Part shown: in pieces, positions 1 through 64,000 of the stretch
Layout: every line of letters starts with the position of its first letter
Position numbering within the stretch: position 1 is the first letter of the stretch
NCBI GenBank assembly: GCA_015654695.1
Contig: JAATGJ010000095.1
Coordinates: 1-64,000 of the forward strand
Source: Chitinophagales bacterium
GTDB lineage: Bacteria; Bacteroidota; Bacteroidia; Chitinophagales; Chitinophagaceae
Direction: 5' to 3'
DNA: 64,000 bases
Made by a program: the position numbers and the translations under genes
Notes under the pieces: model-generated
The model's input: the letters and a program-made list of their open reading frames with translations, nothing else
The model's database searches: none
Told to the model about the DNA's origin: nothing

Positions 1-1
1 C

Positions 2-1537
2 GTTACCTCCAGCGGCAAGACGCTGGTGTATATAAAACTGATAGAAGAAGCCATCCGGCAGGGTAAACAGGTATTGTACCTGTTGCCGGAGATCGCACTG
101 ACTTCGCAGATCATCCGGCGTTTGCAAAAACATTTTGGCGGGTATATCGGTATCTATCATTCCAGGTTCACGCCCAATGAAAGAGTGGAGATATGGAATA
201 AAGTAAAGAACGGTGAACTGAAGATCATACTTGGTGCACGTTCATCGGTCTTTCTTCCTTTCCAGGATCTTGGTTTGGTGGTTTGTGATGAAGAGCATGA
301 TTCTTCATTCAAACAGTATGATCCGGCTCCAAGATATAATGGAAGGGATGCTGCTATTTATTTTGCTTCTTTATTTGGCGCTAAGGTTTTATTGGGCAGC
401 GCTACACCATCATTGGAAAGTTATCAAAATGCAGTAAGTGGAAAATACGGACTCGCTGAACTAACGCGACGATACGGTGATATTCATCCGCCTGTTATTG
501 AATTTATTGATCTGAAAACGATAGAAAGAAAAGATAAGGCGAAAACAATGTTCTCACCACCGCTGATAGAAGCCATTAAGCAGGTGCTGGAGAAACGCAG
601 ACAAGTGATCTTATTTCAAAACCGCCGTGGCTACACGCCTTACCAGGTATGTAATGTGTGCGGATGGATACCACAATGCAAATATTGCGATGTGTCGTTA
701 ACCTATCATAAGTTCACTAATAAACTTATTTGTCATTATTGCGGCACCACTTATCCGCCGGTGATCACCTGTCTTGCCTGCGGCAATCATGATTTTGTGC
801 AACGGAATTTCGGAACTGAAAAAATAGAAGAGCAGCTGCAGGAAGTTTTTCCTGATGCCAAGATTGCGAGGATGGATGTGGATAGTGTGCGGGGTAAGAA
901 TGCACATGATGCATTGATCCAGCAGTTTGAGCAGCGCCGTATAGAAATATTAGTAGGAACACAGATGGTAGTAAAGGGTCTTGACTTTGATACCGTTGAC
1001 CTTGTAGGCATATTAGATGCCGATGGTTTATTGCATTTCGCTGATTTCCGTGTAAATGAGAGGGCTTTTCAGCTGATGGAGCAGGTAAGCGGCCGGGCCG
1101 GAAGAAAAGAAGCTACCGGGAAAGTATTGATACAAACTTCCAATCCTACCCATCCTGTATTGCAGTTTGTGAAGCAGCATGATTATAAGGGAATGTTTGA
1201 AGAAGAATTGAAAAAGAGAAAACAATTCGCTTACCCGCCCTATACCCGTATGATCCTGCTGACCTTTAAACATAAAATAAAAGAGGTAGTGGAACATGCT
1301 GCGTACCATTTTGCCGAATCGTTGAAAAATAAATATGGTAACTATATTGTAGGTCCCGCCGAACCAGTGGTTAGCCGCATCCGTAATCAGTATTTGATGG
1401 AGATGTTATTAAAACTGCCACGAGATAGTAAATTAATCGCCCAATGTAAAAAAGACCTGCTGGAGCACGTAGCCATTTTGCATAATGAGAAAAGATTTAG
1501 GAGTGTGGTGATAGTGCCGGATGTGGATGTGGTATGA
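2..1537 (+). CDS. priA: Primosomal protein N' (PriA helicase), 5' truncated by window edge
   Basis: PriA is the 3'-5' DNA helicase that restarts stalled replication forks by loading the primosome. The reading frame is open from base 2 and begins inside the Walker A motif (VTSSGKT), so the N-terminal DNA-binding domain lies outside the window. Visible are a DEEH Walker B box (VVCDEEHDSSFKQ), a zinc-binding domain with CNVC, CKYC, CHYC and CLAC cysteine pairs, helicase motif V (GTQMVVKGLDFDTV) and motif VI (QVSGRAGR). The first 24 bases belong to the gene, because the GTG at 26 falls inside the P-loop region and is not a start. Family and frame are secure. Confidence 0.97.
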   Translation, partial: VTSSGKTLVYIKLIEEAIRQGKQVLYLLPEIALTSQIIRRLQKHFGGYIGIYHSRFTPNERVEIWNKVKNGELKIILGARSSVFLPFQDLGLVVCDEEHDSSFKQYDPAPRYNGRDAAIYFASLFGAKVLLGSATPSLESYQNAVSGKYGLAELTRRYGDIHPPVIEFIDLKTIERKDKAKTMFSPPLIEAIKQVLEKRRQVILFQNRRGYTPYQVCNVCGWIPQCKYCDVSLTYHKFTNKLICHYCGTTYPPVITCLACGNHDFVQRNFGTEKIEEQLQEVFPDAKIARMDVDSVRGKNAHDALIQQFEQRRIEILVGTQMVVKGLDFDTVDLVGILDADGLLHFADFRVNERAFQLMEQVSGRAGRKEATGKVLIQTSNPTHPVLQFVKQHDYKGMFEEELKKRKQFAYPPYTRMILLTFKHKIKEVVEHAAYHFAESLKNKYGNYIVGPAEPVVSRIRNQYLMEMLLKLPRDSKLIAQCKKDLLEHVAILHNEKRFRSVVIVPDVDVV

Positions 1538-1543
1538 GGGAGG

Positions 1544-1562
1544 TGAATAGTGAATAGTGAAT
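1544..1562. repeat. Short word repeat GAATAGTGAATAGTGAAT
   Basis: Three near-tandem copies of a GTGAATA-type word begin just after the priA stop. A similar word tract follows the ABC-F gene at 35463-35485. This belongs to the intergenic word-repeat class described in the findings. No function can be assigned from sequence. Confidence 0.6.
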
Positions 1563-1703
1563 GGGCGTGTTCTGATTACTATAGTTCTGAATTAAGGAGA
1601 AGAATTGTTTACCCGGCTATAGTACTACTATCATCGTCAGTTGCGGCGCTCCGTTCGGGGTTCTGTCCGCTTCTATTCAGCATTTGCCAGATTTGCTTTT
1701 GAT

Positions 1704-2606
1704 CCGGTATCTCTTTTATTCGTGCCGTTTGGGAGAAGAAGCTAACAACAGAAGGAATATCAAATTTTCAAATGGATACGTAAGTTATACCAATATTCTT
1801 TTTGTCTTGCGATGTCGTTAAAATCATCCGCTTCAGATTTAATCCGGTTAGAGTGAAATTTTAAGTAATTTTTATAAAAACCTTCCTCTTCTGTTCCAAA
1901 TGGAGCTTCTTCTTTTATTTTTTGATTTGATTCTGTAAAGAATTTTTCACACGGAAATATTTTTATTTTTCTCAAACTATCTTTATAATATTTGTCATTT
2001 TTTTTGTCACTTGTTTCAATAAGAGTTAGTTTGCTTAATGCTTCTTTCTTACTAAACAAGCATATCTCTAATTCCATTGCACCACTTTCTTCTGAAGTCA
2101 GAAAGCCAGTTGTATTGTAATTTGTATAAAGTGCGGTGATAAATTTAGATACTCTTTCTGGATTTTGCTTTATGTCTAAATCATGATATTTTATATGGGA
2201 TTCTTCCGGAAAAATCGCATCGTATAACGCAGGAATTGATGAAATTGCCTTTGCACGCCAATTAACATATTCTATAAGAAAAGGGACTTGGATTTCAGAT
2301 TTGCTTTTCCAAATTTGAATATCGTCGCCGTAAAAAAGTGCTGTTCGATATTTCGTTCCAAAGAAAATATAGTCTTCGATTTTTTCTTTATTCTCATTTA
2401 CTCCATGAAAGAAAAGAGTGTTTTTAGGAATGATGCAATATCCAAAAATGTTGAGTAGATTACTCATGGTCTTTCATTGATATGGATGTAAAATTTACTT
2501 TGTAGCAACTGTCGCCGATTATTATGAGTTCTCCTCCCAAATTTAATTCATTACCAATTCCAATCAAAAATTAGTCCCGGTGTCTCTGGTATTCGTGCTG
2601 TTGGTG
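1704..2606. repeat. Imperfect direct repeats flanking an orphan ORF
   Basis: A 26-base stretch near 1704-1729 (starting CCGGTATCTC) recurs near 2578-2603 (CCGGTGTCTC) with 22 of 26 bases the same, in the same orientation, on either side of the 235-codon ORF. The arrangement could mark an insertion or a duplicated flank, or the two could be members of a dispersed repeat. Coordinates span both copies and the ORF between them. Confidence 0.4.
1760..2467 (-). CDS. Hypothetical protein, 235 aa
   Basis: I do not recognise this protein. It is a soluble, lysine- and glutamate-rich 235-residue protein without signal peptide or membrane segment. The N-terminal part reads LFFHGVNENKEKIEDYIFFG and is followed by KYRTALFYGDD, which loosely recalls the HG...F.T...A..YG layout of small ADP-ribosyltransferase-fold proteins. 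That resemblance is weak and is speculation. The gene is AT-richer than priA and sits alone between imperfect direct repeats, which hints at acquisition. The ATG at 2467 gives the longest frame and no better internal start stands out. Confidence 0.6.
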   Translation of the reverse strand: MSNLLNIFGYCIIPKNTLFFHGVNENKEKIEDYIFFGTKYRTALFYGDDIQIWKSKSEIQVPFLIEYVNWRAKAISSIPALYDAIFPEESHIKYHDLDIKQNPERVSKFITALYTNYNTTGFLTSEESGAMELEICLFSKKEALSKLTLIETSDKKNDKYYKDSLRKIKIFPCEKFFTESNQKIKEEAPFGTEEEGFYKNYLKFHSNRIKSEADDFNDIARQKEYWYNLRIHLKI

Positions 2607-2662
2607 AGATACTTCGCTTCTTTCAGGACAGCAGCAGTAGTGCAGATGGTTCGTATTGCCGG

Positions 2663-2914
2663 TTATAAAAACCTGCTGCAAAGTGTTGCTAAATCTGGGG
2701 GTTCGCAGAGAAAGCTTAATTGCTTTTTGAATTGACGGTGGGCAACGACAACCAATGTTAGTTGGAGCGTTTTTTCCCGGGATGGCCGATTTTTCAGCAT
2801 TTCATTTGTCTTGGCAAGTTTTTCAGCAAAAAGTATTTTGTCTTTGTGTTGTTCTAAAGACTTATCAATACGTACTATGGGTACTTTACTTTTAATAAGT
2901 TCATGTATTTTCAT
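2663..2914 (-). CDS. Small hypothetical protein, 83 aa, probably with a broken C-terminus
   Basis: The frame opens with a TTG at 2923, but the ATG at 2914 lies one base after the stop of the 58-aa ORF upstream and is the better start. The N-terminal half (MKIHELIKSKVPIVRIDKSL) looks like a real charged, helical protein. The C-terminal half, from about residue 50 (LVVVAHRQFKKQLSFLCEPP), has a different character and reads as if the gene ran into unrelated DNA. It is the last of a tightly overlapping chain of small ORFs, an arrangement common in toxin-antitoxin modules. I do not recognise the family. Confidence 0.4.
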   Translation of the reverse strand: MKIHELIKSKVPIVRIDKSLEQHKDKILFAEKLAKTNEMLKNRPSREKTLQLTLVVVAHRQFKKQLSFLCEPPDLATLCSRFL

Positions 2915-2915
2915 A

Positions 2916-3092
2916 TTATGCAATCCTCTTTGCCCTTCTTGAAGTACGTTTTTTTAATCGCCGCTTTTCTAATAATGCCCTTTTTGCTTTGTTGGCTTTT
3001 ATAAACTTGCTGATAGCAAGTGCCTCACTTTTGGTTAATGGCCCTTGCCCACCAATAAAATCAACATCAAGTTCTGTTTTACTTTGTCTCAT
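2916..3092 (-). CDS. Small basic protein, 58 aa
   Basis: This is a 58-codon frame starting ATG at 3092. It begins MRQSKTELDVDFIGGQGPLT, continues with an acidic-to-neutral helix (KSEALAISKFIKANK) and ends in a strongly basic tail (RRLKKRTSRRAKR). The size, the charged helix and the ATG overlapping the stop of the ORF before it (shared ATGA) resemble antitoxin-like or DNA-binding small proteins of Bacteroidota. Its stop is one base before the ATG of the 83-aa ORF, so translation of the two is probably coupled. Function is not established. Confidence 0.5.
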   Translation of the reverse strand: MRQSKTELDVDFIGGQGPLTKSEALAISKFIKANKAKRALLEKRRLKKRTSRRAKRIA

Positions 3093-3220
3093 GTCGTTTG
3101 ATTTTTAAAATGCCTGTTAATAAGATTTAATGCTGCTTTTGTTTCAATGATCATAACTCTTCCACCAAAATGAAATGCGCCTAAAGTCATTTCAATCGCA
3201 GAAAAACCTGCTGTTAGCAT
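3089..3220 (-). CDS. Small ORF, 43 aa, coupled to its neighbours
   Basis: This 43-codon frame has its ATG immediately after the TAA of the SDR gene (TAA|ATG), and its TGA overlaps the ATG of the 58-aa ORF (ATGA). The product contains GAFHFGGRVMIIETKAALNL. The two perfect junctions argue that it is, or was, translated as part of the same message. It may be only a translational bridge or a fragment of a former gene. Confidence 0.3.
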   Translation of the reverse strand: MLTAGFSAIEMTLGAFHFGGRVMIIETKAALNLINRHFKNQTT

Positions 3221-3880
3221 TTAATTATTCAGCTTTCTTATTTCTCTATACTCATACCCAAAAACCCCTTCCTTATTCCCTTTTGCTGCAGCCATCATGG
3301 CCTTTGCCACAACTTTTGCATGTACAGGTTTGTATTTTGAAGGAATAAGAAACGATAATGCAGACATTACTCCGTTTCCTATCTTTTCTCCCAACCGGAA
3401 TTCTTTTCTATCTCCCTGCAACACAGATGGCCGCATGATATGAAGAGAATGCAATCCAACTGATTCTACCACATCTTCTACTTCTCCTTTCAGGTGCAGG
3501 TAAAAGTTTTTGCTCTTGCTGTTGGCGCCAACTGCAGAAACCAGCACAAAAGTTTCGCAACCAGTCATTTTACTAAAACGGGCCGCTTTCACTGGTATAT
3601 CATAATCCACTTTGCGGTAAGCTTCTTTATCTCCTTTTACTTTTTTCTGTGTAGTGCCTACCGTACAAAAAACAACATCACTGTTACTTAACGCTACCAG
3701 CAATGAATCACTATCAGCAAAGTCCACCAGCTTTTTCTCTAATTTGGGATGAGAATATTCCAACGGACGCCGGATAAGAATCTTTACCGTATCATAAACC
3801 GGGTCGTTTAGTAATTCATCGAGTAAGTAAGTTCCGATAAGCCCGGTAGCGCCAATAAGGGTTGCTGTTTTTACACTCAT
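3221..3880 (-). CDS. Atypical SDR family NAD(P)-binding oxidoreductase (HTATIP2/TIP30-like)
   Basis: This is a 219-residue Rossmann-fold protein with an N-terminal GATGLIG dinucleotide-binding loop (residues 9-15) and a central YLHLKGEVE segment that supplies the tyrosine-lysine pair of SDR enzymes. The pattern (KxxLIRRPL after the first strand, DVVFCTVGTT, FVLVSAVGA, IMRPSVLQG) matches the HTATIP2/TIP30-like group of atypical SDRs, whose substrates are mostly unknown. Length is normal. It heads a chain of small ORFs that begins directly at its stop codon. Confidence 0.85.
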   Translation of the reverse strand: MSVKTATLIGATGLIGTYLLDELLNDPVYDTVKILIRRPLEYSHPKLEKKLVDFADSDSLLVALSNSDVVFCTVGTTQKKVKGDKEAYRKVDYDIPVKAARFSKMTGCETFVLVSAVGANSKSKNFYLHLKGEVEDVVESVGLHSLHIMRPSVLQGDRKEFRLGEKIGNGVMSALSFLIPSKYKPVHAKVVAKAMMAAAKGNKEGVFGYEYREIRKLNN

Positions 3881-4040
3881 GATTTAATGTTAATTTGCCG
3901 GGTATGGGCTGACCAAAAGACTTTAAGAAATAAATGCCGGTAAGGCGGAAAGACGGCAAGTATTGGCTTCCAACTTTTTTTCTTACCGGCTCCAAGTCTT
4001 CCCGGCAACCAGTTATTTTTTATTTAATCCCTGTCCGGTT

Positions 4041-5072
4041 ATGCAAATTCAGGAAAATATTTCACTTAAGCCCTTTAATACTTTCGGCATTGGTGCAAAA
4101 GCCCGGTATTTTTCCGCCTTTTCCAATGTCGGTGATTTAGCAGAACTCCTGGCGCATGGTCCCCGGCTCACGACTCCCGACTCACGACTCCCGACTCTTG
4201 TTCTCGGCGGCGGCAGCAATATGCTTTTTACAAAAGATTTTAATGGGGTGATTTTAAAAAATGAGATGAAAGGGATAGAAAAAATAAGCGAAGATGAGAA
4301 TTCAGTATATATAAAAGTAGGAGCGGGGGAAAACTGGCACCAGTTTGTTTTGTATTGCATAGAGAATAATTATGCGGGCATAGAGAATTTATCCCTGATA
4401 CCCGGGTGCGTTGGCGCTACCCCGATGCAAAATATCGGCGCTTACGGAGTAGAGATCAAAGAAGTGTTTCATGAGCTAACGGCTTTTCACCTGGAAGAAA
4501 AAAGTAATTATACTTTCCGGTTAAAGGATTGCCAGTTTGGTTATCGTGATAGTGTTTTCAAACACAAGTATAAGAACCAGTTTGTGATCATCAATGTTAC
4601 TTACCGGTTAAATAAGCAACCGGTATTTCATACCAGTTATGGCGCTATTGAGCAGGAACTGGAAAGAATGGGAATAAAGGAATTAAGTATCCGGGCCATT
4701 TCCAATGCCGTAATAAATATCCGTTCTTCCAAATTACCTGACCCGAAAGAAGTGGGTAATGCAGGAAGTTTTTTTAAAAACCCCTCTGTTGAAAAAGATA
4801 AATATGAACAACTAAAATCTGAGTTTCCCGCTATCGCTGGTTATGAAAATGCGGATGGTACACTGAAGCTGGCTGCGGGCTGGCTGATAGAACAATGCGG
4901 ATGGAAAGGTTATCGCCAGGGAGATGCAGGCGTGCATCCAAAGCAGGCCCTTGTCCTGGTCAATTATAATAATGCTTCAGGTTATGAAGTATATGAATTG
5001 AGTGAGAGGATACTTCAAACTGTTAATGAAAAATTCGGCGTCCTGCTGGAAAGAGAAGTTAATATCATTTAG
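4041..5072 (+). CDS. murB: UDP-N-acetylenolpyruvoylglucosamine reductase (MurB)
   Basis: MurB is the FAD enzyme that reduces UDP-GlcNAc-enolpyruvate to UDP-MurNAc in peptidoglycan synthesis. Seen are the FAD-binding LVLGGGSNML segment, GAGENWHQF, IPGCVGATPMQNIGAYGVEI, YRDSVFK and the C-terminal NAGSFFKNP region with its catalytic serine. The ATG at 4041 (MQIQENISLKPFNTFGIGA) is chosen because upstream in-frame sequence is low-complexity and not MurB-like. Residues about 38-50 (GPRLTTPDSRLPT), just before the FAD loop, are encoded by a tandem CACGACTCCCGACT tract resembling the intergenic word repeats of this genome. Confidence 0.96.
   Translation: MQIQENISLKPFNTFGIGAKARYFSAFSNVGDLAELLAHGPRLTTPDSRLPTLVLGGGSNMLFTKDFNGVILKNEMKGIEKISEDENSVYIKVGAGENWHQFVLYCIENNYAGIENLSLIPGCVGATPMQNIGAYGVEIKEVFHELTAFHLEEKSNYTFRLKDCQFGYRDSVFKHKYKNQFVIINVTYRLNKQPVFHTSYGAIEQELERMGIKELSIRAISNAVINIRSSKLPDPKEVGNAGSFFKNPSVEKDKYEQLKSEFPAIAGYENADGTLKLAAGWLIEQCGWKGYRQGDAGVHPKQALVLVNYNNASGYEVYELSERILQTVNEKFGVLLEREVNII
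4164..4197 (+). repeat. Tandem CACGACTCCCGACT repeat inside murB
   Basis: Two almost perfect copies of a 14-base unit (CTCACGACTCCCGA) lie head to tail in the murB frame and encode RLTTPDSRLPT. The composition and word structure differ from the surrounding coding sequence and resemble intergenic tracts such as the one at 45484-45540. The frame is kept. Confidence 0.75.
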
Positions 5073-5085
5073 GCGACCTTCGTTA

Positions 5086-6618
5086 TTATGCTTCTTCATC
5101 AAACTCTTCTTCATAATCTTTATTGCCGAAATTCATCATGCTGCCCATCAGGTCTTTGAACTCAATCTTATTCTCAAATATTTTTTTACTGATCAGTGAA
5201 TACGAAGCAAGACCATGTAATACAAATTCCATCAGCAAAGCGGCCTGTTCTTCATTAGCCTGTGCAAAATATTTTTTAACCAATGAATGAAGACCGTCCA
5301 CGTGATACAGCAATATGGTTTTATCCTTATCAGAAGTATTGAAAGAAATATTAAGGTTATTGCCTTTGTCAAACCAGCTGATGATGGATTTATAAGGATT
5401 CTCATCCGGTTTTTCCTGTTGCGATGGTTTGCCTGTGTTCTTTCTTTTTTTCAGCGAATCAGGATTGGGAAAATACTGAACGAACTGTGTGCGGATAGCT
5501 TTTTCCACTAAGTTCATAGCTACCTGGTAAGGGCCTTCCTGTTCGCCTTCATATACCAGCTCCACTTTTCCGGTAATAGAAGGAATGATACCCACCAAAT
5601 CAGCGATCCAGATCTGTGTATTTTTTTCGTCATTGATGATGGCCCTTCTTTCTGCGGAACTCACGGCATTTTCAAAAGCGGAAATAGTAAGCCTTGCACT
5701 CACACCACTTTTCTTGTCCACCAGTTCACTACCCCTTGCTTCAAAAGCTACCTGTTCTATTAACCTCTTTACGAGGTCAGCTACTTTGACTTTGGCCTTT
5801 TGTTCATCACTGATCACAGCTTCCTGTTCCGTTATTTCCAGCGCTTGTTCCAGCGACTTGGGATAATGCGTCAGTATCTGGCTCTCTATCCTGTCTTTTA
5901 ATGGGGTCACAATCGAACCGCGGTTGGTATAGTCTTCCGGGTTAGCGGTAAATACAAAGAGAATATCCAATGGCAAACGCAATTTAAAACCACGTATCTG
6001 CACATCACCTTCTTCTAAGATATTAAATAAGGCCACCTGTATCCTTGCCTGCAGATCCGGCAATTCATTGATAACAAAAATACCCCGGTTGCTGCGGGGA
6101 ATGATGCCATAGTGCAATACCCTTTCATCGGCGAAACTCAATTTCAGGTTAGCGGCTTTTATAGGATCAATATCACCAATAAGATCGGCGACGCTGACAT
6201 CAGGAGTAGCTAATTTTTCTCCATAGCGTTCGCTGCGGTGCATCCAGTGTATGGGAGTTCCATCGCCATATACTGCTATCTGATCCAGTGAATATTTTGA
6301 AACAGGTTTTAGCGGGTCATCATTAATATCACTTCCTGATATGATGGGGATATATTCATCCAGCAATTCTACCATCTGGCGGGCCATTCTTGTTTTGGCC
6401 TGGCCACGCAAACCGAGGAAAAGGATATTGTGTTTGCTCAGCAAAGCCCTTTCTACATCAGGGATTACACTGTCTTCATAGCCCACAATTCCCGCGAAAG
6501 TATTTTCCTTGTTCTGTAGTTTGACGATAAGGTTCTGCCGTATCTCTTCTTTAATACTTTTGGGTTTATAGCCAGCAGCTTTTAATTCGCCGAGTGTTTT
6601 TATTTTTTTAATATCCAT
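5086..6618 (-). CDS. MoxR/magnesium-chelatase-like AAA+ ATPase
   Basis: This is a 510-residue AAA+ ATPase of the MoxR / Mg-chelatase ChlI group, which usually act as chaperones that remodel a partner together with a VWA protein. The P-loop reads GLRGQAKT (residues 69-76). The Walker B region is GIFVINELPDLQ, with Asn where Asp is usual, and sensor 1 is VFTANPEDYTNRG. The C-terminal third (about 370-510) is divergent. Its ATG lies immediately after the TAA of the ExbD-like lipoprotein gene, which itself overlaps the VWA gene, so all three are probably translated as a unit. The substrate is unknown. Confidence 0.88.
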   Translation of the reverse strand: MDIKKIKTLGELKAAGYKPKSIKEEIRQNLIVKLQNKENTFAGIVGYEDSVIPDVERALLSKHNILFLGLRGQAKTRMARQMVELLDEYIPIISGSDINDDPLKPVSKYSLDQIAVYGDGTPIHWMHRSERYGEKLATPDVSVADLIGDIDPIKAANLKLSFADERVLHYGIIPRSNRGIFVINELPDLQARIQVALFNILEEGDVQIRGFKLRLPLDILFVFTANPEDYTNRGSIVTPLKDRIESQILTHYPKSLEQALEITEQEAVISDEQKAKVKVADLVKRLIEQVAFEARGSELVDKKSGVSARLTISAFENAVSSAERRAIINDEKNTQIWIADLVGIIPSITGKVELVYEGEQEGPYQVAMNLVEKAIRTQFVQYFPNPDSLKKRKNTGKPSQQEKPDENPYKSIISWFDKGNNLNISFNTSDKDKTILLYHVDGLHSLVKKYFAQANEEQAALLMEFVLHGLASYSLISKKIFENKIEFKDLMGSMMNFGNKDYEEEFDEEA

Positions 6619-7404
6619 TTATTTATCGCCCGTTATTAGTTTGTAATTAGTTATTTCATTTTTTTTAAGGGAATTAACCACTAATTCAAAATCTTCAAAT
6701 TTTGTATTCGGTTCACCAATTATATATATACGAATAACTTTATTTTGCTTTCTGCATTTTTCTTTAAATTCAGAGATTGCATTTTCGAGTAGTTGTTCAT
6801 TTGGCGCTAACAGCTTAACGTATTTATCCTTATTGTAAGTTACATCTGTTTTATATAGTATCGTCCTGTCATTTTTGATTTGTACATAAAAGGCGAGTTC
6901 GTTTTCCGGTATTTCGTCATGTGAAACTGTTTCGGCAGGGTTGATTTCTAGTGGTTCAGGTGTCTGGAGAAAATTCGGAGAATAGAAAAAGTTTTCTTCA
7001 TTTTTATTTAAAGCAACTAATTGAAAACTTTTTATTTTACAGATTTCCATTAGATCTAATGCGTCTACTGTTGTTTTGTAGGAAGTGTACTTTGTTGGCT
7101 TAAGAAAAACAATAAAATTGTTTCCTTTTGTTTTCTTGTTTTCCGCCAGAAGATTCCTGAAATTATTATGATTATATATTTTCCCTTTACCTATCATGGT
7201 ATCAGTGTAACAAAACCAGCTAATGTCACTAAATAGAACAACAGAAATTGTGTTACTGTCCGGGTGGGGTTTTTTGATATATTCTTCTTTTGGTAAATCA
7301 AGCTCCAGATGTTGCCAATTTTCATTACTCCAACTCCCACAACTACTTAAAAAAAGTAAAATGGATATGATGATATTCTTCGGATCAAACTCAATCAATT
7401 GCAT
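6619..7404 (-). CDS. Lipoprotein with two ExbD-like periplasmic repeats (tentative)
   Basis: This is a 261-residue protein with an N-terminal hydrophobic segment ending in a lipobox (LFLSSC, Cys at about residue 22), so it is probably a lipoprotein. Two halves share the layout seen in the periplasmic domain of ExbD/TolR proteins. The first is YNHNNFRNLLAENK then FIVFLKPTKY then TTVDALDLMEICKIKSFQLV. The second is NKDKYVKLLAPNEQ then IRIYIIGEPN then FELVVNSLKKNEITNYKLIT. The ExbD link is my inference from this pattern. It starts at a TGATG overlap with the VWA gene and ends directly at the MoxR start, an unusual place for a lipoprotein. The gene is AT-richer than its neighbours. Confidence 0.6.
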   Translation of the reverse strand: MQLIEFDPKNIIISILLFLSSCGSWSNENWQHLELDLPKEEYIKKPHPDSNTISVVLFSDISWFCYTDTMIGKGKIYNHNNFRNLLAENKKTKGNNFIVFLKPTKYTSYKTTVDALDLMEICKIKSFQLVALNKNEENFFYSPNFLQTPEPLEINPAETVSHDEIPENELAFYVQIKNDRTILYKTDVTYNKDKYVKLLAPNEQLLENAISEFKEKCRKQNKVIRIYIIGEPNTKFEDFELVVNSLKKNEITNYKLITGDK

Positions 7405-8501
7405 CAGTAAACAGTTTTTCTTTTCCCGTTCTCAAAATCCTTAAAGATAAACGCCCCAAGCTTATCTAACGACGCAAAAAAGGCTTTACCATTATTTGTT
7501 TCCGTAAATTCCTGTACAAATCTTTGCAAGTAAGGGTCTGTAGCGATCATAAATGTTGTGATCGGTATTTTCAGTTTCTTACATTGTGCAGCCAGGTTCA
7601 TACAGCGGCTCACCACTTTTCTATCCAGCCCAAAACTATTCTTGTAATAACGTTTGCCGATCTTCAGGCAGGTAGGTTTGCCATCCGTGATCATGAATAT
7701 TTGCTTGTTGGGATTTTTTCTTCTTCGTAAAATATCCATCGCCAACTCTAACCCCGCTACCGTGTTAGTATGATAAGGGCCTACCTGTAAATAAGGGAGG
7801 TCTTTTATTTCAATAGGCCACGCATCATTGCCGAATACGACAATATCCAGTGTGTCCTTAGGATATTTTGTTTGTATCAGTTCGCTTAGCGCCATCGCTA
7901 CTTTCTTGGCAGGGGTAATGCGGTCCTCGCCGTATAATATCATGGAGTGGGAAATATCAATCATCAGTACAGTGGATGTCTGAGCTTTGAAATCTGTTTC
8001 CCGGATACTCAGGTCATCTTCCTGCATCATAAAACTCTCCACGCCATGATTGATCTGCGCATTGCGGATACTTTCGGTAAAATCAATTTGCTCCAGCATA
8101 TCGCCAAACTGGAATTGCCTGGTCTCAGGATTCAGTTCATCGCCCTGGCCCGGTTTGAAACTATGATGATCACCCTGCTTTGTTTTCTTCAGCTTGCCGA
8201 AAATCTCTTCCAGGCTTTTTTTGCGGATGGTTTGTTCTGTTTTGGGTGTGATCTTTATCTGCCCCTGCTGGTTATCTTCGGTGATATATCCTTTTTCTTT
8301 CAGATCATCCAGGAAATCGCCCATCCCATATTCATCATCGGTGAGCTCATATTTTTTGTCCAGTTCATTCAGCCATTGAAGCGCCTCGCTTACATCACCG
8401 CTGGTGTACGTAAGCAGTTGCGTGAACAGGTCAAGCAATTGCTCAAACCGGCCTTTGCCTTCGCTGCCGGGATCAAATTTTGTAAAATGGAAACCTTTCA
8501 T
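7404..8501 (-). CDS. VWA domain-containing protein, partner of the MoxR-type ATPase
   Basis: The C-terminal half carries a von Willebrand A domain with the metal-ion MIDAS motif DISHS (DxSxS) followed by VVFGNDAW and MITDGKP. The N-terminal half is helical and charged, with FLDDLKEKGYI. Such cytoplasmic VWA proteins pair with MoxR-type AAA ATPases in a metal-insertion-like or chaperone role; the substrate here is unknown. The frame extends to 8555, but the first 18 codons fall in a word-repeat tract, so I place the start at ATG 8501 (MKGFHFTKFDPGSEGKGRFE). It is the first gene of a three-gene coupled operon. Confidence 0.87.
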   Translation of the reverse strand: MKGFHFTKFDPGSEGKGRFEQLLDLFTQLLTYTSGDVSEALQWLNELDKKYELTDDEYGMGDFLDDLKEKGYITEDNQQGQIKITPKTEQTIRKKSLEEIFGKLKKTKQGDHHSFKPGQGDELNPETRQFQFGDMLEQIDFTESIRNAQINHGVESFMMQEDDLSIRETDFKAQTSTVLMIDISHSMILYGEDRITPAKKVAMALSELIQTKYPKDTLDIVVFGNDAWPIEIKDLPYLQVGPYHTNTVAGLELAMDILRRRKNPNKQIFMITDGKPTCLKIGKRYYKNSFGLDRKVVSRCMNLAAQCKKLKIPITTFMIATDPYLQRFVQEFTETNNGKAFFASLDKLGAFIFKDFENGKRKTVY

Positions 8502-8509
8502 AATTGTGC

Positions 8510-8600
8510 TATCAGAAGTCGGATGTCCGAAGTCAGAGGAGTACTTAATCAGCAAAAGCTTTCCTGCCTCAAACTTTCCGCTTCCGACCTCGTTCCGGCA
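8510..8600. repeat. Intergenic word-repeat tract
   Basis: This AT/GC-mixed tract repeats words such as GAAGTC, GGATGTC and CTTTCC (GAAGTCGGATGTCCGAAGTC near 8516). It separates the VWA gene from the glnS promoter. It explains why the upstream extension of the VWA frame is probably spurious. Confidence 0.5.
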
Positions 8601-8769
8601 ATTTACGATAAATCTTACTGCCGTATAACCCTGTTAACAACAACTTAAAACTAAACTGGTTCAGCGGGGCACAGCTTTTACAAAATACAGGCTGATTAAT
8701 TGCCCGGAACTATGGTACAATTTAAAAATCCCCGGTCTGGCTAATGGCTACATAATTCTTTCACTTCCT

Positions 8770-8777
8770 TACCTTTG
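8770..8777 (+). promoter_or_regulatory. Bacteroidota -7 promoter box TACCTTTG for glnS
   Basis: TACCTTTG is an exact match to the TAnnTTTG -7 element used by the primary sigma factor of Bacteroidota. It ends only seven bases before the glnS ATG, so the transcript should have almost no leader. No clear TTTG -33 box is seen at the expected distance. Confidence 0.6.
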
Positions 8778-8784
8778 CCATCTT

Positions 8785-10473
8785 ATGGCTGAAGAAATAA
8801 AGAAAGAAGAAAAATCGCTGAATTTTTTAGAAGAGATCATCGAAGAGGATCTGAAAAGCGGTAAATACAAAAGCATTGTTACCCGTTTTCCCCCGGAGCC
8901 AAATGGCTACCTGCATATGGGCCATGCTACCAGCATTTGCCTGAACTTTGGGTTGACTAAAAAGTACTCAGGCTATACCAACCTCCGTTTTGATGATACC
9001 AACCCCTCTACCGAGGAAACGGAATATGTGGATAGCATAAAAGAGGATATAAAGTGGCTGGGCTTTCAGTGGAAAAACGAGCACTATGCTTCCGATTATT
9101 TCGACGAGTTATATGAGTATGCTGTGACGCTTATTAAAAAAGGGCTTGCTTATGTAGATGATCTGAACGCAGATGTAATAGCCGCAATGAAAGGAAGCCC
9201 TACGGAGCCGGGTACTAACAGCCCATTCCGTGATCGCAGTATTGATGAAAACCTTTCGTTATTTGAGCGGATGAAGAATGGCGAATTTCCGGATGGTACG
9301 CATACTCTAAGGGCCAAAATAGATATGGCGCATACCAATATGCTGATGCGTGATCCGCTGCTCTATCGCATCAAACATGCGCATCATCACCGGACAGGTG
9401 ATAAATGGTGCATTTACCCGATGTATGATTTTGCACATGGGCAGAGCGATAGCATAGAACAGGTGACACATTCTATCTGTACGCTGGAATTTGTTCCTCA
9501 CCGTGAACTGTACGATTGGCTGATAGAAAAGTTAGAAATATTTCCTTCACGGCAGTATGAATTTGCCCGCCGCAATCTTTCTTATACGGTCATGAGTAAA
9601 AGAAAACTGTTGCAATTAGTGACGGAAAAGCATGTTGACGGCTGGGATGATCCGCGTATGCCCACTATTACCGGTATGCGCCGTCGTGGTTATACTCCTG
9701 AAAGCATCCGTGATTTTTGTGATAGGGTAGGGATAGCGAAACGGGATAATGTAACAGATGTGGGATTGCTGGAATTTTGTGTACGGGAGCATTTGAATAA
9801 GATAGCCCTTCGTCGTATGGTGGTGTTTGATCCTGTCAAAGTAGTATTGACTAATTATAATGAACTGCCCGGGCAAACCGAGATGCTGACCAGTGAGGAT
9901 AATCCTGAAGATGAAAAGAGTTCACACCGGGATATACCTTTCAGCAAAGAACTGTATATAGAGCGGGAAGATTTTATGGAGAATCCCCCGAAAAAATTCT
10001 TCCGCCTGGCGCCGGGACAGATGGTAAGATTGAAAAGCGCTTACATTATTAAATGTGATGACGTGATAAAAGATGAGACAGGCGCTATTACAGAACTGCA
10101 TTGTACCTATATACCTGAAAGTGTAAGTGGTAATGATGTATCGGATATTAAGGTAAAAGGCACATTGCACTGGGTAAGCGTCAAACACGCTATCACGGCT
10201 GAACTGAGAATGTATGACCGCCTGTTCAAAACAGAAGATCCTTCTAAAGAAGAAGGTGATTTTAAAGACTATATTGACCCGGATTCTTTACAAACGATAA
10301 AAACAGTGTATGCTGAGCCTGCGTTGAAGAAGGCAAAATTTGATGAACGTTACCAGTTTTTGCGCAAAGGATATTTTACACTGGATAAGGATACCAGTGA
10401 AAGCCGGATGGTATTTAACAGGACGGTGACATTGAAAGATAGCTGGAAACCCCAGCCCTCAAAAGGCGGGTAG
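8785..10473 (+). CDS. glnS: Glutaminyl-tRNA synthetase
   Basis: This enzyme charges tRNA-Gln with glutamine in the cytoplasm. At 562 residues it has normal bacterial length. The class I signature motifs are visible: FPPEPNGYLHMGHA (HIGH motif, about residue 38) and VMSKRKL (KMSKS motif). The insert PLLYRIKHAHHHRTGDKWCIYPMYDFAHG is typical of GlnRS rather than GluRS. The C-terminal beta-barrel anticodon-binding region follows from about residue 345. A strong hairpin terminator lies downstream at 10504-10535. The presence of GlnRS implies direct charging of tRNA-Gln. Confidence 0.97.
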   Translation: MAEEIKKEEKSLNFLEEIIEEDLKSGKYKSIVTRFPPEPNGYLHMGHATSICLNFGLTKKYSGYTNLRFDDTNPSTEETEYVDSIKEDIKWLGFQWKNEHYASDYFDELYEYAVTLIKKGLAYVDDLNADVIAAMKGSPTEPGTNSPFRDRSIDENLSLFERMKNGEFPDGTHTLRAKIDMAHTNMLMRDPLLYRIKHAHHHRTGDKWCIYPMYDFAHGQSDSIEQVTHSICTLEFVPHRELYDWLIEKLEIFPSRQYEFARRNLSYTVMSKRKLLQLVTEKHVDGWDDPRMPTITGMRRRGYTPESIRDFCDRVGIAKRDNVTDVGLLEFCVREHLNKIALRRMVVFDPVKVVLTNYNELPGQTEMLTSEDNPEDEKSSHRDIPFSKELYIEREDFMENPPKKFFRLAPGQMVRLKSAYIIKCDDVIKDETGAITELHCTYIPESVSGNDVSDIKVKGTLHWVSVKHAITAELRMYDRLFKTEDPSKEEGDFKDYIDPDSLQTIKTVYAEPALKKAKFDERYQFLRKGYFTLDKDTSESRMVFNRTVTLKDSWKPQPSKGG

Positions 10474-10503
10474 AACACCTGTTATACTAAATTAACTATA
10501 AAG

Positions 10504-10540
10504 AAAGAGGCATCACTACAGAATGATGCCTCTTTAGTTT
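10504..10540 (+). terminator. Rho-independent terminator after glnS
   Basis: A perfect 12-bp stem, AAAGAGGCATCA (10504-10515) against TGATGCCTCTTT (10524-10535), with an 8-base loop, followed by a T-rich stretch. Confidence 0.85.
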
Positions 10541-10552
10541 AATTTTAAGTAT

Positions 10553-10906
10553 ATGAAAAAGATACTTGCTGCTTGTGTTATTATTTTTTCCGCATTTATC
10601 AATGCAGACAACCCGTTGAAAAATACTAAATGGACGGGAGAAGGTGGTCTGGTTGTTTTTTTTACTGCATCAGATTCTGTTAAGCTGCTGGCAGATGATC
10701 AATTGATCACAACAGCCCAGTACAAGGTGAAAGACAGCCTCCTTATATGGAGGGATATTACAGTAAGCAATGCTACCTGCGACACCAGTATCAGGGGCAC
10801 TTACATTTACCGTATAAAAGAAGATGTATTGACTTTCCGGATTGTTTCCGACAGATGCGAAGACAGGGCGAATATAATACAGACACTGGTACTGCTAAAG
10901 AAGTAG
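10553..10906 (+). CDS. Secreted hypothetical protein, 117 aa
   Basis: An N-terminal signal peptide (MKKILAACVIIFSAFINA, cleavage near residue 18) precedes a small beta-rich domain: NPLKNTKWTG, LVVFFTASDSVKL, YIYRIKEDVLTFRIV. The layout (a 'WxG' opening strand, then alternating strands ending in LVLLKK) resembles small lipocalin-like or META-like periplasmic domains, but I cannot assign a family. Two cysteines (CDTS and DRCED) could form a disulphide. The gene stands alone between the glnS terminator and an untranslated stretch. Confidence 0.7.
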   Translation: MKKILAACVIIFSAFINADNPLKNTKWTGEGGLVVFFTASDSVKLLADDQLITTAQYKVKDSLLIWRDITVSNATCDTSIRGTYIYRIKEDVLTFRIVSDRCEDRANIIQTLVLLKK

Positions 10907-11228
10907 AACCTCTATTAAGGGTAGCAGGCTATTTGCACAGGATTATAGAAACCTGCCTTTATGCGCTTCTTGTCACTACCTGTAACTACGTTGATCCTTA
11001 CATATAAAACTGCTTGTAGTAAAAACTCTACAAAAGGCGGGACGATTTAATTACCCGCTTATCATTCGTAATTCTATTTTTTAGCGCCTGTTTTCATTGT
11101 TTCTTTGTGTCATCAGTAAGGAACGGAAAAATCCAGTATCCCTGAAAAACAACTTAAAAACACCAAGCAGTCTTTCGATATCAAATACCCTTGAAAACGA
11201 TAAAGTAAACCGTCCATTTACTTTTTTT
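10907..11228. other. Non-coding stretch between the small secreted protein and the GNAT gene
   Basis: I see no supported gene here. A GGCGGG...CCCGC pair around 11035-11057 could form a weak hairpin ending the preceding gene. The rest is AT-rich without repeats I can name. Confidence 0.4.
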
Positions 11229-11262
11229 AACCACCTTGTTTTATAGCAAGGTGGTTTTTTAT
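11229..11262. terminator. Terminator hairpin AACCACCTTG / CAAGGTGGTT
   Basis: A perfect 10-bp stem (11229-11238 with 11247-11256) has an 8-base loop and a run of T on the + side and of A on the - side. It lies between convergent genes and probably serves both, in particular the mutase-GNAT operon on the minus strand. Confidence 0.8.
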
Positions 11263-11272
11263 AGGGTTGATT

Positions 11273-11824
11273 TTATTTCCAGTCCCAGGCCACTACCGCC
11301 CATTCATCCAGGTTATTCCGATGAACATCTATTATTTTAAAACCCACTTTCTCGTGCGCCCGCAATGAACGATGGTTACGTGTGGATATTTCTGTAACAA
11401 AAAGATCAAAGCGGGATTGATAAATTTTTTTATGATGCCCGTACAGTTGTTCAAATAAACCTTGTCCCCGGTATGCCTTGGCTATACAAATTTGTCCCAT
11501 GACATAAAACCGGTAATTGGTTAAAGGTTGATTATTCCAGCTTAGTTTACCGAGCAATGCAAACATCGGTTCAAGGTCAGGCATCAACTGGCGGCATTCC
11601 TTTAGCATTGTCAAAGCATAAGCCACCACTTTATCATCATCTTTAATGATAACAGCAGGAGCCAGGCCGTTCATTTGCTGCAGCGTTTGCAGATCATGAT
11701 GAAGTGTCACAAATCCCTGCGACTGCATTTCGGTGTCATCAATATTTTGGATAAGATTTTCTTTCTGCAACCGGAGTATTTGCTGCAGTTCTTCTTTAGT
11801 ATTGACAAGAGTGGAAAGAAGCAT
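11273..11824 (-). CDS. GNAT family N-acetyltransferase
   Basis: This is a 183-residue protein with the acetyl-CoA binding motif A as GQICIAKAYRGQGLFEQLY (the R/QxxGxG/A loop is YRGQGL) followed by the motif B region ISTRNHRSLRAHEKVGF. Such enzymes transfer acetyl from acetyl-CoA to an amine; the acceptor is not predictable here. Its start lies five bases after the stop of the acyl-CoA mutase gene, so the two are co-transcribed. A functional link to mutase metabolism is not obvious. Confidence 0.85.
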   Translation of the reverse strand: MLLSTLVNTKEELQQILRLQKENLIQNIDDTEMQSQGFVTLHHDLQTLQQMNGLAPAVIIKDDDKVVAYALTMLKECRQLMPDLEPMFALLGKLSWNNQPLTNYRFYVMGQICIAKAYRGQGLFEQLYGHHKKIYQSRFDLFVTEISTRNHRSLRAHEKVGFKIIDVHRNNLDEWAVVAWDWK

Positions 11825-11829
11825 GGAAT

Positions 11830-13410
11830 TTATTTATATTCCCCGTACACCTCTCTCAATGTATCCGCGATCTCCCCAAGCGTACAATAATTCTCTGCCG
11901 CTTCTATCACTACCGGCATAATGTTCTCATCGCTGTTAGCCTTATCATTGAGTTGTTGTAAGAGATTATCGCATTTAGCATGATTACGGTTATAGCGAAG
12001 CTTTTTTAATTTTTCTGTTTGTACCTGCCGGATAGAATCGTCTATTTTAAACCCGGGTATTGGCTGTTCAATACCTACCTGGAATTTATTGACACCAACG
12101 ATTATTTTTTCAGCGTTTTCTATCTGCCGCTGGTATTCGTAGGCGCTCCGGGCGATTTCGTCCTGGATAAATCCCTGTTCTATGGCGGAGACACTGCCTC
12201 CCATTGCATCTATCTTACTGATCAGTTGCCATGCTTTTTCTTCCACTTCATGCGTCAATGATTCTACAAAGTATGATCCTGCCAGGGGATCAACGGTATC
12301 TGCTATGCCACTTTCGTAAGCGGCTACCTGTTGTGTACGCAATGCTATTCGTGCCGCTTCCTCGGTAGGCAAACTTAATGCTTCGTCATAGCCATTAGTG
12401 TGCAATGATTGGGTGCCGCCCAGTACAGCCGCTAATGTTTGTATCGTTACCCGTGAAATATTATTGAGTGGTTGCTGCGCTGTCAATGTACTGCCGCCGG
12501 TCTGCGTATGAAAGCGCAGCATCATGGCTTTGGGATCGGTAGCGCCAAGTTCCTTCATCATGGTCGCCCACATCCTTCTTGCCGCACGGAACTTAGCCAC
12601 CTCTTCAAACAAATTATTATGCGCATTAAAGAAAAAAGAAAGGCGTTTGCCAAATACATTTATATCCAGGCCTTTTTCCAGCGCTGCTTTTACATAAGCT
12701 TTTCCATTGCTCAGTGTAAATGCGATCTCCTGTACGGCGGTACTTCCTGCTTCACGTATATGATAACCGGAAATAGAAATGGTATTCCATTTGGGCAGAT
12801 CATTAGCGCACCATTCAAAAATATCCGTGATGATGCGCATAGAAGGTTTGGGCGGATAGATATAAGTGCCCCTTGCGGCATATTCTTTCAGGATATCATT
12901 TTGTATAGTACCGGTTATTTTTTTCAGGTCAGCACCCTGTTTTTTCGCTAAAGCGACATAAAGCGCTAAAAGAATATAACCCGTAGCGTTGATGGTCATG
13001 GACGTACTTACCTCTTCAAGCTTTATTCCTTTGAACAATGTTTCCATATCGTCAATGCTGTCAATGGCCACACCTACTTTGCCTACTTCGCCATCCGCCA
13101 TAGCGTGATCACTGTCGTAACCGATCTGTGTAGGAAGATCAAACGCTACACTTAACCCGTTAACACCCTGGGATAATAAATAATGATACCGTTTATTGCT
13201 TTCTTCAGCAGTAGAGAAACCGGCATATTGCCGCATGGTCCATAGCCTGCCACGGTACATGTCGGGTTGTATGCCTCTTGTGAATGGAAATGTACCAGGC
13301 TGTTCGTTGCCGGTTACCTGTTTCCTGTCACTGCTTACCGGTATATCTTCATTTGTGTAAACCGGTTTTATTTTTATACCGGAATCCGTGTAAATTGTTT
13401 CTTTAGACAT
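11830..13410 (-). CDS. Acyl-CoA mutase large subunit (methylmalonyl-CoA mutase type), lacking the B12 domain
   Basis: The protein covers the TIM-barrel catalytic part of B12-dependent acyl-CoA mutases: [59 protein letters not shown] and [14 protein letters not shown]. At 526 residues it ends before any DxHxxG cobalamin-binding domain, so that domain must come from a separate subunit not encoded here. Tyr52 (in DMYRGR) and the Arg in PSMRI correspond, as far as I recall, to residues that favour methylmalonyl-CoA over isobutyryl-CoA. The likely reaction is succinyl-CoA / methylmalonyl-CoA interconversion. It is followed by a GNAT gene in the same operon. Confidence 0.88.
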
Positions 13411-13457
13411 AAATTTCTTTAACCGTGATCAAAAAACGGATAACAGGAAACTGGCAA

Positions 13458-13964
13458 CTATTTCATGAGCTTCTTCGCTTCATAGTTCAGTGCTTCCAGT
13501 ACTATAGTATGCAGTTCGCCTTTTTTTTGTGACATTACAAATTCCAGCAAACGGCGGCTCAGATCCAGGCCTGTTCCTTCGGGTGGCACGGTAGAAGCTA
13601 CCTGGTTAACGATAAGCATATTCTGATCTTTCAGGTTTCTTACTGCATTCCAGGCAACAGGGCTTACATATATCTGCTGTGTAGCATTGTATTCATATTC
13701 CTGCTTGATTGATTCCAGTAATAATACCTGCATTTCTCTGGCCCCGATACCGGGTACATTTAAACGGCTTACCAAATTGGGAAGTGCAATCCTTTCTGAC
13801 AGCATTACCAGTCTTTCATAAGCCTGTAGTTGCAGCGGCCTGGCTGTAAAAGATGTATCATCGGCTTTTGGTTTTTTTCGATCACTATTCCAGAAATAAA
13901 ATGTGCCCAGAGCTATCAGCAAAGCCACTGTAGAAACGATCAGCGAAACCATTGTAATTTCCAT
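13458..13964 (-). CDS. Membrane-anchored hypothetical protein, 168 aa
   Basis: A single N-terminal transmembrane helix (MVSLIVSTVALLIALGTFYF) is followed by a charged linker (SDRKKPKADD) and a mainly helical cytoplasmic domain containing LQAYERLVMLSERIALPNLV, LLLESIKQEYEYNATQQIYV and LRNLKDQNM-like segments. This architecture is familiar among conserved Bacteroidota proteins of unknown function. It lies 47 bases upstream of the acyl-CoA mutase gene on the same strand and may share its transcript. Confidence 0.75.
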   Translation of the reverse strand: MEITMVSLIVSTVALLIALGTFYFWNSDRKKPKADDTSFTARPLQLQAYERLVMLSERIALPNLVSRLNVPGIGAREMQVLLLESIKQEYEYNATQQIYVSPVAWNAVRNLKDQNMLIVNQVASTVPPEGTGLDLSRRLLEFVMSQKKGELHTIVLEALNYEAKKLMK

Positions 13965-14119
13965 TATAACGTATTTAGGCTCAAATGTAAGAAGAAACCG
14001 GAAGCTCTCAGGAGGATAGTGGGATGCAGGATACCAGATACCCGATGTTGGATGACGATTGCTGGTACTTGTCCCTTGTTCCTTGTGCCTTACCTCTTGT
14101 AGCTTGTTTCTTTTATTCT

Positions 14120-14127
14120 TATTTTTG
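14120..14127 (+). promoter_or_regulatory. -7 box TATTTTTG before the A-type Fe-S carrier gene
   Basis: An exact match to TAnnTTTG ends four bases before the ATG at 14132, predicting a leaderless or nearly leaderless message. Upstream, 13990-14110 is a word-repeat tract (CAGGATACCAGATACCCGAT, TTGTCCCTTGTTCCTTGTGC). Confidence 0.5.
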
Positions 14128-14131
14128 CTGT

Positions 14132-14476
14132 ATGGAAACTATAATAACAACACCAGTAACATTGACGCAGGGAGCTATTACCCAGGTAAGGAAGCTGATG
14201 AGTGAAGAAGGATTTGATACCACGCAGGCATTACGTATAGGAGTGAAGGGGGGCGGCTGCTCCGGGATGACTTACATACTCGGGTTTGACCACAAACAGG
14301 ATACAGATGAAACGTTTGATATTGAGGGCATTTCCTGTATCATGAATAAATCTCATGAAATGTACTTATACGGCATGCAGGTTGACTGGCAGGACGGGTT
14401 GAATAACCGGGGTTTTGTTTTTAAAAATCCCAATGCGAGTACTACCTGCGGATGCGGGACTTCTTTTGCTGTATAA
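14132..14476 (+). CDS. HesB/IscA/ErpA family A-type iron-sulfur cluster carrier
   Basis: This is a 114-residue protein with the three conserved cysteines of A-type carriers: Cys in GGGCSGMTY and the pair in the C-terminal CGCG. It accepts or transfers Fe-S clusters during maturation of Fe-S proteins in the cytoplasm. The frame is open upstream to 14024, but that part is a word-repeat tract. The ATG at 14132 (METIITTPVTLTQGAITQVR) matches family N-termini and sits just behind a -7 box. It stands alone, not in a suf or isc operon, so I do not choose between IscA, SufA and ErpA. Confidence 0.92.
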   Translation: METIITTPVTLTQGAITQVRKLMSEEGFDTTQALRIGVKGGGCSGMTYILGFDHKQDTDETFDIEGISCIMNKSHEMYLYGMQVDWQDGLNNRGFVFKNPNASTTCGCGTSFAV

Positions 14477-14536
14477 TTTTTTTTTGAGCTAGGTTCTATC
14501 TTCCTGTTTTTAGCCAGTAACGTGTCAGCGCTCTTG

Positions 14537-15997
14537 TTAGACTCCAAGAGTTTTATACACGTCATTCAGTATATTTTTATTACTGGCGAGCAGCAGCAAT
14601 TTATCGCCTTCTTCCAGTATCGTAGATCCGTTGGGTTGTATATACTTTCCATCCCGAACGAGTAATACTATCAATGTGGGTTTGGGTAATTTTAATTTTA
14701 CGATTGCTTTTCCTACGGCTTCGCTATTGCCGGGCAGGATAACTTCTACAAATTCTGATTGCATGGTGTCATACAATTCATGGTCAAGCGCCGTCATTCG
14801 TTTCGCTTTTTTCGGCACAGTTACTTTCAGCCAGTCAGCTACAATATGCAGCATGGAGCCCTGCAGCATTACCGACGAAACGGAGATAAAGAACACCAGG
14901 TTAAATATCATATCCGCTTTTTCAAGACCTGCTATCAAAGGGTAGGTAGCAAATACAATAGGAACAGCCCCGCGAAGACCCACCCATGAAATGAATAGCT
15001 TGTCCCTGATCCGCAGCTTGAAAAAACTGAGACTTATAAAAACAGCGATGGGTCTTGCAAAAAAGATCAACACAGCGGAAATAAGTAAACCAATGCCAAT
15101 TACCGGCCAGATACGGGATGGGAAAACCAGTAAGCCTAATGTTAAGAACATAACGATCTGCATCAGCCATGCCTGCCCGTCATAAAACTTAATGATACTT
15201 TTCTTATGAATAAAATTACTGCTGCCCAGTACCATAGCGGCCAGGTAAACAGCAAGAAAGCCGTTGCCTCCAATAATATAGGTAGAAGAAAAAGTAAAAA
15301 ATATCATCGCCATTATCAGTACAGGGTACAAACCTTCTGTATCTAATTTTATTTTGTTGATAGCAATCACCATTAGTTTGCCCAAAACAATTCCGGCTAT
15401 GCCGCCGATCACCATTTGTTTTACAAACTGGAAAATGAGTAAAGGAACAGATGCATCACCATGGGCGACCAGGTAAGTAAAACTGATAGTAAGGATATAA
15501 GCCATTGGGTCATTACTGCCGCTCTCCAGTTCCAGTACATGCCGCAGGCTTCCCTTCAATGCAACATTTTTTGTACGCAGTATAGAAAAAACGGCTGCTG
15601 CATCAGTAGCGGAAACAATAGATCCGAGCAAGAGACCTTCCAGTATCGTAAAGTCGGTAATAAGATGTACAAATATCCCTACAATGGTGGCCGTGAGCAG
15701 GACGCCAAGAGTGGATAAGGCCACCCCCCGCCATACAATGGGCTTTACGCTCTCCCATTTAGTATCCATACCCCCGGAAAACAAAATGAAATTGAGAGCC
15801 AATACACCAAGTATTTCCGCCATGTGCGGATCGTTGAAATATATTTTACCAATACCTTCTGAACCGGCCAGCATACCAATCGCCAGGAATAAGATCAGCG
15901 TGGGGATGCCTAATTTAATAGATGTTTTGCTGGCCAGGATGCTGGCCGCAAGCAGTATAGAACCTGCCAGCATTATATTTTCCGCTGTAAATGTCAT
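14537..15997 (-). CDS. Potassium/proton antiporter (CPA1/NhaP2-like with C-terminal TrkA_C domain)
   Basis: A 486-residue integral membrane protein with about twelve hydrophobic segments in the first 390 residues. The exchanger core shows SIVSATDAAAVFSILR and LELESGSNDPMAYILT, which carry the ion-coordinating acidic residues of CPA1 antiporters. The last about 85 residues (EVILPGNSEAVGKAIVKLKL ... EEGDKLLLLASNKN) form a cytoplasmic TrkA_C regulatory domain, as in CvrA/NhaP2. The expected role is K+ or Na+ efflux against H+ and volume or pH homeostasis. Length is slightly short of the E. coli protein. Confidence 0.9.
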   Translation of the reverse strand: MTFTAENIMLAGSILLAASILASKTSIKLGIPTLILFLAIGMLAGSEGIGKIYFNDPHMAEILGVLALNFILFSGGMDTKWESVKPIVWRGVALSTLGVLLTATIVGIFVHLITDFTILEGLLLGSIVSATDAAAVFSILRTKNVALKGSLRHVLELESGSNDPMAYILTISFTYLVAHGDASVPLLIFQFVKQMVIGGIAGIVLGKLMVIAINKIKLDTEGLYPVLIMAMIFFTFSSTYIIGGNGFLAVYLAAMVLGSSNFIHKKSIIKFYDGQAWLMQIVMFLTLGLLVFPSRIWPVIGIGLLISAVLIFFARPIAVFISLSFFKLRIRDKLFISWVGLRGAVPIVFATYPLIAGLEKADMIFNLVFFISVSSVMLQGSMLHIVADWLKVTVPKKAKRMTALDHELYDTMQSEFVEVILPGNSEAVGKAIVKLKLPKPTLIVLLVRDGKYIQPNGSTILEEGDKLLLLASNKNILNDVYKTLGV

Positions 15998-16065
15998 GGA
16001 TGAAGTAACCCGGTTTGTCTAAAAATACTGAATCAAACTGGCATATCCCGTTTGGAAATGACATA

Positions 16066-16100
16066 AAAAAACCTGTCAGGTTTTAAACCAGACAGGTTTG
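16066..16100 (-). terminator. Rho-independent terminator of secDF
   Basis: Stem AAACCTGTC (16069-16077) pairs with GACAGGTTT (16091-16099), and an inner GGTTT/AAACC pair extends it. On the minus strand it is followed by a run of T. It lies 20 bases after the secDF stop. Confidence 0.85.
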
Positions 16101-16119
16101 CAAAAATATTCTTAAGCAA

Positions 16120-19100
16120 CTACGATTTTACAGGCGCTGGCTTTTCAGGCAGTGTTGTTTTAACTGTTGCTGTTGATTTCTTTATTCCTAACTTTTTTGT
16201 CCCGAGGTCAACCAATATCGGTGCGGCTACGAATATGGAAGAATAAGTACCGGTGATAACACCAATCAGCATGGCGAATGCGAAACCTCTTGTTACCTCG
16301 CCACCGAAGATGAACAGAATAAGTATTGTCAGGAACACGGTCAACGAGGTCATGATAGTACGGCTCAGTGTTTCATTGATCGCCCTGTTGATCGTTTCAG
16401 CAAGCGGGGCAGCGGGATAGAGTTTCCTGTCTTCACGAATACGGTCAAATACGATCACCGTATCATTCATGGAGAAACCGATCACCGTCAATATTGCTGC
16501 GATAAAGTGCTGATCTATTTCAAGCGGGAATGGCACAATGCTTTTTGCAAAAGAGAATACGATAAGTGTTACCAATACATCGTGCATTAATGCGATAATG
16601 GTTCCCAGTGAATATTTCCAGTCGCGGAAACGTATAAAAATATAGAGGAAGATCACAAAAACAGAGAAAATAATCGCTTGCAATGCACCTTTCTTCAGGT
16701 CATCGGAGATAGTAGGCAATACTTTTTTAGAAGCGATCTTGCCGATCTTATCCGCGGCGGTAGCATTATTTGTCTGATCAAATTTTTCGTAAGTAACATC
16801 GGCTCCAAAATGCTTTTTCAAACCTTCATACAACTTTCCTTCTACCAGTGAGTCGGCATTTGCACGTGTGTCTTTTATCAAATAGGAGGTAGTGATATCC
16901 AGTGTGCTGGCATCACCTACCGTTTTGATGATCGGGTTCTCATTCTCAAACGCCGTTTTCAATTCACTGCGTACGAGTTCTACATCTACTTTTTTATCAA
17001 AGCGGACAGTATAGCTTCTTCCTCCGTCAAACTCAACACCATAGTCAAACCCATGAAAGTAAGAGGCTATTCCAAGCGCCAGTACGACAAATGAAATGGC
17101 ATAGGCGATCTTCCGGAATTCAATGAATTTGAATTTCGCATGTTGGAATACCTTGCGGGAAACAGGAGTAAAATATTCCAGGTGACGTTTTTTATTAGTA
17201 AAAATATCAGTGATCCAGCGACTGACAAGGATACCGCAGAATAAGGACAAGAGGATACCAAGTATCTGCGTAGTCGCAAAACCTTTTACGGGGCCTAATC
17301 CAAAATAAAACAGGATCATGGCAGTCAGCAGAATGGTGATGTGCCCGTCCAGTACAGGCGGTAAAGAACGCCGGTAACCTTCATTGATAGCCGGGATATA
17401 ACCTTTACCCTTTGTCAATTCCTCTTTGATACGTTCATATATAATTACGTTGGTATCCACCGCCATACCGATGGTCAATACCAAACCCGCGATACCGGGA
17501 GCCGTCAGCGTAGCGCCAAGACCAGCCAGGACACCCACGGTGAAAAGAAGATTTAATATCAATGCGATGTTGGCTACCCATCCTGCTGTATTATAATAGA
17601 CCAGCATTAGAATGAAGATGACGATAAAAGAAATACCAAAAGCCATCATACCACCCCTGATCGCTTCACTGCCCAGGGTAGGACCTACCTGTTGTTCCTG
17701 CACGATTTTAGCGGGTACGGAAAGTTTACCTGCACTTAATATTTTAGCCAGATCCTGCGCTTCTTCCACTGAAAAGCCCCCGGAAATGCTGGAAGTTCCG
17801 CCTGTAATGGGCTCATTAACCCGCGGCGCTGAATAAACAATATTATCTAATGCGATAGCGATATACTTATTATCATTAGGGTCACCGGGTTTGCCGGCCG
17901 CCTTTGTTGTCATAGCAGCCCATTTGGTTACGCCAGTTCCATTCATGTTCATTTTTACTTCCGGGTTGCCTGTCTGCCCGTAATCCATAGAGGCGCTTGT
18001 AATAGATTCACCTTCCAGTTCGGGCTTTTCCCTGCCATACGTTTTGATTGCATGCAAAGAAACAACAGGTGATTTTTTTTCCGGCTTGCTGTACATCCAC
18101 ACTATATCAGAAGGGAAAATACCACGAAGCGCTTCAGATTGTAAATAACTTCTGACTAATCCTGTATCTTTTATAAGTACCCGGCCGATTATTCCATTGT
18201 TAACAATTCCACTCTGATCAACCGAGAAACCAATGTATGCTGCGAGATGTTTTTTCGAATCATCATTTGCGTTGGCTGCTCCTATTTTCTTTGTTGTGTC
18301 GGTGTTTTCTCCGGGTGTTTTACCAAGTTGTGAAACTTTTCCGCTTGCAGTATCGTTAGGATCTGTGATCGTTTTCCTGGTTGTATCAGCCGGGTCTTTT
18401 TTTAATGTATCAACTGCGGCAGCTTTGCCACCCATCATAGCAAAGAAAGCTTCATCCGCTTTATTCAGTTGCTGGCTGATCTCTCCAAGATCATATACTT
18501 CCCAGAACTGTAGATTAGCAGATGACTGCAGGTAATTTCTTACCCTGTCTTTGTCCTGGATACCGGGCAATTCTACGGTGATGATGCCCCGGTCACGATC
18601 AGGATTAATATTGGGTTGCGCCACCCCAAACTGGTCAATACGGGTGGTCAGTACACGAAAGTTATTGTCGAAAGCGATTTTCGCCTGGTCATTCAGGTAA
18701 GATTTTACCTGCGAGTTGCTTGAATTCAACGTGATCTTACCACCGCTGGCAGAAGAAAATAATGAAGCAAGCTTACCGTTAGGGTTCAGCTTTTCATATT
18801 CTTCAGAAAATAATGTTACAAGATTTGCATCACTGTTTCCCTTGCGCTGGTCGGCATTAATAATTGCTTTTAAAAAAGCCGGGTCTTTGGAATTGTTGGA
18901 TAAAGTTCTGAGTAGTCCTGCCATTTCTACTTCCATCGTTACGTTCATACCACCCTGCAGATCCAGTCCAAGATTTAATTCTTCCTGTTTGGCTTTTTGG
19001 TAGCTGATAGCGCCGGTGACGCCATACGTGATGGTTACATCTTTGGTACTGTCAAGCAAACGTTTTAATCTATCCTGGTAGATCCTGTCTAAGGACTCCT

Positions 19101-19293
19101 GGTATATCTCCTGTGAGTCTTTATTGTTAGGATATTTTACTTCGGGAGAAGGATGATTTACCTTGACAAAGCTTTTAGCTTTCGCTTCCATCTTTTTTTC
19201 ATGTCCACGCACTAACCAGGTAAAAGAGAGCTGGTAAACAGAGTAGATAATAAGCAGGACGGTAAAAAAGCGAACCAAACCTTTCAGTTGCAT
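16120..19293 (-). CDS. secDF: Fused protein translocase subunit SecDF
   Basis: SecDF is an inner-membrane, proton-driven accessory of the SecYEG translocon that pulls exported proteins into the periplasm. This 1057-residue protein is the natural SecD-SecF fusion usual in Bacteroidota. Seen in order are the N-terminal helix, SecD motif LGLDLQGGMNVTMEVEM, a periplasmic head domain with a low-complexity Thr/Lys/Asp insertion (about 290-350), SecD membrane motif GMAVDTNVIIYERIKEEL, then SecF motif DYGVEFDGGRSYTVRF and IGFSMNDTVIVFDRIREDRK. Both halves keep the conserved Asp and Arg positions. A -7-like box TATCTTTG (reverse of 19376-19383) lies about 80 bases upstream. Confidence 0.97.
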   Translation of the reverse strand: MQLKGLVRFFTVLLIIYSVYQLSFTWLVRGHEKKMEAKAKSFVKVNHPSPEVKYPNNKDSQEIYQESLDRIYQDRLKRLLDSTKDVTITYGVTGAISYQKAKQEELNLGLDLQGGMNVTMEVEMAGLLRTLSNNSKDPAFLKAIINADQRKGNSDANLVTLFSEEYEKLNPNGKLASLFSSASGGKITLNSSNSQVKSYLNDQAKIAFDNNFRVLTTRIDQFGVAQPNINPDRDRGIITVELPGIQDKDRVRNYLQSSANLQFWEVYDLGEISQQLNKADEAFFAMMGGKAAAVDTLKKDPADTTRKTITDPNDTASGKVSQLGKTPGENTDTTKKIGAANANDDSKKHLAAYIGFSVDQSGIVNNGIIGRVLIKDTGLVRSYLQSEALRGIFPSDIVWMYSKPEKKSPVVSLHAIKTYGREKPELEGESITSASMDYGQTGNPEVKMNMNGTGVTKWAAMTTKAAGKPGDPNDNKYIAIALDNIVYSAPRVNEPITGGTSSISGGFSVEEAQDLAKILSAGKLSVPAKIVQEQQVGPTLGSEAIRGGMMAFGISFIVIFILMLVYYNTAGWVANIALILNLLFTVGVLAGLGATLTAPGIAGLVLTIGMAVDTNVIIYERIKEELTKGKGYIPAINEGYRRSLPPVLDGHITILLTAMILFYFGLGPVKGFATTQILGILLSLFCGILVSRWITDIFTNKKRHLEYFTPVSRKVFQHAKFKFIEFRKIAYAISFVVLALGIASYFHGFDYGVEFDGGRSYTVRFDKKVDVELVRSELKTAFENENPIIKTVGDASTLDITTSYLIKDTRANADSLVEGKLYEGLKKHFGADVTYEKFDQTNNATAADKIGKIASKKVLPTISDDLKKGALQAIIFSVFVIFLYIFIRFRDWKYSLGTIIALMHDVLVTLIVFSFAKSIVPFPLEIDQHFIAAILTVIGFSMNDTVIVFDRIREDRKLYPAAPLAETINRAINETLSRTIMTSLTVFLTILILFIFGGEVTRGFAFAMLIGVITGTYSSIFVAAPILVDLGTKKLGIKKSTATVKTTLPEKPAPVKS

Positions 19294-19375
19294 ACGTTGT
19301 TAGGATTTACAATTTTAAATCTCGCTCTTTGCCTGTAGCAGGTGGGCAAGACTTTACAGATTTTTTTAAGGACGG

Positions 19376-19383
19376 CAAAGATA
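19376..19383 (-). promoter_or_regulatory. -7 box TATCTTTG for secDF
   Basis: The reverse complement of CAAAGATA gives TATCTTTG, an exact TAnnTTTG match, about 80 bases upstream of the secDF ATG. The -33 box is not clear. Confidence 0.45.
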
Positions 19384-19535
19384 GGGTCTTTCAGGCAGAA
19401 GTTTAAACAGGATTTCAGGACAGGGCCAAATGGTATTTTTAAGGCAACAGGGCTGTCTATCAGCCGTTTAATCAACTGCTTTTATTTGAGGATACCTATG
19501 CCGGGAGTATATAACTTTACCTGTAATTTGAATCC

Positions 19536-20810
19536 ATGAAAAAAGGAATATTCTATAAAGTCCTTGCCGGTATGTTTATTTTAATAAGCAGTTGTTCATC
19601 ATCCCGTATAAACAGGGTTACCGTAAAGAACCCCGATAAAAATAAACTGTATGGTATTTTGCAGCAAAATCCCCAATTCTTCGATTCTATTCTTCAGAAA
19701 AAAGATGAATACAAAGTACAGATCATCTATACACAGATAGACAGGAATAAAGAAGGCATACCTGGTTTTACTGATTATTATTTCAATGTTAACAAAGACA
19801 ATTATTACTACCCGGCATCTACTGTAAAACTTCCTGTAGCAGCGCTGGCTTTGCAAAAACTAAATGAATTAAAGATCGCAGGGCTGGATACGCATACAAC
19901 CATGATCACTGAAACAAATGGCGATGGTCAGACCGCTGTTGATAACGATCCGACCTCCGCTGATGGCCGGCCGACTATCGCTCATTATATCAAAAAGATA
20001 TTATTGGTCAGCGACAATGATGCATTCAACCGGTTATATGAATTTCTTGGGCAGGAGTATATCAATAACAACCTGCATAAAATGGAATATGAAGATGTCC
20101 AGATCATTCATCGTCTGAACATCAGTCTTACCGAAGGACAAAACCGGCATACCAATCCAGTAAAATTTTTTGATAGTATTGGTCGTGTCGTTTACCAAAA
20201 GCCTGCGGATACAAGCAGGTTAGAATACCCGCAACGCATTACTAAACTTGGCAATGGCTATATGCATGATAGTGTTCTGGTAAATGAGCCTTTCGATTTT
20301 TCTAAAAAAAACAGGTTCTCATTAGCTGACCTCCATGGTATTGTCCGGGCTATATTATTTCCTGAAACGATATCTTCCAAAAAGCGATTTAATCTTACGA
20401 AGGAAGATTATGATTTTTTGCACCGCTATATGTCCATGATGCCGCAAGAATCAAAATATCCTGCTTATGATTCCGTAAACTATTGGGACACTTATGTAAA
20501 ATTCCTATTGTATGGCTCTGAAAAATGGAAAGCTGATCCGGGTATCCGCATTTTTAATAAAGTAGGGGATGCTTATGGTTTTTTGATTGATGGGGCTTAT
20601 GTTGCGGACTTTACTAACAATATTGAATTCATGCTCAGCGCAGTTATATACTGTAACAGCGATGGCATCTTTAATGATGACAAGTATGACTATGACAGTA
20701 TAGGGCTGCCATTTATGAAAAACCTTGGGCGGGTCATTCATGAACATGAATTAAAAAGAGAAAGAAAATACAAACCTGATCTTTCGGCATTGCGGTTCGT
20801 GTATCCATAA
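19536..20810 (+). CDS. Lipoprotein serine hydrolase (class A beta-lactamase / PBP-like fold)
   Basis: A 424-residue protein with a lipobox (FILISSC) and a catalytic domain of the beta-lactamase / penicillin-binding superfamily. The SxxK motif is STVK in YPASTVKLPVAAL (about residue 95), the SDN box is SDND in LLVSDNDAFNRLYEF, and the third motif appears as KVG in IFNKVGDAYGF rather than KTG. It is clearly longer than secreted class A beta-lactamases (about 290 aa). I therefore expect a cell-envelope peptidase or amidase-like role rather than antibiotic resistance, though hydrolysis of beta-lactams cannot be excluded. Confidence 0.82.
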   Translation: MKKGIFYKVLAGMFILISSCSSSRINRVTVKNPDKNKLYGILQQNPQFFDSILQKKDEYKVQIIYTQIDRNKEGIPGFTDYYFNVNKDNYYYPASTVKLPVAALALQKLNELKIAGLDTHTTMITETNGDGQTAVDNDPTSADGRPTIAHYIKKILLVSDNDAFNRLYEFLGQEYINNNLHKMEYEDVQIIHRLNISLTEGQNRHTNPVKFFDSIGRVVYQKPADTSRLEYPQRITKLGNGYMHDSVLVNEPFDFSKKNRFSLADLHGIVRAILFPETISSKKRFNLTKEDYDFLHRYMSMMPQESKYPAYDSVNYWDTYVKFLLYGSEKWKADPGIRIFNKVGDAYGFLIDGAYVADFTNNIEFMLSAVIYCNSDGIFNDDKYDYDSIGLPFMKNLGRVIHEHELKRERKYKPDLSALRFVYP

Positions 20811-20833
20811 AAGTTAGTTCGGCCAATGTCGTT

Positions 20834-20974
20834 AAGCTCCGTTAGGAGCTTCGTGTATAGTATGCATTATTTCGTCACCGACAGGCTCCATAGGAGCCAC
20901 GTAAACGATGCGGCTCCTATGGAGCCGATGACCTGTATACCAATATTTCTATAAACACCATGCCCCGATGGGGC
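20834..20974. repeat. Cluster of REP-like palindromes
   Basis: Within 140 bases are four short palindromes: AAGCTCC-GTTA-GGAGCTT (20834-20851), GGCTCCATAGGAGCC (20884-20898), its exact reverse complement GGCTCCTATGGAGCC (20912-20926), and GCCCCGATGGGGC (20962-20974) preceded by TTTCTATAAACA. The middle two can pair with each other in one long hairpin. This pattern resembles dispersed extragenic palindromic elements in Bacteroidota. The remainder of the 341-base gap up to the next gene holds a promoter at its end and nothing else I can identify. Confidence 0.75.
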
Positions 20975-21089
20975 ACTCCCTTAACTTAATGACATTGTAG
21001 TTCGGGATATATGCAATCAAAACAGTTAGTAGTGTATAAGTTTTTATCAACCTCATCATTTACGTTCATCTTCTTATTATAGTAATTCA

Positions 21090-21097
21090 TACTTTTG
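21090..21097 (+). promoter_or_regulatory. -7 box TACTTTTG before the aminotransferase gene
   Basis: TACTTTTG matches TAnnTTTG exactly, 54 bases upstream of the ATG at 21152. Between them is the small palindrome GCCTGCCAGCAGGC. Confidence 0.5.
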
Positions 21098-21151
21098 CAC
21101 CCGCCTGCCAGCAGGCTGTTTATAAAACCCATTCATTTATAAAAAACAATC

Positions 21152-22342
21152 ATGCAGCTATCTTCTCTTTTACAACGTTTCAGTGAACCGGAAACATTGA
21201 AAATGGCTAAACTCGGACGTGAACTGAGGGCCAAAGGAATTGATGTAATAGATCTTAGTCTTGGTGAGCCTGACTTCGATACACCCCAACACATAAAAGA
21301 TGCCGCGGTAAAAGCGATCCATGACAACTGGAGCCACTATACGCCGGTTCCTGGTTTTCTTGATCTTCGCGAAGCCGTATGTACCAAGTTGAAAAGAGAT
21401 AATGACCTGGATTATAAACCGGAGAATATCATTGTATCCACCGGCGCCAAGCAAAGTCTCGCTAATGCTATCCTCGCACTGGTGGATGAAAATGATGAAG
21501 TGCTGATACCAACTCCTTACTGGGTTACGTACAGCGAACTGGTAAAGATCGCAAGAGGAAGGGTAGTAGAAATAAAAACAAAAGCTACGGATGGTTTTAA
21601 AATAACACCGGGGCAACTGGAAGCGGCTATCACACCGCATACAAATGTTTTTCTTTTCTCCTCTCCCTGCAATCCCAGCGGAGCTTTCTATAGCAAAGCT
21701 GAACTGGAAGGCCTGGTAAATGTTTTCCGCAAATACCCTAATATCACTATCATCTCCGACGAAATATATGAGTATATCAATTTTGTTGGCAAGCATGAAA
21801 GCATCGCACAGTTTGATGACATTAAAGAAAGGGTCGTCATCGTTAATGGGCTGAGCAAAGGTTTTGCTATGACAGGCTGGAGGCTTGGTTATATAGCGGC
21901 CAATACTGAAATAGCGAAAGCGTGTGAAAAACTTCAGGGACAATTTACCAGTGGTACCTGTTCAATAGCACAGAAAGCAGGTGTAGCCGCATTAACTACC
22001 GACCTGCGTCCTTCTATTGAAATGACAGAAGAGTTTACACGCAGAAGAAAAAGGGTACTGGAACTGATAAAAGATGTGCCGGGTTTGGTGTGTACTGAAC
22101 CTGATGGAGCCTTTTATATTTTCCCGGATATAAGTTACTATTTTGGCAAGAGTGATGGCCAAACCGTTATTCATACTTCCGGTGATTTTTGTATGTACTT
22201 GTTGAATAATGCGAATGTATCTTCTGTAATGGGTGAAGCGTTTGGTGATCCTGCCTGTGTTCGTTTCTCATTTGCTAACAGTATGACGAACATTGAAAGG
22301 GCATGGGCGAGAATTAAAGAAGCGCTGGCGAAACTGAAATAG
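21152..22342 (+). CDS. Class I/II pyridoxal-phosphate aminotransferase (aspartate aminotransferase-like)
   Basis: A 396-residue fold-type I PLP enzyme of the aspartate aminotransferase Ib group. Seen are IDLSLGEPDFDTPQHI, YTPVPGFLDLREAV, the PYW/T turn TPYWVTYSELV, SSPCNPSGAFYS, SDEIYEYINF and the lysine-bearing box NGLSKGFAMTGWRLGY, followed by RFSFANS, which supplies the C-terminal substrate-binding arginine. The likely reaction is L-aspartate plus 2-oxoglutarate to oxaloacetate and glutamate, with possible activity on related amino acids. It is monocistronic, with its own promoter and a palindrome-rich upstream region. Confidence 0.92.
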   Translation: MQLSSLLQRFSEPETLKMAKLGRELRAKGIDVIDLSLGEPDFDTPQHIKDAAVKAIHDNWSHYTPVPGFLDLREAVCTKLKRDNDLDYKPENIIVSTGAKQSLANAILALVDENDEVLIPTPYWVTYSELVKIARGRVVEIKTKATDGFKITPGQLEAAITPHTNVFLFSSPCNPSGAFYSKAELEGLVNVFRKYPNITIISDEIYEYINFVGKHESIAQFDDIKERVVIVNGLSKGFAMTGWRLGYIAANTEIAKACEKLQGQFTSGTCSIAQKAGVAALTTDLRPSIEMTEEFTRRRKRVLELIKDVPGLVCTEPDGAFYIFPDISYYFGKSDGQTVIHTSGDFCMYLLNNANVSSVMGEAFGDPACVRFSFANSMTNIERAWARIKEALAKLK

Positions 22343-22399
22343 AGTCAGGAAGTCTGAGTGATGAAGTTAAATGCCGGATGGCGGGATTTATAGGTATTG

Positions 22400-22990
22400 C
22401 TATTTCGGCTGTAAAGACAGGAATTTTTCATGCAGCTTTAATACCTGTGGTATTACCAGTTGCCGCTCATTGTTGGTGATTATAAAATCGCATAGCGACA
22501 TTTTAGCATCCTCATCCATTTGCCTGTTCAGGCGCTGCAGCACTTCCTCCCGTGTAATTGTATCACGGGCCATGGTTCTTTTGATCCGGAGTTCCTGTGG
22601 CGCATACACCCCGATTATTTGATCAAGATGTTTATTGGCGCCACTTTCAAATAATAACGCTGCTTCTTTAATAATATACGGTGACGTTTGTTCCTGCACC
22701 CACTTGTTGGCATCGGCGATAGTAGCGGGGTGTGTGAGAGAATTCAGCAGTTCTAATTTTTGTTTATCTGCAAAAACAACAGAAGCCAGGTAAGCCCGGT
22801 TAAGCTTACCATCCTGGTAGGTTTGTTCCCCGAAGTTTTTTACAAGAATTGCTTTCAGGGCTTCATCTGTATTCATAATTTTCCTGGCAGCGTCATCCGC
22901 ATAATATACAGGGATACCCAGCACTTCAAAGATCTTTGCTACAGTGCTTTTACCACTGCCGATACCGCCTGTTAAACCGACTTTAAGCAT
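22400..22990 (-). CDS. coaE: Dephospho-CoA kinase
   Basis: CoaE phosphorylates dephospho-CoA in the last step of coenzyme A synthesis. The 196-residue protein has the P-loop GLTGGIGSGKSTVAK at the N-terminus, the substrate-binding YYADDAARKIM region, HPATIADANKW and the lid segment RTMARDTITREEVLQRLNRQ. It is the distal gene of a cluster with nusB, a DUF1573 lipoprotein and yajC, an order found in other Bacteroidota genomes. A hairpin-forming word repeat separates it from yajC. Confidence 0.95.
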   Translation of the reverse strand: MLKVGLTGGIGSGKSTVAKIFEVLGIPVYYADDAARKIMNTDEALKAILVKNFGEQTYQDGKLNRAYLASVVFADKQKLELLNSLTHPATIADANKWVQEQTSPYIIKEAALLFESGANKHLDQIIGVYAPQELRIKRTMARDTITREEVLQRLNRQMDEDAKMSLCDFIITNNERQLVIPQVLKLHEKFLSLQPK

Positions 22991-23005
22991 AAGCCCTGAA
23001 ATAAA

Positions 23006-23043
23006 AAATCCGAAATTCGAACGGATGCAGGAATTTCGGATTT
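23006..23043. repeat. 13-bp inverted repeat between yajC and coaE
   Basis: AAATCCGAAATTC (23006-23018) pairs perfectly with GAATTTCGGATTT (23031-23043) across a 12-base loop, and further TTTCGAATTT words follow to 23062. It lies inside the gene cluster, so it may attenuate transcription into coaE or protect the 3' end of the yajC message. Confidence 0.7.
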
Positions 23044-23062
23044 CGAATTTGATTTTTCGAAT

Positions 23063-23416
23063 TTATTTTTTTTCACCAACACCCGCCTTATTCAGCGCTG
23101 CCGTCCAGTCCATACTGATAGCGGATTTTTCGATCTTAATGTAACTGCCGGGGCTTGTTTCAATATTCAGTGTAGTACCGTCTTCATTTACTTTATTGAT
23201 AATGCCATGTATCCCTGCAATGGTTACAATCTTGTCTCCTTTACCAAGGTCGGAGATAAATTTTTTCTGGTTCTTTGCCCTCTTGGCCTGCGGGCGGATA
23301 AAGAATAACCAGAATACAAGGATCATTCCACCTAAAAATATCAGGGTGGTCATATTTCCAAATGGCCCGGTTGCCTGTGGTTTGGCTGTCTGTAATAAAT
23401 AGCTGAAATAGTTCAT
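23063..23416 (-). CDS. yajC: Preprotein translocase subunit YajC
   Basis: YajC is a small inner-membrane protein that associates with SecDF-SecYEG. The 117-residue product has one transmembrane helix (TLIFLGGMILVFWLFFIRPQ) followed by the family hallmark RPQAKRAKNQKKFISDLGKGDKIVTIAGIHG, here split as FIRPQAK and GDKIVTIAGIHG. The conserved C-terminal strand region ends near ISMDWTAALNK. The N-terminus has an unusual Gly/Pro/Gln-containing leader (LLQTAKPQATGPFGN), typical of Bacteroidota YajC. It lies between a DUF1573 lipoprotein gene and coaE on the same strand. Confidence 0.95.
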   Translation of the reverse strand: MNYFSYLLQTAKPQATGPFGNMTTLIFLGGMILVFWLFFIRPQAKRAKNQKKFISDLGKGDKIVTIAGIHGIINKVNEDGTTLNIETSPGSYIKIEKSAISMDWTAALNKAGVGEKK

Positions 23417-23435
23417 TCTGTTGTTTTTTTTAAAA

Positions 23436-23885
23436 TTAATCTGTTATGTCAACTCTGAAAGTAAGTTCAGTGATCGGTGAAGGTGAAGTATTAGCTGTAA
23501 CTGTAACATATTTTCTGTGCTCCCCTTTATGCTGGCCCTTGCTGTCAAACTTTGCTTTGATCACACCTTCCTCACCGGGAGCATAAGGTTTTTCCGGTTT
23601 TTCCGGGGTGGTGCAGCCACAACCGGGTCGTACATCAGCGATAATAAGATTTTTATTGCCGGTATTTTTAAACCGAAACGCCACTTCTATTACACGGCCT
23701 TCTTTTACTTTTCCAAGGTCTATATAAGAAGAATCCAGCCATTGAATAGTAGTGAAATTAGCGGAGTCTTTTGCGGCCCTTTCTTTTTCTTCGGGGGTTA
23801 GTTTTTTGTCACTTGCTTTTTTATCAGCTGCCTGGCAGGCAGCCAGGCTTATCATTGCAGCCAGTATGATCAACAAGTTTTTCAT
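23436..23885 (-). CDS. DUF1573 domain lipoprotein
   Basis: The frame is open to 23993, but the ATG at 23885 gives a proper lipoprotein signal (MKNLLIILAAMISLAACQ, lipobox LAAC). A lysine-rich linker (ADKKASDKKLTPEEKERAAK) leads to an immunoglobulin-like DUF1573 domain with FRFKNTGNKNLIIADVRPGC and the characteristic GCGCTTPE segment. DUF1573 proteins are abundant secreted or periplasmic proteins of Bacteroidota with no settled function. Its conserved place between nusB and yajC may reflect shared growth-rate control rather than a common pathway. Confidence 0.9.
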   Translation of the reverse strand: MKNLLIILAAMISLAACQAADKKASDKKLTPEEKERAAKDSANFTTIQWLDSSYIDLGKVKEGRVIEVAFRFKNTGNKNLIIADVRPGCGCTTPEKPEKPYAPGEEGVIKAKFDSKGQHKGEHRKYVTVTANTSPSPITELTFRVDITD

Positions 23886-23952
23886 CACGTAATGATTTTG
23901 AGTCATGATAATTATCGGGATGCAAATGTATGAGAAAGCTATGAGTTTTTTG

Positions 23953-23995
23953 TTATGAGCTTTGAACTCGTCTTCTCGCAGCTCAAAGCTCATAG
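23953..23995. repeat. 11-bp inverted repeat upstream of the DUF1573 gene
   Basis: ATGAGCTTTGA (23955-23965) pairs with TCAAAGCTCAT (23983-23993) over a 17-base loop. The tract is built of the words ATGAG, AGCT and CTCG, like other word repeats in this window. It lies between nusB and the lipoprotein gene. Confidence 0.65.
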
Positions 23996-24014
23996 CCCGC
24001 AGCTCCGATTAATA

Positions 24015-24941
24015 CTATGCCTTTTTATAATCCACCTTTACCATCTTACCCTGCTCCACCAGTTCCTTGTGAATATTATCCAGTATGCCATTGACAAAGT
24101 GGCCGCTTTGCACCGTACTGTAATCCTTGGCAAGGTCAATGTATTCATTGATCGTCACCTTCGGAGGAATGGTCTCAAAATACAGGAACTCACTTACTCC
24201 CATTTTCATCAGTATCATATCCAGTAAAGCAATACGTTCAGGGTCCCAGTTTTTTAGCTTCGGAACAATAAGCTCTTCCAGGTATTTGTCTTTTTCCAAA
24301 ACAGTTTTCAAGAGGCTTTTGGAAAAGCTTTCTTTATCAGCGCTCAGCATTTGCTTGAAATTGACAGCGCCCGGCTTTTGCAAATAGCCCGCCAGTAACT
24401 GAATGATCATTTCTCCGTCGTCATCCCAGTTGAAAAAAAGATCTTCTGCATGGGATACAAAAAGTTCATTGGCGAGGAGCAGATCATTGAGGATAAATTC
24501 CAGCATCTTTTTTTCTTCAGCCGGGACACGGGCTCCTTTTGAAATATAATTTTTGTATTCCGGTGTTTCTGTCAGGGCCAGGTATATCTTACGCACCAGT
24601 TCCTTATCAATATATTGCTGGGGCTTTTCTTTGGCAAACTGTTCTTTCAGCGCCGGATCCTCCAGCATTTTCCACAGCAGTTCATTCCCGGCAATCTTAA
24701 TATTCACGTTCATATCTTCCGTAGTAGGCAGGTGCTTGCTCACCCGCTGATGGGAATAAGTTTCCGCATAACGGGTAACTTCTGTCAAAAAATAAATAAG
24801 GTAAACAAATAAGGAGCGTACCTGGTCAAAATGCTGCTGTAACAGTTTTTGCGGTTCCGGTGCTTTGGCTTCATTGTCCCATGTGCCCATCGTGTAGAGC
24901 GTCTGCATCACTTTTATCCGGATATTTCTTCTGCTGATCAT
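24015..24941 (-). CDS. nusB: Transcription antitermination factor NusB (long Bacteroidota form)
   Basis: NusB binds boxA RNA with NusE and supports antitermination on rRNA operons. The C-terminal third carries the NusB fold: WDPERIALLDMILMKMGVSE, then VTINEYIDLAKDYSTVQSG and FVNGILDNI. The N-terminal segment RRNIRIKVMQTLYTMG is also typical. At 308 residues it is about twice the E. coli length because of a helical middle insertion, which is normal for this phylum. The frame is open to 25121, but the ATG at 24941 (MISRRNIRIKVMQTLY) begins the conserved region. Confidence 0.93.
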   Translation of the reverse strand: MISRRNIRIKVMQTLYTMGTWDNEAKAPEPQKLLQQHFDQVRSLFVYLIYFLTEVTRYAETYSHQRVSKHLPTTEDMNVNIKIAGNELLWKMLEDPALKEQFAKEKPQQYIDKELVRKIYLALTETPEYKNYISKGARVPAEEKKMLEFILNDLLLANELFVSHAEDLFFNWDDDGEMIIQLLAGYLQKPGAVNFKQMLSADKESFSKSLLKTVLEKDKYLEELIVPKLKNWDPERIALLDMILMKMGVSEFLYFETIPPKVTINEYIDLAKDYSTVQSGHFVNGILDNIHKELVEQGKMVKVDYKKA

Positions 24942-24961
24942 TCCAAGAACTTTTGAGGCGG

Positions 24962-24969
24962 CGAAGATA
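24962..24969 (-). promoter_or_regulatory. -7 box TATCTTCG upstream of nusB
   Basis: On the minus strand this reads TATCTTCG, one base from TAnnTTTG, about 20 bases before the nusB ATG. It supports the chosen start, because the longer frame would lie upstream of this promoter. Confidence 0.45.
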
Positions 24970-25196
24970 GGATTTAAATGGCAGTGATAGCCTCCGGGAT
25001 TAATACAATAAATAAAAAATACCACACTTATCCAGGCGCATGTTTTTATATAGAATTTGTTTATAATAAATAAAAAAGTCTGCCGGAGTTTTTCTGTTAC
25101 TAAAATCCTGGCGCTTTCCAATCAGCCGGTTGATTGTTTCTTAATTGGCAGAAAGTTTTTTACTATGATCAGGATGGGATATCCTTTCAAAATCAG

Positions 25197-25228
25197 TAAA
25201 CCCCGCCATAATGAACTGACGGGGTTTA
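25197..25228 (-). terminator. Hairpin after the M43 protease gene
   Basis: TAAACCCCG pairs with CGGGGTTTA, with the stem at 25197-25205 and 25220-25228. The T-run on the minus strand is short, so it may be a weak terminator. Confidence 0.65.
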
Positions 25229-25253
25229 TCTAGTCAAAGCAATTTCTTTTTAT

Positions 25254-28200
25254 TTACTCCTTTATAAAACGCAGCAACTCGTTGGAAGAACCATTCCAAA
25301 GCCTGATAAAATAAACGCCCTGCGGCAGACCGCTTATATTGATCTCTCTTTTAGCGGACAGTCCATTGATGCTTTCACGTTTCAGTATTTTTGTATCCAC
25401 GGAAAATATCTCTATTTTTCCATTGGTGATCAGGTTACCAAAGCTTATAGTGATGATGTCTTTAGCAGGCACAGGATAAACAAATGAGCTTACCAGTCTT
25501 TTATCAATATTAATAAATACGATCTTGCTATAGGTGTATTTTCCGTCCTGGTCCGTTTGTTTCAGGCGATACCATGTAATGCCGGACTGGGGGTTTACAT
25601 GAAGGTATTCATAATGCTGCGCTGTTGCAGAATTTCCCTGTGAAGCAACGGTTCCTAATAAAGCGAAATTCACTCCATCCCTGCTTACTTCCACATCAAA
25701 CCGGTTGTTGTCCTGTTCTGAAGATGTTATCCAGTTCAGGAGGGTGTTTTGTTCATTCGTAACGGTGGCGCTGAAATCAGATAATACGATAGGAAGTGAT
25801 ACTGCGGCATCTACCAGGAAGAAGCGGGAGAATCCTGTGAATGAAGCTGTGAATACAGTAGTACTTGAGCCAAGCGTAGTTATTGTTGGAGTAACAATTA
25901 TGGTATTGGCAGATGTGGACGCAGCGGCTGATGCAGCAGTTGTTTTTGCAATTCTAAGGCTGCTGGCGGTCTTTCCATCCAGTTCGGTATTATCAAAGTA
26001 TAATGCGATTGTATAATCAGTCGTGCTAATATTGGTAGTAGGCGTAACGGCAAAAACTTTCGCAGAGCGTTCTCCGCCCTGGTAACTGACCCAGGCAGTA
26101 CCGCCCGCATCTAAAGAGGATGTAACGCAACCCAATGAAGCATTGACGCTGCCCAGTCTCATCAAAAGCTTACTGTTATTAGAATATAAATAATCATTGC
26201 TGCCAATGGCAATATGTTTAGTTGATGTTGCGGTAGCTGCTGTTTCAATAAGAGTAGCTGTAGTAGAATAACCAAATGTCATATTGGCCCTGCTCAAAGA
26301 AATACTTGAAGCGTTTAAACTACAACCTGCAGTAGCGCCTGAAACATAATTTGAATAAGTAGTATATTGAACAACTGCATTAGGCATGCTGCCCTCCATA
26401 ATATCATCAGCCGCATCCGCGGTAGCGTTTTCAAAGCAAACATTCACTACAACGTTCGACAATCCATCCCATGAAAATGGAGTAGAGAAAGCAATGTTGT
26501 TATCACCTGTTGTAGTTGTATAGGCTTGTGAATATACCTGAGTAAAGGAAGGTGATACGAAGCCAGTAGTAAGATCGGTGCTGGCAGTATGACCAAGGGA
26601 AATAGTAAATCCTGAGAAAGGCTTTGTACTATTTTTTGTAAGCACCCTGAATTTTAAACTGGTAAGATTAGCAACGCTATTGAGACCAGCTGTATTCATC
26701 TCGGCTTTGGTGATAAGGTATTGCACCCTGTGCCTGACCTTACTGCTCCTGAAACAAGATCCCCCTGTTATATTAGTTGTATAAGCTGGACCTATGGAAG
26801 CAAGTGTTCCTGTAGCTGTGCCTACCGGGGCCTGGTCATTATCGTTTAAGGTGAAAGTCAATGTAGGACTGGTGATCCCTTTTGTGGCATCTCCACCACC
26901 ATTGTTCACTGTAAAATCAATAATAGCGGTTTCGGCTGATTCCTCATTTTCATCATCATAAACCCTTACAGTAAATGATTGAGCTGTAGTAACACCGGTA
27001 TTAAATGTAAGAACATCGCTTGGACTCGCAAAGTTGCCATTGGTGGTTACATCATAATCCAATCCTTTTATACCGGTACCGCTATAGCTGAGTGTAGCGG
27101 TAGCTGTCGCAGTTGGCGCAGCGCCTATTACCATTTGATAAGTATAATCAATATAAGTGCGGCAGCCGGTCGTGGTACCGGTAATACTTTCTGTTCGGGA
27201 AGCGGTAGCCTGGCTGAAATTAATAACGGCGCCACAGGGTACCAGCGCCATATTGCTGCCAGATACGAGGCTGGCTCTTGATGGAAGGCTCATAGCTGCC
27301 TGCATACGCGCCTTCTGATCGTTGGTAAAAAGTGTATAGCAATTGGTGTAGCTCATGAAATTGCTTTCTGTGTTGAGACTATACGGTTTTACAGGGCCCG
27401 AGGTACAAGTATTATTTCCAGTGCGGCAACTGAAATCATATACACCTGCTACATTGTTATTGGAAATAGGATCGGTATCGCAGACTAAGTCCCCATCACT
27501 ATAGCATGTTGGAGATGCTGTGTAAGGAGGGCACTGGGAGCTATTAGCTGATCCCTGGAAAGGATGATAGAGATTTAGGGCATGGCCAATTTCATGCGGC
27601 AAGGTACTTTCACCAGATACCATTTGCGTTGCCAGCATGACAGTGCCATCCAAAGAAGCCGACGCACCGGCGAAATAAGCGTATCCCGCAATAAACTGTC
27701 CTGAAGTACCATCAGCGCCGTCAATTTTATTCACTACCCAGATATTGTAATAATCAGAAGGATTCCAGCGGGCAAAATTTTTCAGGGTAAGATCGGGAAC
27801 GCCATTGGAGTTACTGCTGTTCACTCCAAAAGATGTATAGTTAGGAATGGAAGAAGCATCCACCCTGTCTATACCGTTGGTTGCGCCGCAGGTGGGTGTT
27901 CTTTGCGCTAAAGCAAATTGTATATCAATGTCACCTGCAGCTCCACCTGGAGAAGGGGCTGTCATGCCGGGATAGGTGCCGGCATATACCTGGTTAAGAT
28001 AATTGATAGCGCCTGTAATCTGCAGATCTGTAGGATTGTAAGTACTACCTATTGGACCGCCAGTATGCATTACGTGCACTACCACTGGAATGGTGTAAAG
28101 AGCCATCGTCCGCATTGTGCGGGAGGGTGTCCGTAATTCCGGGTGGGCATCTATATATCGCCTGATCGAAGTATTAGCTTCGTTGATTCGCTGTGCATAC

Positions 28201-28319
28201 CCGGGGTCTGTTGCCAATAGATTTTGATGAGCCAGGTCAAAGCCGCAGGGAGGTTGAGCTGTAAGACCGGTTGAAAAGAAAAGGAAGCCAACGATAAGTA
28301 ACAGGACCTGATTTTTCAT
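25254..28319 (-). CDS. Secreted M43-family zinc metalloprotease with Calx-beta-like domain and T9SS type A sorting tail
   Basis: A 1021-residue exported protein. The signal peptide is MKNQVLLLIVGFLFFSTGLTA. The protease domain (about 70-350) has the zinc motif HEIGHALNLYH (HExxHxxxxxH) and a downstream Met-turn (NFMSYTNC), as in pappalysin-like M43 enzymes. A Calx-beta-like segment follows (about 385-490, GLDYDVTTNGN ... VYDDENEESAETAIIDF), then beta-sandwich repeats and a fibronectin-like stretch (NTLLNWITSSEQDNNRFDVE). The last about 80 residues (FVYPVPAKDIITISF ... LPQGVYFIRLWNG) are a T9SS type A C-terminal sorting domain, so the protein should reach the cell surface or medium. It probably degrades external protein. 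Confidence 0.92.
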   Translation of the reverse strand: MKNQVLLLIVGFLFFSTGLTAQPPCGFDLAHQNLLATDPGYAQRINEANTSIRRYIDAHPELRTPSRTMRTMALYTIPVVVHVMHTGGPIGSTYNPTDLQITGAINYLNQVYAGTYPGMTAPSPGGAAGDIDIQFALAQRTPTCGATNGIDRVDASSIPNYTSFGVNSSNSNGVPDLTLKNFARWNPSDYYNIWVVNKIDGADGTSGQFIAGYAYFAGASASLDGTVMLATQMVSGESTLPHEIGHALNLYHPFQGSANSSQCPPYTASPTCYSDGDLVCDTDPISNNNVAGVYDFSCRTGNNTCTSGPVKPYSLNTESNFMSYTNCYTLFTNDQKARMQAAMSLPSRASLVSGSNMALVPCGAVINFSQATASRTESITGTTTGCRTYIDYTYQMVIGAAPTATATATLSYSGTGIKGLDYDVTTNGNFASPSDVLTFNTGVTTAQSFTVRVYDDENEESAETAIIDFTVNNGGGDATKGITSPTLTFTLNDNDQAPVGTATGTLASIGPAYTTNITGGSCFRSSKVRHRVQYLITKAEMNTAGLNSVANLTSLKFRVLTKNSTKPFSGFTISLGHTASTDLTTGFVSPSFTQVYSQAYTTTTGDNNIAFSTPFSWDGLSNVVVNVCFENATADAADDIMEGSMPNAVVQYTTYSNYVSGATAGCSLNASSISLSRANMTFGYSTTATLIETAATATSTKHIAIGSNDYLYSNNSKLLMRLGSVNASLGCVTSSLDAGGTAWVSYQGGERSAKVFAVTPTTNISTTDYTIALYFDNTELDGKTASSLRIAKTTAASAAASTSANTIIVTPTITTLGSSTTVFTASFTGFSRFFLVDAAVSLPIVLSDFSATVTNEQNTLLNWITSSEQDNNRFDVEVSRDGVNFALLGTVASQGNSATAQHYEYLHVNPQSGITWYRLKQTDQDGKYTYSKIVFINIDKRLVSSFVYPVPAKDIITISFGNLITNGKIEIFSVDTKILKRESINGLSAKREINISGLPQGVYFIRLWNGSSNELLRFIKE

Positions 28320-28582
28320 AAGCAGGGATAAGGTGATTTTTAGGGCTATTTAGAAACCAGTACAATAGTAGAAAAAAGCCCTGATTATTAAAACGTGGAA
28401 TGAGGTAAAAATTGTTTATAACACAGATAAATATCCTGTCATGCCGGTTTAAACTATTCAAATAGGTGAAAATTTGGCACATTCGCATCGCTGAATACAT
28501 GACAACTGCTTTAAAATCACCCAACAGTTATGCCAAAACTGAAAATTTTTCACATTCTGGCTCGATGGCATAATTATTAGGC
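28320..28582. other. Divergent intergenic region between the M43 protease and groES
   Basis: AT-rich, with several imperfect TTTGGCA / TGCCAAA words (near 28474 and 28531) that could be operator half-sites for either divergent gene. I found no CIRCE-type inverted repeat. No gene is supported here. Confidence 0.4.
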
Positions 28583-28590
28583 TACCTTCG
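28583..28590 (+). promoter_or_regulatory. Candidate -7 box TACCTTCG for groESL
   Basis: TACCTTCG differs from TAnnTTTG by one base and lies 56 bases upstream of the groES ATG at 28646. Confidence 0.4.
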
Positions 28591-28645
28591 CCGTCCCCAA
28601 TTTTCGTTGGATGAAATTTTCAAAAATTCAAAAATCAATACAATT

Positions 28646-28927
28646 ATGGCTAAGAAAGTAAACGTTTCCCCACTGCACGACAGGGTGATCGTTAAAGCGG
28701 CGGCTGCCGAAGAAAAAACTGCCGGAGGTATCATTATCCCGGATACAGCAAAAGAAAAACCACAACGCGGTGTTGTTATCGCTGCGGGTCCTGGTAAAAA
28801 AGATGAACCTGTAACCGTTAAAACCGGCGACACGGTGTTATATGGTAAATATGCAGGCACTGAGATCCAGATCGAAGGTGAAGAATACCTGATCATGAGA
28901 GAGAGTGATATATTGGCGATAGTGTAA
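28646..28927 (+). CDS. groES: Co-chaperonin GroES
   Basis: GroES caps the GroEL folding chamber. The 93-residue product contains the standard [20 protein letters not shown] mobile-loop region, [14 protein letters not shown], and the C-terminal [13 protein letters not shown]. The frame extends upstream to 28607, but the ATG at 28646 ([10 protein letters not shown]) is the family start. It is followed by groEL after a 96-base spacer built from TAGTACTAA-type words. Confidence 0.98.
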
Positions 28928-28929
28928 GC

Positions 28930-29010
28930 CAGGACTTAGTACTGAGATATTAGTACTAAGACATGCAAACGCTGCAACCACGAATTTTGAATCTAAATAC
29001 TAAATACTAA
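28930..29010. repeat. Word-repeat spacer between groES and groEL
   Basis: Repeated words TTAGTACT / AGTACTAA and AAATACTAAATACTAAA form small inverted and tandem repeats. The TTAGTACTGAGATATTAGTA segment can fold back. It could tune the groES/groEL ratio through RNA processing, but this is inference. Confidence 0.5.
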
Positions 29011-29023
29011 AAATCTAACGTAT

Positions 29024-30661
29024 ATGGCAAAGCAACTCTTCTTCGACATAGAAGCAAGAAATAGAATGAAAAAAGGTGTTGACATTCTTTCCAACGCTGT
29101 GAAAGTAACCCTCGGACCCAAAGGCCGCAACGTGGTTATTGAAAAAAAATTCGGTGCACCGGCAATTACTAAAGATGGTGTAACGGTAGCTAAAGAAATT
29201 GAACTGGAAGATCCCATTGAGAACATGGGCGCACAAATGGTAAAAGAAGTAGCTTCTAAAACTGCTGACATCGCAGGTGATGGTACTACTACCGCTACTG
29301 TGCTGGCACAATCAATCATCAGCGAAGGTTTGAAGATGGTAGCCGCAGGCGCTAATCCTATGGACCTGAAACGCGGTATTGATAAAGCGGTTAGCCTGGT
29401 AGTTGAAAACCTGAAAAACCAGAGCCAGGTGGTTGGTAATGACAGCAAAAAGATTCAGCAGGTAGCCACCATCTCTGCTAATAATGATGAAACGATCGGC
29501 AAACTGATCGCTGAAGCATTCGCTAAAGTAGGTAAAGAAGGTGTGATCACTGTAGAAGAAGCAAAAGGCACTGATACTACTGTTGATGTAGTAGAAGGTA
29601 TGCAGTTTGATCGTGGTTATATTTCTCCTTACTTCGTTACTAACAGCGAAAAGATGGAAGTAGAACTGCAGAACCCGTACATTCTTATTTATGATAAGAA
29701 GATATCTGCGATGAAAGATATCCTTCATATACTGGAAAAAGTAGCACAAAGCGGCCGCCCGTTACTGATCATCGCTGAAGACCTGGAAGGGGAAGCGCTG
29801 GCAACTTTAGTAGTAAACAAATTACGTGGTACTATCAAAGTAGCTGCTGTAAAAGCTCCCGGCTTTGGTGACCGCAGGAAAGAAATGCTGACGGATATCG
29901 CTATCCTGACTGCAGGTACTGTTGTAAGCGAAGAATTAGGTCATAAGTTAGAAGGCGCTGACCTGGCTACATTAGGCCAGGCTTCTTCAGTAACGATTGA
30001 CAAAGACAATACAACTATCGTTGGTGGCAAAGGAAAGAAAGCGGATATCACAGCCCGTGTTAACCAGATCAAAGCACAGGTAGAGAATACTACTTCTGAT
30101 TATGATAAAGAAAAATTACAGGAACGTTTGGCTAAGTTAGCCGGTGGTGTTGCTGTATTATATATCGGCGCTGCTACGGAAATGGAAATGAAAGAAAAGA
30201 AGGACCGTGTTGACGATGCACTGCATGCAACAAGAGCTGCTGTAGAGGAAGGTATTGTTCCCGGTGGAGGTGTTGCTTATATCCGTGCGGTAGAAAGCCT
30301 GGATGCTAAAGTTCGCGGCCAGATAGAAGATGAACAAACCGGTATGCTGATCGTAAGAAGGGCATTGGAAGAACCTCTTCGCCAGATCGTAGCTAATGCA
30401 GGTATCGAAGGTTCTATTGTTGTGCAGAAAGTGAAAGACGGAAAGGGTGATTATGGTTTCAATGCAAGAACAGAAGTATATGAGAACCTTTACAAAGCCG
30501 GTGTAATTGACCCGACTAAAGTTACCCGTATTGCTTTGGAAAATGCGGCTTCCATCGCTGGTATGTTGCTCACTACTGAATGTGTAGTAGCTGACAAACC
30601 TAAGAAAGAAGAAGCGCCTCATTCTCATGGCGCACCTGATATGGGTGGTATGGGATATTAA
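29024..30661 (+). CDS. groEL: Chaperonin GroEL
   Basis: GroEL is the 60-kDa ATP-dependent folding chaperonin. The 545-residue protein shows [20 protein letters not shown], the ATP-site [11 protein letters not shown], the apical domain region [17 protein letters not shown] and [13 protein letters not shown], and ends with a short Gly-Met tail (MGGMGY) after a [12 protein letters not shown] segment. It forms a standard groES-groEL operon with a terminator at 30709. Confidence 0.98.
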
Positions 30662-30708
30662 TTTTGAAGTAAGAAGTCTGAAGTACGAAGTAAGACAGAA
30701 CTTGGTAG

Positions 30709-30743
30709 TCCCGCTTTGCTTAATTGCAGGGCGGGATTTTTTT
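30709..30743 (+). terminator. Terminator after groEL
   Basis: TCCCGC (30709-30714) pairs with GCGGGA (30731-30736) and is followed by seven T. The stretch 30664-30700 before it is a GAAGTAAGAAGTCTGAAGTA word repeat. Confidence 0.8.
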
Positions 30744-31027
30744 GTAAACGCTGTTCATGAATGTTTAAAAGAATGTTATGAAGAAAGTTTGGTGAATCAA
30801 TGCGCTTGAATAAATCTGTTCAACTTAATAAGTAATGGGTAAGGAGAAACAACAGAAATGATGATGATACACCAGGCAATACCTGCATTATAGGCTGGCT
30901 TCATGGGTTGTTATCATTTCAACGGTATTATGCTTGTGCCCGGACGATCATGAGTTAATTGTTTCTTTTGCAAAGTTGGCCGTTGTGATGGTCTTAAGTA
31001 TTTTTATACAATAATAAATAGTGAATA
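30744..31027. other. Non-coding stretch before the RidA-like gene
   Basis: No gene is supported. A candidate -7-like TATTTTTA near 31000 may serve the next operon, but the match is poor. Confidence 0.35.
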
Positions 31028-31498
31028 ATGGCAACCATAACCGCTGATCAGAAATTTGAATTATTGCAATTAACCTTACCGCCTGCACCCAAACCGGCAG
31101 GAGTGTATAAACCCTGCCTGGTAGATGGTAACCATCTTTATCTTTCAGGGCATGGACCAGTAAGAGAAGATAAAAGCCTGATCATTGGCCGTATTGGAAA
31201 AGACATCAATATGGAAGCCGGCAAATTAGCTGCAAGACAGGTTGGGCTGACCATGCTGTCAACCATCCGGGAAAACATCGGTTCTTTTGATAAAATTAAG
31301 CGGGTGATCAAAGTGCTGGGCATGGTAAATTGTACGCCGGAGTTTGAGCGGCATCCTTATGTAATTAACGGTTGCAGTGAATTGTTTGCTGCTGTCTGGG
31401 GAGAAGATAACGGTGTAGGTGTTCGCAGTGCTGTCGGTTTCGGATCATTGCCTGACAATATCCCGGTTGAGATTGAAGCGTTATTTGAGTTGAAATAA
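31028..31498 (+). CDS. RidA/YjgF family enamine/imine deaminase (long subgroup)
   Basis: The RidA family hydrolyses reactive enamines such as 2-aminoacrylate to 2-oxo acids and ammonia. The 156-residue protein is longer than classic RidA (about 125 aa). It has LYLSGHGPVRED, the helical RQVGLTMLSTIRENIGSFDK, VIKVLGMVNCTPEF and the active-site strand GVGVRSAVGFGSLP, whose Arg corresponds to the catalytic Arg, ending VEIEALFEL. It begins an operon with a DSD1-like PLP enzyme 6 bases downstream, which would produce exactly the kind of enamine RidA removes. Confidence 0.9.
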   Translation: MATITADQKFELLQLTLPPAPKPAGVYKPCLVDGNHLYLSGHGPVREDKSLIIGRIGKDINMEAGKLAARQVGLTMLSTIRENIGSFDKIKRVIKVLGMVNCTPEFERHPYVINGCSELFAAVWGEDNGVGVRSAVGFGSLPDNIPVEIEALFELK

Positions 31499-31504
31499 AT
31501 AAGA

Positions 31505-32602
31505 ATGAACTGGTACGACATACATACTATAGATAGTATTGATTCTCCTGCACTGGTATTATACCAGGAACGTATAAAGGATAATATCAGCGCAGCCATA
31601 GCGATGGTGAAAGATATTAACCTCTTGCGTCCGCATGTAAAGACGAGTAAAATAGCTGAAGTATGTGCTATGATGATGGAAGCGGGGATCACTAAATTCA
31701 AATGTGCTACCATAGCCGAAGCGGAAATGCTGGCGATGATACATGCAAAAGATGTGTTGCTCGCTTATCAGCCTGTGGGACCAAAAGCAAAAAGATTGTT
31801 GGCGCTGTCACAGCGGTATCCGCAAACAACATTCAGTTGTTTCGTTGATGACCTGGCTACAGCTATGAACCTGTCAAAACTATTTTCAGAAAATACAATG
31901 ACGATGACTGTATTCATTGACCTGAATACCGGGATGAACAGGAGTGGTATTAAAACGGCAGACGCATTTGTTTTTTTTAAACAGCTTCAACAATTAAATG
32001 GTATTGTTGTCCGTGGCCTTCATACTTACGACGGACAACTGAACGATACCAACCTGCAGCAACGGCAGGAAAAAAGCGATGCAGCTTTTAAAGAAGTGTT
32101 TACCCTTTCCGGACAAATTGAAAATATGACCGGCAACTCAATTACTATTGTTGCAGGTGGCTCACCTACTTTTCCTACACATATAAACCGCAAAGTGGAA
32201 TGCAGCCCCGGCACTTTTGTTTTCTGGGACTGGGGATATAAGCACCAGTTGCCTGATGAACCCTTTGAATATGCGGCACTCGTTATTACACGGGTGGTGT
32301 CCATTGTTGATGATACAACCATTACCACAGACCTCGGGCATAAAGCAGTGGCTGCTGAAAACCCTTTACCCCGGGTACATTTTTTAAATGCGCCAGATGT
32401 AACGCCGGTTGGTCAAAGCGAGGAGCATCTTATATTGAAGGTTCCTGACAGTGCATTATATACGATCGGAGATGTGTTGTATGGCGTGCCTGTACATATT
32501 TGTCCTACGGTCGCCTTGTACGGCAAAGCTATTGTTATTGAAAAAAATACAGCAGTCACAACATGGAAGATAATAGCGAGAGAAAGAACAATAACTGTTT
32601 GA
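31505..32602 (+). CDS. D-serine dehydratase (DSD1)-like / D-threonine aldolase family PLP enzyme
   Basis: A 365-residue fold-type III (alanine racemase-like) PLP protein. The PLP lysine is Lys46 in RPHVKTSK. TIAEAEML, IDLNTGMNRSG, GGSPTFP and the C-terminal metal site VHICPTVALY are all family features; the His-x-Cys pair matches the zinc site of DSD1-type enzymes. Such enzymes convert D-serine to pyruvate and ammonia or cleave D-threonine to glycine and acetaldehyde. The neighbouring RidA-like gene favours a dehydratase, because that reaction passes through 2-aminoacrylate. The exact substrate is not settled. Confidence 0.87.
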   Translation: MNWYDIHTIDSIDSPALVLYQERIKDNISAAIAMVKDINLLRPHVKTSKIAEVCAMMMEAGITKFKCATIAEAEMLAMIHAKDVLLAYQPVGPKAKRLLALSQRYPQTTFSCFVDDLATAMNLSKLFSENTMTMTVFIDLNTGMNRSGIKTADAFVFFKQLQQLNGIVVRGLHTYDGQLNDTNLQQRQEKSDAAFKEVFTLSGQIENMTGNSITIVAGGSPTFPTHINRKVECSPGTFVFWDWGYKHQLPDEPFEYAALVITRVVSIVDDTTITTDLGHKAVAAENPLPRVHFLNAPDVTPVGQSEEHLILKVPDSALYTIGDVLYGVPVHICPTVALYGKAIVIEKNTAVTTWKIIARERTITV

Positions 32603-32657
32603 GGCTATTAAAAAACGGGATGGATTCGCAACCTCATACTTCAAACTAAATTGATAC

Positions 32658-33728
32658 ATGTTCATTATTGACGCCCATCTTGATCTGAGTATGAATGCCA
32701 TGGAATGGAACCGTGACCTGCGGCAATCCGTTTTTGATATCCGTAAAAGAGAATATGGATTAACAGATAAACCAGACAGGGCAAAGGGTACTGTAGCATT
32801 ACCTGAATTGCGAAAAGGCAATATCGGGTTAGTCGTAGCCACACAAATTGCAAGGTATGTAGCACCGGGAAATCCTTTACCCGGATGGCATTCCGCAGAA
32901 CAGGCATGGGCGCAAACACAGGCGCAATTAGCATGGTATAAAACAATGGAAGAAGATGGAGAAATGGTAATGATAAAAGATAGCGTGGGTTTGGAAAAGC
33001 ATTTATTGTTATGGACGAATGATGAGCCCAATCATAAAAAACCAGTGGGTTACATTCTTAGTTTGGAGGGAGCAGATTCTTTAGTGACTATTGAGCATTT
33101 GGAAACAGCATACCAGTATGGGCTTCGTGCCGTGGGGCCCGCACATTACGGTCCGGGTCGTTATGCCAATGGTACGGATGCGACAGGAAAGATGACTGCA
33201 AACGGACTAGCGTTGCTTAAGAAAATGGATGAACTGAATATTATTTTAGATGCAACGCATTTATGTGATGATGCCTTCTGGCAGGCGATGGATCATTTCA
33301 ATGGGCCTGTATGGGCCAGTCATAATAATTGCCGGTCATTGGTCAATCATAACCGGCAGTTCAGCGATGACATGATCAGGGTATTGATTGAACGGGGTGC
33401 TGTCATCGGCGCGGCACTGGATGCATGGATGATGGTGCCTAATTGGCAACGCGGCATCTCCACACCGGAAAGCATGCAATGTAACCTGGAGAAAATGATT
33501 GATCATCTGGATCATATCTGCCAGTTGTCGGGTAATACATTGCATGTGGGCATTGGTACCGACCTGGATGGTGCATTTGGAAAAGAGCAATGTCCCGATG
33601 ATTTAGAAACGATTGCAGATTTACAGAAATTGATACTCTTGTTTGAAAAGAAAGGCTATTCAGGGAAAGACATTTCAAATATTATGCATGGAAACTGGAT
33701 TCGATTTTTAAAAAGGGCCTGGCTATAG
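32658..33728 (+). CDS. Membrane dipeptidase (M19 family), probably cytoplasmic
   Basis: A 356-residue renal-dipeptidase-like metalloenzyme. The binuclear zinc ligands are visible: HLD in IDAHLDLSMN (residues 5-7 region), Glu in LSLEGADSL, His in DATHLCDD and ASHNNCRS, and Asp in GIGTDLDGAFG. No signal peptide is present. M19 enzymes cleave dipeptides, often with a D-residue at the C-terminal position. That fits the operon, where a D-amino-acid PLP enzyme and a RidA-like protein precede it. It starts 55 bases after the PLP enzyme stop. Confidence 0.92.
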   Translation: MFIIDAHLDLSMNAMEWNRDLRQSVFDIRKREYGLTDKPDRAKGTVALPELRKGNIGLVVATQIARYVAPGNPLPGWHSAEQAWAQTQAQLAWYKTMEEDGEMVMIKDSVGLEKHLLLWTNDEPNHKKPVGYILSLEGADSLVTIEHLETAYQYGLRAVGPAHYGPGRYANGTDATGKMTANGLALLKKMDELNIILDATHLCDDAFWQAMDHFNGPVWASHNNCRSLVNHNRQFSDDMIRVLIERGAVIGAALDAWMMVPNWQRGISTPESMQCNLEKMIDHLDHICQLSGNTLHVGIGTDLDGAFGKEQCPDDLETIADLQKLILLFEKKGYSGKDISNIMHGNWIRFLKRAWL

Positions 33729-33778
33729 GTTGTGTCTTCCGGCCTGGTTAAATTACTATCCGCCTCTTTTTCTTATAA

Positions 33779-35464
<1,686 letters not shown>

Positions 35465-35502
35465 ATGGTGAATAGTGAGTAATGAATAGTATCCAAATAT
35501 TC

Positions 35503-35536
35503 TTGATTCCTGCTTTTGTTGAGGCGGGAATTTTTT
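35503..35536 (+). terminator. Terminator after the ABC-F gene
   Basis: ATTCCTGC pairs with GCGGGAAT (one G-U pair) around a TTTTGTTGAG loop and is followed by TTTTTT. Confidence 0.8.
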
Positions 35537-35595
35537 ATTTACCCTGTTAAAGGCGTAAAATTACGGGCCTTCGTATAAAAATTTTGTCCTCAAAA

Positions 35596-35627
35596 TTTGA
35601 CCGGTTATGTTCTCCGTTTTATCTTAG
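35596..35627 (+). promoter_or_regulatory. Complete Bacteroidota promoter (TTTG-N20-TATCTTAG)
   Basis: TTTG at 35596-35599 is a -33 box. After exactly 20 bases comes TATCTTAG (35620-35627), one base away from TAnnTTTG. This is the best two-box promoter I see in the window, and it precedes no ORF directly. It predicts transcription from about 35632 into a structured non-coding region. Confidence 0.6.
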
Positions 35628-35632
35628 CGGCC

Positions 35633-35798
35633 ACAAGTCAAAGTTCTTTTCATGATCCTATCTTTTACCTGTTAGTCCTTCCGGGAAAAATACATATCCG
35701 GGCCGGGGGTATCCCACTTAGTCGGGATTCAGGTTGAAGCCAAAAGAAAACTACTAAAGAGTTTGCCCTTTCTGTTTTTTGCAGAAAGGGTTTTTTTT
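35633..35798 (+). ncRNA. Candidate structured small RNA or leader ending in an intrinsic terminator
   Basis: From the predicted start at about 35632 the transcript would be about 165 bases and end in a strong terminator (CCCTTTCTG / CAGAAAGGG plus eight T, 35767-35798). Nested pairings can be drawn: AGTT-CTTTT (35642-35650) with AAAAG-AA-AACT (35742-35752), ACCTG (35667-35671) with CAGGT (35730-35734), CCGG with CCGG (35681-35684, 35698-35701) and hairpin ATCCC/GGGAT (35711-35728). It could be a free small RNA of the 6S-Flavo type or a leader controlling the downstream permease. I do not recognise a named riboswitch. Confidence 0.45.
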
Positions 35799-35799
35799 C

Positions 35800-35877
35800 C
35801 TTCGCTGCGCTCGCAATGACGTCTTTTAGCAATCGTAGCATTATTTCGGACGAAGCGTCATTGCGAGCGCAGCGAAG
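35800..35877. repeat. Long palindromic repeat (GCAATGACG / CGTCATTGCGAGCG family)
   Basis: A perfect 22-bp inverted repeat, 35800-35821 with 35856-35877, has a 34-base loop. The arms contain GCTCGCAATGACG / CGTCATTGCGAGC, a core I recognise as a widely dispersed bacterial intergenic palindrome. It ends 32 bases before the permease ATG, so it would be transcribed in its leader. Confidence 0.85.
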
Positions 35878-35909
35878 CAACTTTTCTTCCTTATCTTCCT
35901 TCATTAATT

Positions 35910-37337
35910 ATGTCCACCAACTCTGCTCTTGCTAAAAAGATCGGCTTCTGGTCAGCTACGGCTATTATCATAGGTAGTATGATCGGCTCTGGCGTATTTA
36001 TGAAACCAGCATCTATGGCGGCCCAATTAGGTTCGCCTGTTTGGCTGACCGTGGTTTGGGTCATCGCTGGTTTATTTTCTTTATTCGGGGCGTTGATCTA
36101 TGCGGAACTCGGCGCTATGATACCTGAAACGGGTGGCATTTATGTGTATTTCCGCCACATGTTCGGCGATTTCATTGCTTTTTTATACGGTTGGGCTGCA
36201 TTTGCTGTGATCAATACAGCCGCTGTTGCCGCCATTGCTTTTGTATGCGCCGGGTACGCAGATCAGTTTCTTCACTTACCAAGGCTGGATGCTATTACCG
36301 AACATTCTATTACCTGGCATATTCCTTTTATTGGCGACCTGTACCCGTTGGAAAATATTGGTATAAAACTTTTAGCTATGGCGTTAGTTACTGGTCTTAC
36401 CTTATTGAACTACGTAAGTGTAAAAGCCGGCAGCGCTTTCCAGGTCGTTTCCACTTTTATAAAAATGGCGGTGATCGCTTCGTTGATACTCGGCATTTTC
36501 TTTTCAGGCGGCGGATCATTTCAGAATTTTATTCATGCCGATCATCCGAAAGAGGGAACCGAGCTTATCAGCGGTATCATTGCAGCCATGACAGGAGCGT
36601 TCTTTGCGTATGACGGGTGGATCAATATCACCTTTATGGCAGGCGAAATGGAAAAACCGCATAAAAATATTCCTAAAAGCTTATTCATCGGGGTACTGGC
36701 CTGTATCATCGTGTATATATTGGTCAACCAAGCTTACCTGTACGTATTGCCCGTAGAGAAAATAGCCGCATCGCCCTTAGTGGCTTCTGATGCAATAGCT
36801 GTGGCATGGGGCAGCACAAGTAGTTATATTATCGCAGCCATGATCGTTATTTGTACGCTGGGCGCTATTAATGGAAATACGATGGCAACTGCAAGGGTGA
36901 CGTATGCAATGGGAAAAGATAAGGTCTTTTTACCCTGGACGGGTAAAGAGCATAAAAAATTTCAAACACCGGGTAATGCCTTATTGTTACACGGCGCCTG
37001 GACATCCTTGTTTATCATTACAGGTTCTTTTGATATGCTGGCCGATATGTTTGTGTTTGTTACCTGGATAGCCTATTGTGCAGGTGCAGTGGGTATTTTT
37101 CTTTTACGCAAAAAAATGCCTGGTCGGCCCAGGCCTTATAAAATATGGGGCCATCCTGTTGTCACTATCCTGTTTATTGTTTTTTCTACTTTCTATCTTA
37201 TTACTACGGTATATAGTGATGTCACCAATTACCTGCATGACCGGCAGCCCGTCATCAATTCTGTTTTAGGCATGGTGATCACGGCCATAGGTATTCCCCT
37301 GTACTTTTATTATAAGAAAAAGAATAATCGAAACTAA
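35910..37337 (+). CDS. APC family amino acid permease
   Basis: A 475-residue polytopic inner-membrane transporter with about twelve hydrophobic segments. The first helix carries the APC signature GSMIGSGVFMKPASMAAQLG, where the unwound GSGVF binds the substrate carboxylate. PETGGIYVYFRHMFGDFIAF, FFAYDGWINITFMAGEMEKP and NGNTMATARVTYAMGKD follow in the usual order. It resembles LAT-like or AdiC-like members; the amino acid carried cannot be told from sequence. The upstream DNA holds a structured RNA candidate and a long palindrome that could affect its expression. Confidence 0.9.
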   Translation: MSTNSALAKKIGFWSATAIIIGSMIGSGVFMKPASMAAQLGSPVWLTVVWVIAGLFSLFGALIYAELGAMIPETGGIYVYFRHMFGDFIAFLYGWAAFAVINTAAVAAIAFVCAGYADQFLHLPRLDAITEHSITWHIPFIGDLYPLENIGIKLLAMALVTGLTLLNYVSVKAGSAFQVVSTFIKMAVIASLILGIFFSGGGSFQNFIHADHPKEGTELISGIIAAMTGAFFAYDGWINITFMAGEMEKPHKNIPKSLFIGVLACIIVYILVNQAYLYVLPVEKIAASPLVASDAIAVAWGSTSSYIIAAMIVICTLGAINGNTMATARVTYAMGKDKVFLPWTGKEHKKFQTPGNALLLHGAWTSLFIITGSFDMLADMFVFVTWIAYCAGAVGIFLLRKKMPGRPRPYKIWGHPVVTILFIVFSTFYLITTVYSDVTNYLHDRQPVINSVLGMVITAIGIPLYFYYKKKNNRN

Positions 37338-37373
37338 ACTTTAATGGTTCAGCGATACAGGGTATGGAATTGA

Positions 37374-39290
37374 TTAATTGCCAGTCTTTATTATTACAGG
37401 CTCATTTAGGAGATCAATCACCTGTTTATAAAATGATTTAAGCCTGTCGTATTCCTGGTAAGGGACAAGTGTCATGTTTTGAATAAACTCAATAGTAGCT
37501 ACCAGCGTATTATTTTCAATCTTCAATTTTCGTGAGGCTGAGATCATTTTGTCGGCTGTCGCAATTGCTTTGTCCGGGGGCAACTTATCTAACTTATAGT
37601 TTTCCGGCAATTGTAAATTCACTTTCATACTTATGTTATAGGGATATCCAAAATTCACATTTGTAAAACGCTCATCTGCCGTAAATAGATTTTTACTAAG
37701 ACCGGTAAACAAGTTGTAGTTAAGAAAAATAAATCCCCCGCTAACATTCAGCTCGTTGTGGAATTCTGCTTTTTGCACCAATGGTTTATTATCATCATCT
37801 AAGTTGTCAAATGTGCAGTTGTCCACTATTAATTCCGCACCAGGTTCCTGCAGTATTTCACTGATAAATTTAGTTACACTTGTCTTTGCTTTCTCTGTTC
37901 TTACTTGTTTGGCATAACCTGTACTGCTGATTTCGGCAGTACCGGACAACTGGCCGCGGTTGTCAACTTTTGCATTTACAACTATGCTGTTTTTATAGGT
38001 ATCCTTCTCATTCACTATCCTGATAAGCCTGAAATTCTTTTTATCTACCAGGAATGCGATGGTGTTCAACAGCGGGTAGGGCGTTAGTCCGGCCGGACTA
38101 AATTTCTGTGTTGCATCCAGGATAAAAGTTTTTCCATCTGCTATGGCATACGCAGCCACTTTATTAAACTTATCCAGGAAAGGATAAGTGGTGTCTATCC
38201 TGCCATAATCCCTTTCAGCTACCAGGAGGGGATTAACTTCTATATTGAATGTTTGCAGCAGGTTTATTAAAAGCAGGTTTACTTCTGCTGCATGTCCTGC
38301 TCTTTTTTCCCAGATATTTTTTAAGCCATCCATGGCATATTTGGAATAATATCCATTCCAGGTAATATTATTTCTTACGTAATTATAGATCGCCGTTAAT
38401 TTGCCTGCGTCTGTTGTCTCTTTTGCTACGATGCTTTTAACGTCGTCAATTTTGGATAACTCTTTTTTTAAGGCACCTCCGAAATCTTTGTCAGTCATCA
38501 GCTCGTAAGCAAGCCCTTTCCATGTTTGGTTGATTTTTACATTACCGCCGGAATAGCCTTTTACTCCCGCCAGTTGAAATATTACCTTTTGCAAATAATC
38601 GTCAATGGCATCCATGTAAGGTTCAAATTTCAAACCGGGTATATTATTCATTTCATAGTACACACTTCCTGTTTCAGCCATTGATTTAATAATAATAGGG
38701 TAAGTGCTTTTCTTCTGTACACTGTATTGAAACTCTGTATTGGGAAGAAGTGTAAGCAGGTAGCAGCTTTTTAATACGGGTATCTCCTGCTGAAATGTCC
38801 AGTGTGAAAGCCCGCCATAGTGTTTCATATAGCTGTCATATTCATACTCAATGATACTTCCCGGCTTTACATTGGGCATGGCAAATTTTATACTTGAAAT
38901 AAAATTGTCTTCTTTTTCGGTAAATATTGATTTGTTATCAAGACGGGTCGTCCGGGAGCCGGCATCTTCAGGGTTAAAAGTAATTCCCTTTATATTCCCG
39001 ATATATTCGAATTTATCTTTTGAATAAAAACGGATGCGGATATTTCCGCGATCCATTTCACGCTGGTGAAAAATTTTTATTCTTATTCTCCTGTGTGTTA
39101 TCAGCCGGTAGTCATCATCATAATTAGAAGCAGCTTCATCAAAGAGTATTACAGCCCCTGCATTTTTTTCAAAAGGACATTCTTTAAGATTTATTTCTTC
39201 GTTACTGTATTCGCCAAAGGCGGGCAATACGGCCTGGCCATTTATTAGCTGGCAGGCGAATAAGCTGATAAGGATAAGGTATGCTCTCAT
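37374..39290 (-). CDS. Secreted DUF3857 / transglutaminase-like protein lacking the catalytic Cys
   Basis: A signal peptide (MRAYLILISLFACQLINGQ) precedes a DUF3857 domain (about 40-230; RLITHRRIRIKIF, YDSYMKHYGGLSHWTFQQEI), a transglutaminase-like domain (about 270-420) and a C-terminal beta-rich region. In active transglutaminase-like folds a Cys starts the helix after the GxC motif. Here the position reads RAGHAAEVNLLL (residues 330-341) with no Cys, and the expected His segment is FNKVAAYA. Only the final Asp (ILDAT) is conserved. It is probably a pseudo-enzyme with a binding or envelope role. Similar proteins are common in Bacteroidota, often in tandem; here it is single. Confidence 0.85.
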   Translation of the reverse strand: MRAYLILISLFACQLINGQAVLPAFGEYSNEEINLKECPFEKNAGAVILFDEAASNYDDDYRLITHRRIRIKIFHQREMDRGNIRIRFYSKDKFEYIGNIKGITFNPEDAGSRTTRLDNKSIFTEKEDNFISSIKFAMPNVKPGSIIEYEYDSYMKHYGGLSHWTFQQEIPVLKSCYLLTLLPNTEFQYSVQKKSTYPIIIKSMAETGSVYYEMNNIPGLKFEPYMDAIDDYLQKVIFQLAGVKGYSGGNVKINQTWKGLAYELMTDKDFGGALKKELSKIDDVKSIVAKETTDAGKLTAIYNYVRNNITWNGYYSKYAMDGLKNIWEKRAGHAAEVNLLLINLLQTFNIEVNPLLVAERDYGRIDTTYPFLDKFNKVAAYAIADGKTFILDATQKFSPAGLTPYPLLNTIAFLVDKKNFRLIRIVNEKDTYKNSIVVNAKVDNRGQLSGTAEISSTGYAKQVRTEKAKTSVTKFISEILQEPGAELIVDNCTFDNLDDDNKPLVQKAEFHNELNVSGGFIFLNYNLFTGLSKNLFTADERFTNVNFGYPYNISMKVNLQLPENYKLDKLPPDKAIATADKMISASRKLKIENNTLVATIEFIQNMTLVPYQEYDRLKSFYKQVIDLLNEPVIIKTGN

Positions 39291-39350
39291 GTTCGTGTAA
39301 AACTAATATTCATTTTTGAGATATAAAAAGCCGGAAATCTCAACGGAAAC

Positions 39351-40796
39351 CTATATCATTTTACTGATCATCTTTCCCAGCATCATCAATCCATAATCCG
39401 CATCCTCATCCCAGGGTTTGCCAAAACTGATGCGGATACAATTTCCGTAATTGGAACTGACGGAAAATATCTTTCCCGGAACGATGGAAATAGAATGCTT
39501 CATCGCTTCATTCCGTAATTTAAACGCGTTTACTTTTTTATTCAGTTCCACCCACAATACAAACCCGCCTTGCGGACGGGAAACCTTTGTGTCTTCAGGA
39601 AAATAGTCAATGATCGCCTGCATATACCGGAGACATTGCGTATGCAAAGCCTTGCGCATATTTTTTAAATGATATTCGTAGCGGCCATTCTGTAAGAAAT
39701 GCGCCATCGCGGCCTGTGTCAGGGTAGGACAACTGATATTGTTTATCCTTTTTATTTGCTTTACCTGTTCGAGGAATTTCCCGGGAATGGTCCAGCCGAT
39801 ACGGTAGCCCGGTGTCAGTGATTTACTCAGTGAAGAACAATGCATCACCAGTCCTTTTGTATCATAATACTTGCAGGTGCGTGGCCGGTTTTTGCCGAAA
39901 TATAATTCACCATAAATATCATCTTCTATTAAAGGGATATTTTTCTTTGTAATAATCTCCACCAATTTCTTTTTATGCTCATCAGGCATACAACCACCTA
40001 ACGGGTTATTGAAGTTGGGTATTACCACGCAGGCTTTGATAGGATATTTTTTTATCACCTCCTCCAGGCAATCCAGTTCAAGTCCCGTAACAAAGCAGGA
40101 GGATATCTCTACTACTTTCAGTCCCATACTTTCTATGGCCTGGAAAATACCAAAGTAGTTGGGAGATTCAACAGCAACGGTATCTCCCGGTTGTGTAACG
40201 GCTTTTAAACACAAGGTGATCGCTTCAAGGCAACCTGAAGTGACCACCACTTCATCCGGTTTTACTTTACCTCCCCAGTTGAACGCCAGTTTGGCGATTT
40301 GGTTTCTTAGTTCAATATTTCCCTGTGTATGTTCATAATTAATGCAATGGTCTTTGCTGCTGCGCAAAGCAGCCATTACTGATTTATTGATCTTTGCCGC
40401 AGGCAAAAGTGATATATGCGGAACAGCCAACGCGAAATTGATCACCTTGCCGGTATGCAAAGCGATATCAGAATAAATAGAAGCGATCATCTCTTTTACA
40501 CTTACATCATGCGACATCACATCCGGGTATATCATCTTCGGTAATTCACGGAAACGTTTCTGGCTGAAGCGGACATAATAACCCGACTTGGGTCGTGATT
40601 CTATCAATCCTTTTCCTTCCAGGTGATAATAAGCCTGGAAAGCGGTGCCCATACTGATCCCATATTCATCACTCAATAAACGGACAGAAGGAAGTTTGTC
40701 ACCGATCTTTAATACATCATCAGCGATCATTTTTTCCAATCCATCTGCCACCTGCAGATAGATATGGTTGTCGGAAGAGAAGCTGGCATTGCGCAT
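39351..40796 (-). CDS. MocR-type transcription regulator (GntR HTH fused to aminotransferase domain)
   Basis: The N-terminal winged helix of the GntR family (residues about 10-75, GDKLPSVRLLSDEYGISMGT) is followed by a linker and a class I aminotransferase domain with YEHTQGNIELRNQI, TSGCLEAITLCL, PNFNNPLGGCMPDEHK and the PLP-lysine box SSLSKSLTPGYRIGWT. MocR proteins sense amino-acid or PLP-type ligands through this domain and regulate neighbouring genes. It faces the EamA transporter gene across a 242-base intergenic region, so that operon is the likely target. Length (481 aa) is normal. Confidence 0.93.
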   Translation of the reverse strand: MRNASFSSDNHIYLQVADGLEKMIADDVLKIGDKLPSVRLLSDEYGISMGTAFQAYYHLEGKGLIESRPKSGYYVRFSQKRFRELPKMIYPDVMSHDVSVKEMIASIYSDIALHTGKVINFALAVPHISLLPAAKINKSVMAALRSSKDHCINYEHTQGNIELRNQIAKLAFNWGGKVKPDEVVVTSGCLEAITLCLKAVTQPGDTVAVESPNYFGIFQAIESMGLKVVEISSCFVTGLELDCLEEVIKKYPIKACVVIPNFNNPLGGCMPDEHKKKLVEIITKKNIPLIEDDIYGELYFGKNRPRTCKYYDTKGLVMHCSSLSKSLTPGYRIGWTIPGKFLEQVKQIKRINNISCPTLTQAAMAHFLQNGRYEYHLKNMRKALHTQCLRYMQAIIDYFPEDTKVSRPQGGFVLWVELNKKVNAFKLRNEAMKHSISIVPGKIFSVSSNYGNCIRISFGKPWDEDADYGLMMLGKMISKMI

Positions 40797-40807
40797 AATA
40801 AAGAATT

Positions 40808-40848
40808 GAAGTATGAGATCAGATGTCTGACATCGGACCTCATACTTC
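40808..40848. repeat. Nested palindrome in the mocR-eamA divergent region
   Basis: GAAGTATGAG (40808-40817) pairs with CTCATACTTC (40839-40848), and inside lies GATGTC-T-GACATC. Further words (CAGATTTCATCTGATC) follow to 40870. It belongs to the word-repeat class and lies next to the regulator start, so it could also serve as an operator. Confidence 0.6.
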
Positions 40849-41038
40849 CGGTTTCAGATTTCATCTGATCTAGTCAAAAATACAAAAACTGAATCTGTTT
40901 TTTATAGAATATTTCAACAATTTTTGTACTGTCACTCTGGTAAAAGAATGTCGCTTTATGAAATAGCAAGAAGCGGGTTGTTATAACTTTTTCCTTTGGC
41001 CAGTTTAGCAGATTAGCATTTTCCTGCAGAAAAAATAA

Positions 41039-41944
41039 ATGATGAGCATGAAAAAAGAATTACACAAAGCGTACATCGCATTGGGATTGGTCAGTTTCTT
41101 CTGGGGCACTACCTACATTGCATCCAGGATAGGAGCGCAGCACATGCCGGGTTTATTTGTTTCAGGTATCCGTCAATTTGCATCAGGCGTCCTACTCGTA
41201 AGTTTCTTTTTATTAAAAGGGCATCATATCCCGGGAAAGGAAATTCTCAAGAAGATTTCCATACAAAGTATTTTCATGTTATGTATCGCTAATGGATTGC
41301 TCACCTGGTCGGTAGAATATATCAGCGGCGGACTCGCGGCGATCATTGCAGCATTGGTTCCTTTGTTCATTGCTTTATTTACGCTATGGTTATCCAAATG
41401 TGCAAAGATCACGAGGTGGATGGTAATAGGTCTCATCGCGGGCTTTGCCGGTGTGCTTACTATTTTTTATGATTACCTGGCGCAGTTGCAGGATAAGTCC
41501 TTCTTGTTTGGCGTAGTGCTGGCACTGCTTTCTACACTGTCCTGGTCATTTGGTACAGTATATACGTCCAAACAGAAACCACCGATAGATATTTTATTCA
41601 ACGTGGGTTTACAAATGCTGATCGCCGGCATATTGGTATTAACTATTTGCGGTATTACTGGTAAATACGTAAGTCTCGGTTCCATTGGACAAAGTTCCTG
41701 GCTTGCTTTATCATACCTGGTGGTATTCGGTTCACTTGTGGCGTATTCAGCGTATGTATTTGTTATTGGGAAATTGCCGCCTACACAGGTTTCTATATAT
41801 GCTTATATCAACCCGGTAGTGGCCGTTGTACTTGGCTGGTTATTATTATCAGAAAAAATGAATGGCAATATGATCGTGGGTACGGTCATCACATTAGCAG
41901 GCGTCTATCTTGTAAACCATGAATTTAAAAAAGTAAAACAATGA
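41039..41944 (+). CDS. EamA/DMT family transporter (RhaT/YdcZ-like permease, 10 TM)
   Basis: A 301-residue protein with ten hydrophobic segments arranged as two EamA repeats (FWGTTYIASRIGAQHMPGLF in the first half, LSWSFGTVYTSKQKPP in the second; AYINPVVAVVLGWLLLSEKM near the end). DMT proteins export metabolites, often amino acids or purines. The divergent MocR regulator and the downstream GNAT and ilvE genes suggest an amino-acid exporter, possibly for branched-chain amino acids. Its stop overlaps the ATG of the GNAT gene (ATGA). Confidence 0.88.
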   Translation: MMSMKKELHKAYIALGLVSFFWGTTYIASRIGAQHMPGLFVSGIRQFASGVLLVSFFLLKGHHIPGKEILKKISIQSIFMLCIANGLLTWSVEYISGGLAAIIAALVPLFIALFTLWLSKCAKITRWMVIGLIAGFAGVLTIFYDYLAQLQDKSFLFGVVLALLSTLSWSFGTVYTSKQKPPIDILFNVGLQMLIAGILVLTICGITGKYVSLGSIGQSSWLALSYLVVFGSLVAYSAYVFVIGKLPPTQVSIYAYINPVVAVVLGWLLLSEKMNGNMIVGTVITLAGVYLVNHEFKKVKQ

Positions 41945-42450
41945 GCCATATTAAAATTGTGGATTATAAACCGGAGCATCAACCTTATTTTGAAAAATTC
42001 AACCGGGCATGGATAGAAGAAATGTTTGAAATGGAACCTGTTGATGAATGGGTATTAACCCATCCCGGTAAAGCGATCATTGAACCGGGCGGCGCTATTT
42101 TAATGGCCGAATATGATGGAATGATGGCCGGTACCGTTAGTTTGAGAAAAGTAAATGATACTAGATATGAGTTTACTAAAATGGCAGTGGACAATAATTT
42201 CAGGAGAAAAGGAATTGCTGAAGCGATCAGTTATGCGAGTTTCAGGAAAGCAAAGGAACTGGGAGCGCAGATGGTTATTCTTTATTCCAATAAAAAAAAT
42301 GCCGGCGCCATTAAGTTGTATGAGAAGATCGGCTTCCAGCATGTAGAAGTGGAACAAGGTGTTTATAAGAGGGCTAATGTAAAAATGGTAATTGACATTG
42401 AAGCAGCCATACAGGCCGCTGATAAGTATGAAGAACTTGTTCGTTTATAA
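41941..42450 (+). CDS. GNAT family N-acetyltransferase
   Basis: A 169-residue acetyltransferase with motif A FTKMAVDNNFRRKGIAEAIS (the RRKGIA loop binds acetyl-CoA), motif B ILYSNKKNAGAIKLYEKIGF and a short C-terminal helix. It overlaps the EamA transporter by four bases (ATGA), so translation is coupled. With an exporter in front and an aminotransferase behind, a role in modifying an amino acid before export is plausible but unproven. Confidence 0.87.
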   Translation: MSHIKIVDYKPEHQPYFEKFNRAWIEEMFEMEPVDEWVLTHPGKAIIEPGGAILMAEYDGMMAGTVSLRKVNDTRYEFTKMAVDNNFRRKGIAEAISYASFRKAKELGAQMVILYSNKKNAGAIKLYEKIGFQHVEVEQGVYKRANVKMVIDIEAAIQAADKYEELVRL

Positions 42451-42469
42451 AAATCTTAAATCAACTGGT

Positions 42470-43534
42470 ATGGAATTGCTTCCAGGCATCAGCATCAGGA
42501 AAACAAATCACTCAAAGATCCATGAAGTGGATTTTGATCATTTGGAATTTGGAAAGTATGTATCGGATCACATGCTTCTTTGCGATTATGCTAATGGTGA
42601 ATGGGGACAAGCGCAGATTGTACCTTTTGCGAATCTTTCACTAAGCCCGGCCACACTGGCATTGCATTATGGCCAGACAGTATTTGAGGGCATGAAAGCT
42701 TTTTGCAGGAAGGATGGGCGTATAAATATTTTTCGCATTGACAAGCATTATGATCGTTTCGGCAGGTCGCTTGACAGGATGTGTATGGCAATACCTCCCA
42801 AAGAAATATTTATCGAAAGCTTAATGAAATTAACGGAAATGGATAAGGCATGGGTTCCCCAACAAGCAGGTGCATCATTATATATCCGTCCGTTTGTTTA
42901 TGCGAGTGAGGCAAAGTTTGGAGTGAAAATTTCAGAACAATACCGTTTTATAATATTCACCGGGCCGGTACCTGATGTATTTGCGACACCCATCAAAGTA
43001 AAAGTAGAAACAAATTATACCAGGGCGGCAAGGGGAGGAACCGGTTTTGCCAAATGCGGCGGGAACTATGGCGGCGCCTATTATCCCACACAATTAGCAA
43101 GACAACAGGGTTATGACCAGGTATTGTGGACAAACGGGCAAGCTGATCCTTTTATAGAAGAATCAGGGATGATGAACGTAATGTTTGTTATCAACAATGT
43201 ATTGGTAACACCTCCATTGTCAGATTCTATACTGGATGGAGTAACAAGAGATTCATTATTAACCTTAGCGAATGATCTTGGCTATCAAACGGAAGAAAGG
43301 CCGGTATCCGTAGCTGAATTAGCCCATGCATTCAAAAATAAAACGATCACCGAAGCATTTGGTGCCGGTACGGCGGCGGTGGTTGCGCCTGTTCAAACGA
43401 TCCATATCAATGGTATTGATTTTCATCTGCCGGAGTATAACCGGGAAAGTGTAATGAATAAGCTGAAGCAGAAACTCGAACGAATAAGGATAGGCATTGA
43501 CGATGATTTGCATAGATGGAACTCTGTTCTTTAA
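42470..43534 (+). CDS. ilvE: Branched-chain amino acid aminotransferase
   Basis: A fold-type IV PLP transaminase that interconverts Leu, Ile and Val with their 2-oxo acids. Seen are LHYGQTVFEGMKAFCRKDG, the phosphate-binding FRIDKHYDRFGRS, LYIRPFVYASEAKFGV, the PLP lysine in GFAKCGGNYGGAYYPT, and EESGMMNVMFV. This matches the BCAT group with the eukaryote-like long form. The frame is open to 42392, overlapping the GNAT gene. I choose ATG 42470 (MELLPGISIRKTNHSKIHEV), which follows the GNAT stop by 19 bases; ATG 42428 is an alternative. A terminator follows at 43564. Confidence 0.92.
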   Translation: MELLPGISIRKTNHSKIHEVDFDHLEFGKYVSDHMLLCDYANGEWGQAQIVPFANLSLSPATLALHYGQTVFEGMKAFCRKDGRINIFRIDKHYDRFGRSLDRMCMAIPPKEIFIESLMKLTEMDKAWVPQQAGASLYIRPFVYASEAKFGVKISEQYRFIIFTGPVPDVFATPIKVKVETNYTRAARGGTGFAKCGGNYGGAYYPTQLARQQGYDQVLWTNGQADPFIEESGMMNVMFVINNVLVTPPLSDSILDGVTRDSLLTLANDLGYQTEERPVSVAELAHAFKNKTITEAFGAGTAAVVAPVQTIHINGIDFHLPEYNRESVMNKLKQKLERIRIGIDDDLHRWNSVL

Positions 43535-43561
43535 AGGCGCAAAGCCTGATTTTTAGTGAGA

Positions 43562-43590
43562 AGGGCCGGTTGCAAGACCGGCCTTTTGTT
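43562..43590 (+). terminator. Terminator after ilvE
   Basis: GGCCGGT (43564-43570) pairs with ACCGGCC (43577-43583) over a 6-base loop, followed by TTTTGTTT. Confidence 0.85.
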
Positions 43591-43770
43591 TACCTGTTCT
43601 CAAAATCCGGTGTATGCCGGGATAGTTTGATAATACCGATGGTGCATCCGTAATAATTTCCAGATATCAACCGGGTGTCTAAATGGCTGCTACATCGCCA
43701 TTACACCGGAAAAGCCCGGACTAATTTATAAATACATTTGGTATAATTTCGCAGCATACAATTAAATAAA

Positions 43771-44460
43771 ATGAAAGTTACTATAGTTACCGGCGCTTCA
43801 GGCAATCTTGGCCAGGCCGTTGTTAAAAAATTTCTCGCTGAAGGGTTTTATGTTACCGGAACGATTGTTCCCCATGACACAGTTACTATTGATATAAAAG
43901 ATAAAAATTTTGAAACGGTAATTGCCGACCTGGCGAATGAAGACGCATCCGCCGGTTTTGTTTCAACTGTTATTGAAAAGTATGGACAGATTGATGCCGC
44001 TGTTTTGACTGTCGGGGGTTTTGCTATGGGAAAAATAGCTGATACAAAAACATCTGACATAACCAAACAGTACAAACTGAATTTTGAAACAGCCTACAAT
44101 GTCGCAAGACCGGTATTCAATCAAATGATGAAGCAGGGTAGCGGTAGAATTTTTTTGATCGGTTCACAACCGGGATCGGATATGCGCAATAGTAAAGGAA
44201 AAGTAGCTTACGGTCTTGCGAAATCATTGATCTTTCGTTTGGCCGAACTGATGAATGATGAAGCTAAAGGTCATAATGTTGTCACCACTGTAGTGGTTCC
44301 ATCTACTATTGATACACCACAAAATCGCCAAAGCATGCCGGGTGCGGATTTTAGCAAATGGGTAAAGGCGGAAGCGATCGCTGACAATATATATTATTAC
44401 TGTACACCCGCTGCCGCTGTTATCCGCGAACCGATAATTAAAGTATATAATAATGCATGA
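43771..44460 (+). CDS. SDR family NAD(P)-dependent oxidoreductase
   Basis: A 229-residue short-chain dehydrogenase. The cofactor loop is TGASGNLGQAV (residues 7-17), the NAG-like strand motif is LTVGGFAMG, the catalytic serine lies in IFLIGSQPG, and Tyr-x-x-x-Lys is YGLAK in GKVAYGLAKSLIFRLAEL. The substrate cannot be predicted. It has no close neighbours on its strand. The serine and tyrosine-lysine positions argue for an active enzyme. Confidence 0.88.
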   Translation: MKVTIVTGASGNLGQAVVKKFLAEGFYVTGTIVPHDTVTIDIKDKNFETVIADLANEDASAGFVSTVIEKYGQIDAAVLTVGGFAMGKIADTKTSDITKQYKLNFETAYNVARPVFNQMMKQGSGRIFLIGSQPGSDMRNSKGKVAYGLAKSLIFRLAELMNDEAKGHNVVTTVVVPSTIDTPQNRQSMPGADFSKWVKAEAIADNIYYYCTPAAAVIREPIIKVYNNA

Positions 44461-44479
44461 TAAAGGTGTTGGGTGAATA

Positions 44480-44510
44480 ACTACCCGCTGTGTAGAAATT
44501 ACTACCCCGT
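44480..44510. promoter_or_regulatory. Tandem ACTACCC direct repeats, 21 bp apart
   Basis: ACTACCCG at 44480 and ACTACCCCG at 44501 are repeated with a 21-base period, with GTAGAAAT between them. Two sites on the same face of the helix upstream of an outer-membrane protein gene look like an operator for a LytTR- or LuxR-type regulator. The regulator is unknown. Confidence 0.4.
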
Positions 44511-44726
44511 ATTATCTCATTTACGATTTTCCCTTCGTTATTTTATCAATAACAGTTATACTGTTTAAACCTTATTTTTTAATAACAGTCTTTAGAAAGC
44601 TGTTAGAGGAGAGGTGCCGGGTTTATAATGTAGAACGTACGAGTCTGGCAGGCTCTTTGTCTCATAGTAAAAAGTTATCAGTGATTCGTATTTGAAAACA
44701 TTCTAAAAATTTAAAACTGTACAATT

Positions 44727-45422
44727 ATGAAAAAGAAGATCATGATCTTTTCTTTTAGTCTTTTGTTCTTATCTGTTAGTGTTATTCATGCGCAAAAATC
44801 AACAGCCACTATAAGAGCAGGGGTTAACCTCGCCAATGTCTCTATCAATGATGATGGCGGTATTGATGAGGCAAAAATGTTGGCCAGTTTCCAGGTGGGT
44901 ATTATTGGTGATTTCCATATCGCTCCCTTCCTCGCAATACAATCTGGTTTGTTATTTACAGGAAAAGGAAGTAAAACACAAACCGGTAATGAAGGCGACG
45001 CCAACTGGTACCGCTCTACTGCTAATCCTTACTACCTGGAGTTACCGGTAAACCTTATTTTTAAAACCCCTACAGGCCCGGTCAAATTTTTCGCAGGCGC
45101 TGGTCCCTATCTTGGAATGGGTATCGCCGGAAAGAATAAAGTGAAAGGCGCCATTGGCGGTTTCAATTTTACTTCCGAAGAGAGTATTGAATTTTCTAAT
45201 GATGATCCTGCAACATTAGATGAAGAAGAAGGTGCAGGCTTTGGTATCATGAAACGCTTTGATTACGGTCTGAATGGTTTAGTGGGTATTGAAACAAGTC
45301 ACCTTGTACTTTCTGCCAATTATGGATTGGGCTTAGCCAAGTTGCAATCCGGCAATGGTGCAGGAGATGATAACAATAATAAACATCGTGTATTGAGTTT
45401 TACACTTGGATTTAAATTATAA
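44727..45422 (+). CDS. Outer-membrane beta-barrel protein (PorT-like / OmpA-barrel family)
   Basis: A 231-residue exported protein. The signal peptide is MKKKIMIFSFSLLFLSVSVIHA. Alternating amphipathic strands follow (ATIRAGVNLANVSI, FLAIQSGLLFTGKGSKT, YYLELPVNLIFKTPTG, VKFFAGAGPYLGMGIAGK, HLVLSANYGLGLAKLQSG) and it ends with an aromatic-type barrel strand, HRVLSFTLGFKL. This is the porin-family barrel very common in Bacteroidota. No specific function can be given. A tandem direct repeat lies about 230 bases upstream and a terminator at 45446. Confidence 0.87.
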   Translation: MKKKIMIFSFSLLFLSVSVIHAQKSTATIRAGVNLANVSINDDGGIDEAKMLASFQVGIIGDFHIAPFLAIQSGLLFTGKGSKTQTGNEGDANWYRSTANPYYLELPVNLIFKTPTGPVKFFAGAGPYLGMGIAGKNKVKGAIGGFNFTSEESIEFSNDDPATLDEEEGAGFGIMKRFDYGLNGLVGIETSHLVLSANYGLGLAKLQSGNGAGDDNNNKHRVLSFTLGFKL

Positions 45423-45445
45423 AAAGAGTTTCTGGAGTTCTATTA

Positions 45446-45477
45446 ACGGCGTCTCGATTTGAGGCGCTGTTTTTTTT
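45446..45477 (+). terminator. Terminator after the outer-membrane protein gene
   Basis: CGGCGTCTC pairs with GAGGCGCTG (with G-U pairs) over a five-base loop, followed by eight T. The following 45484-45540 is a word-repeat tract (ACTCTTAACTCAAAACTCCT). Confidence 0.75.
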
Positions 45478-45556
45478 GCAGCAACTCTTAACTCAAAACT
45501 CCTGACTCATAACTGTGGACTCTGAACTATCTTGCGATTTCTAACTATTATGAACT

Positions 45557-45955
45557 ATGCGCTGGATAAAATGGACCGGTCTTGCTGCTGCTATCGTATT
45601 GATCATTTCCTGCTTTATGCCCTGGGTTATTATTGATTGGCGGCATTTTACCGCTACCGGTATTGATGCAGGCCCTGCATTTCAAAGTCCCGGCTACGGG
45701 CATTTTGTGTTTGCTTTTTTCTTTATTTGTTTTACGCTCATTCAACGAATATGGGCCAAAAGATTCAATTTGGTCATCATTGCCCTGAACATGGGATGGG
45801 CTATTCGTAATTTTACAAAGCTGTCTGCCTGCGATGGAGGACAGTGCCCGGATAAGCAAATGGGCATATACCTAATGCTTTCAGCCTCAGTCATTATGCT
45901 CCTTACCGCCTTGTTTCCGGATATGAAAGTAAAGGATAAAGACGATAGGGTTTAG
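45557..45955 (+). CDS. Integral membrane hypothetical protein, 132 aa
   Basis: Four predicted transmembrane helices: GLAAAIVLIISCFMPWVIID, FVFAFFFICFTLIQRIW, FNLVIIALNMGWAIRNF and IYLMLSASVIMLLTALFP. A short extracellular or periplasmic loop carries two cysteines (SACDGGQCPDK). Small four-helix proteins like this are frequent in Bacteroidota and have no assigned role. It stands between a terminator-bounded barrel gene and the large secreted-protein locus. Confidence 0.75.
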   Translation: MRWIKWTGLAAAIVLIISCFMPWVIIDWRHFTATGIDAGPAFQSPGYGHFVFAFFFICFTLIQRIWAKRFNLVIIALNMGWAIRNFTKLSACDGGQCPDKQMGIYLMLSASVIMLLTALFPDMKVKDKDDRV

Positions 45956-46326
45956 CCTGGAAGCTGGTAATGCCCTTCATAAAAAAATAACATTGCTTTT
46001 CTTCTCTTCTTTCCTGATTATTATTAGTTTTACCCCGCATCGGATTATAGAAAATCTATATTTCATGTACCTACCCCACTGAGAACGCTACACCACTAAC
46101 GTAGATCTGCCCGTTTTTGTAATATCTTATGCATCTGTTTCACCTGTATAAGTTAACATGGTGAAGTTGTATAAAAATTGATGCAGTTATTTATTATCCT
46201 CCTGTCCATTCGTGAAATCCCATTGGTTCATTCCATTCCTGTACAGAAATACCATTCGTTTTTCCAATCCTTAAAGGCCATTAGAGAGTTAGTGTGTTGA
46301 TTTTTGTTTTAATCTAATTGCTGAAA
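45956..46326. other. Upstream region of the large secreted-protein locus
   Basis: A 371-base AT-rich stretch with no supported gene. TTTTACCCCGC (46029) and CTACCCC (46071) resemble the ACTACCC repeats upstream of the barrel gene at 44480, hinting at shared control, but the spacing (about 41 bases) is only roughly two periods. No convincing -33/-7 pair is seen. Confidence 0.4.
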
Positions 46327-49300
46327 ATGGTCAAGACGTACATAAGGTTAATGGTTTTTTTCCTGTTTACTTTTAATGTGGCTGAGTCGCAGGTGACCAG
46401 CTATCCTATTACTTTCAGCAACACCGCAGGCGGTCTCACAGAAAGCAATGGTATATGGACTGCCAGTGCATCAGGGGCCTGGGGTCATGTTGGATTATCC
46501 GCATTAAAATTTGACGGCAATGCACGTATAATGATGCAGTATGCGGCAACAGATGCGTACTATGGCATACTCGGAGTGGATACTTCCCATTCATTACCCG
46601 CATCTCCTTTTTATAATGATATCAATGCAGGCGTTGTAATATACCCGGGCGGGGAGGTTAAGAAATTCCAGAACAATGCAGGTAATTCGGTGGGTACCGT
46701 AGTGATGGGAGACTGGGTTTGCCTCTACAGAACCGGGTCTTCTTTTAAAGTACAGAAAAGTTCTGATAACAAAGCTACCTGGACAGACCTGGGCGCTTAC
46801 ACTTTTACCTCGTCCGCTTCTCTTTCTATAACTTCCTCAGTGTTTCAGACCGGGAAAATTTATTCACCAACACTGGAACTGTACAATCCAACAGTACCCA
46901 TTATTTTCAGCACTACCGCAGGCGGGCTCACGGAAAATAATGGCGTATGGGCAGCCAGCGCATCAGGAGCCTGGGGACATGTTGGATTATCGTCACAATT
47001 ATTTGAAGGCAATGCCCGTATCATGATGCAGTATGCAGCAACAGATGCCTACTATGGGATACTTGGATTAGATACTTCCAATTCATTACCTGCATCACCT
47101 TACTATAATGATATCAACGCAGGTATAGTGATATATCCCGGCGGCGAGGTGAAGAAGTTCCAGAACAATGCAGGTAATTCAGTCGGCACCGTCGTGGTGG
47201 GGGACTGGGTTGGCTTATACCGGGTCGGATCTGTTCTTAAAATACAGAAGAGTACGGATAATAAAGTAACCTGGACAGACCTGGGCACTTATACTTTTGC
47301 ATCATCCGCTCCCTTGTATATTACCTCTTCCTTTTATCAAACAGGGAAAATTTATTCACCAACACTTCAATTTGCAACGATTGATAATGACGGTGCATGC
47401 AACGCAATTTCATTAACGGCAGGAGGAACACCACGCTGTGTAAATACTACGCTGGCTACTTCTGTGAATGATCCTGTCTCTGCATGTACTGCGCCTAACA
47501 ATTCTGTATGGTATCAATATACCGCTACAACTACAGGAACCGTGCTGTTGAATATGAAAACTCCCGCGTCGCCTGCCAACCCCCTGCACGGATGGGCATC
47601 CTGGTACACCCGTTCAGGAATATGCCCTGCTGTTTCATTTTCACCAGTTGGCACTTGCCAGCAATTTGGCGATGGTGGCAATAATGATATTGATAATTTA
47701 CTTTCGCCGGTACTTACTGCCGGTACTACTTATTATATTTTGATCAATGGTTTTGCAGGAGATGTAGGTGAGTTTTGCATAAGCATTCCCGCCTGCTCAC
47801 CTCCGTTATCAGTATTGGTTGACCACATCACCAGTAACAGCGCCAGCGTAAACTGGACAGGTACAGGAACATTTATCCTGGAGTATGGTCCTTCCGGATT
47901 TATACCGGGTACAGGCGCTGCTGCGGGTGCAGGTGGCACTGTTATTAATCCTGCCACTTCATCACAAATTATCAGCGGGCTTACTGCTGTCAGCAGTTAT
48001 GATGTTTATGTAAGACAAAATTGCGCAGTGAGTAACCAGGGTTTCAGCAACAATTCAATAGCGGCAACTTTTATCACACCGGGCCAGGCGCCAGTCAATG
48101 ATGATTGCTCCGGCGCTATTGCTCTTACGGTTTTTGATGGTGGTTGCGACAGCGCTACTGCCGGCACAACATTTAATGCGACTACTTCCACTAACACACC
48201 ATTACCTGAATGTGGAATGGATGCGGCTGGTTATGATGATGATGTATGGTTCAAATTCACACCTGTGACCGGACAGCTTTTTGCTACTGTTGATTTTGTA
48301 TCAACCGGTGGAGATAACAACTTCGTGGCGCAGATATATACTTCATCTGATAATACCTGTTCCGGAACATTGGCTTTATTTGCGTGCAGTGAAGACAGCG
48401 GACCCGATAACCTCTACAGGTTTACCAGCATGCCCGTTACGGCCGGAACCACCTATTTCATCCGTGTTTTTTCTTACAACAAAGGAGTAAATAGTCAATT
48501 TACAGTATGTGTTAGCAACGCACACATGATCAATGATAATGCAGCCGGTGCTGTTTTAATAAATGTAGATGCTGGCTGTACGGGTGCAATTTATACAAAC
48601 GTGGGAGCTACCCAGTCTGTTGGTGAACCGACGGGTAGTTGTTCCAGCACTACCGGCTATGCGACGGCATGGTATAAATTTAAAGCGCCTGCCGGTGGGG
48701 CCGTAAGGATCAGCACGGCTGCAGGTTCCGGTAATACTTTGACCAATACAAGGGTGGCGCTATTCGATGCAGGCGATGTAAATAATTATAATACTTTCAC
48801 TATTATCGGCTGTGATGAAGATGGTGGCTCGGGTAGTTTCGGATCTATGTCCGTACTGTATGCTACAGGCCTCACTGCCGGCTTCACTTATTATATACAG
48901 GTGGACAAATTTGACAACACAGTTGCGGAGGGCACCTATTGCATCACCATTGATAAATTGAAGGACAATATGCTCTCTGCTGCCAATAATTGCAACAGCG
49001 TTTACCAGGCACCCGTAGGTTCGATTGCTTCTTACAAAGGATGGGTACCCCTGATGGATGAAAACAGTAAACTTATCGCATTGGTAAGAGACACATTGGG
49101 TGGCCGCGTTGATGCATACACCGTATCGCAAAATATAAACGCAGGCGCTGTACGCAAGGACAATACTTCCGGTGAATATTACCTGAACAGGAGCTATACT
49201 ATTAATAATGCTGCAGCCACTAACACTGCCGTCCATCTTCAGTTCTTTTTTCTCGCCAGCGAACAGGCCTCATTGGCGGCTGTTGATCATGCTGCGGATG

Positions 49301-51255
49301 CCCTGGTCAACCTGCGGGTGACACGACAGTCTGCTATTACCTGCCAGCCTGATTTTGTAACAGCGAACGGTACTAATTCAGAACTACAGCAAACAGGCAG
49401 CGGTATCAGCAATGGTGTTGGCTGGATAACGGTTAACACAACCGGTTTCTCTAATTTTTATATTCATTCGGTCAAATCATATTTAACGGCAAAAGTATTT
49501 TTGCAGGGAGCCTACAATGCCAGTCTTGGCAGGCATAAAGATGTAACACCTGCCTGGGCCAATGTATTGAACACTTACGCAAAGAACCAGCCTTATAATC
49601 CTGTAAAATATGAGGGGTTTGGTGCAAATACTCCCGGTGGAAAAGGACAACAGGTAGTACATGTCACCAACCTGGATGCTACAGGGCCGGGTTCACTGCA
49701 TGATGCTATCGGCAGCAACCGTACCATCGTATTTGATGTGGCCGGTACTATCAACAACTTCAACTGGGATTCTTCTATAGAACCAGGCGTAAGCTTTTTA
49801 ACCATTGATGGATCTACGGCTCCCGCACCCGGTATTACACTCGATAATGGCAACAGCCCTTCACGTGTGAATGGGTTATCATTCCAGTATGGTTGTCATG
49901 ATATCATTGTTAAAAATATAAGAGTGCGCAATGCTGTGAATGATGGTATTAATGTTGTTGGCGGATATAATATGGTCTTTGATCATGTTTCAGTGGCAGA
50001 CTGTGGTGATGGGAACCTGGATATTACCGATGGCGCACACGACATCACTGTTCAGTACAGCGTCTTTGGCCATAGCGGAAACGGGGCCATGCTGATTGCC
50101 TATCCCGGCACAAAGGATATCAGTCTTCATCACAACCTGTTTAACAGTACTGGCGCTGGTGTGGGAGAAAGAAATCCTTTAGTGCATAATGCCATCAATT
50201 TCGTTCCGAATATTATTTCCTACCTGATGGCGGATTATACTAACAATATAGTGTGGAACTGGGGCAATACAAATGGTGGTGGTTATGGCAGCGGTGCAGA
50301 TTATGGCGGTACATTGCAGGTGCGTAATAATTTTTACCAGAGTGTCACCCTGCCCGGAAGCGCTATCGTGGTGAACAAGGAAAGTATCGGGGCAAAAGTG
50401 TATGCTTCCGGAAATATAAGTGGTAATGCCGGTATCAACCCCAATAGTGTGAGCAATATGGCGGCTCCCTGGTCTGTTGCGGCAGTGACAACACAGGATG
50501 CCTGTACAGCGGCAGCCATCGTACTGGCACAGGCCGGCTGTCAGCCGCGTGATGCCATTGACCAGGCTCTTATTAATACAGTTTCGCTGTCTAACTGCCC
50601 GGCTACTGTTGCGGAAGGAAATTATACCGGTTCTGAAAGTGTAGCCAATGGATTTTTTAAATCTACTCCTGCAGATACAGATATTGTGGATTGGGTATTA
50701 TTGGAAATAAAAAACAGCTCTGGTATTACTAAGTCACGCAATGCCGCATTTGTACGGGAAGACGGGAAGATCGTTGACCTGGACGGAACCTCTGCCATAT
50801 CACTGTATGGTCTTGGCTCAGGTATTTTTAATATAACAATCAGGCACAGGAACCACCTCGGTATTAGTACACAAAATGGTTTTCTTTTTGTAACAACCTC
50901 CCTTGGGGTGCCACCCTCAAATCCTCAGAATTTTGATTTTACCACGGCAACCGATGCAGCTATTTTTGGTGATGCACTTGCATTCAAGGTAGTAAATGGA
51001 ATTAATGTAATGGTTGGTGGTAATGCTAATGGTAATAACAATGTTCGATATGCAAATATTAATAATGATCCTAGTTCAATTCTCGTTTTTCTTGGAGGAA
51101 TAGTTACGGGAGTTATGACCAATATCTATTCCCCCAATGATGTAAACTTGGACGGAACGGTAAGATATGCAAACTTGAATAATGACCCGGGATTCCTTTT
51201 GAACAATGCATTGGGAGGAACTATTACGGCAGTGATTATTGAGCAAAAAAGGTAA
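46327..51255 (+). CDS. Giant secreted multidomain protein with inserted pectate-lyase domain and C-terminal dockerin-like repeats
   Basis: A 1642-residue exported protein; the ATG at 46327 gives a clean signal peptide (MVKTYIRLMVFFLFTFNVAES). In order: two tandem beta-sandwich repeats of about 164 residues that are nearly identical, a CUB-like domain (about 355-490), a fibronectin III domain (about 495-585), two further CUB-like domains, then a long C-terminal module. That module is interrupted at PYN (1089-1091) by about 340 residues of a PL1-type beta-helix (EGFGANTPGGKGQQVVHVTN ... AGCQPRDAIDQALI) and resumes at about 1432. It ends with two loops, GNANGNNNVRYAN and DVNLDGTVRYAN, resembling dockerin calcium sites. 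No standard T9SS tail is present. The likely role is surface attack on pectin-like polysaccharide. Confidence 0.85.
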   Translation: MVKTYIRLMVFFLFTFNVAESQVTSYPITFSNTAGGLTESNGIWTASASGAWGHVGLSALKFDGNARIMMQYAATDAYYGILGVDTSHSLPASPFYNDINAGVVIYPGGEVKKFQNNAGNSVGTVVMGDWVCLYRTGSSFKVQKSSDNKATWTDLGAYTFTSSASLSITSSVFQTGKIYSPTLELYNPTVPIIFSTTAGGLTENNGVWAASASGAWGHVGLSSQLFEGNARIMMQYAATDAYYGILGLDTSNSLPASPYYNDINAGIVIYPGGEVKKFQNNAGNSVGTVVVGDWVGLYRVGSVLKIQKSTDNKVTWTDLGTYTFASSAPLYITSSFYQTGKIYSPTLQFATIDNDGACNAISLTAGGTPRCVNTTLATSVNDPVSACTAPNNSVWYQYTATTTGTVLLNMKTPASPANPLHGWASWYTRSGICPAVSFSPVGTCQQFGDGGNNDIDNLLSPVLTAGTTYYILINGFAGDVGEFCISIPACSPPLSVLVDHITSNSASVNWTGTGTFILEYGPSGFIPGTGAAAGAGGTVINPATSSQIISGLTAVSSYDVYVRQNCAVSNQGFSNNSIAATFITPGQAPVNDDCSGAIALTVFDGGCDSATAGTTFNATTSTNTPLPECGMDAAGYDDDVWFKFTPVTGQLFATVDFVSTGGDNNFVAQIYTSSDNTCSGTLALFACSEDSGPDNLYRFTSMPVTAGTTYFIRVFSYNKGVNSQFTVCVSNAHMINDNAAGAVLINVDAGCTGAIYTNVGATQSVGEPTGSCSSTTGYATAWYKFKAPAGGAVRISTAAGSGNTLTNTRVALFDAGDVNNYNTFTIIGCDEDGGSGSFGSMSVLYATGLTAGFTYYIQVDKFDNTVAEGTYCITIDKLKDNMLSAANNCNSVYQAPVGSIASYKGWVPLMDENSKLIALVRDTLGGRVDAYTVSQNINAGAVRKDNTSGEYYLNRSYTINNAAATNTAVHLQFFFLASEQASLAAVDHAADALVNLRVTRQSAITCQPDFVTANGTNSELQQTGSGISNGVGWITVNTTGFSNFYIHSVKSYLTAKVFLQGAYNASLGRHKDVTPAWANVLNTYAKNQPYNPVKYEGFGANTPGGKGQQVVHVTNLDATGPGSLHDAIGSNRTIVFDVAGTINNFNWDSSIEPGVSFLTIDGSTAPAPGITLDNGNSPSRVNGLSFQYGCHDIIVKNIRVRNAVNDGINVVGGYNMVFDHVSVADCGDGNLDITDGAHDITVQYSVFGHSGNGAMLIAYPGTKDISLHHNLFNSTGAGVGERNPLVHNAINFVPNIISYLMADYTNNIVWNWGNTNGGGYGSGADYGGTLQVRNNFYQSVTLPGSAIVVNKESIGAKVYASGNISGNAGINPNSVSNMAAPWSVAAVTTQDACTAAAIVLAQAGCQPRDAIDQALINTVSLSNCPATVAEGNYTGSESVANGFFKSTPADTDIVDWVLLEIKNSSGITKSRNAAFVREDGKIVDLDGTSAISLYGLGSGIFNITIRHRNHLGISTQNGFLFVTTSLGVPPSNPQNFDFTTATDAAIFGDALAFKVVNGINVMVGGNANGNNNVRYANINNDPSSILVFLGGIVTGVMTNIYSPNDVNLDGTVRYANLNNDPGFLLNNALGGTITAVIIEQKR
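46408..47376 (+). repeat. Tandem duplication of an about 492-bp domain unit
   Basis: The first unit (from 46408) and the second (from about 46900) are closely similar at both protein and DNA level; for example GGGCGGAGGT... and PGGEVKKFQNNAGNSVGTV occur in both. They are joined without spacer. The close similarity suggests recent duplication or ongoing gene conversion. Confidence 0.8.
49600..50619 (+). other. In-frame pectate-lyase (PL1-type) domain insertion
   Basis: Relative to the neighbouring 938-aa protein, this about 1020-bp segment is extra. Flanking residues align on both sides: GRHKDV..W.N.LN....QPYN before, then NYTGSESV.NGFF matching NYNGGETVPAGFF after. The inserted domain is itself complete, from EGFGA to the AGCQPRDAID end motif typical of these lyases. 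Confidence 0.75.
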
Positions 51256-51649
51256 TGAAGTGTAGAATCTTTATTTTGGGAAGAGAAATGTGCTACGGAA
51301 TGACTAAAAATACGCATGAATGTCAATTAGTTTTAATTCGTGTCAGCTTTCCGCTTCAACTCGTAAATCGAACCTTGTTTTTTATCACCAAAGCTTTGCA
51401 TAATAAGCAAATATTACTATATTGTCGGCTGGAACCACTCTTTCCAAAATCCCCTGATTACCATTTTAAACCATTTATCCCACAAACTGCCCGGCAGCAA
51501 GTGTGATTTATGTTTTGCTATGGTTAGTTGAGGCTCGTTTAATTGTTTCTGCAAGAAATCCTATATCACGTCCGGAAAGAACCTGCCTGTCCACCCATCT
51601 TATAAGAGAACCTTTATCTATTTCCCTATTATCAAAAGAAAACTTAGTT
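51256..51649. other. Spacer between the two large secreted-protein genes
   Basis: A 394-base stretch with an open frame continuing into the next gene but no coding character. I see no promoter box of good quality and no repeat. It may simply be a long leader. Confidence 0.35.
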
Positions 51650-54466
51650 ATGAGGGCGATCTATTTATTGTTATTAACGGGTATAGGGTCAATGATGGCG
51701 AATGCGCAAAATAATACGGCGTATTCATCTGCACCTGTAAAGACAACCAAAGAAGCTAATTTAACTGTCTCCGGGGTATTTTCATCCTCACTCAATTTTC
51801 AATCTTTCATACAGGATTATTATAACTCCATAAATACTGAAGCAATCGGCAACCGGGCAGAGCAAAAAGAAAATGAAGATGAAGATATGACCGTCATTGA
51901 ACCGGTCACTGGTTCCGGTGATAGGAGTGACCGGAATACCGGTACACTCATTGTTTGCCCTGCTATTACTTCTTATCCTTTTACCGAAACATTTGAAGCT
52001 GCCAGCGCTACCCGCACTTGCTGGATAAATGAATTTGTAACCGGCTCACTCAACTGGATATATGCTGCCGGCGCCGGTGGCGGAGGTTCCACTACCACTG
52101 CACACGGTGGCGCATTGAATGCAACATTTTACGAAGGTGATTATGAAACGGAGAATGTAACAAAACTTGTTTCACCCCCTTTTAACCTTAGTTCCCTTTC
52201 AGGTGGTGCACAGCTCAGGTTCTGGGCAGTGAATGAGTTATGGGAACCTGACCAGGATATACTGCGTGTATATTATAAGACATCCGCAGCCGGGAGCTGG
52301 AACTTATTATCCGGCGATATCACTAATATCAGCAACTGGACTGAATATACATTCACACTTCCTGCCACCAGCAATGATTATTATATTGCTTTTGAGTCAA
52401 CAGAAAAATTCGGGCATGGAGTTGCTATTGATGATGTAATTGTAGAAGCGCTCCCATCTTGCTTCCCACCCATAGGACTTGCTATCATTGCAACAGGTCA
52501 GTCAACAGCCCATCTAAGCTGGACAGCCCCAACAACGGCGCCATCCGCTGGTTACGAATGGAAAATTGTTTTAGCAGGACAGGGTTCCGGCGGAGCGGCA
52601 CAGGCATCTGGCTCTACAGGCGCTGGTGTAGTAACAGCCAATGCTACCGGCCTTAACCCCGGTACTTCTTATGATCTGTATGTTCGTTCTCATTGCGGGG
52701 GAGCAGATTACAGTTTATGGACAGGACCTAAAAATTATAAACTATATGATGATGCACCCGGCGCTATTACATTAACAGTAGGTGCAGGCTGCACAGGCGC
52801 CGACTTTACGAATGCAGGAGCTACAAAAAGTAATTTGGAGGTTTATCCCTCCTGTTCAGGTGCGGCAATTGCCCCGGTATGGTTCAGGTTTGTGGCGCCT
52901 GCAAGTGGCGCTGTTCGTGTCAGCACCGATACATTAGCGGGAACATTTATTGATTCCAAGCTGGGCCTTTTCTCTATACCAACCCCGGCTGAGGTTACGG
53001 ATTATTCAAAATTTACGATCATATCATGCGATGATGATGGTGGTACAGCCCTTGGTTTCGGATTTATGGGCATGCTATATGCTACAGGGCTCACACCCGG
53101 CACCACTTACTATATTGCAGTGGATAAATTCACAGGTAGTACCATCTCCGGTACATTCTGTATCGCGGTAGATGAACTCAATGCCAGTATGATTGCACCG
53201 GCAAATACCTGTGCGGATCTGTATCAGCAGCCTGTTGGTTCCAACACCTATACAGGATGGGTACCATTAATGAATATTGACAGCAAGCTGGTGGCGATGG
53301 TACAAAACTCTGCCGGTGGGGAAGCAGACGAATATACAGTGTCTCAGAATATTAATAATGCTGCTGTAAGGCAGGATGCTGTGTCAAAAGAATATTACCT
53401 TGACAGGAGTTTCCTTATAAATAATTCAGCGGCTGCTGCCAATGTGAATGTTCAGTTCTTTTTTCTTAATAGAGAATTGACAGCTCTCCATGATGTAGAT
53501 GCCGCAGCGGCATTATCCAGCCTGCGGGTTACCCGCCAGACCGGATCTGCCTGCCAGGCAGATTTTGCAGCAGCCAACGGCGTTAATACTGATCTTACCC
53601 AAACAGGCAATGGAACAGTCAACGGAGTTAGCTGGATAAAAGCTATTACTCCGGGTTTTTCTAATTTCTATATTCATTCGGCTAAATCGCCGCTAATAGT
53701 AAAGACTTTTCTACAGGGCGCATACAGTTCAGCACTGGGCCGACATAAAGATGTAACCACCACATGGCGGAATATTTTAAATGCCAACGCCTTGAGCCAG
53801 CCTTATAATACTGCTGCTTTTGGTAACTATAATGGGGGAGAAACAGTGCCTGCCGGGTTCTTTACTTCTGATGCTGCAAACGCACTGGACATTCTGGACT
53901 GGGTATTGCTGGAAGTAAAAGATGGAGCCAATGTTTTAGTGGCACGTCGCGCAGCCCTATTAAGAGAAGATGGAAAAATAGTGGACGTGACCGGAGATAC
54001 ACTCGTCACATTTAATGGACTTGGCTCAGGTAATTATTATTTAACCATCAGGCACCGCAACCATCTAGGCATCAGTGTAGAGAATCTTTTACCCTTAACG
54101 GCAAAAGCTCTTGGAGTTGCTCCACCCACCAGTACGTATGATTTTGATTTTACCACAGCAACTGATGCAGCCATTTTTGGCACTTCGGTTGCATACAAAA
54201 TTGTAGGCACAAAAAATGTGATGATATGCGGTAATGCCAATGGTAACAACAATGTTCGTTATGCAAATCTTAACAATGACCCTGGTGCCATTCTTGTTTC
54301 CCTCGGAGGAATAGTCACGGCAGTTGTTAGCAATATCTATTCACAATATGATGTAAATATGGATGGAATAGTAAGGTATGCAAATCTGAATAATGATCCG
54401 GGATTCCTACTAAGTAATGCATTAGGAGGAACTGTAACTCTAGTATTAACAGAACAAAAGCGATAA
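51650..54466 (+). CDS. Large secreted protein with MAM-like and FN3 domains and C-terminal dockerin-like repeats
   Basis: The ATG at 51650 gives a signal peptide (MRAIYLLLLTGIGSMMANAQ); the 49 codons upstream are not coding-like. The 938-residue product has a charged N-terminal stretch, a MAM-like beta-sandwich (about 115-275, WINEFVTGSLNWIY ... VAIDDVIVE), a fibronectin III domain (about 280-365), a CUB-like domain (about 370-490), and then the same C-terminal module as the upstream 1642-aa protein, here uninterrupted (QPYN at 718-720 followed directly by GNYNGGETVPAGFF). It ends with GNANGNNNVRYANLNNDPG and DVNMDGIVRYANLNNDPG loops. No catalytic domain is recognised, so it may be a binding or structural partner. 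Confidence 0.83.
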   Translation: MRAIYLLLLTGIGSMMANAQNNTAYSSAPVKTTKEANLTVSGVFSSSLNFQSFIQDYYNSINTEAIGNRAEQKENEDEDMTVIEPVTGSGDRSDRNTGTLIVCPAITSYPFTETFEAASATRTCWINEFVTGSLNWIYAAGAGGGGSTTTAHGGALNATFYEGDYETENVTKLVSPPFNLSSLSGGAQLRFWAVNELWEPDQDILRVYYKTSAAGSWNLLSGDITNISNWTEYTFTLPATSNDYYIAFESTEKFGHGVAIDDVIVEALPSCFPPIGLAIIATGQSTAHLSWTAPTTAPSAGYEWKIVLAGQGSGGAAQASGSTGAGVVTANATGLNPGTSYDLYVRSHCGGADYSLWTGPKNYKLYDDAPGAITLTVGAGCTGADFTNAGATKSNLEVYPSCSGAAIAPVWFRFVAPASGAVRVSTDTLAGTFIDSKLGLFSIPTPAEVTDYSKFTIISCDDDGGTALGFGFMGMLYATGLTPGTTYYIAVDKFTGSTISGTFCIAVDELNASMIAPANTCADLYQQPVGSNTYTGWVPLMNIDSKLVAMVQNSAGGEADEYTVSQNINNAAVRQDAVSKEYYLDRSFLINNSAAAANVNVQFFFLNRELTALHDVDAAAALSSLRVTRQTGSACQADFAAANGVNTDLTQTGNGTVNGVSWIKAITPGFSNFYIHSAKSPLIVKTFLQGAYSSALGRHKDVTTTWRNILNANALSQPYNTAAFGNYNGGETVPAGFFTSDAANALDILDWVLLEVKDGANVLVARRAALLREDGKIVDVTGDTLVTFNGLGSGNYYLTIRHRNHLGISVENLLPLTAKALGVAPPTSTYDFDFTTATDAAIFGTSVAYKIVGTKNVMICGNANGNNNVRYANLNNDPGAILVSLGGIVTAVVSNIYSQYDVNMDGIVRYANLNNDPGFLLSNALGGTVTLVLTEQKR

Positions 54467-54533
54467 AATTTTTTTAAGCAACAATAAGAATTAAATAAAG
54501 TAAAAAATATCTATCACTCAAAAGTAAGTTGAA

Positions 54534-55715
54534 ATGAAAAAAATAATACTAATAACTACTGTTCTGGCGCTAAGTATCCTTGCATCGGCACAACTGGTAC
54601 CACGCCTGGAAACAACCATTAAAATAGTCAATAATAAAGCTCGGATAGCTGTCAAGGCAGTAGGAGGACCTATCACAGGAAATCCAACTGGTGCTACCTT
54701 CAGTGTAGCTATCCCCGTTGCCAATGCAGCAGCAAGTATGACTGCTCCTACGATAATTGATCCTACGCGTATCCCTCCGCTATTTACTATTCCAATTGGT
54801 AATTATTCAGATGCAACTTATGAATATTTTAATCTGGTTTATACTAGTAGTACCGCCTCTGTAACTTTTGCTGATGGGGTGGAGTATGAATTATTGGAAT
54901 TAAATTTCGTAGGCTTACCTGGTAGTACTTCTGTAACATTGGTTACCTTACCCGATGGTAATCCCTCTGCTCCTGATGCGGCTAACAATTGGTACAATTT
55001 TTTAGAGATTAGCGGTGCAATTGTGTCAGATCCTCTCAATTTGTTTTATCAATCTGCTACAAGCGGCGCGCCAACGCAGCCTGGTGATTATTCCGCACCT
55101 CCCGGTATTGTTGGGTTTGTAACTTCTACAAGCCTCATTACATTACCCGCCACTTTCATCAACTTCAGTGGTTATAAAAACGGCAGCAAAAATACTTTGT
55201 TATGGGCAACTGCCAGTGAAAGTAATAACCGTGGTTTTGAAGTGTTGCGTTCAACAGATGGTACTAATTATTCTTCTATTGGTTTTGTCAATTCACTGGC
55301 TCCTGCCGGTACCAGCACCACCAATATCAGCTATTCATTTAATGATAATAGCGTGGCAGGAAATAAACAATACTATCGCCTGAAGCAGGTGGATATTGAT
55401 AACCGCAGTAAGCTTAGCAATATTGTATTGATCACCGGTGCTAAGCCATTGACATTGGCAATAGCAGGAGTATTTCCCAACCCGGCCAATGCAGAGGTGA
55501 ATGTGATCATTGATGCACCGGGAAGAGATAATGTGACACTGGTAGTAACAGATATATACGGCAAAAATGTGAAGCAAAGAGCAGCCAATGTAGAAACAGG
55601 ATCTAATACTATACCAGTTGATATCAGCGCACTGGCAAAAGGCAGCTATCTGGTAAAAGTGTTGTGCAAGTCATCGGATTGTGAAACAGCAGTAAGTAAG
55701 TTTGTAAAACAGTAA
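54534..55715 (+). CDS. T9SS type A sorted protein with N-terminal cohesin-like domain (putative anchor)
   Basis: A 393-residue exported protein. After the signal peptide (MKKIILITTVLALSILASAQ), residues about 20-165 form a beta-sandwich with the pattern seen in cohesin and cohesin-like domains (ATFSVAIPVANAAAS, ATYEYFNLVYTSS, GVEYELLELNFVGL). Residues about 205-305 are a fibronectin-like segment frequent before sorting tails (NTLLWATASESNNRGFEVLR). The end, AGVFPNPANAEVNVII to LAKGSYLVKVL, is a canonical T9SS type A C-terminal domain, which leads to covalent or lipid-linked surface anchoring. It directly follows two proteins with dockerin-like ends, 67 bases after the second. The cohesin assignment is inference. 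Confidence 0.75.
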   Translation: MKKIILITTVLALSILASAQLVPRLETTIKIVNNKARIAVKAVGGPITGNPTGATFSVAIPVANAAASMTAPTIIDPTRIPPLFTIPIGNYSDATYEYFNLVYTSSTASVTFADGVEYELLELNFVGLPGSTSVTLVTLPDGNPSAPDAANNWYNFLEISGAIVSDPLNLFYQSATSGAPTQPGDYSAPPGIVGFVTSTSLITLPATFINFSGYKNGSKNTLLWATASESNNRGFEVLRSTDGTNYSSIGFVNSLAPAGTSTTNISYSFNDNSVAGNKQYYRLKQVDIDNRSKLSNIVLITGAKPLTLAIAGVFPNPANAEVNVIIDAPGRDNVTLVVTDIYGKNVKQRAANVETGSNTIPVDISALAKGSYLVKVLCKSSDCETAVSKFVKQ

Positions 55716-55751
55716 TAATATTGATGACCTGAGGAAAACCATTTTCTCACT

Positions 55752-55782
55752 ATCCGCTTCTGCAAAGGAGCGGATTTTTTTA
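55752..55782 (+). terminator. Terminator ending the secreted-protein locus
   Basis: ATCCGCT (55752-55758) pairs with AGCGGAT (55769-55775) over a 10-base loop, followed by a T-run. Confidence 0.8.
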
Positions 55783-55887
55783 TGCACAAAACCAAAACAT
55801 GGTGGCAGGGGTCAGCGAAGTTTGAAGTAGAATATGATGAAAAATATTTGTTTGAATGGTATGAGTAACTACAAAACTATCAGTCAG

Positions 55888-55938
55888 AATAAAGTAAGAA
55901 GGTTCGGGTATCACATGGGTCATTTTTCTACTAAGGTT
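55888..55938 (+). repeat. Solo RAYT-type end element A
   Basis: AATAAAGTAAGAAGGTTC (55888-55905), a 17-base spacer and TTTTTCTACTAAGGTT (55923-55938) reproduce the right end of the transposase element at 58530-58581, with two mismatches in the first box and none in the second. It is preceded by AAAACTATCAGTCAG, which is also found before copy B. Confidence 0.8.
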
Positions 55939-55991
55939 TTATGCCGTTGCTTCACCTGCGTTCGTGGCCATAAGTGAGTGGCCGTGTATCC

Positions 55992-56171
55992 AGATTGCTT
56001 CGGTCTGCCGTCAGCAATCTTTATGATTCAGCATTCGAATGGCAGCCCTCGCAAAGACGGAGACTCTGATACCTTGGCGATTACTTTGAACCCCGGAGTC
56101 TCCGTCTTTGCGAGGCTTGCTGAAAGGATCATTGAAATGTAATGTATGTTGCCAGCAAGCCGAAGCAATCT
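55992..56171. repeat. Nested long palindrome
   Basis: The outer arms AGATTGCTTCGG (55992-56003) and CCGAAGCAATCT (56160-56171) are perfect inverses. Inside is a perfect 20-bp inverted repeat beginning CCTCGCAAAGACGG (56047-56066 with 56096-56115). The AAGCAATC and CGCAAAGACGG words relate to the dispersed palindrome family seen at 35800. Confidence 0.8.
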
Positions 56172-56310
56172 TATAAGGATGCTACCTGTTCATAGGTAGC
56201 ACCAATGGGCGTAGATAAGGGAGTGGCCGGGTTCATTCCACGAATAGGAACATTCGGGTTTTCAGATTGTACAATCCTTAACATAGAGACTTCTGAAAAC
56301 TATCAGTCAG

Positions 56311-56403
56311 AATATGATAATAAAGTTCGCTAGCTGGTGAAGCCTGATTTCTACTAAGGTTTAAAAAACTGGATATGCCAGCGAGCAAACCTTAGTAAGA
56401 AAG
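56311..56403. repeat. Solo RAYT-type end element B with inverted partner
   Basis: AATATGATAATAAAGTTC (56311-56328), spacer, then TTTCTACTAAGGTT (56348-56361) match the transposase ends, with three mismatches in the first box. An inverted copy, AAACCTTAGTAAGAAA (56388-56403), follows about 26 bases later, so the two can fold into a hairpin around CTGG-ATATG-CCAG. This may be a compact non-autonomous copy. Confidence 0.75.
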
Positions 56404-56469
56404 TAGGTATCTGTTCAATCTGTGTCATCTCCCGCGTGCGGGTTTGATTCCCGGAAATTTATACAGCTT

Positions 56470-57708
56470 CTAATCAAGACAAACCAGTGATTTGTTTATG
56501 ATCGCTACACATTCATTGATCTGTTCTTTGGTAATGACAAGAGGTGGTGCAAAACGTATCTTATCTCCATGAGTTGGTTTGGCCAGTAACCCGTTTTCTT
56601 TTAGCTGCAAACAAAGTTCCCAGGCCGCTTCTTTATTCGCATGCTGAATGATGATCGCATTGAGAAGGCCCTTACCCCGCACCCATGAAATATGTTTTGA
56701 CTGAAGCTTTATTAATTCATCCCTTAGTAACTCACCCATCGCATGGGCCTTGTCCGCCATCTTTTCTTCTTTTAAAACCGTTAATGCTGCGATAGCCGTT
56801 TTACAACCGATAGGGCTGCCACCATAGGTAGAACCATGTTCACCGGGTTTGATGGTCAACATTATTTCATCATCAGCCAGTACTGCACTCACAGGCAGCA
56901 TACCACCGCTTAGCGCTTTGCCAAGCAAAAGAATATCCGGTCTCACATTTTCATGATCGCAGGCCAGCATTTTTCCTGTTCTGCACAGGCCGGTTTGTAT
57001 TTCATCAGCGATGAACAATACATTGGCTTCTTCGCATAGTTGTTTGGCTTTAGCCAAATAACCTTCATCCGGAACTACAACACCCGCTTCGCCCTGTATG
57101 GGTTCTACTAAAAAGCCGGCGATATTTTTTTCTGATAATGCTTTTTCCAGTGCATCCATATCGTTAAACGGGATACTGACAAAGCCGGGCATATAAGGCC
57201 CGAAATTTTTCTTTGAATCCGGATCGCTGCTAAAAGAAATAACGGTGGAGGTCCGGCCATGAAAATTTCCATCACAAACAATGATGATGGCTTTATCAGG
57301 GAGAATACCTTTTACTTCATACGCCCATTTGCGGCACAATTTAATACCTGTTTCAACAGCTTCCACACCGGTATTCATTGGTAATACTTTATCGTAACCA
57401 AAATAACCGGTAATGAATTTGGCATAGTCGCCGAGCAGGTCGCTGTGAAAAGCACGGCTGGTGAGTGTTAGCTTTTGCGACTGTTCAATAAATGCTTTAA
57501 CGATCGCAGGGTGACAATGTCCCTGGTTAACGGCGGAGTAGCCGCTGAGAAAATCATAATAGCGCTTATCTTCCACATCCCATACATATACGCCTTCACC
57601 CCTTGTCAGTACCACCGGAAGGGGATGATAATTATGCGCACTGTATTTTTCTTCCAGTTCAAGATAGTATTGTGTCTTTGCAGATATATTTATAATTGAT
57701 TGCATCAT
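56470..57708 (-). CDS. rocD: Ornithine--oxo-acid aminotransferase
   Basis: RocD converts ornithine and 2-oxoglutarate to glutamate semialdehyde and glutamate in arginine/ornithine catabolism. The 412-residue class III PLP enzyme contains [87 protein letters not shown] and the lysine box [31 protein letters not shown] and NTGVEAVE are typical of ornithine rather than 4-aminobutyrate transaminases. The ATG at 57708 or the adjacent one at 57705 may be used. Confidence 0.95.
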
Positions 57709-58012
57709 AGCAGGTAAATTGAAAAGAGTAATGAATGAGAATAGAATTTACGTCCCGCCGTTGGCGGGACTGGAGGCTTATCCTCGATGATTGAGGAGAT
57801 CAAGGTTGCTGTCGAGGAAGAATGATATGTTAGAATTCAACCGGATAATCCGAAATTTGATGCAATATAATTAAACAAAACAAAGAAGGCAAATATGTTC
57901 TTATTTTAAGCTACTGGAAAAGACATTAATTTTGCGTTACCTATTCATGAACGATTTTAGCAACGCGTTTCCTGAATGACTCAGTCGGGCGGAATAACAA
58001 TACGTGTTTTGC
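57709..58012. other. Intergenic region between rocD and the transposase element
   Basis: Holds the perfect hairpin GTCCCGCC-GTT-GGCGGGAC (57752-57770), a stem of the small GC-rich palindrome type, and a possible -7 box TAATTTTG (57928-57935). No gene is supported. Confidence 0.5.
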
Positions 58013-58582
58013 GAACCTTAGTAGAAATCAGTTATCATCAGTGACTCAACCTTATTACCTTATTCTCAAATAAAATGAAAATAGAATATAACAATTTATA
58101 CACCCATTTTATTTTTACAACCTTGCATCGCTTACCTGTTATTGTTGAAAAACACAGGGAACGAATTGAAAAATATATTACCGGCATAGTGAATAATAAC
58201 AATTCGCATTTGTATGCCATATACGCTAATCCCGAACATGTTCATTTTCTTGCATCCCGTTCCCCGAAATTATCAGAAGAAATGCTGGCGTCCATAGTCG
58301 CTGAAAGTTCTCAACGGTTCATCAACCAAAATAAACTATGTGACAATCAATTTGCGTGGCAGGAATCTGCGTCTGCCTTTTCAGTATCAAAGTCGGATAT
58401 TGACAGGGTTTGTAAATACATACTTAATCAACCGGAGCATCATCGTAAAGTAAGTTTTGCAGAAGAATATGAAGAGTTTATAAGATTTTATCAAAAAACC
58501 CTGAAACCTTCTAAAAAGCATTAATTCAAAATAAGGTAATAAGGTTCAGCAGATTTAATGAACTATTTTTCTACTAAGGTTC
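58013..58582. mobile_element. REP-associated-type transposase element (RAYT unit) with inverted ends
   Basis: A 570-bp unit in which the transposase gene is bounded by nested inverted repeats: outer GAACCTTAGTAGAAA (58013-58027) with TTTCTACTAAGGTTC (58568-58582), and inner AACCTTATTACCTTATT (58048-58064) with AATAAGGTAATAAGGTT (58530-58546), both perfect. Spacers between outer and inner boxes are 20 and 21 bases. The same two-box module occurs alone at 55888 and 56311. Confidence 0.85.
58075..58524 (+). CDS. IS200-like Y1 transposase (REP-associated tyrosine transposase type)
   Basis: A 149-residue single-strand DNA transposase of the HUH Y1 superfamily. The HUH metal motif is HVH in NPEHVHFLASRSP, the opening strand YTHFIFTTLHRLPVI is typical, and the candidate catalytic tyrosine is in VCKYILNQPEHHRK, followed by the EEYEEFIRFY helix. 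Length and the FAWQESASAFSVSKSDID segment match the RAYT-like group of Bacteroidota transposases, which usually occur singly with palindromic repeats rather than as copy-number-rich insertion sequences. All motifs are intact, so it may be active. Confidence 0.9.
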   Translation: MKIEYNNLYTHFIFTTLHRLPVIVEKHRERIEKYITGIVNNNNSHLYAIYANPEHVHFLASRSPKLSEEMLASIVAESSQRFINQNKLCDNQFAWQESASAFSVSKSDIDRVCKYILNQPEHHRKVSFAEEYEEFIRFYQKTLKPSKKH

Positions 58583-58680
58583 AATACCTGGCTGTTAAGA
58601 TGACTAAGAAAATTAAATAAGGTTTTGATATTAATAATTGTAAATTCTTCCACTATATCAGAATAAAAAATAATTCCATT

Positions 58681-59184
58681 ATGGCTGCATCAAATAAGGA
58701 AACATATACAATTCCCGCCGGAACGAGGATCGGTCATGTACATTTAAAAGTGGCTGATCTCGAACGATCATTAAAGTTCTATCGTGATCTCCTGGGATTT
58801 GAACTTCAGCAATACTATGGTGACAGCGCCGCATTCATTTCAGCGGGCGGCTATCATCATCATATCGGGTTGAATACATGGCAAAGTAAAAACTCCCCAC
58901 CCGCCCCGGTCCGTGCCCCCGGTCTCTATCACACCGCTATTCTTTATCCTGAACGAAAAGATCTTGCGGTTGTGCTCAGGCGATTAATTGATGCAGGATA
59001 TCCATTGACCGGCGCTTCCGATCATGGTGTATCCGAAGCTATTTACCTTGATGACCCCGATAAGAATGGAGTAGAGTTGTACTGGGATAAACCAAAAACA
59101 TCCTGGCCAACAGATGCGCAGGGAAACCTGCAGATGAAAACAGATGCGCTGGACCTGCAAGACTTGTTGAAATTAGCTGAATAA
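58681..59184 (+). CDS. VOC family protein (glyoxalase / extradiol dioxygenase-like)
   Basis: A 167-residue vicinal-oxygen-chelate protein with two beta-alpha-beta-beta-beta repeats: IGHVHLKVADLERSLKFYRD (first metal His), YHHHIGLNTW, GLYHTAILYPERKDLAVVLR and NGVELYWDKP (metal Glu). It resembles one half of CatE-type 2,3-dioxygenases. The real activity could be dioxygenase, glyoxalase-like or resistance-type. It has a good ATG at 58681 and stands between the transposase unit and a convergent hairpin. Confidence 0.85.
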   Translation: MAASNKETYTIPAGTRIGHVHLKVADLERSLKFYRDLLGFELQQYYGDSAAFISAGGYHHHIGLNTWQSKNSPPAPVRAPGLYHTAILYPERKDLAVVLRRLIDAGYPLTGASDHGVSEAIYLDDPDKNGVELYWDKPKTSWPTDAQGNLQMKTDALDLQDLLKLAE

Positions 59185-59227
59185 TTCTTTTATGAAATAA
59201 TGACTATCCGGATAAAGCAACCGAAAG

Positions 59228-59296
59228 TTTATTTGAAACACATAGATTTTCTATGTGAAGCCCTATGTTTCTATCTGCCTATGTGTTTCAAATAAA
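59228..59296. terminator. Long inverted repeat between convergent genes
   Basis: TTTATTTGAAACACATA (59228-59244) pairs perfectly (17 bp) with TATGTGTTTCAAATAAA (59280-59296). The 35-base loop repeats CTATGTGAA / CTATGTTTC words. It can serve as a bidirectional terminator for the VOC gene and ispE and belongs to the word-repeat class. Confidence 0.75.
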
Positions 59297-59302
59297 AGGG
59301 GT

Positions 59303-60130
59303 TTATATTCTGGTTACGAAGTAATGCGAAGGAAAAGAAAGCGTTACTTTTTCTTCTTTTCTAAACAGGCCAAATACCGTACTGCCGCTGCCGCTCATGG
59401 ATGCATAGACAGCGCCTGCATGATATAATTTATTTTTAATATCACTGATGGCAGGATATGTTTTGAAAACAACTTCTTCAAAATCATTTTTCAATTCATC
59501 TTTCCATGTTATAACAGGTTGCAGAATGATCTCCCTGGTTGATGTAACAGGAAGGGTGGGAGTGACCTGTGAAAAAGCAGTGGCTGTAGGAATAGATATA
59601 CCGGGATTGACCAAAATAAATTGATAGGCGCCCAGATCAATACTCACAGGTTCCAGCAGTTCTCCCCTGCCTGTAGCAAAGCAGGGTTTATTAATGATAA
59701 AGAAAGGACAATCACTTCCGAGCCGGAGAGAGTAGTTTACCAGTTGTTCCGTTGAGAGGTTGAGCCGGAACTTATCATTTAGCAGCTTTAATGTAAATGC
59801 AGCATCAGCACTGCCGCCGCCCAGTCCCGCACCTATGGGAATAACTTTATGTAAATGTATTTTCACGGCAGGCAGATCCGGAAAATCTTTTTTAAGCAAG
59901 CGGAAGGCTTTTATGCAAAGATTATCATCATGTAACCCATCTACCGGTATCCCGCTGGTTGTAAAGGAAACATCTTCCGGTTGTATTTCAGTGGTACCCG
60001 TTTGAATTATTTCCAGTACATCATAAAGAGGGAGCGGGTAAAAAATAGTTTCAAGATCGTGGAAACCATCGCTGCGTTTGCGGGTAATATGGAGACCCAG
60101 GTTGACCTTGCAGTTAGGAAAAACGATCAC
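59303..60130 (-). CDS. ispE: 4-diphosphocytidyl-2-C-methyl-D-erythritol kinase
   Basis: IspE phosphorylates CDP-ME in the non-mevalonate isoprenoid pathway. The 275-residue GHMP kinase shows the N-terminal NCKVNLGLHITRKRSDGFHD, the ATP loop PIGAGLGGGSADAAFTLKLL and the C-terminal GSGSTVFGLF. The length is slightly shorter than the E. coli enzyme, which is normal for the phylum. No other pathway gene is in the window. Confidence 0.96.
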   Translation of the reverse strand: MIVFPNCKVNLGLHITRKRSDGFHDLETIFYPLPLYDVLEIIQTGTTEIQPEDVSFTTSGIPVDGLHDDNLCIKAFRLLKKDFPDLPAVKIHLHKVIPIGAGLGGGSADAAFTLKLLNDKFRLNLSTEQLVNYSLRLGSDCPFFIINKPCFATGRGELLEPVSIDLGAYQFILVNPGISIPTATAFSQVTPTLPVTSTREIILQPVITWKDELKNDFEEVVFKTYPAISDIKNKLYHAGAVYASMSGSGSTVFGLFRKEEKVTLSFPSHYFVTRI

Positions 60131-60227
60131 GCATAAAGGATTTAACTACGGATGGAAAAGGATGTTGAATGGATTTTAAGAATTTAAAAGATGCTGGGTA
60201 TTTCAGGGATCTGAATATTTATATAAA

Positions 60228-60842
60228 TCAGCGATTCTTTCTACGGGTATTTATTTCATCCCTGATAGCAATAGCCCGGATATAATCTTCATTTTCCAGC
60301 ACTTCATTTAAAAGACTATTCAACTCTTCCAGTGTCATGGTTTTCAGGTCTTCATTGCCGCCCACTGCGCCCTGGTCTTCTATCACTACTTCCTGTTTGG
60401 CTTTTTTCTTTTTACCGGTTGTTGTAGCTGTGTCCTCCATTAATATACCAGCGCTTTCCAGGATATTTTCATACGTATATATCGGGCAGCCAAAACGAAC
60501 GGCCAATGCCAGGGCATCGGAGGTCCTTGAGTCAATTTCTATGGTATCATGCTCAGAAGCGCAAACCAGTTTGGAGTAAAATATACCTTCCTGCAGGTCG
60601 CAGATAATGATTTCGTGCAGGTCAATGGCAAAGGCATTAAGAAAATTCTTCATCAGGTCGTGGGTAAGGGGCCGGCTGGGGTGCATTTTTTCTAAAGCCA
60701 CGGCGATGGCCTGCGCTTCAAATCCCCCGATCACGATCGGCAAACGTCTTAATCCATTCACTTCCCCCAGCACTACAGCATAAGAATGGGTCTGTGTTAT
60801 GCTATGTGACAGGGCCACTATTTCCAGTTCTATCTTCTTCAT
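60228..60842 (-). CDS. Bifunctional nuclease family protein (DUF151) with C-terminal UvrB/UvrC motif
   Basis: Residues about 1-135 are the DUF151 fold (IVALSHSITQTHSYAVVLGE, LPIVIGGFEAQAIAVALE, RPLTHDLMKNFLNAF, SDALALAVRFGCPIYTYENI). Some members have been reported to have RNase and DNase activity. A basic/acidic linker leads to a UvrB/UvrC interaction motif (LNEVLENEDYIRAIAIRDEI). The ATG at 60842 is preferred over 60854 because MKKIELEIVALS is the conserved beginning. Confidence 0.9.
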   Translation of the reverse strand: MKKIELEIVALSHSITQTHSYAVVLGEVNGLRRLPIVIGGFEAQAIAVALEKMHPSRPLTHDLMKNFLNAFAIDLHEIIICDLQEGIFYSKLVCASEHDTIEIDSRTSDALALAVRFGCPIYTYENILESAGILMEDTATTTGKKKKAKQEVVIEDQGAVGGNEDLKTMTLEELNSLLNEVLENEDYIRAIAIRDEINTRRKNR

Positions 60843-60970
60843 AAAAAATATCACACAAAACTAAGGATTTTGAACAAAAAGATGGGGAAAAAAACCAACC
60901 GGGGCTTTTAGGCATTCGTTCGGATATTTGCGTTTATTTGGTGTTCTTTGCACTATTCAAGCTGTACCTC

Positions 60971-62032
60971 ATGATTTCCCACAACTGCAGGAAACTGCTT
61001 ATTATCCCTTTTCTATTGAGCCTTTTTATAATGGTCTCCTGCCAGCGGGAACTGGATATTACCGTACCTGATCCTGTTACCGAATACATAAAGGATTCAA
61101 CACTGCTGATAAAAAGTATAACGTTCCTATCTGAGAACGGGCAAGATTCAATTGTTGAAAGTTATTCTTATGATTCTGTAAAGCGAAAAATAACGCTTAC
61201 CTGGAATGATCCGTCTGAAAACGAATACCCGGATGGTACAATGGCGGAGTTTAGTTATAATGACAAATGGCTCCTTTCTCATGCAATGTATATTTACCCC
61301 GCTGGGTATATACCACAGGCCTGGGATTATACCACTATTGACATAGAATATGATGCCCAAAAAGTTGTACAGAAAATTACAGTAAGGTACGGTGATGGAA
61401 GCAGCGAGATAAAAGTATATAACAAGATCCCGCTGCCAGGAGGAAATTATCAACTAAGCTGGGATGAATCAGATCCCGGCTCGCCGGATGACCAGGTTTT
61501 GCGCAGGGCTGTATTTAATGCTGATGGAAACAATATTACCAGCATTGTTGATCACTCTTATATCGCTGAAACAACCCCGGCGGGCGATGATATTTATACA
61601 AATGTTATAAGAACAGACTCACTGTTTTATGATGCACCGGGAAGTGTAAAAAAAATAATAAGAAATGAAGTGGATACGCTTATGCATAGCAACCAAAGTT
61701 ATGTTTCCTATGATTTTTCAACCCGGTACACAAAAGGGGACCAGTTATACAATCAGCGGCAGGCGCTCCTGAATGGAATTGCAAATATGCCTTTTTTTGA
61801 CCCGGATAGTAATACAGACCTTTTTGGCGGTCTGTCTTTCAGCCTGGAAAATGAATCCTGGCAGTATTTAAAATACCCGGTTCAAACGGCCGATATACGC
61901 TGGAATATGAATGATTATCATTTTGCAGGCAGTTCGGAGTTTGACAGTAAAGACAGGTTAATAAAGTTCACAGGATTTTTTCTTGATATGGGTATCACGC
62001 CCAGTGTCTATAAAATAAAATATTATAAATAG
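60971..62032 (+). CDS. Hypothetical lipoprotein, 353 aa
   Basis: The frame is open from 60938, but the ATG at 60971 gives a lipoprotein signal (MISHNCRKLLIIPFLLSLFI then MVSC, lipobox MVSC). The mature protein is rich in Tyr, Asp and Asn and built of repeated beta-strand pairs such as KRKITLTWND, MAEFSYNDKWLLSH, IDIEYDAQKVVQKITVRYGD and KVYNKIPLPGG. This is the YD-repeat-like hairpin pattern common in Bacteroidota outer-membrane-associated DUF4595-type lipoproteins. I do not assign a function. Confidence 0.8.
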   Translation: MISHNCRKLLIIPFLLSLFIMVSCQRELDITVPDPVTEYIKDSTLLIKSITFLSENGQDSIVESYSYDSVKRKITLTWNDPSENEYPDGTMAEFSYNDKWLLSHAMYIYPAGYIPQAWDYTTIDIEYDAQKVVQKITVRYGDGSSEIKVYNKIPLPGGNYQLSWDESDPGSPDDQVLRRAVFNADGNNITSIVDHSYIAETTPAGDDIYTNVIRTDSLFYDAPGSVKKIIRNEVDTLMHSNQSYVSYDFSTRYTKGDQLYNQRQALLNGIANMPFFDPDSNTDLFGGLSFSLENESWQYLKYPVQTADIRWNMNDYHFAGSSEFDSKDRLIKFTGFFLDMGITPSVYKIKYYK

Positions 62033-62088
62033 ACGGCATAAAAATCAGCAGCAACCGGATTTTTATGGCCATTACATTTTCATAAAAC

Positions 62089-62124
62089 AAAAGCCAGATT
62101 GATATTATTTCATTTGGCTTTTAT
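62089..62124. terminator. Bidirectional terminator hairpin
   Basis: AAAAGCCA (62089-62096) pairs with TGGCTTTT (62115-62122) between the convergent lipoprotein and etfA genes. Confidence 0.7.
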
Positions 62125-62143
62125 AAAATTATTGTATGTGTGA

Positions 62144-63109
62144 TCACGCTATGCCCTTCAGTTTTTTTACCGCTGCTGTAAACTTAGGTACGATCTCAAA
62201 TGCATCGCCGACAATACCATAATCGGCAGCTTTGAAGAAAGGCGCTTCAGGATCTTTATTTATTACTACCATTACCTTGCTTCTGTTTACGCCGGCCAAA
62301 TGTTGTATAGCACCGGAGATGCCAATAGCAATATATAGATTGGGGGCAATTGCAATTCCTGTTTGACCTACATGTTCATTATGCGGGCGCCAGTGTGCAT
62401 CAGCAACAGGACGGCTGCACGCGGTAGCGGCATGTAAAGTTTTTGCCAGTTCTTCTATTATTCCCCAGTTCTCTGGTCCTTTCAGACCACGGCCCGCACT
62501 TACCACTACTTCTGCTTCTGTTAATGGTACTTCGCCACTGGCTTTTGTAACATTCGTTATTTTTATTTTACTGGTATCTATGGTGGCATTGAATGCAACT
62601 ACTTCTGCCGTACCCTCACCCGCCACAACCGGGTAAGCATTTGTACTGAGGGAAATAATCTTTATAGCTGTATTGATAGTGATGCTGGCGAATGCTTTAC
62701 CGGAGAATACATTTTTTTTAACCGTAAATCCATTAGCTGTATCTGGTAATGCAACTGCACCGGAAACCAATCCTGCTTTCAAACGGGCGGATAAACGCGG
62801 AGCTACGGCTTTGCCGTCAACATTGTTGGAAAATACGATCACTTTAGCGCCGGATTGTTCGGCCACCTGTGCTATTACTTTAGTATCCACCTGTGCATCA
62901 AAATGATTGAGGACATCATTATTAACCTGGTGAATTTTCTTTACACCGTATTTGCCAAGTGCAGTAAGGTCTTCAGTTACTGAACCAAGTACAACACCTT
63001 CGGCAATGGTACCAAGTTGTTCAGCTACTTTAGCGCCATAGCTTATTGCTTCCAGTGAAGCTTTCTTTACATGACCATCTGCGGTATCTATGAATATTAA
63101 AACTGACAT
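62144..63109 (-). CDS. etfA: Electron transfer flavoprotein alpha subunit
   Basis: EtfA with EtfB carries electrons from acyl-CoA dehydrogenases to the respiratory chain. The C-terminal FAD domain has VVSAGRGLKGPENWGIIEEL, ACSRPVADAHW, HNEHVGQTGIAIAPNLYIAIGISGAIQH and KDPEAPFFKAADYGIVGD. The ATG at 63109 (MSVLIFIDTADGHVKKA) is preferred over 63115. It follows etfB by 33 bases in a two-gene operon. Confidence 0.96.
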   Translation of the reverse strand: MSVLIFIDTADGHVKKASLEAISYGAKVAEQLGTIAEGVVLGSVTEDLTALGKYGVKKIHQVNNDVLNHFDAQVDTKVIAQVAEQSGAKVIVFSNNVDGKAVAPRLSARLKAGLVSGAVALPDTANGFTVKKNVFSGKAFASITINTAIKIISLSTNAYPVVAGEGTAEVVAFNATIDTSKIKITNVTKASGEVPLTEAEVVVSAGRGLKGPENWGIIEELAKTLHAATACSRPVADAHWRPHNEHVGQTGIAIAPNLYIAIGISGAIQHLAGVNRSKVMVVINKDPEAPFFKAADYGIVGDAFEIVPKFTAAVKKLKGIA

Positions 63110-63142
63110 ATACAAATTTTGAGATTATTAAATTCAGGTCGC

Positions 63143-63886
63143 TTATATAGCCTTTGCTTCTTCGTGGAGAAGACGAACTAACTCTTCCACGTTATCTGCG
63201 GCTACCAACTTAACACCAGCCTTGGCAGGTGGTAAGACGAAACCAGCAACAGTAGTGAGTGCATCAATCGCTGCGGGTTCCACCACTTTCAATGGTTTAG
63301 TCCGGGCGGCCATAATGCCCCGCATATTAGGTATGCGTTGTTCGGCCATTCCTTTTTGCGCACTCACCACTACCGGCAGTTCCAATTCGCATACTTCTTC
63401 CCCGCCTTCTATTTCACGGGAGATAGTGGCTTTTGTTCCGCTTAGTTCAAATTTGGTAGCTAATGAAACATAAGGCATATCCAGTAATTCGGCTACCATA
63501 CCACCGATAGAAGAACCGTTATAATCAATCGTTTCTTTACCGGTTAATACAAGATCATAATTACCCTGTTTGGCTATTTCAGCAATTTGCGCTGCGATAT
63601 AATAACTGTCATGGCTGTCAGCATTCACACGGATAGCTTCATCGCCGCCAAGCGCAAGCGATTTGCGGATGATGGGTTCAGCATCTACTCCGCCTACTGT
63701 TATCAGATGAATAACCGTGGCGGCATCTTTTTCTTTTAATTCAATAGCACGGACAAGGGCGTACCATTCATCGTAGGGATTAATGATCCATTGTACGCCA
63801 TTGGTATCGAATTTCGTGTTGTTATCGGTGAAGGCTATTTTTGCCGTTGTGTCCGGCGTTTTACTGATACAAACTAAGATCTTCAT
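63143..63886 (-). CDS. etfB: Electron transfer flavoprotein beta subunit
   Basis: A 247-residue partner of EtfA that binds AMP. Features are MKILVCISKTPDTTAKI, INPYDEWYALVRAIELKEK, VLTGKETIDYNGSSIGGMVAELLDMP and the KPLKVVEP segment near the end. It is the first gene of the etfBA operon. A box reading TATCTTTG on the minus strand (63976-63983) lies about 90 bases upstream. Confidence 0.96.
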   Translation of the reverse strand: MKILVCISKTPDTTAKIAFTDNNTKFDTNGVQWIINPYDEWYALVRAIELKEKDAATVIHLITVGGVDAEPIIRKSLALGGDEAIRVNADSHDSYYIAAQIAEIAKQGNYDLVLTGKETIDYNGSSIGGMVAELLDMPYVSLATKFELSGTKATISREIEGGEEVCELELPVVVSAQKGMAEQRIPNMRGIMAARTKPLKVVEPAAIDALTTVAGFVLPPAKAGVKLVAADNVEELVRLLHEEAKAI

Positions 63887-63904
63887 TGTTTAACTACTTT
63901 GTCT

Positions 63905-63938
63905 CCCTCTCTTCCGATAGCTATCGGAATGGAGAGGG
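63905..63938. repeat. Nested palindrome in the etfB leader
   Basis: TTCCGATAGCTATCGGAA (63912-63929) is a perfect 18-bp palindrome enclosed by CCCTCTC (63905-63911) and GAGAGGG (63932-63938). It lies between the etfB promoter and its ATG, so it would form a hairpin in the leader RNA or act as an operator. Confidence 0.75.
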
Positions 63939-63975
63939 AAGGGGTGAAGGAAGATAGTTGTTTATGCAACTAAAA

Positions 63976-63983
63976 CAAAGATA
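63976..63983 (-). promoter_or_regulatory. -7 box TATCTTTG for etfBA
   Basis: An exact TAnnTTTG match on the minus strand, about 90 bases upstream of etfB. The -33 region falls at the window edge. Confidence 0.5.
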
Positions 63984-64000
63984 AGAGATGAATTGGTAAA

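Follow-up and report, generated by a model that had tools for sequence, protein, structure and literature searches.

Clostridial cellulosomes are held by Gram-positive anchoring, whereas the locus described here carries a T9SS tail. With these cellulosomes (type I, and type II with its X-dockerin) it shares dockerin-like C-termini of two repeats and a receptor with a predicted cohesin-like fold, and the Ig-like module in front of the repeats resembles the X-dockerin arrangement, as a resemblance only. It differs from them by an insertion in the loops, by a mixed cargo (ten relatives scanned) and by the content of the window, the whole stretch of 64,000 nucleotides of Chitinophagales DNA that was analysed, in which no scaffoldin with multiple cohesins occurs and Pfam matches neither a cohesin nor a dockerin. 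The word cellulosome is too strong for this locus, which a preliminary description of this DNA called cellulosome-like. Single cohesin modules of Clostridium perfringens glycosidases (2vo8, 2jh2, 2w1n) and of Archaeoglobus (2xdh) are among the fold matches reported below; they occur within glycosidases or stand alone, and are not known to have a T9SS-tailed partner. Ordinary T9SS type A cargo (TIGR04183, PF18962) has its own tail, as does protein P0003 of the locus, whereas P0001 and P0002 have none and would need a partner. A T9SS-coupled dockerin-cohesin-type pair has one precedent in the passages cited here: a cellulosome-like complex, proposed for Candidatus Stygibacter of the Cloacimonadota, that includes a T9SS-type attachment domain (PMC8542988). 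Those passages describe two features in common with the present locus: C-terminal dockerins on signal-peptide-bearing proteins, which in Stygibacter are enzymes, and a cohesin protein that would attach to the surface of its own cell by a conserved C-terminal domain, for which a T9SS review is cited (PMC8542988). The Stygibacter cohesins, however, stand in tandem with CBMs in one scaffoldin-like protein of 3755 aa, according to InterPro annotation in the same passages (PMC8542988), whereas the partner described here has one cohesin-like domain, which Pfam misses, lies beside a dockerin gene and belongs to the Bacteroidota.

Three ORFs had been placed at 46327, 51650-54466 and 54534-55715, and all three are present there, with the following features:

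46327..51255, forward strand: P0001, secreted protein of 1642 aa that ends in a dockerin-like tail and has a pectate-lyase-like domain inserted (signal peptide judged by eye)
49642..50568, forward strand: pectate-lyase-like (beta-helix) domain of P0001, directly N-terminal of the Ig-like module
50623..51018, forward strand: Ig-like module (DWVL...HRNHLG) and linker of P0001, before the dockerin-like repeats (from alignment A1 and the P0001/P0002 boundary)
51019..51252, forward strand: two dockerin-like repeats of P0001, 39-residue period
51650..54466, forward strand: P0002, secreted protein of 938 aa, paralogue of P0001 with a dockerin-like tail (signal peptide judged by eye)
53828..54229, forward strand: Ig-like module and linker of P0002 (from alignment A1)
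54230..54463, forward strand: two dockerin-like repeats of P0002, 39-residue period
54534..55715, forward strand: P0003, secreted protein of 393 aa consisting of a signal peptide (judged by eye), a cohesin-like domain, a middle domain and a T9SS type A tail
54591..55145, forward strand: cohesin-like domain of P0003, residues 20-204 being the modelled stretch (AF2 and VIA-align)
55470..55712, forward strand: T9SS type A C-terminal sorting domain of P0003 (PF18962 and TIGR04183 matches)

The 1642 aa of P0001 are counted from the ATG at 46327, an alternative TTG at 46318 giving 1645 aa, and 68 bp separate the end of P0002 from the start of P0003. No Bacteroidota-type promoter pattern was found near the three genes; the window has one match to the consensus elsewhere, against 3.6 expected by chance. 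Sequence comparison of the paralogues P0001 and P0002 places the pectate-lyase-like domain in P0001 and not in P0002, in which no catalytic domain matched above a cut-off. The claim that one large protein carries such a domain may hold for P0001, but the profile matches of this region are weak and under their cut-offs (NCBIfam PelZ, partial, E 3.2e-16, far under its cut-off; Pfam Beta_helix, E 0.0036); it also matches 1pxz with E 5.8e-4. In the own genome the N-domain of P0003 was found once, by single-sequence and by profile search, and no scaffoldin with several cohesins was detected. With one cohesin-like domain, and an enzyme-like domain weakly supported in one cargo, "minimal scaffold-enzyme system" says too much.

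In P0001 the motifs GNANGNNNVRYAN and DVNxDGxVRYAN begin at residues 1565 and 1605, and in P0002 at 861 and 901. Measured between loop positions 1, the first of which is the second residue of GNANGNNNVRYAN, the period is 39. The DxNxDGxV loops that had been seen in both tails are borne out for repeat 2 and for the 39-residue period, but repeat 1 reads NxNxNxxV. Among the family tails of alignment A1 (44 of 63 complete ones), positions 1, 3 and 5 of repeat 2 hold D in 44/44, N in 43/44 and D or N in 41/44, and the same positions of repeat 1 hold N or D in 44/44, 37/44 and 41/44, respectively. Two tandem calcium-type loops, with D or N at positions 1, 3 and 5 and a hydrophobic position 8, are present in this set of 44 tails. 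Relative to classical dockerin loops the window repeats have an insertion of about 4 residues before the helix, and most family tails likewise carry an insertion; the canonical 12-residue loop (Asp at 12, straight into the helix) is absent from the window tails, occurs in 5 of the 44 family tails and is found in 44 of the 54 phylum tails (alignment A9, out of 76), shuffled sequences giving 0.5 on average. Judged by their loops, tails in other lineages appear to be mostly canonical dockerins. When compared with the PDB, the family tail profile gave the dockerin 4fl4 as best match (E 0.0024), and the phylum tail profile matched the X-dockerin 2b59_B (E 2.7e-6), ranked after two chains titled serine protease. 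Pfam Dockerin_1 at E 0.1 matched 5/44 family and 16/54 phylum tails; there was no Pfam dockerin match to P0001 or P0002. Single-sequence and profile searches agree that the own genome has the tail module in these two proteins only. NCBIfam scans of the tails and of the N-domains gave nothing useful. Chance-level matches to toxin-named profiles were also seen.

The cohesin-like fold suggested for the N-terminus of the 393-aa protein was checked by structure prediction, and the predicted model aligns to cohesins. The AF2 model of residues 20-204 has a pTM of 0.77. VIA-align, which re-examines Foldseek's own candidates only, placed cohesins in all of rows 1-40 (Z 8.8-7.1) and the first other fold at Z 6.7; the best match was 6kgf_C (Z 8.8, rmsd 3.6, 127 aligned), a Z near 8 being a value that may reflect a common structural arrangement. 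Foldseek by itself was weak, with a GH9 enzyme on top (E 0.012) and a cohesin at rank 7 (E 0.045). The predicted model of a second member, L111, which is not independent because L111 is a row in the alignment of the P0003 model, matched 2jh2_C best (Z 8.5); rows 1-38 were cohesins except row 31, titled just "protein-protein interaction module", and the list runs on without a gap, the last cohesins and first GH20 rows both having Z 6.7. Neither PF00963 nor NCBIfam gave a cohesin match for P0003, PF00963 matched none of 40 N-domains (34 from the family survey and 6 from named loci), and it gave two weak matches (best E 0.012) among 40 phylum partners.

P0003 exceeds the cut-offs of PF18962 (E 4.2e-11) and TIGR04183 (E 7e-9), which confirms its canonical type A tail; as also described before, P0001 and P0002 match no T9SS tail family. 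The genome encodes SprA, the T9SS pore (2398 bits). None of the complete tail-bearing proteins has a T9SS tail of its own according to our T9SS-tail profile (0/63, 0/99 and 0/74). Since a type A tail can give either attachment or release, calling P0003 anchored goes too far.

Of 244 family genomes sampled, 41 have the tail module, as do 52 of 395 genomes across the phylum. When searched with the P0003 N-domain as a single sequence, 3 of the 244 family genomes gave a match, and the pairing was therefore read from neighbourhood and profiles, in regions that were all chosen for holding a tail. In the family survey a neighbour with a T9SS tail lay downstream in 39/61 cases, versus 0/38 upstream and 0/138 controls, a count that is favoured because the T9SS-tail profile was built from family partners; the independent Pfam scan with Por_Secre_tail at E 0.1 matched 40 of 42 family partners. 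One of the 42 partner-sized neighbours was unrelated (L065, presumably a kinase, judged from its sequence). This survey covered 58 regions, or 63 of 70 tail rows, two further rows being the window itself and five being left out (three of G032, one each of G182 and G011). Outside it the link between dockerin tail and T9SS-tailed neighbour is weaker: 18/98 downstream versus 3/80 upstream and 11/354 controls in one set, and 20/74 versus 4/44 and 3/138 in another. The phylum survey comprised 60 regions (77 of 100 tail rows), and for the named loci the top 80 of 553 were taken, some of which (L103, L111, L130, L149) are also in the family survey. Co-occurrence of dockerin-tailed genes with such partners in Bacteroidota, which the preliminary description proposed to survey, is seen as downstream T9SS-tailed neighbours above upstream and control levels. 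Among 17 tail-bearing genomes, partly picked for many tails, both profiles matched in 12, with dockerins outnumbering cohesins in 10 and equalling them in 2, and the cohesin profile had no match in 5; the dockerin excess is perhaps overstated because the tail profile is the more sensitive of the two.

Distances between dockerins co-vary with those between cohesins, with partial r of 0.51-0.60 in six sets, including 0.54 for 71 pairs and 0.60 for 39 family pairs (p 0.0005, the floor for 2000 permutations). These are Mantel tests, which fall short of a full phylogenetic test, with segment borders set by position. Alignment A8 contains 40 of the 41 complete phylum partners, the omitted one looking unrelated. 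Other segments of the partner gene co-varied with the dockerin weakly in three sets and otherwise not: the middle domain and T9SS tail gave 0.14 and 0.00 for the 71 pairs and -0.10 and -0.14 for the 39 family pairs, weak values elsewhere being 0.18 for the middle domain (non-redundant pairs) and 0.24 for the T9SS tail (one subset). We also modelled the in-frame L111 gene pair as a fused chain, translated through the stop codon. Its cohesin part was fairly good (pLDDT at least 80 in 10 of 18 blocks), and its dockerin part reached pLDDT of about 30-39, with pTM 0.44 and 12 alignment rows over the tail; this shallow tail alignment may be the cause of the poor dockerin part. Alignment A7 (19 rows: 6 fused, 7 partner-only, 6 tail-only) holds 12 of about 100 available tail rows because MAFFT put partner-only rows on the tail in larger mixes, and alignment A6, with many tails and partner-only rows absent, has few rows useful for the N-domain.

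Architecture, predicted cohesin fold, conserved calcium-ligand positions, gene pairing (in the family, less clearly in the rest of the phylum) and dockerin-cohesin co-variation are supported by computation, and their best reading is a dockerin-cohesin-type pair coupled to T9SS. P0003 is probably a cohesin-type receptor that is exported by T9SS, binds the tails of P0001 and P0002 and holds both at or outside the outer membrane. T9SS would export P0003 by its type A tail; the beta-sandwich would bind the C-terminal dockerin-like repeats, most likely in a calcium-dependent manner, and P0001 and P0002, having no T9SS tail, would thereby be kept at or outside the outer membrane. Capture might take place outside or before export. 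A more specific version, possible though doubtful, is that dockerin-tailed proteins lacking a T9SS signal bind the partner in the periplasm and cross the T9SS pore together with it; on this tentative view a single sorting tag would export several different proteins in trans.

It is improbable that binding occurs through the Ig-like (HRNHLG) module or another part, the repeats being only a calcium-stabilised stalk. The Ig-like module does contain seven of the nine columns that are invariant in the tail alignment, and its partial correlation with the cohesin reached 0.30 in one subset, but the overall and family values were 0.18 and 0.13, where the repeats gave 0.54 and 0.60. Quite improbable is the explanation that the repeat tails are a new kind of T9SS sorting signal and the partner gene another T9SS cargo in the operon: the tails do lie at the extreme C-terminus, like T9SS signals, on proteins in which signal peptides are seen by eye and known T9SS tails are absent, but they are dockerin-like rather than sorting-domain-like (Por_Secre_tail matched 1/44, E 0.057, chance level), and the cohesin-fold neighbour and the dockerin-cohesin co-variation would be left unexplained. 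Least probable is a generic adhesin or carbohydrate-binding beta-sandwich whose gene adjoins the others through common function without direct binding, since, even though CBM3 and integrin beta-sandwiches occur in the fold lists and the PDB sequence matches of the window N-domain include no cohesin, the top 40 VIA-align entries are cohesins, the tails are dockerin-like and dockerin-cohesin co-variation exceeds that of other segments of the same genes.

A 2018 paper, in the passage cited, reports finding no cellulosomal components (cohesins, dockerins), in line with other Bacteroidetes genomes (PMC5831590). The two-gene units would provide material for a direct test as well as, if the pairing is real, a source of new protein-binding pairs. 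If the partner does carry tail-bearing proteins through the pore, T9SS would have a two-polypeptide cargo across a phylum. If the pairing of dockerin-like tails with a T9SS-exported receptor is real, a dockerin-cohesin-type assembly would exist phylum-wide, yet be overlooked by present profiles, and it would suggest a route to the outside for secreted proteins without a T9SS tail.

Of the following features, the three open reading frames lie where the preliminary description had placed them:

46327-51255, + strand, P0001, large secreted protein with a dockerin-like tail
51650-54466, + strand, P0002, large secreted protein with a dockerin-like tail
54534-55715, + strand, P0003, partner with a predicted cohesin-like domain, ending in a T9SS type A tail
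49642-50568, within P0001, pectate-lyase-like domain (at the same place in P0002 the shared region leads directly to the Ig-like module)

Pairwise comparison identified P0001 (1642 aa) and P0002 (938 aa) as paralogues, residues 338-736 of P0002 matching 707-1105 of P0001 (51%) and residues 709-938 matching 1415-1642 (61%). Between these two parts P0001 contains an extra domain of ~310 residues, whose apparent similarity to pectate lyases or beta-helices is weak (NCBIfam PelZ, partial match, E 3.2e-16, below the PelZ cut-off; 1pxz, E 5.8e-4; Pfam Beta_helix, E 0.0036, below cut-off). Because P0002 passes straight from the shared region to the Ig-like module, this domain looks as if it was gained or lost between the paralogues. 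Both C-termini consist of an Ig-like module and, behind it, a pair of repeats 39 residues apart; the module recalls, by resemblance only, the X module known from type II dockerins. P0003 (393 aa) starts 68 bp past P0002. Its signal peptide (assigned by eye) is followed by an N-terminal domain that matches no family, then by a middle domain and finally by the T9SS type A tail. A further large gene with a terminal T9SS tail (match 25278-25481) is present at 25254-28319 on the - strand. In the genome (5.4 Mb, 187 contigs) the T9SS pore is represented by a long SprA (2398 bits), and the T9SS tail family matches 56 times; profile searches of it detected a pair of dockerin-like tails and a single cohesin-like domain, all at the P0001-P0003 locus.

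Across 44 family tails, both repeats conserve the calcium-ligand residues at positions 1, 3 and 5. The window tails and most family tails have an insertion of ~4 residues between loop and helix, which is missing from most homologous tails in other lineages. The best PDB match of the family tail profile was a dockerin (4fl4, E 0.0024), further dockerins scoring weaker with unrelated proteins interspersed. Among 54 phylum tails, the canonical 12-residue loop was present in 44 (mean of 200 shuffles, 0.5) and at least two such loops in 19 (shuffle mean 0.005), and 16 matched Pfam Dockerin_1 at E 0.1. When the phylum tail profile was compared with the PDB (21 sequences at E 0.01), two chains annotated as serine protease headed the list (E 1.8e-7). 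X-dockerins (2b59_B, E 2.7e-6) and dockerins came next, and a calmodulin and one other non-dockerin protein also appeared at E 0.005-0.009. The tails of P0001 and P0002 are thus, as judged from sequence, probably divergent relatives of real dockerins.

The N-terminal domain of P0003 was modeled with AlphaFold2 (residues 20-204, 21-row alignment), resulting in an almost entirely beta model with a pLDDT of 76.8 and a pTM of 0.77. Foldseek alone gave weak matches, the best being a GH9 enzyme (E 0.012), with a Clostridium perfringens cohesin at rank 7 (E 0.045). After structural re-alignment of Foldseek's own 1000 best chains, the first 40 rows were all cohesins (Z 8.8 to 7.1), ahead of the first non-cohesin fold, a GH20 enzyme (Z 6.7). 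According to the tool's own caution a Z of ~8 can reflect a common arrangement; chance is less likely here because the cohesin block is unbroken. For the predicted model of a second member (L111, also a row of the P0003 alignment), cohesins occupied rows 1-38 (best Z 8.5) except row 31, whose title reads only 'protein-protein interaction module', and the last cohesins and first GH20 rows share Z 6.7. Sequence comparison did not recognize the P0003 domain as a cohesin, and only two of 40 wider-phylum partners matched Pfam Cohesin, weakly. The cohesin fold anticipated by the preliminary description was therefore obtained in prediction but not by sequence: as the fold lists give cohesins while sequence profiles fail, the domain is cohesin-like by predicted fold and not a member of the Pfam cohesin family. 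In the fused-chain model the dockerin part did not fold.

Of 244 family genomes, 41 carry the tail module (E 1e-5); of 395 sampled across the phylum, 52 do (E 1e-6), three of which belong to the window's own family. The 58 family regions fetched, together with the window, contain 66 tail ORFs. Of the 61 with a visible downstream neighbor, 39 are followed by an adjacent same-strand gene with a terminal T9SS tail, which was present in 0/38 upstream neighbors and 0/138 control genes; among those not so followed are dispersed Segetibacter copies and tail genes that precede a further tail gene. The adjacency to T9SS-tailed partners that had been proposed for survey also occurs, more weakly, elsewhere in Bacteroidota: T9SS tails were found downstream, upstream and in controls in 18/98, 3/80 and 11/354 genes of 80 named loci (the best 80 of 553), and in 20/74, 4/44 and 3/138 genes of 60 phylum regions, where many downstream genes are partner-like yet lack a T9SS tail visible to the profile used. 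Searching the named loci with the family-made N-domain profile gave 19 matches better than E 0.05. Sixteen come immediately downstream of a tail gene, and four of these sixteen had themselves contributed rows to the profile; the remainder comprises a Segetibacter protein rich in repeats (L107), an additional partner-like gene at L168 and an unrelated-looking one (L147).

Several loci differ in arrangement. At L107 (9767-12598) and L126 (6542-8170) the cohesin-like domain precedes long tandem repeats, resembling large surface adhesins, and at L144 and L168 (Spirosoma, Emticicia) the tail gene is succeeded by genes for two small proteins whose N-domains resemble each other. In several phylum families (L214, L215, L217, L218, L220-L226, L230-L232, L235, L241) the partner ends in another conserved, QGLYNVVLIAYPVDDPTVELSRAIVKLQLLR-like tail, which could be another sorting signal. 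At L045, L057, L058 and L084 (sister genomes G163 and G086) the contig ends, perhaps because of near-identical tails of paralogues, no more than ~190 bases from the tail end, leaving the next gene out of view.

Distances were compared among five segments of 71 pairs with a T9SS-tailed partner. Dockerin and cohesin distances correlated at 0.68, and at 0.54 after controlling for the three remaining segments (p 0.0005, 2000 permutations), versus 0.14 (p 0.04) for dockerin and middle domain and 0.00 for dockerin and T9SS tail. In 39 family pairs the corresponding values were 0.60, -0.10 and -0.14. The dockerin-cohesin correlation persisted in 34 insertion-type tails (0.60), the other 37 (0.51), 25 family insertion-type tails (0.58) and a non-redundant 55 (0.54), the exceptions to the contrast being dockerin-T9SS tail in the other 37 (0.24) and dockerin-middle domain in the non-redundant 55 (0.18). 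The control segments and the cohesin belong to one gene, so that common ancestry and linkage by themselves do not readily account for this contrast, in a test that falls short of a full phylogenetic one.

Seventeen tail-bearing genomes, partly picked for many tails, were searched entirely with the tail and cohesin profiles.

Dockerins/cohesin-like domains per genome
G172 23/7; G631 36/3; G629 24/6; G628 9/2
G625 7/2; G626 5/2; G627 6/3; G630 7/5
G225 5/3; G256 6/2; G085 3/3; G215 1/1

The cohesin profile had no match in G163, G086, G032, G328 and G544; in G163 and G086 some contigs stop just past a tail, and in G328 and G544 T9SS-tailed genes that the profile missed lie next to tails. The dockerin excess, to be read with caution as the cohesin profile is less sensitive than the tail profile, suggests that one receptor serves more than one cargo in genomes of this kind.

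A passage in PMC5831590 reports that neither cohesins nor dockerins could be identified, as in other Bacteroidota genomes. The titles and abstract openings searched describe neither the gene pair nor a carrier role; a survey of noncellulosomal modules (Peer and others, 2009) could report some such modules. The T9SS-tail profile detected no T9SS tail on complete tail proteins (0/63 family, 0/99 named loci, 0/74 phylum). Because dockerin-tailed proteins have no such tail of their own, a P0003-type receptor might conceivably carry them through the T9SS pore, a putative role that we consider rather doubtful; the alternative is capture outside. Ten hand-picked tail proteins, three without a domain match, carry mixed cargo (esterase-like, FG-GAP and TIG repeats, propeller and sortilin-like repeats, deiminase-like and others), and for this reason the data do not support a function confined to polysaccharides. 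The best reading, which we consider probable, is that P0001/P0002 and P0003 constitute a divergent dockerin-cohesin-type pair with putative binding, coupled to T9SS and spread over Bacteroidota.
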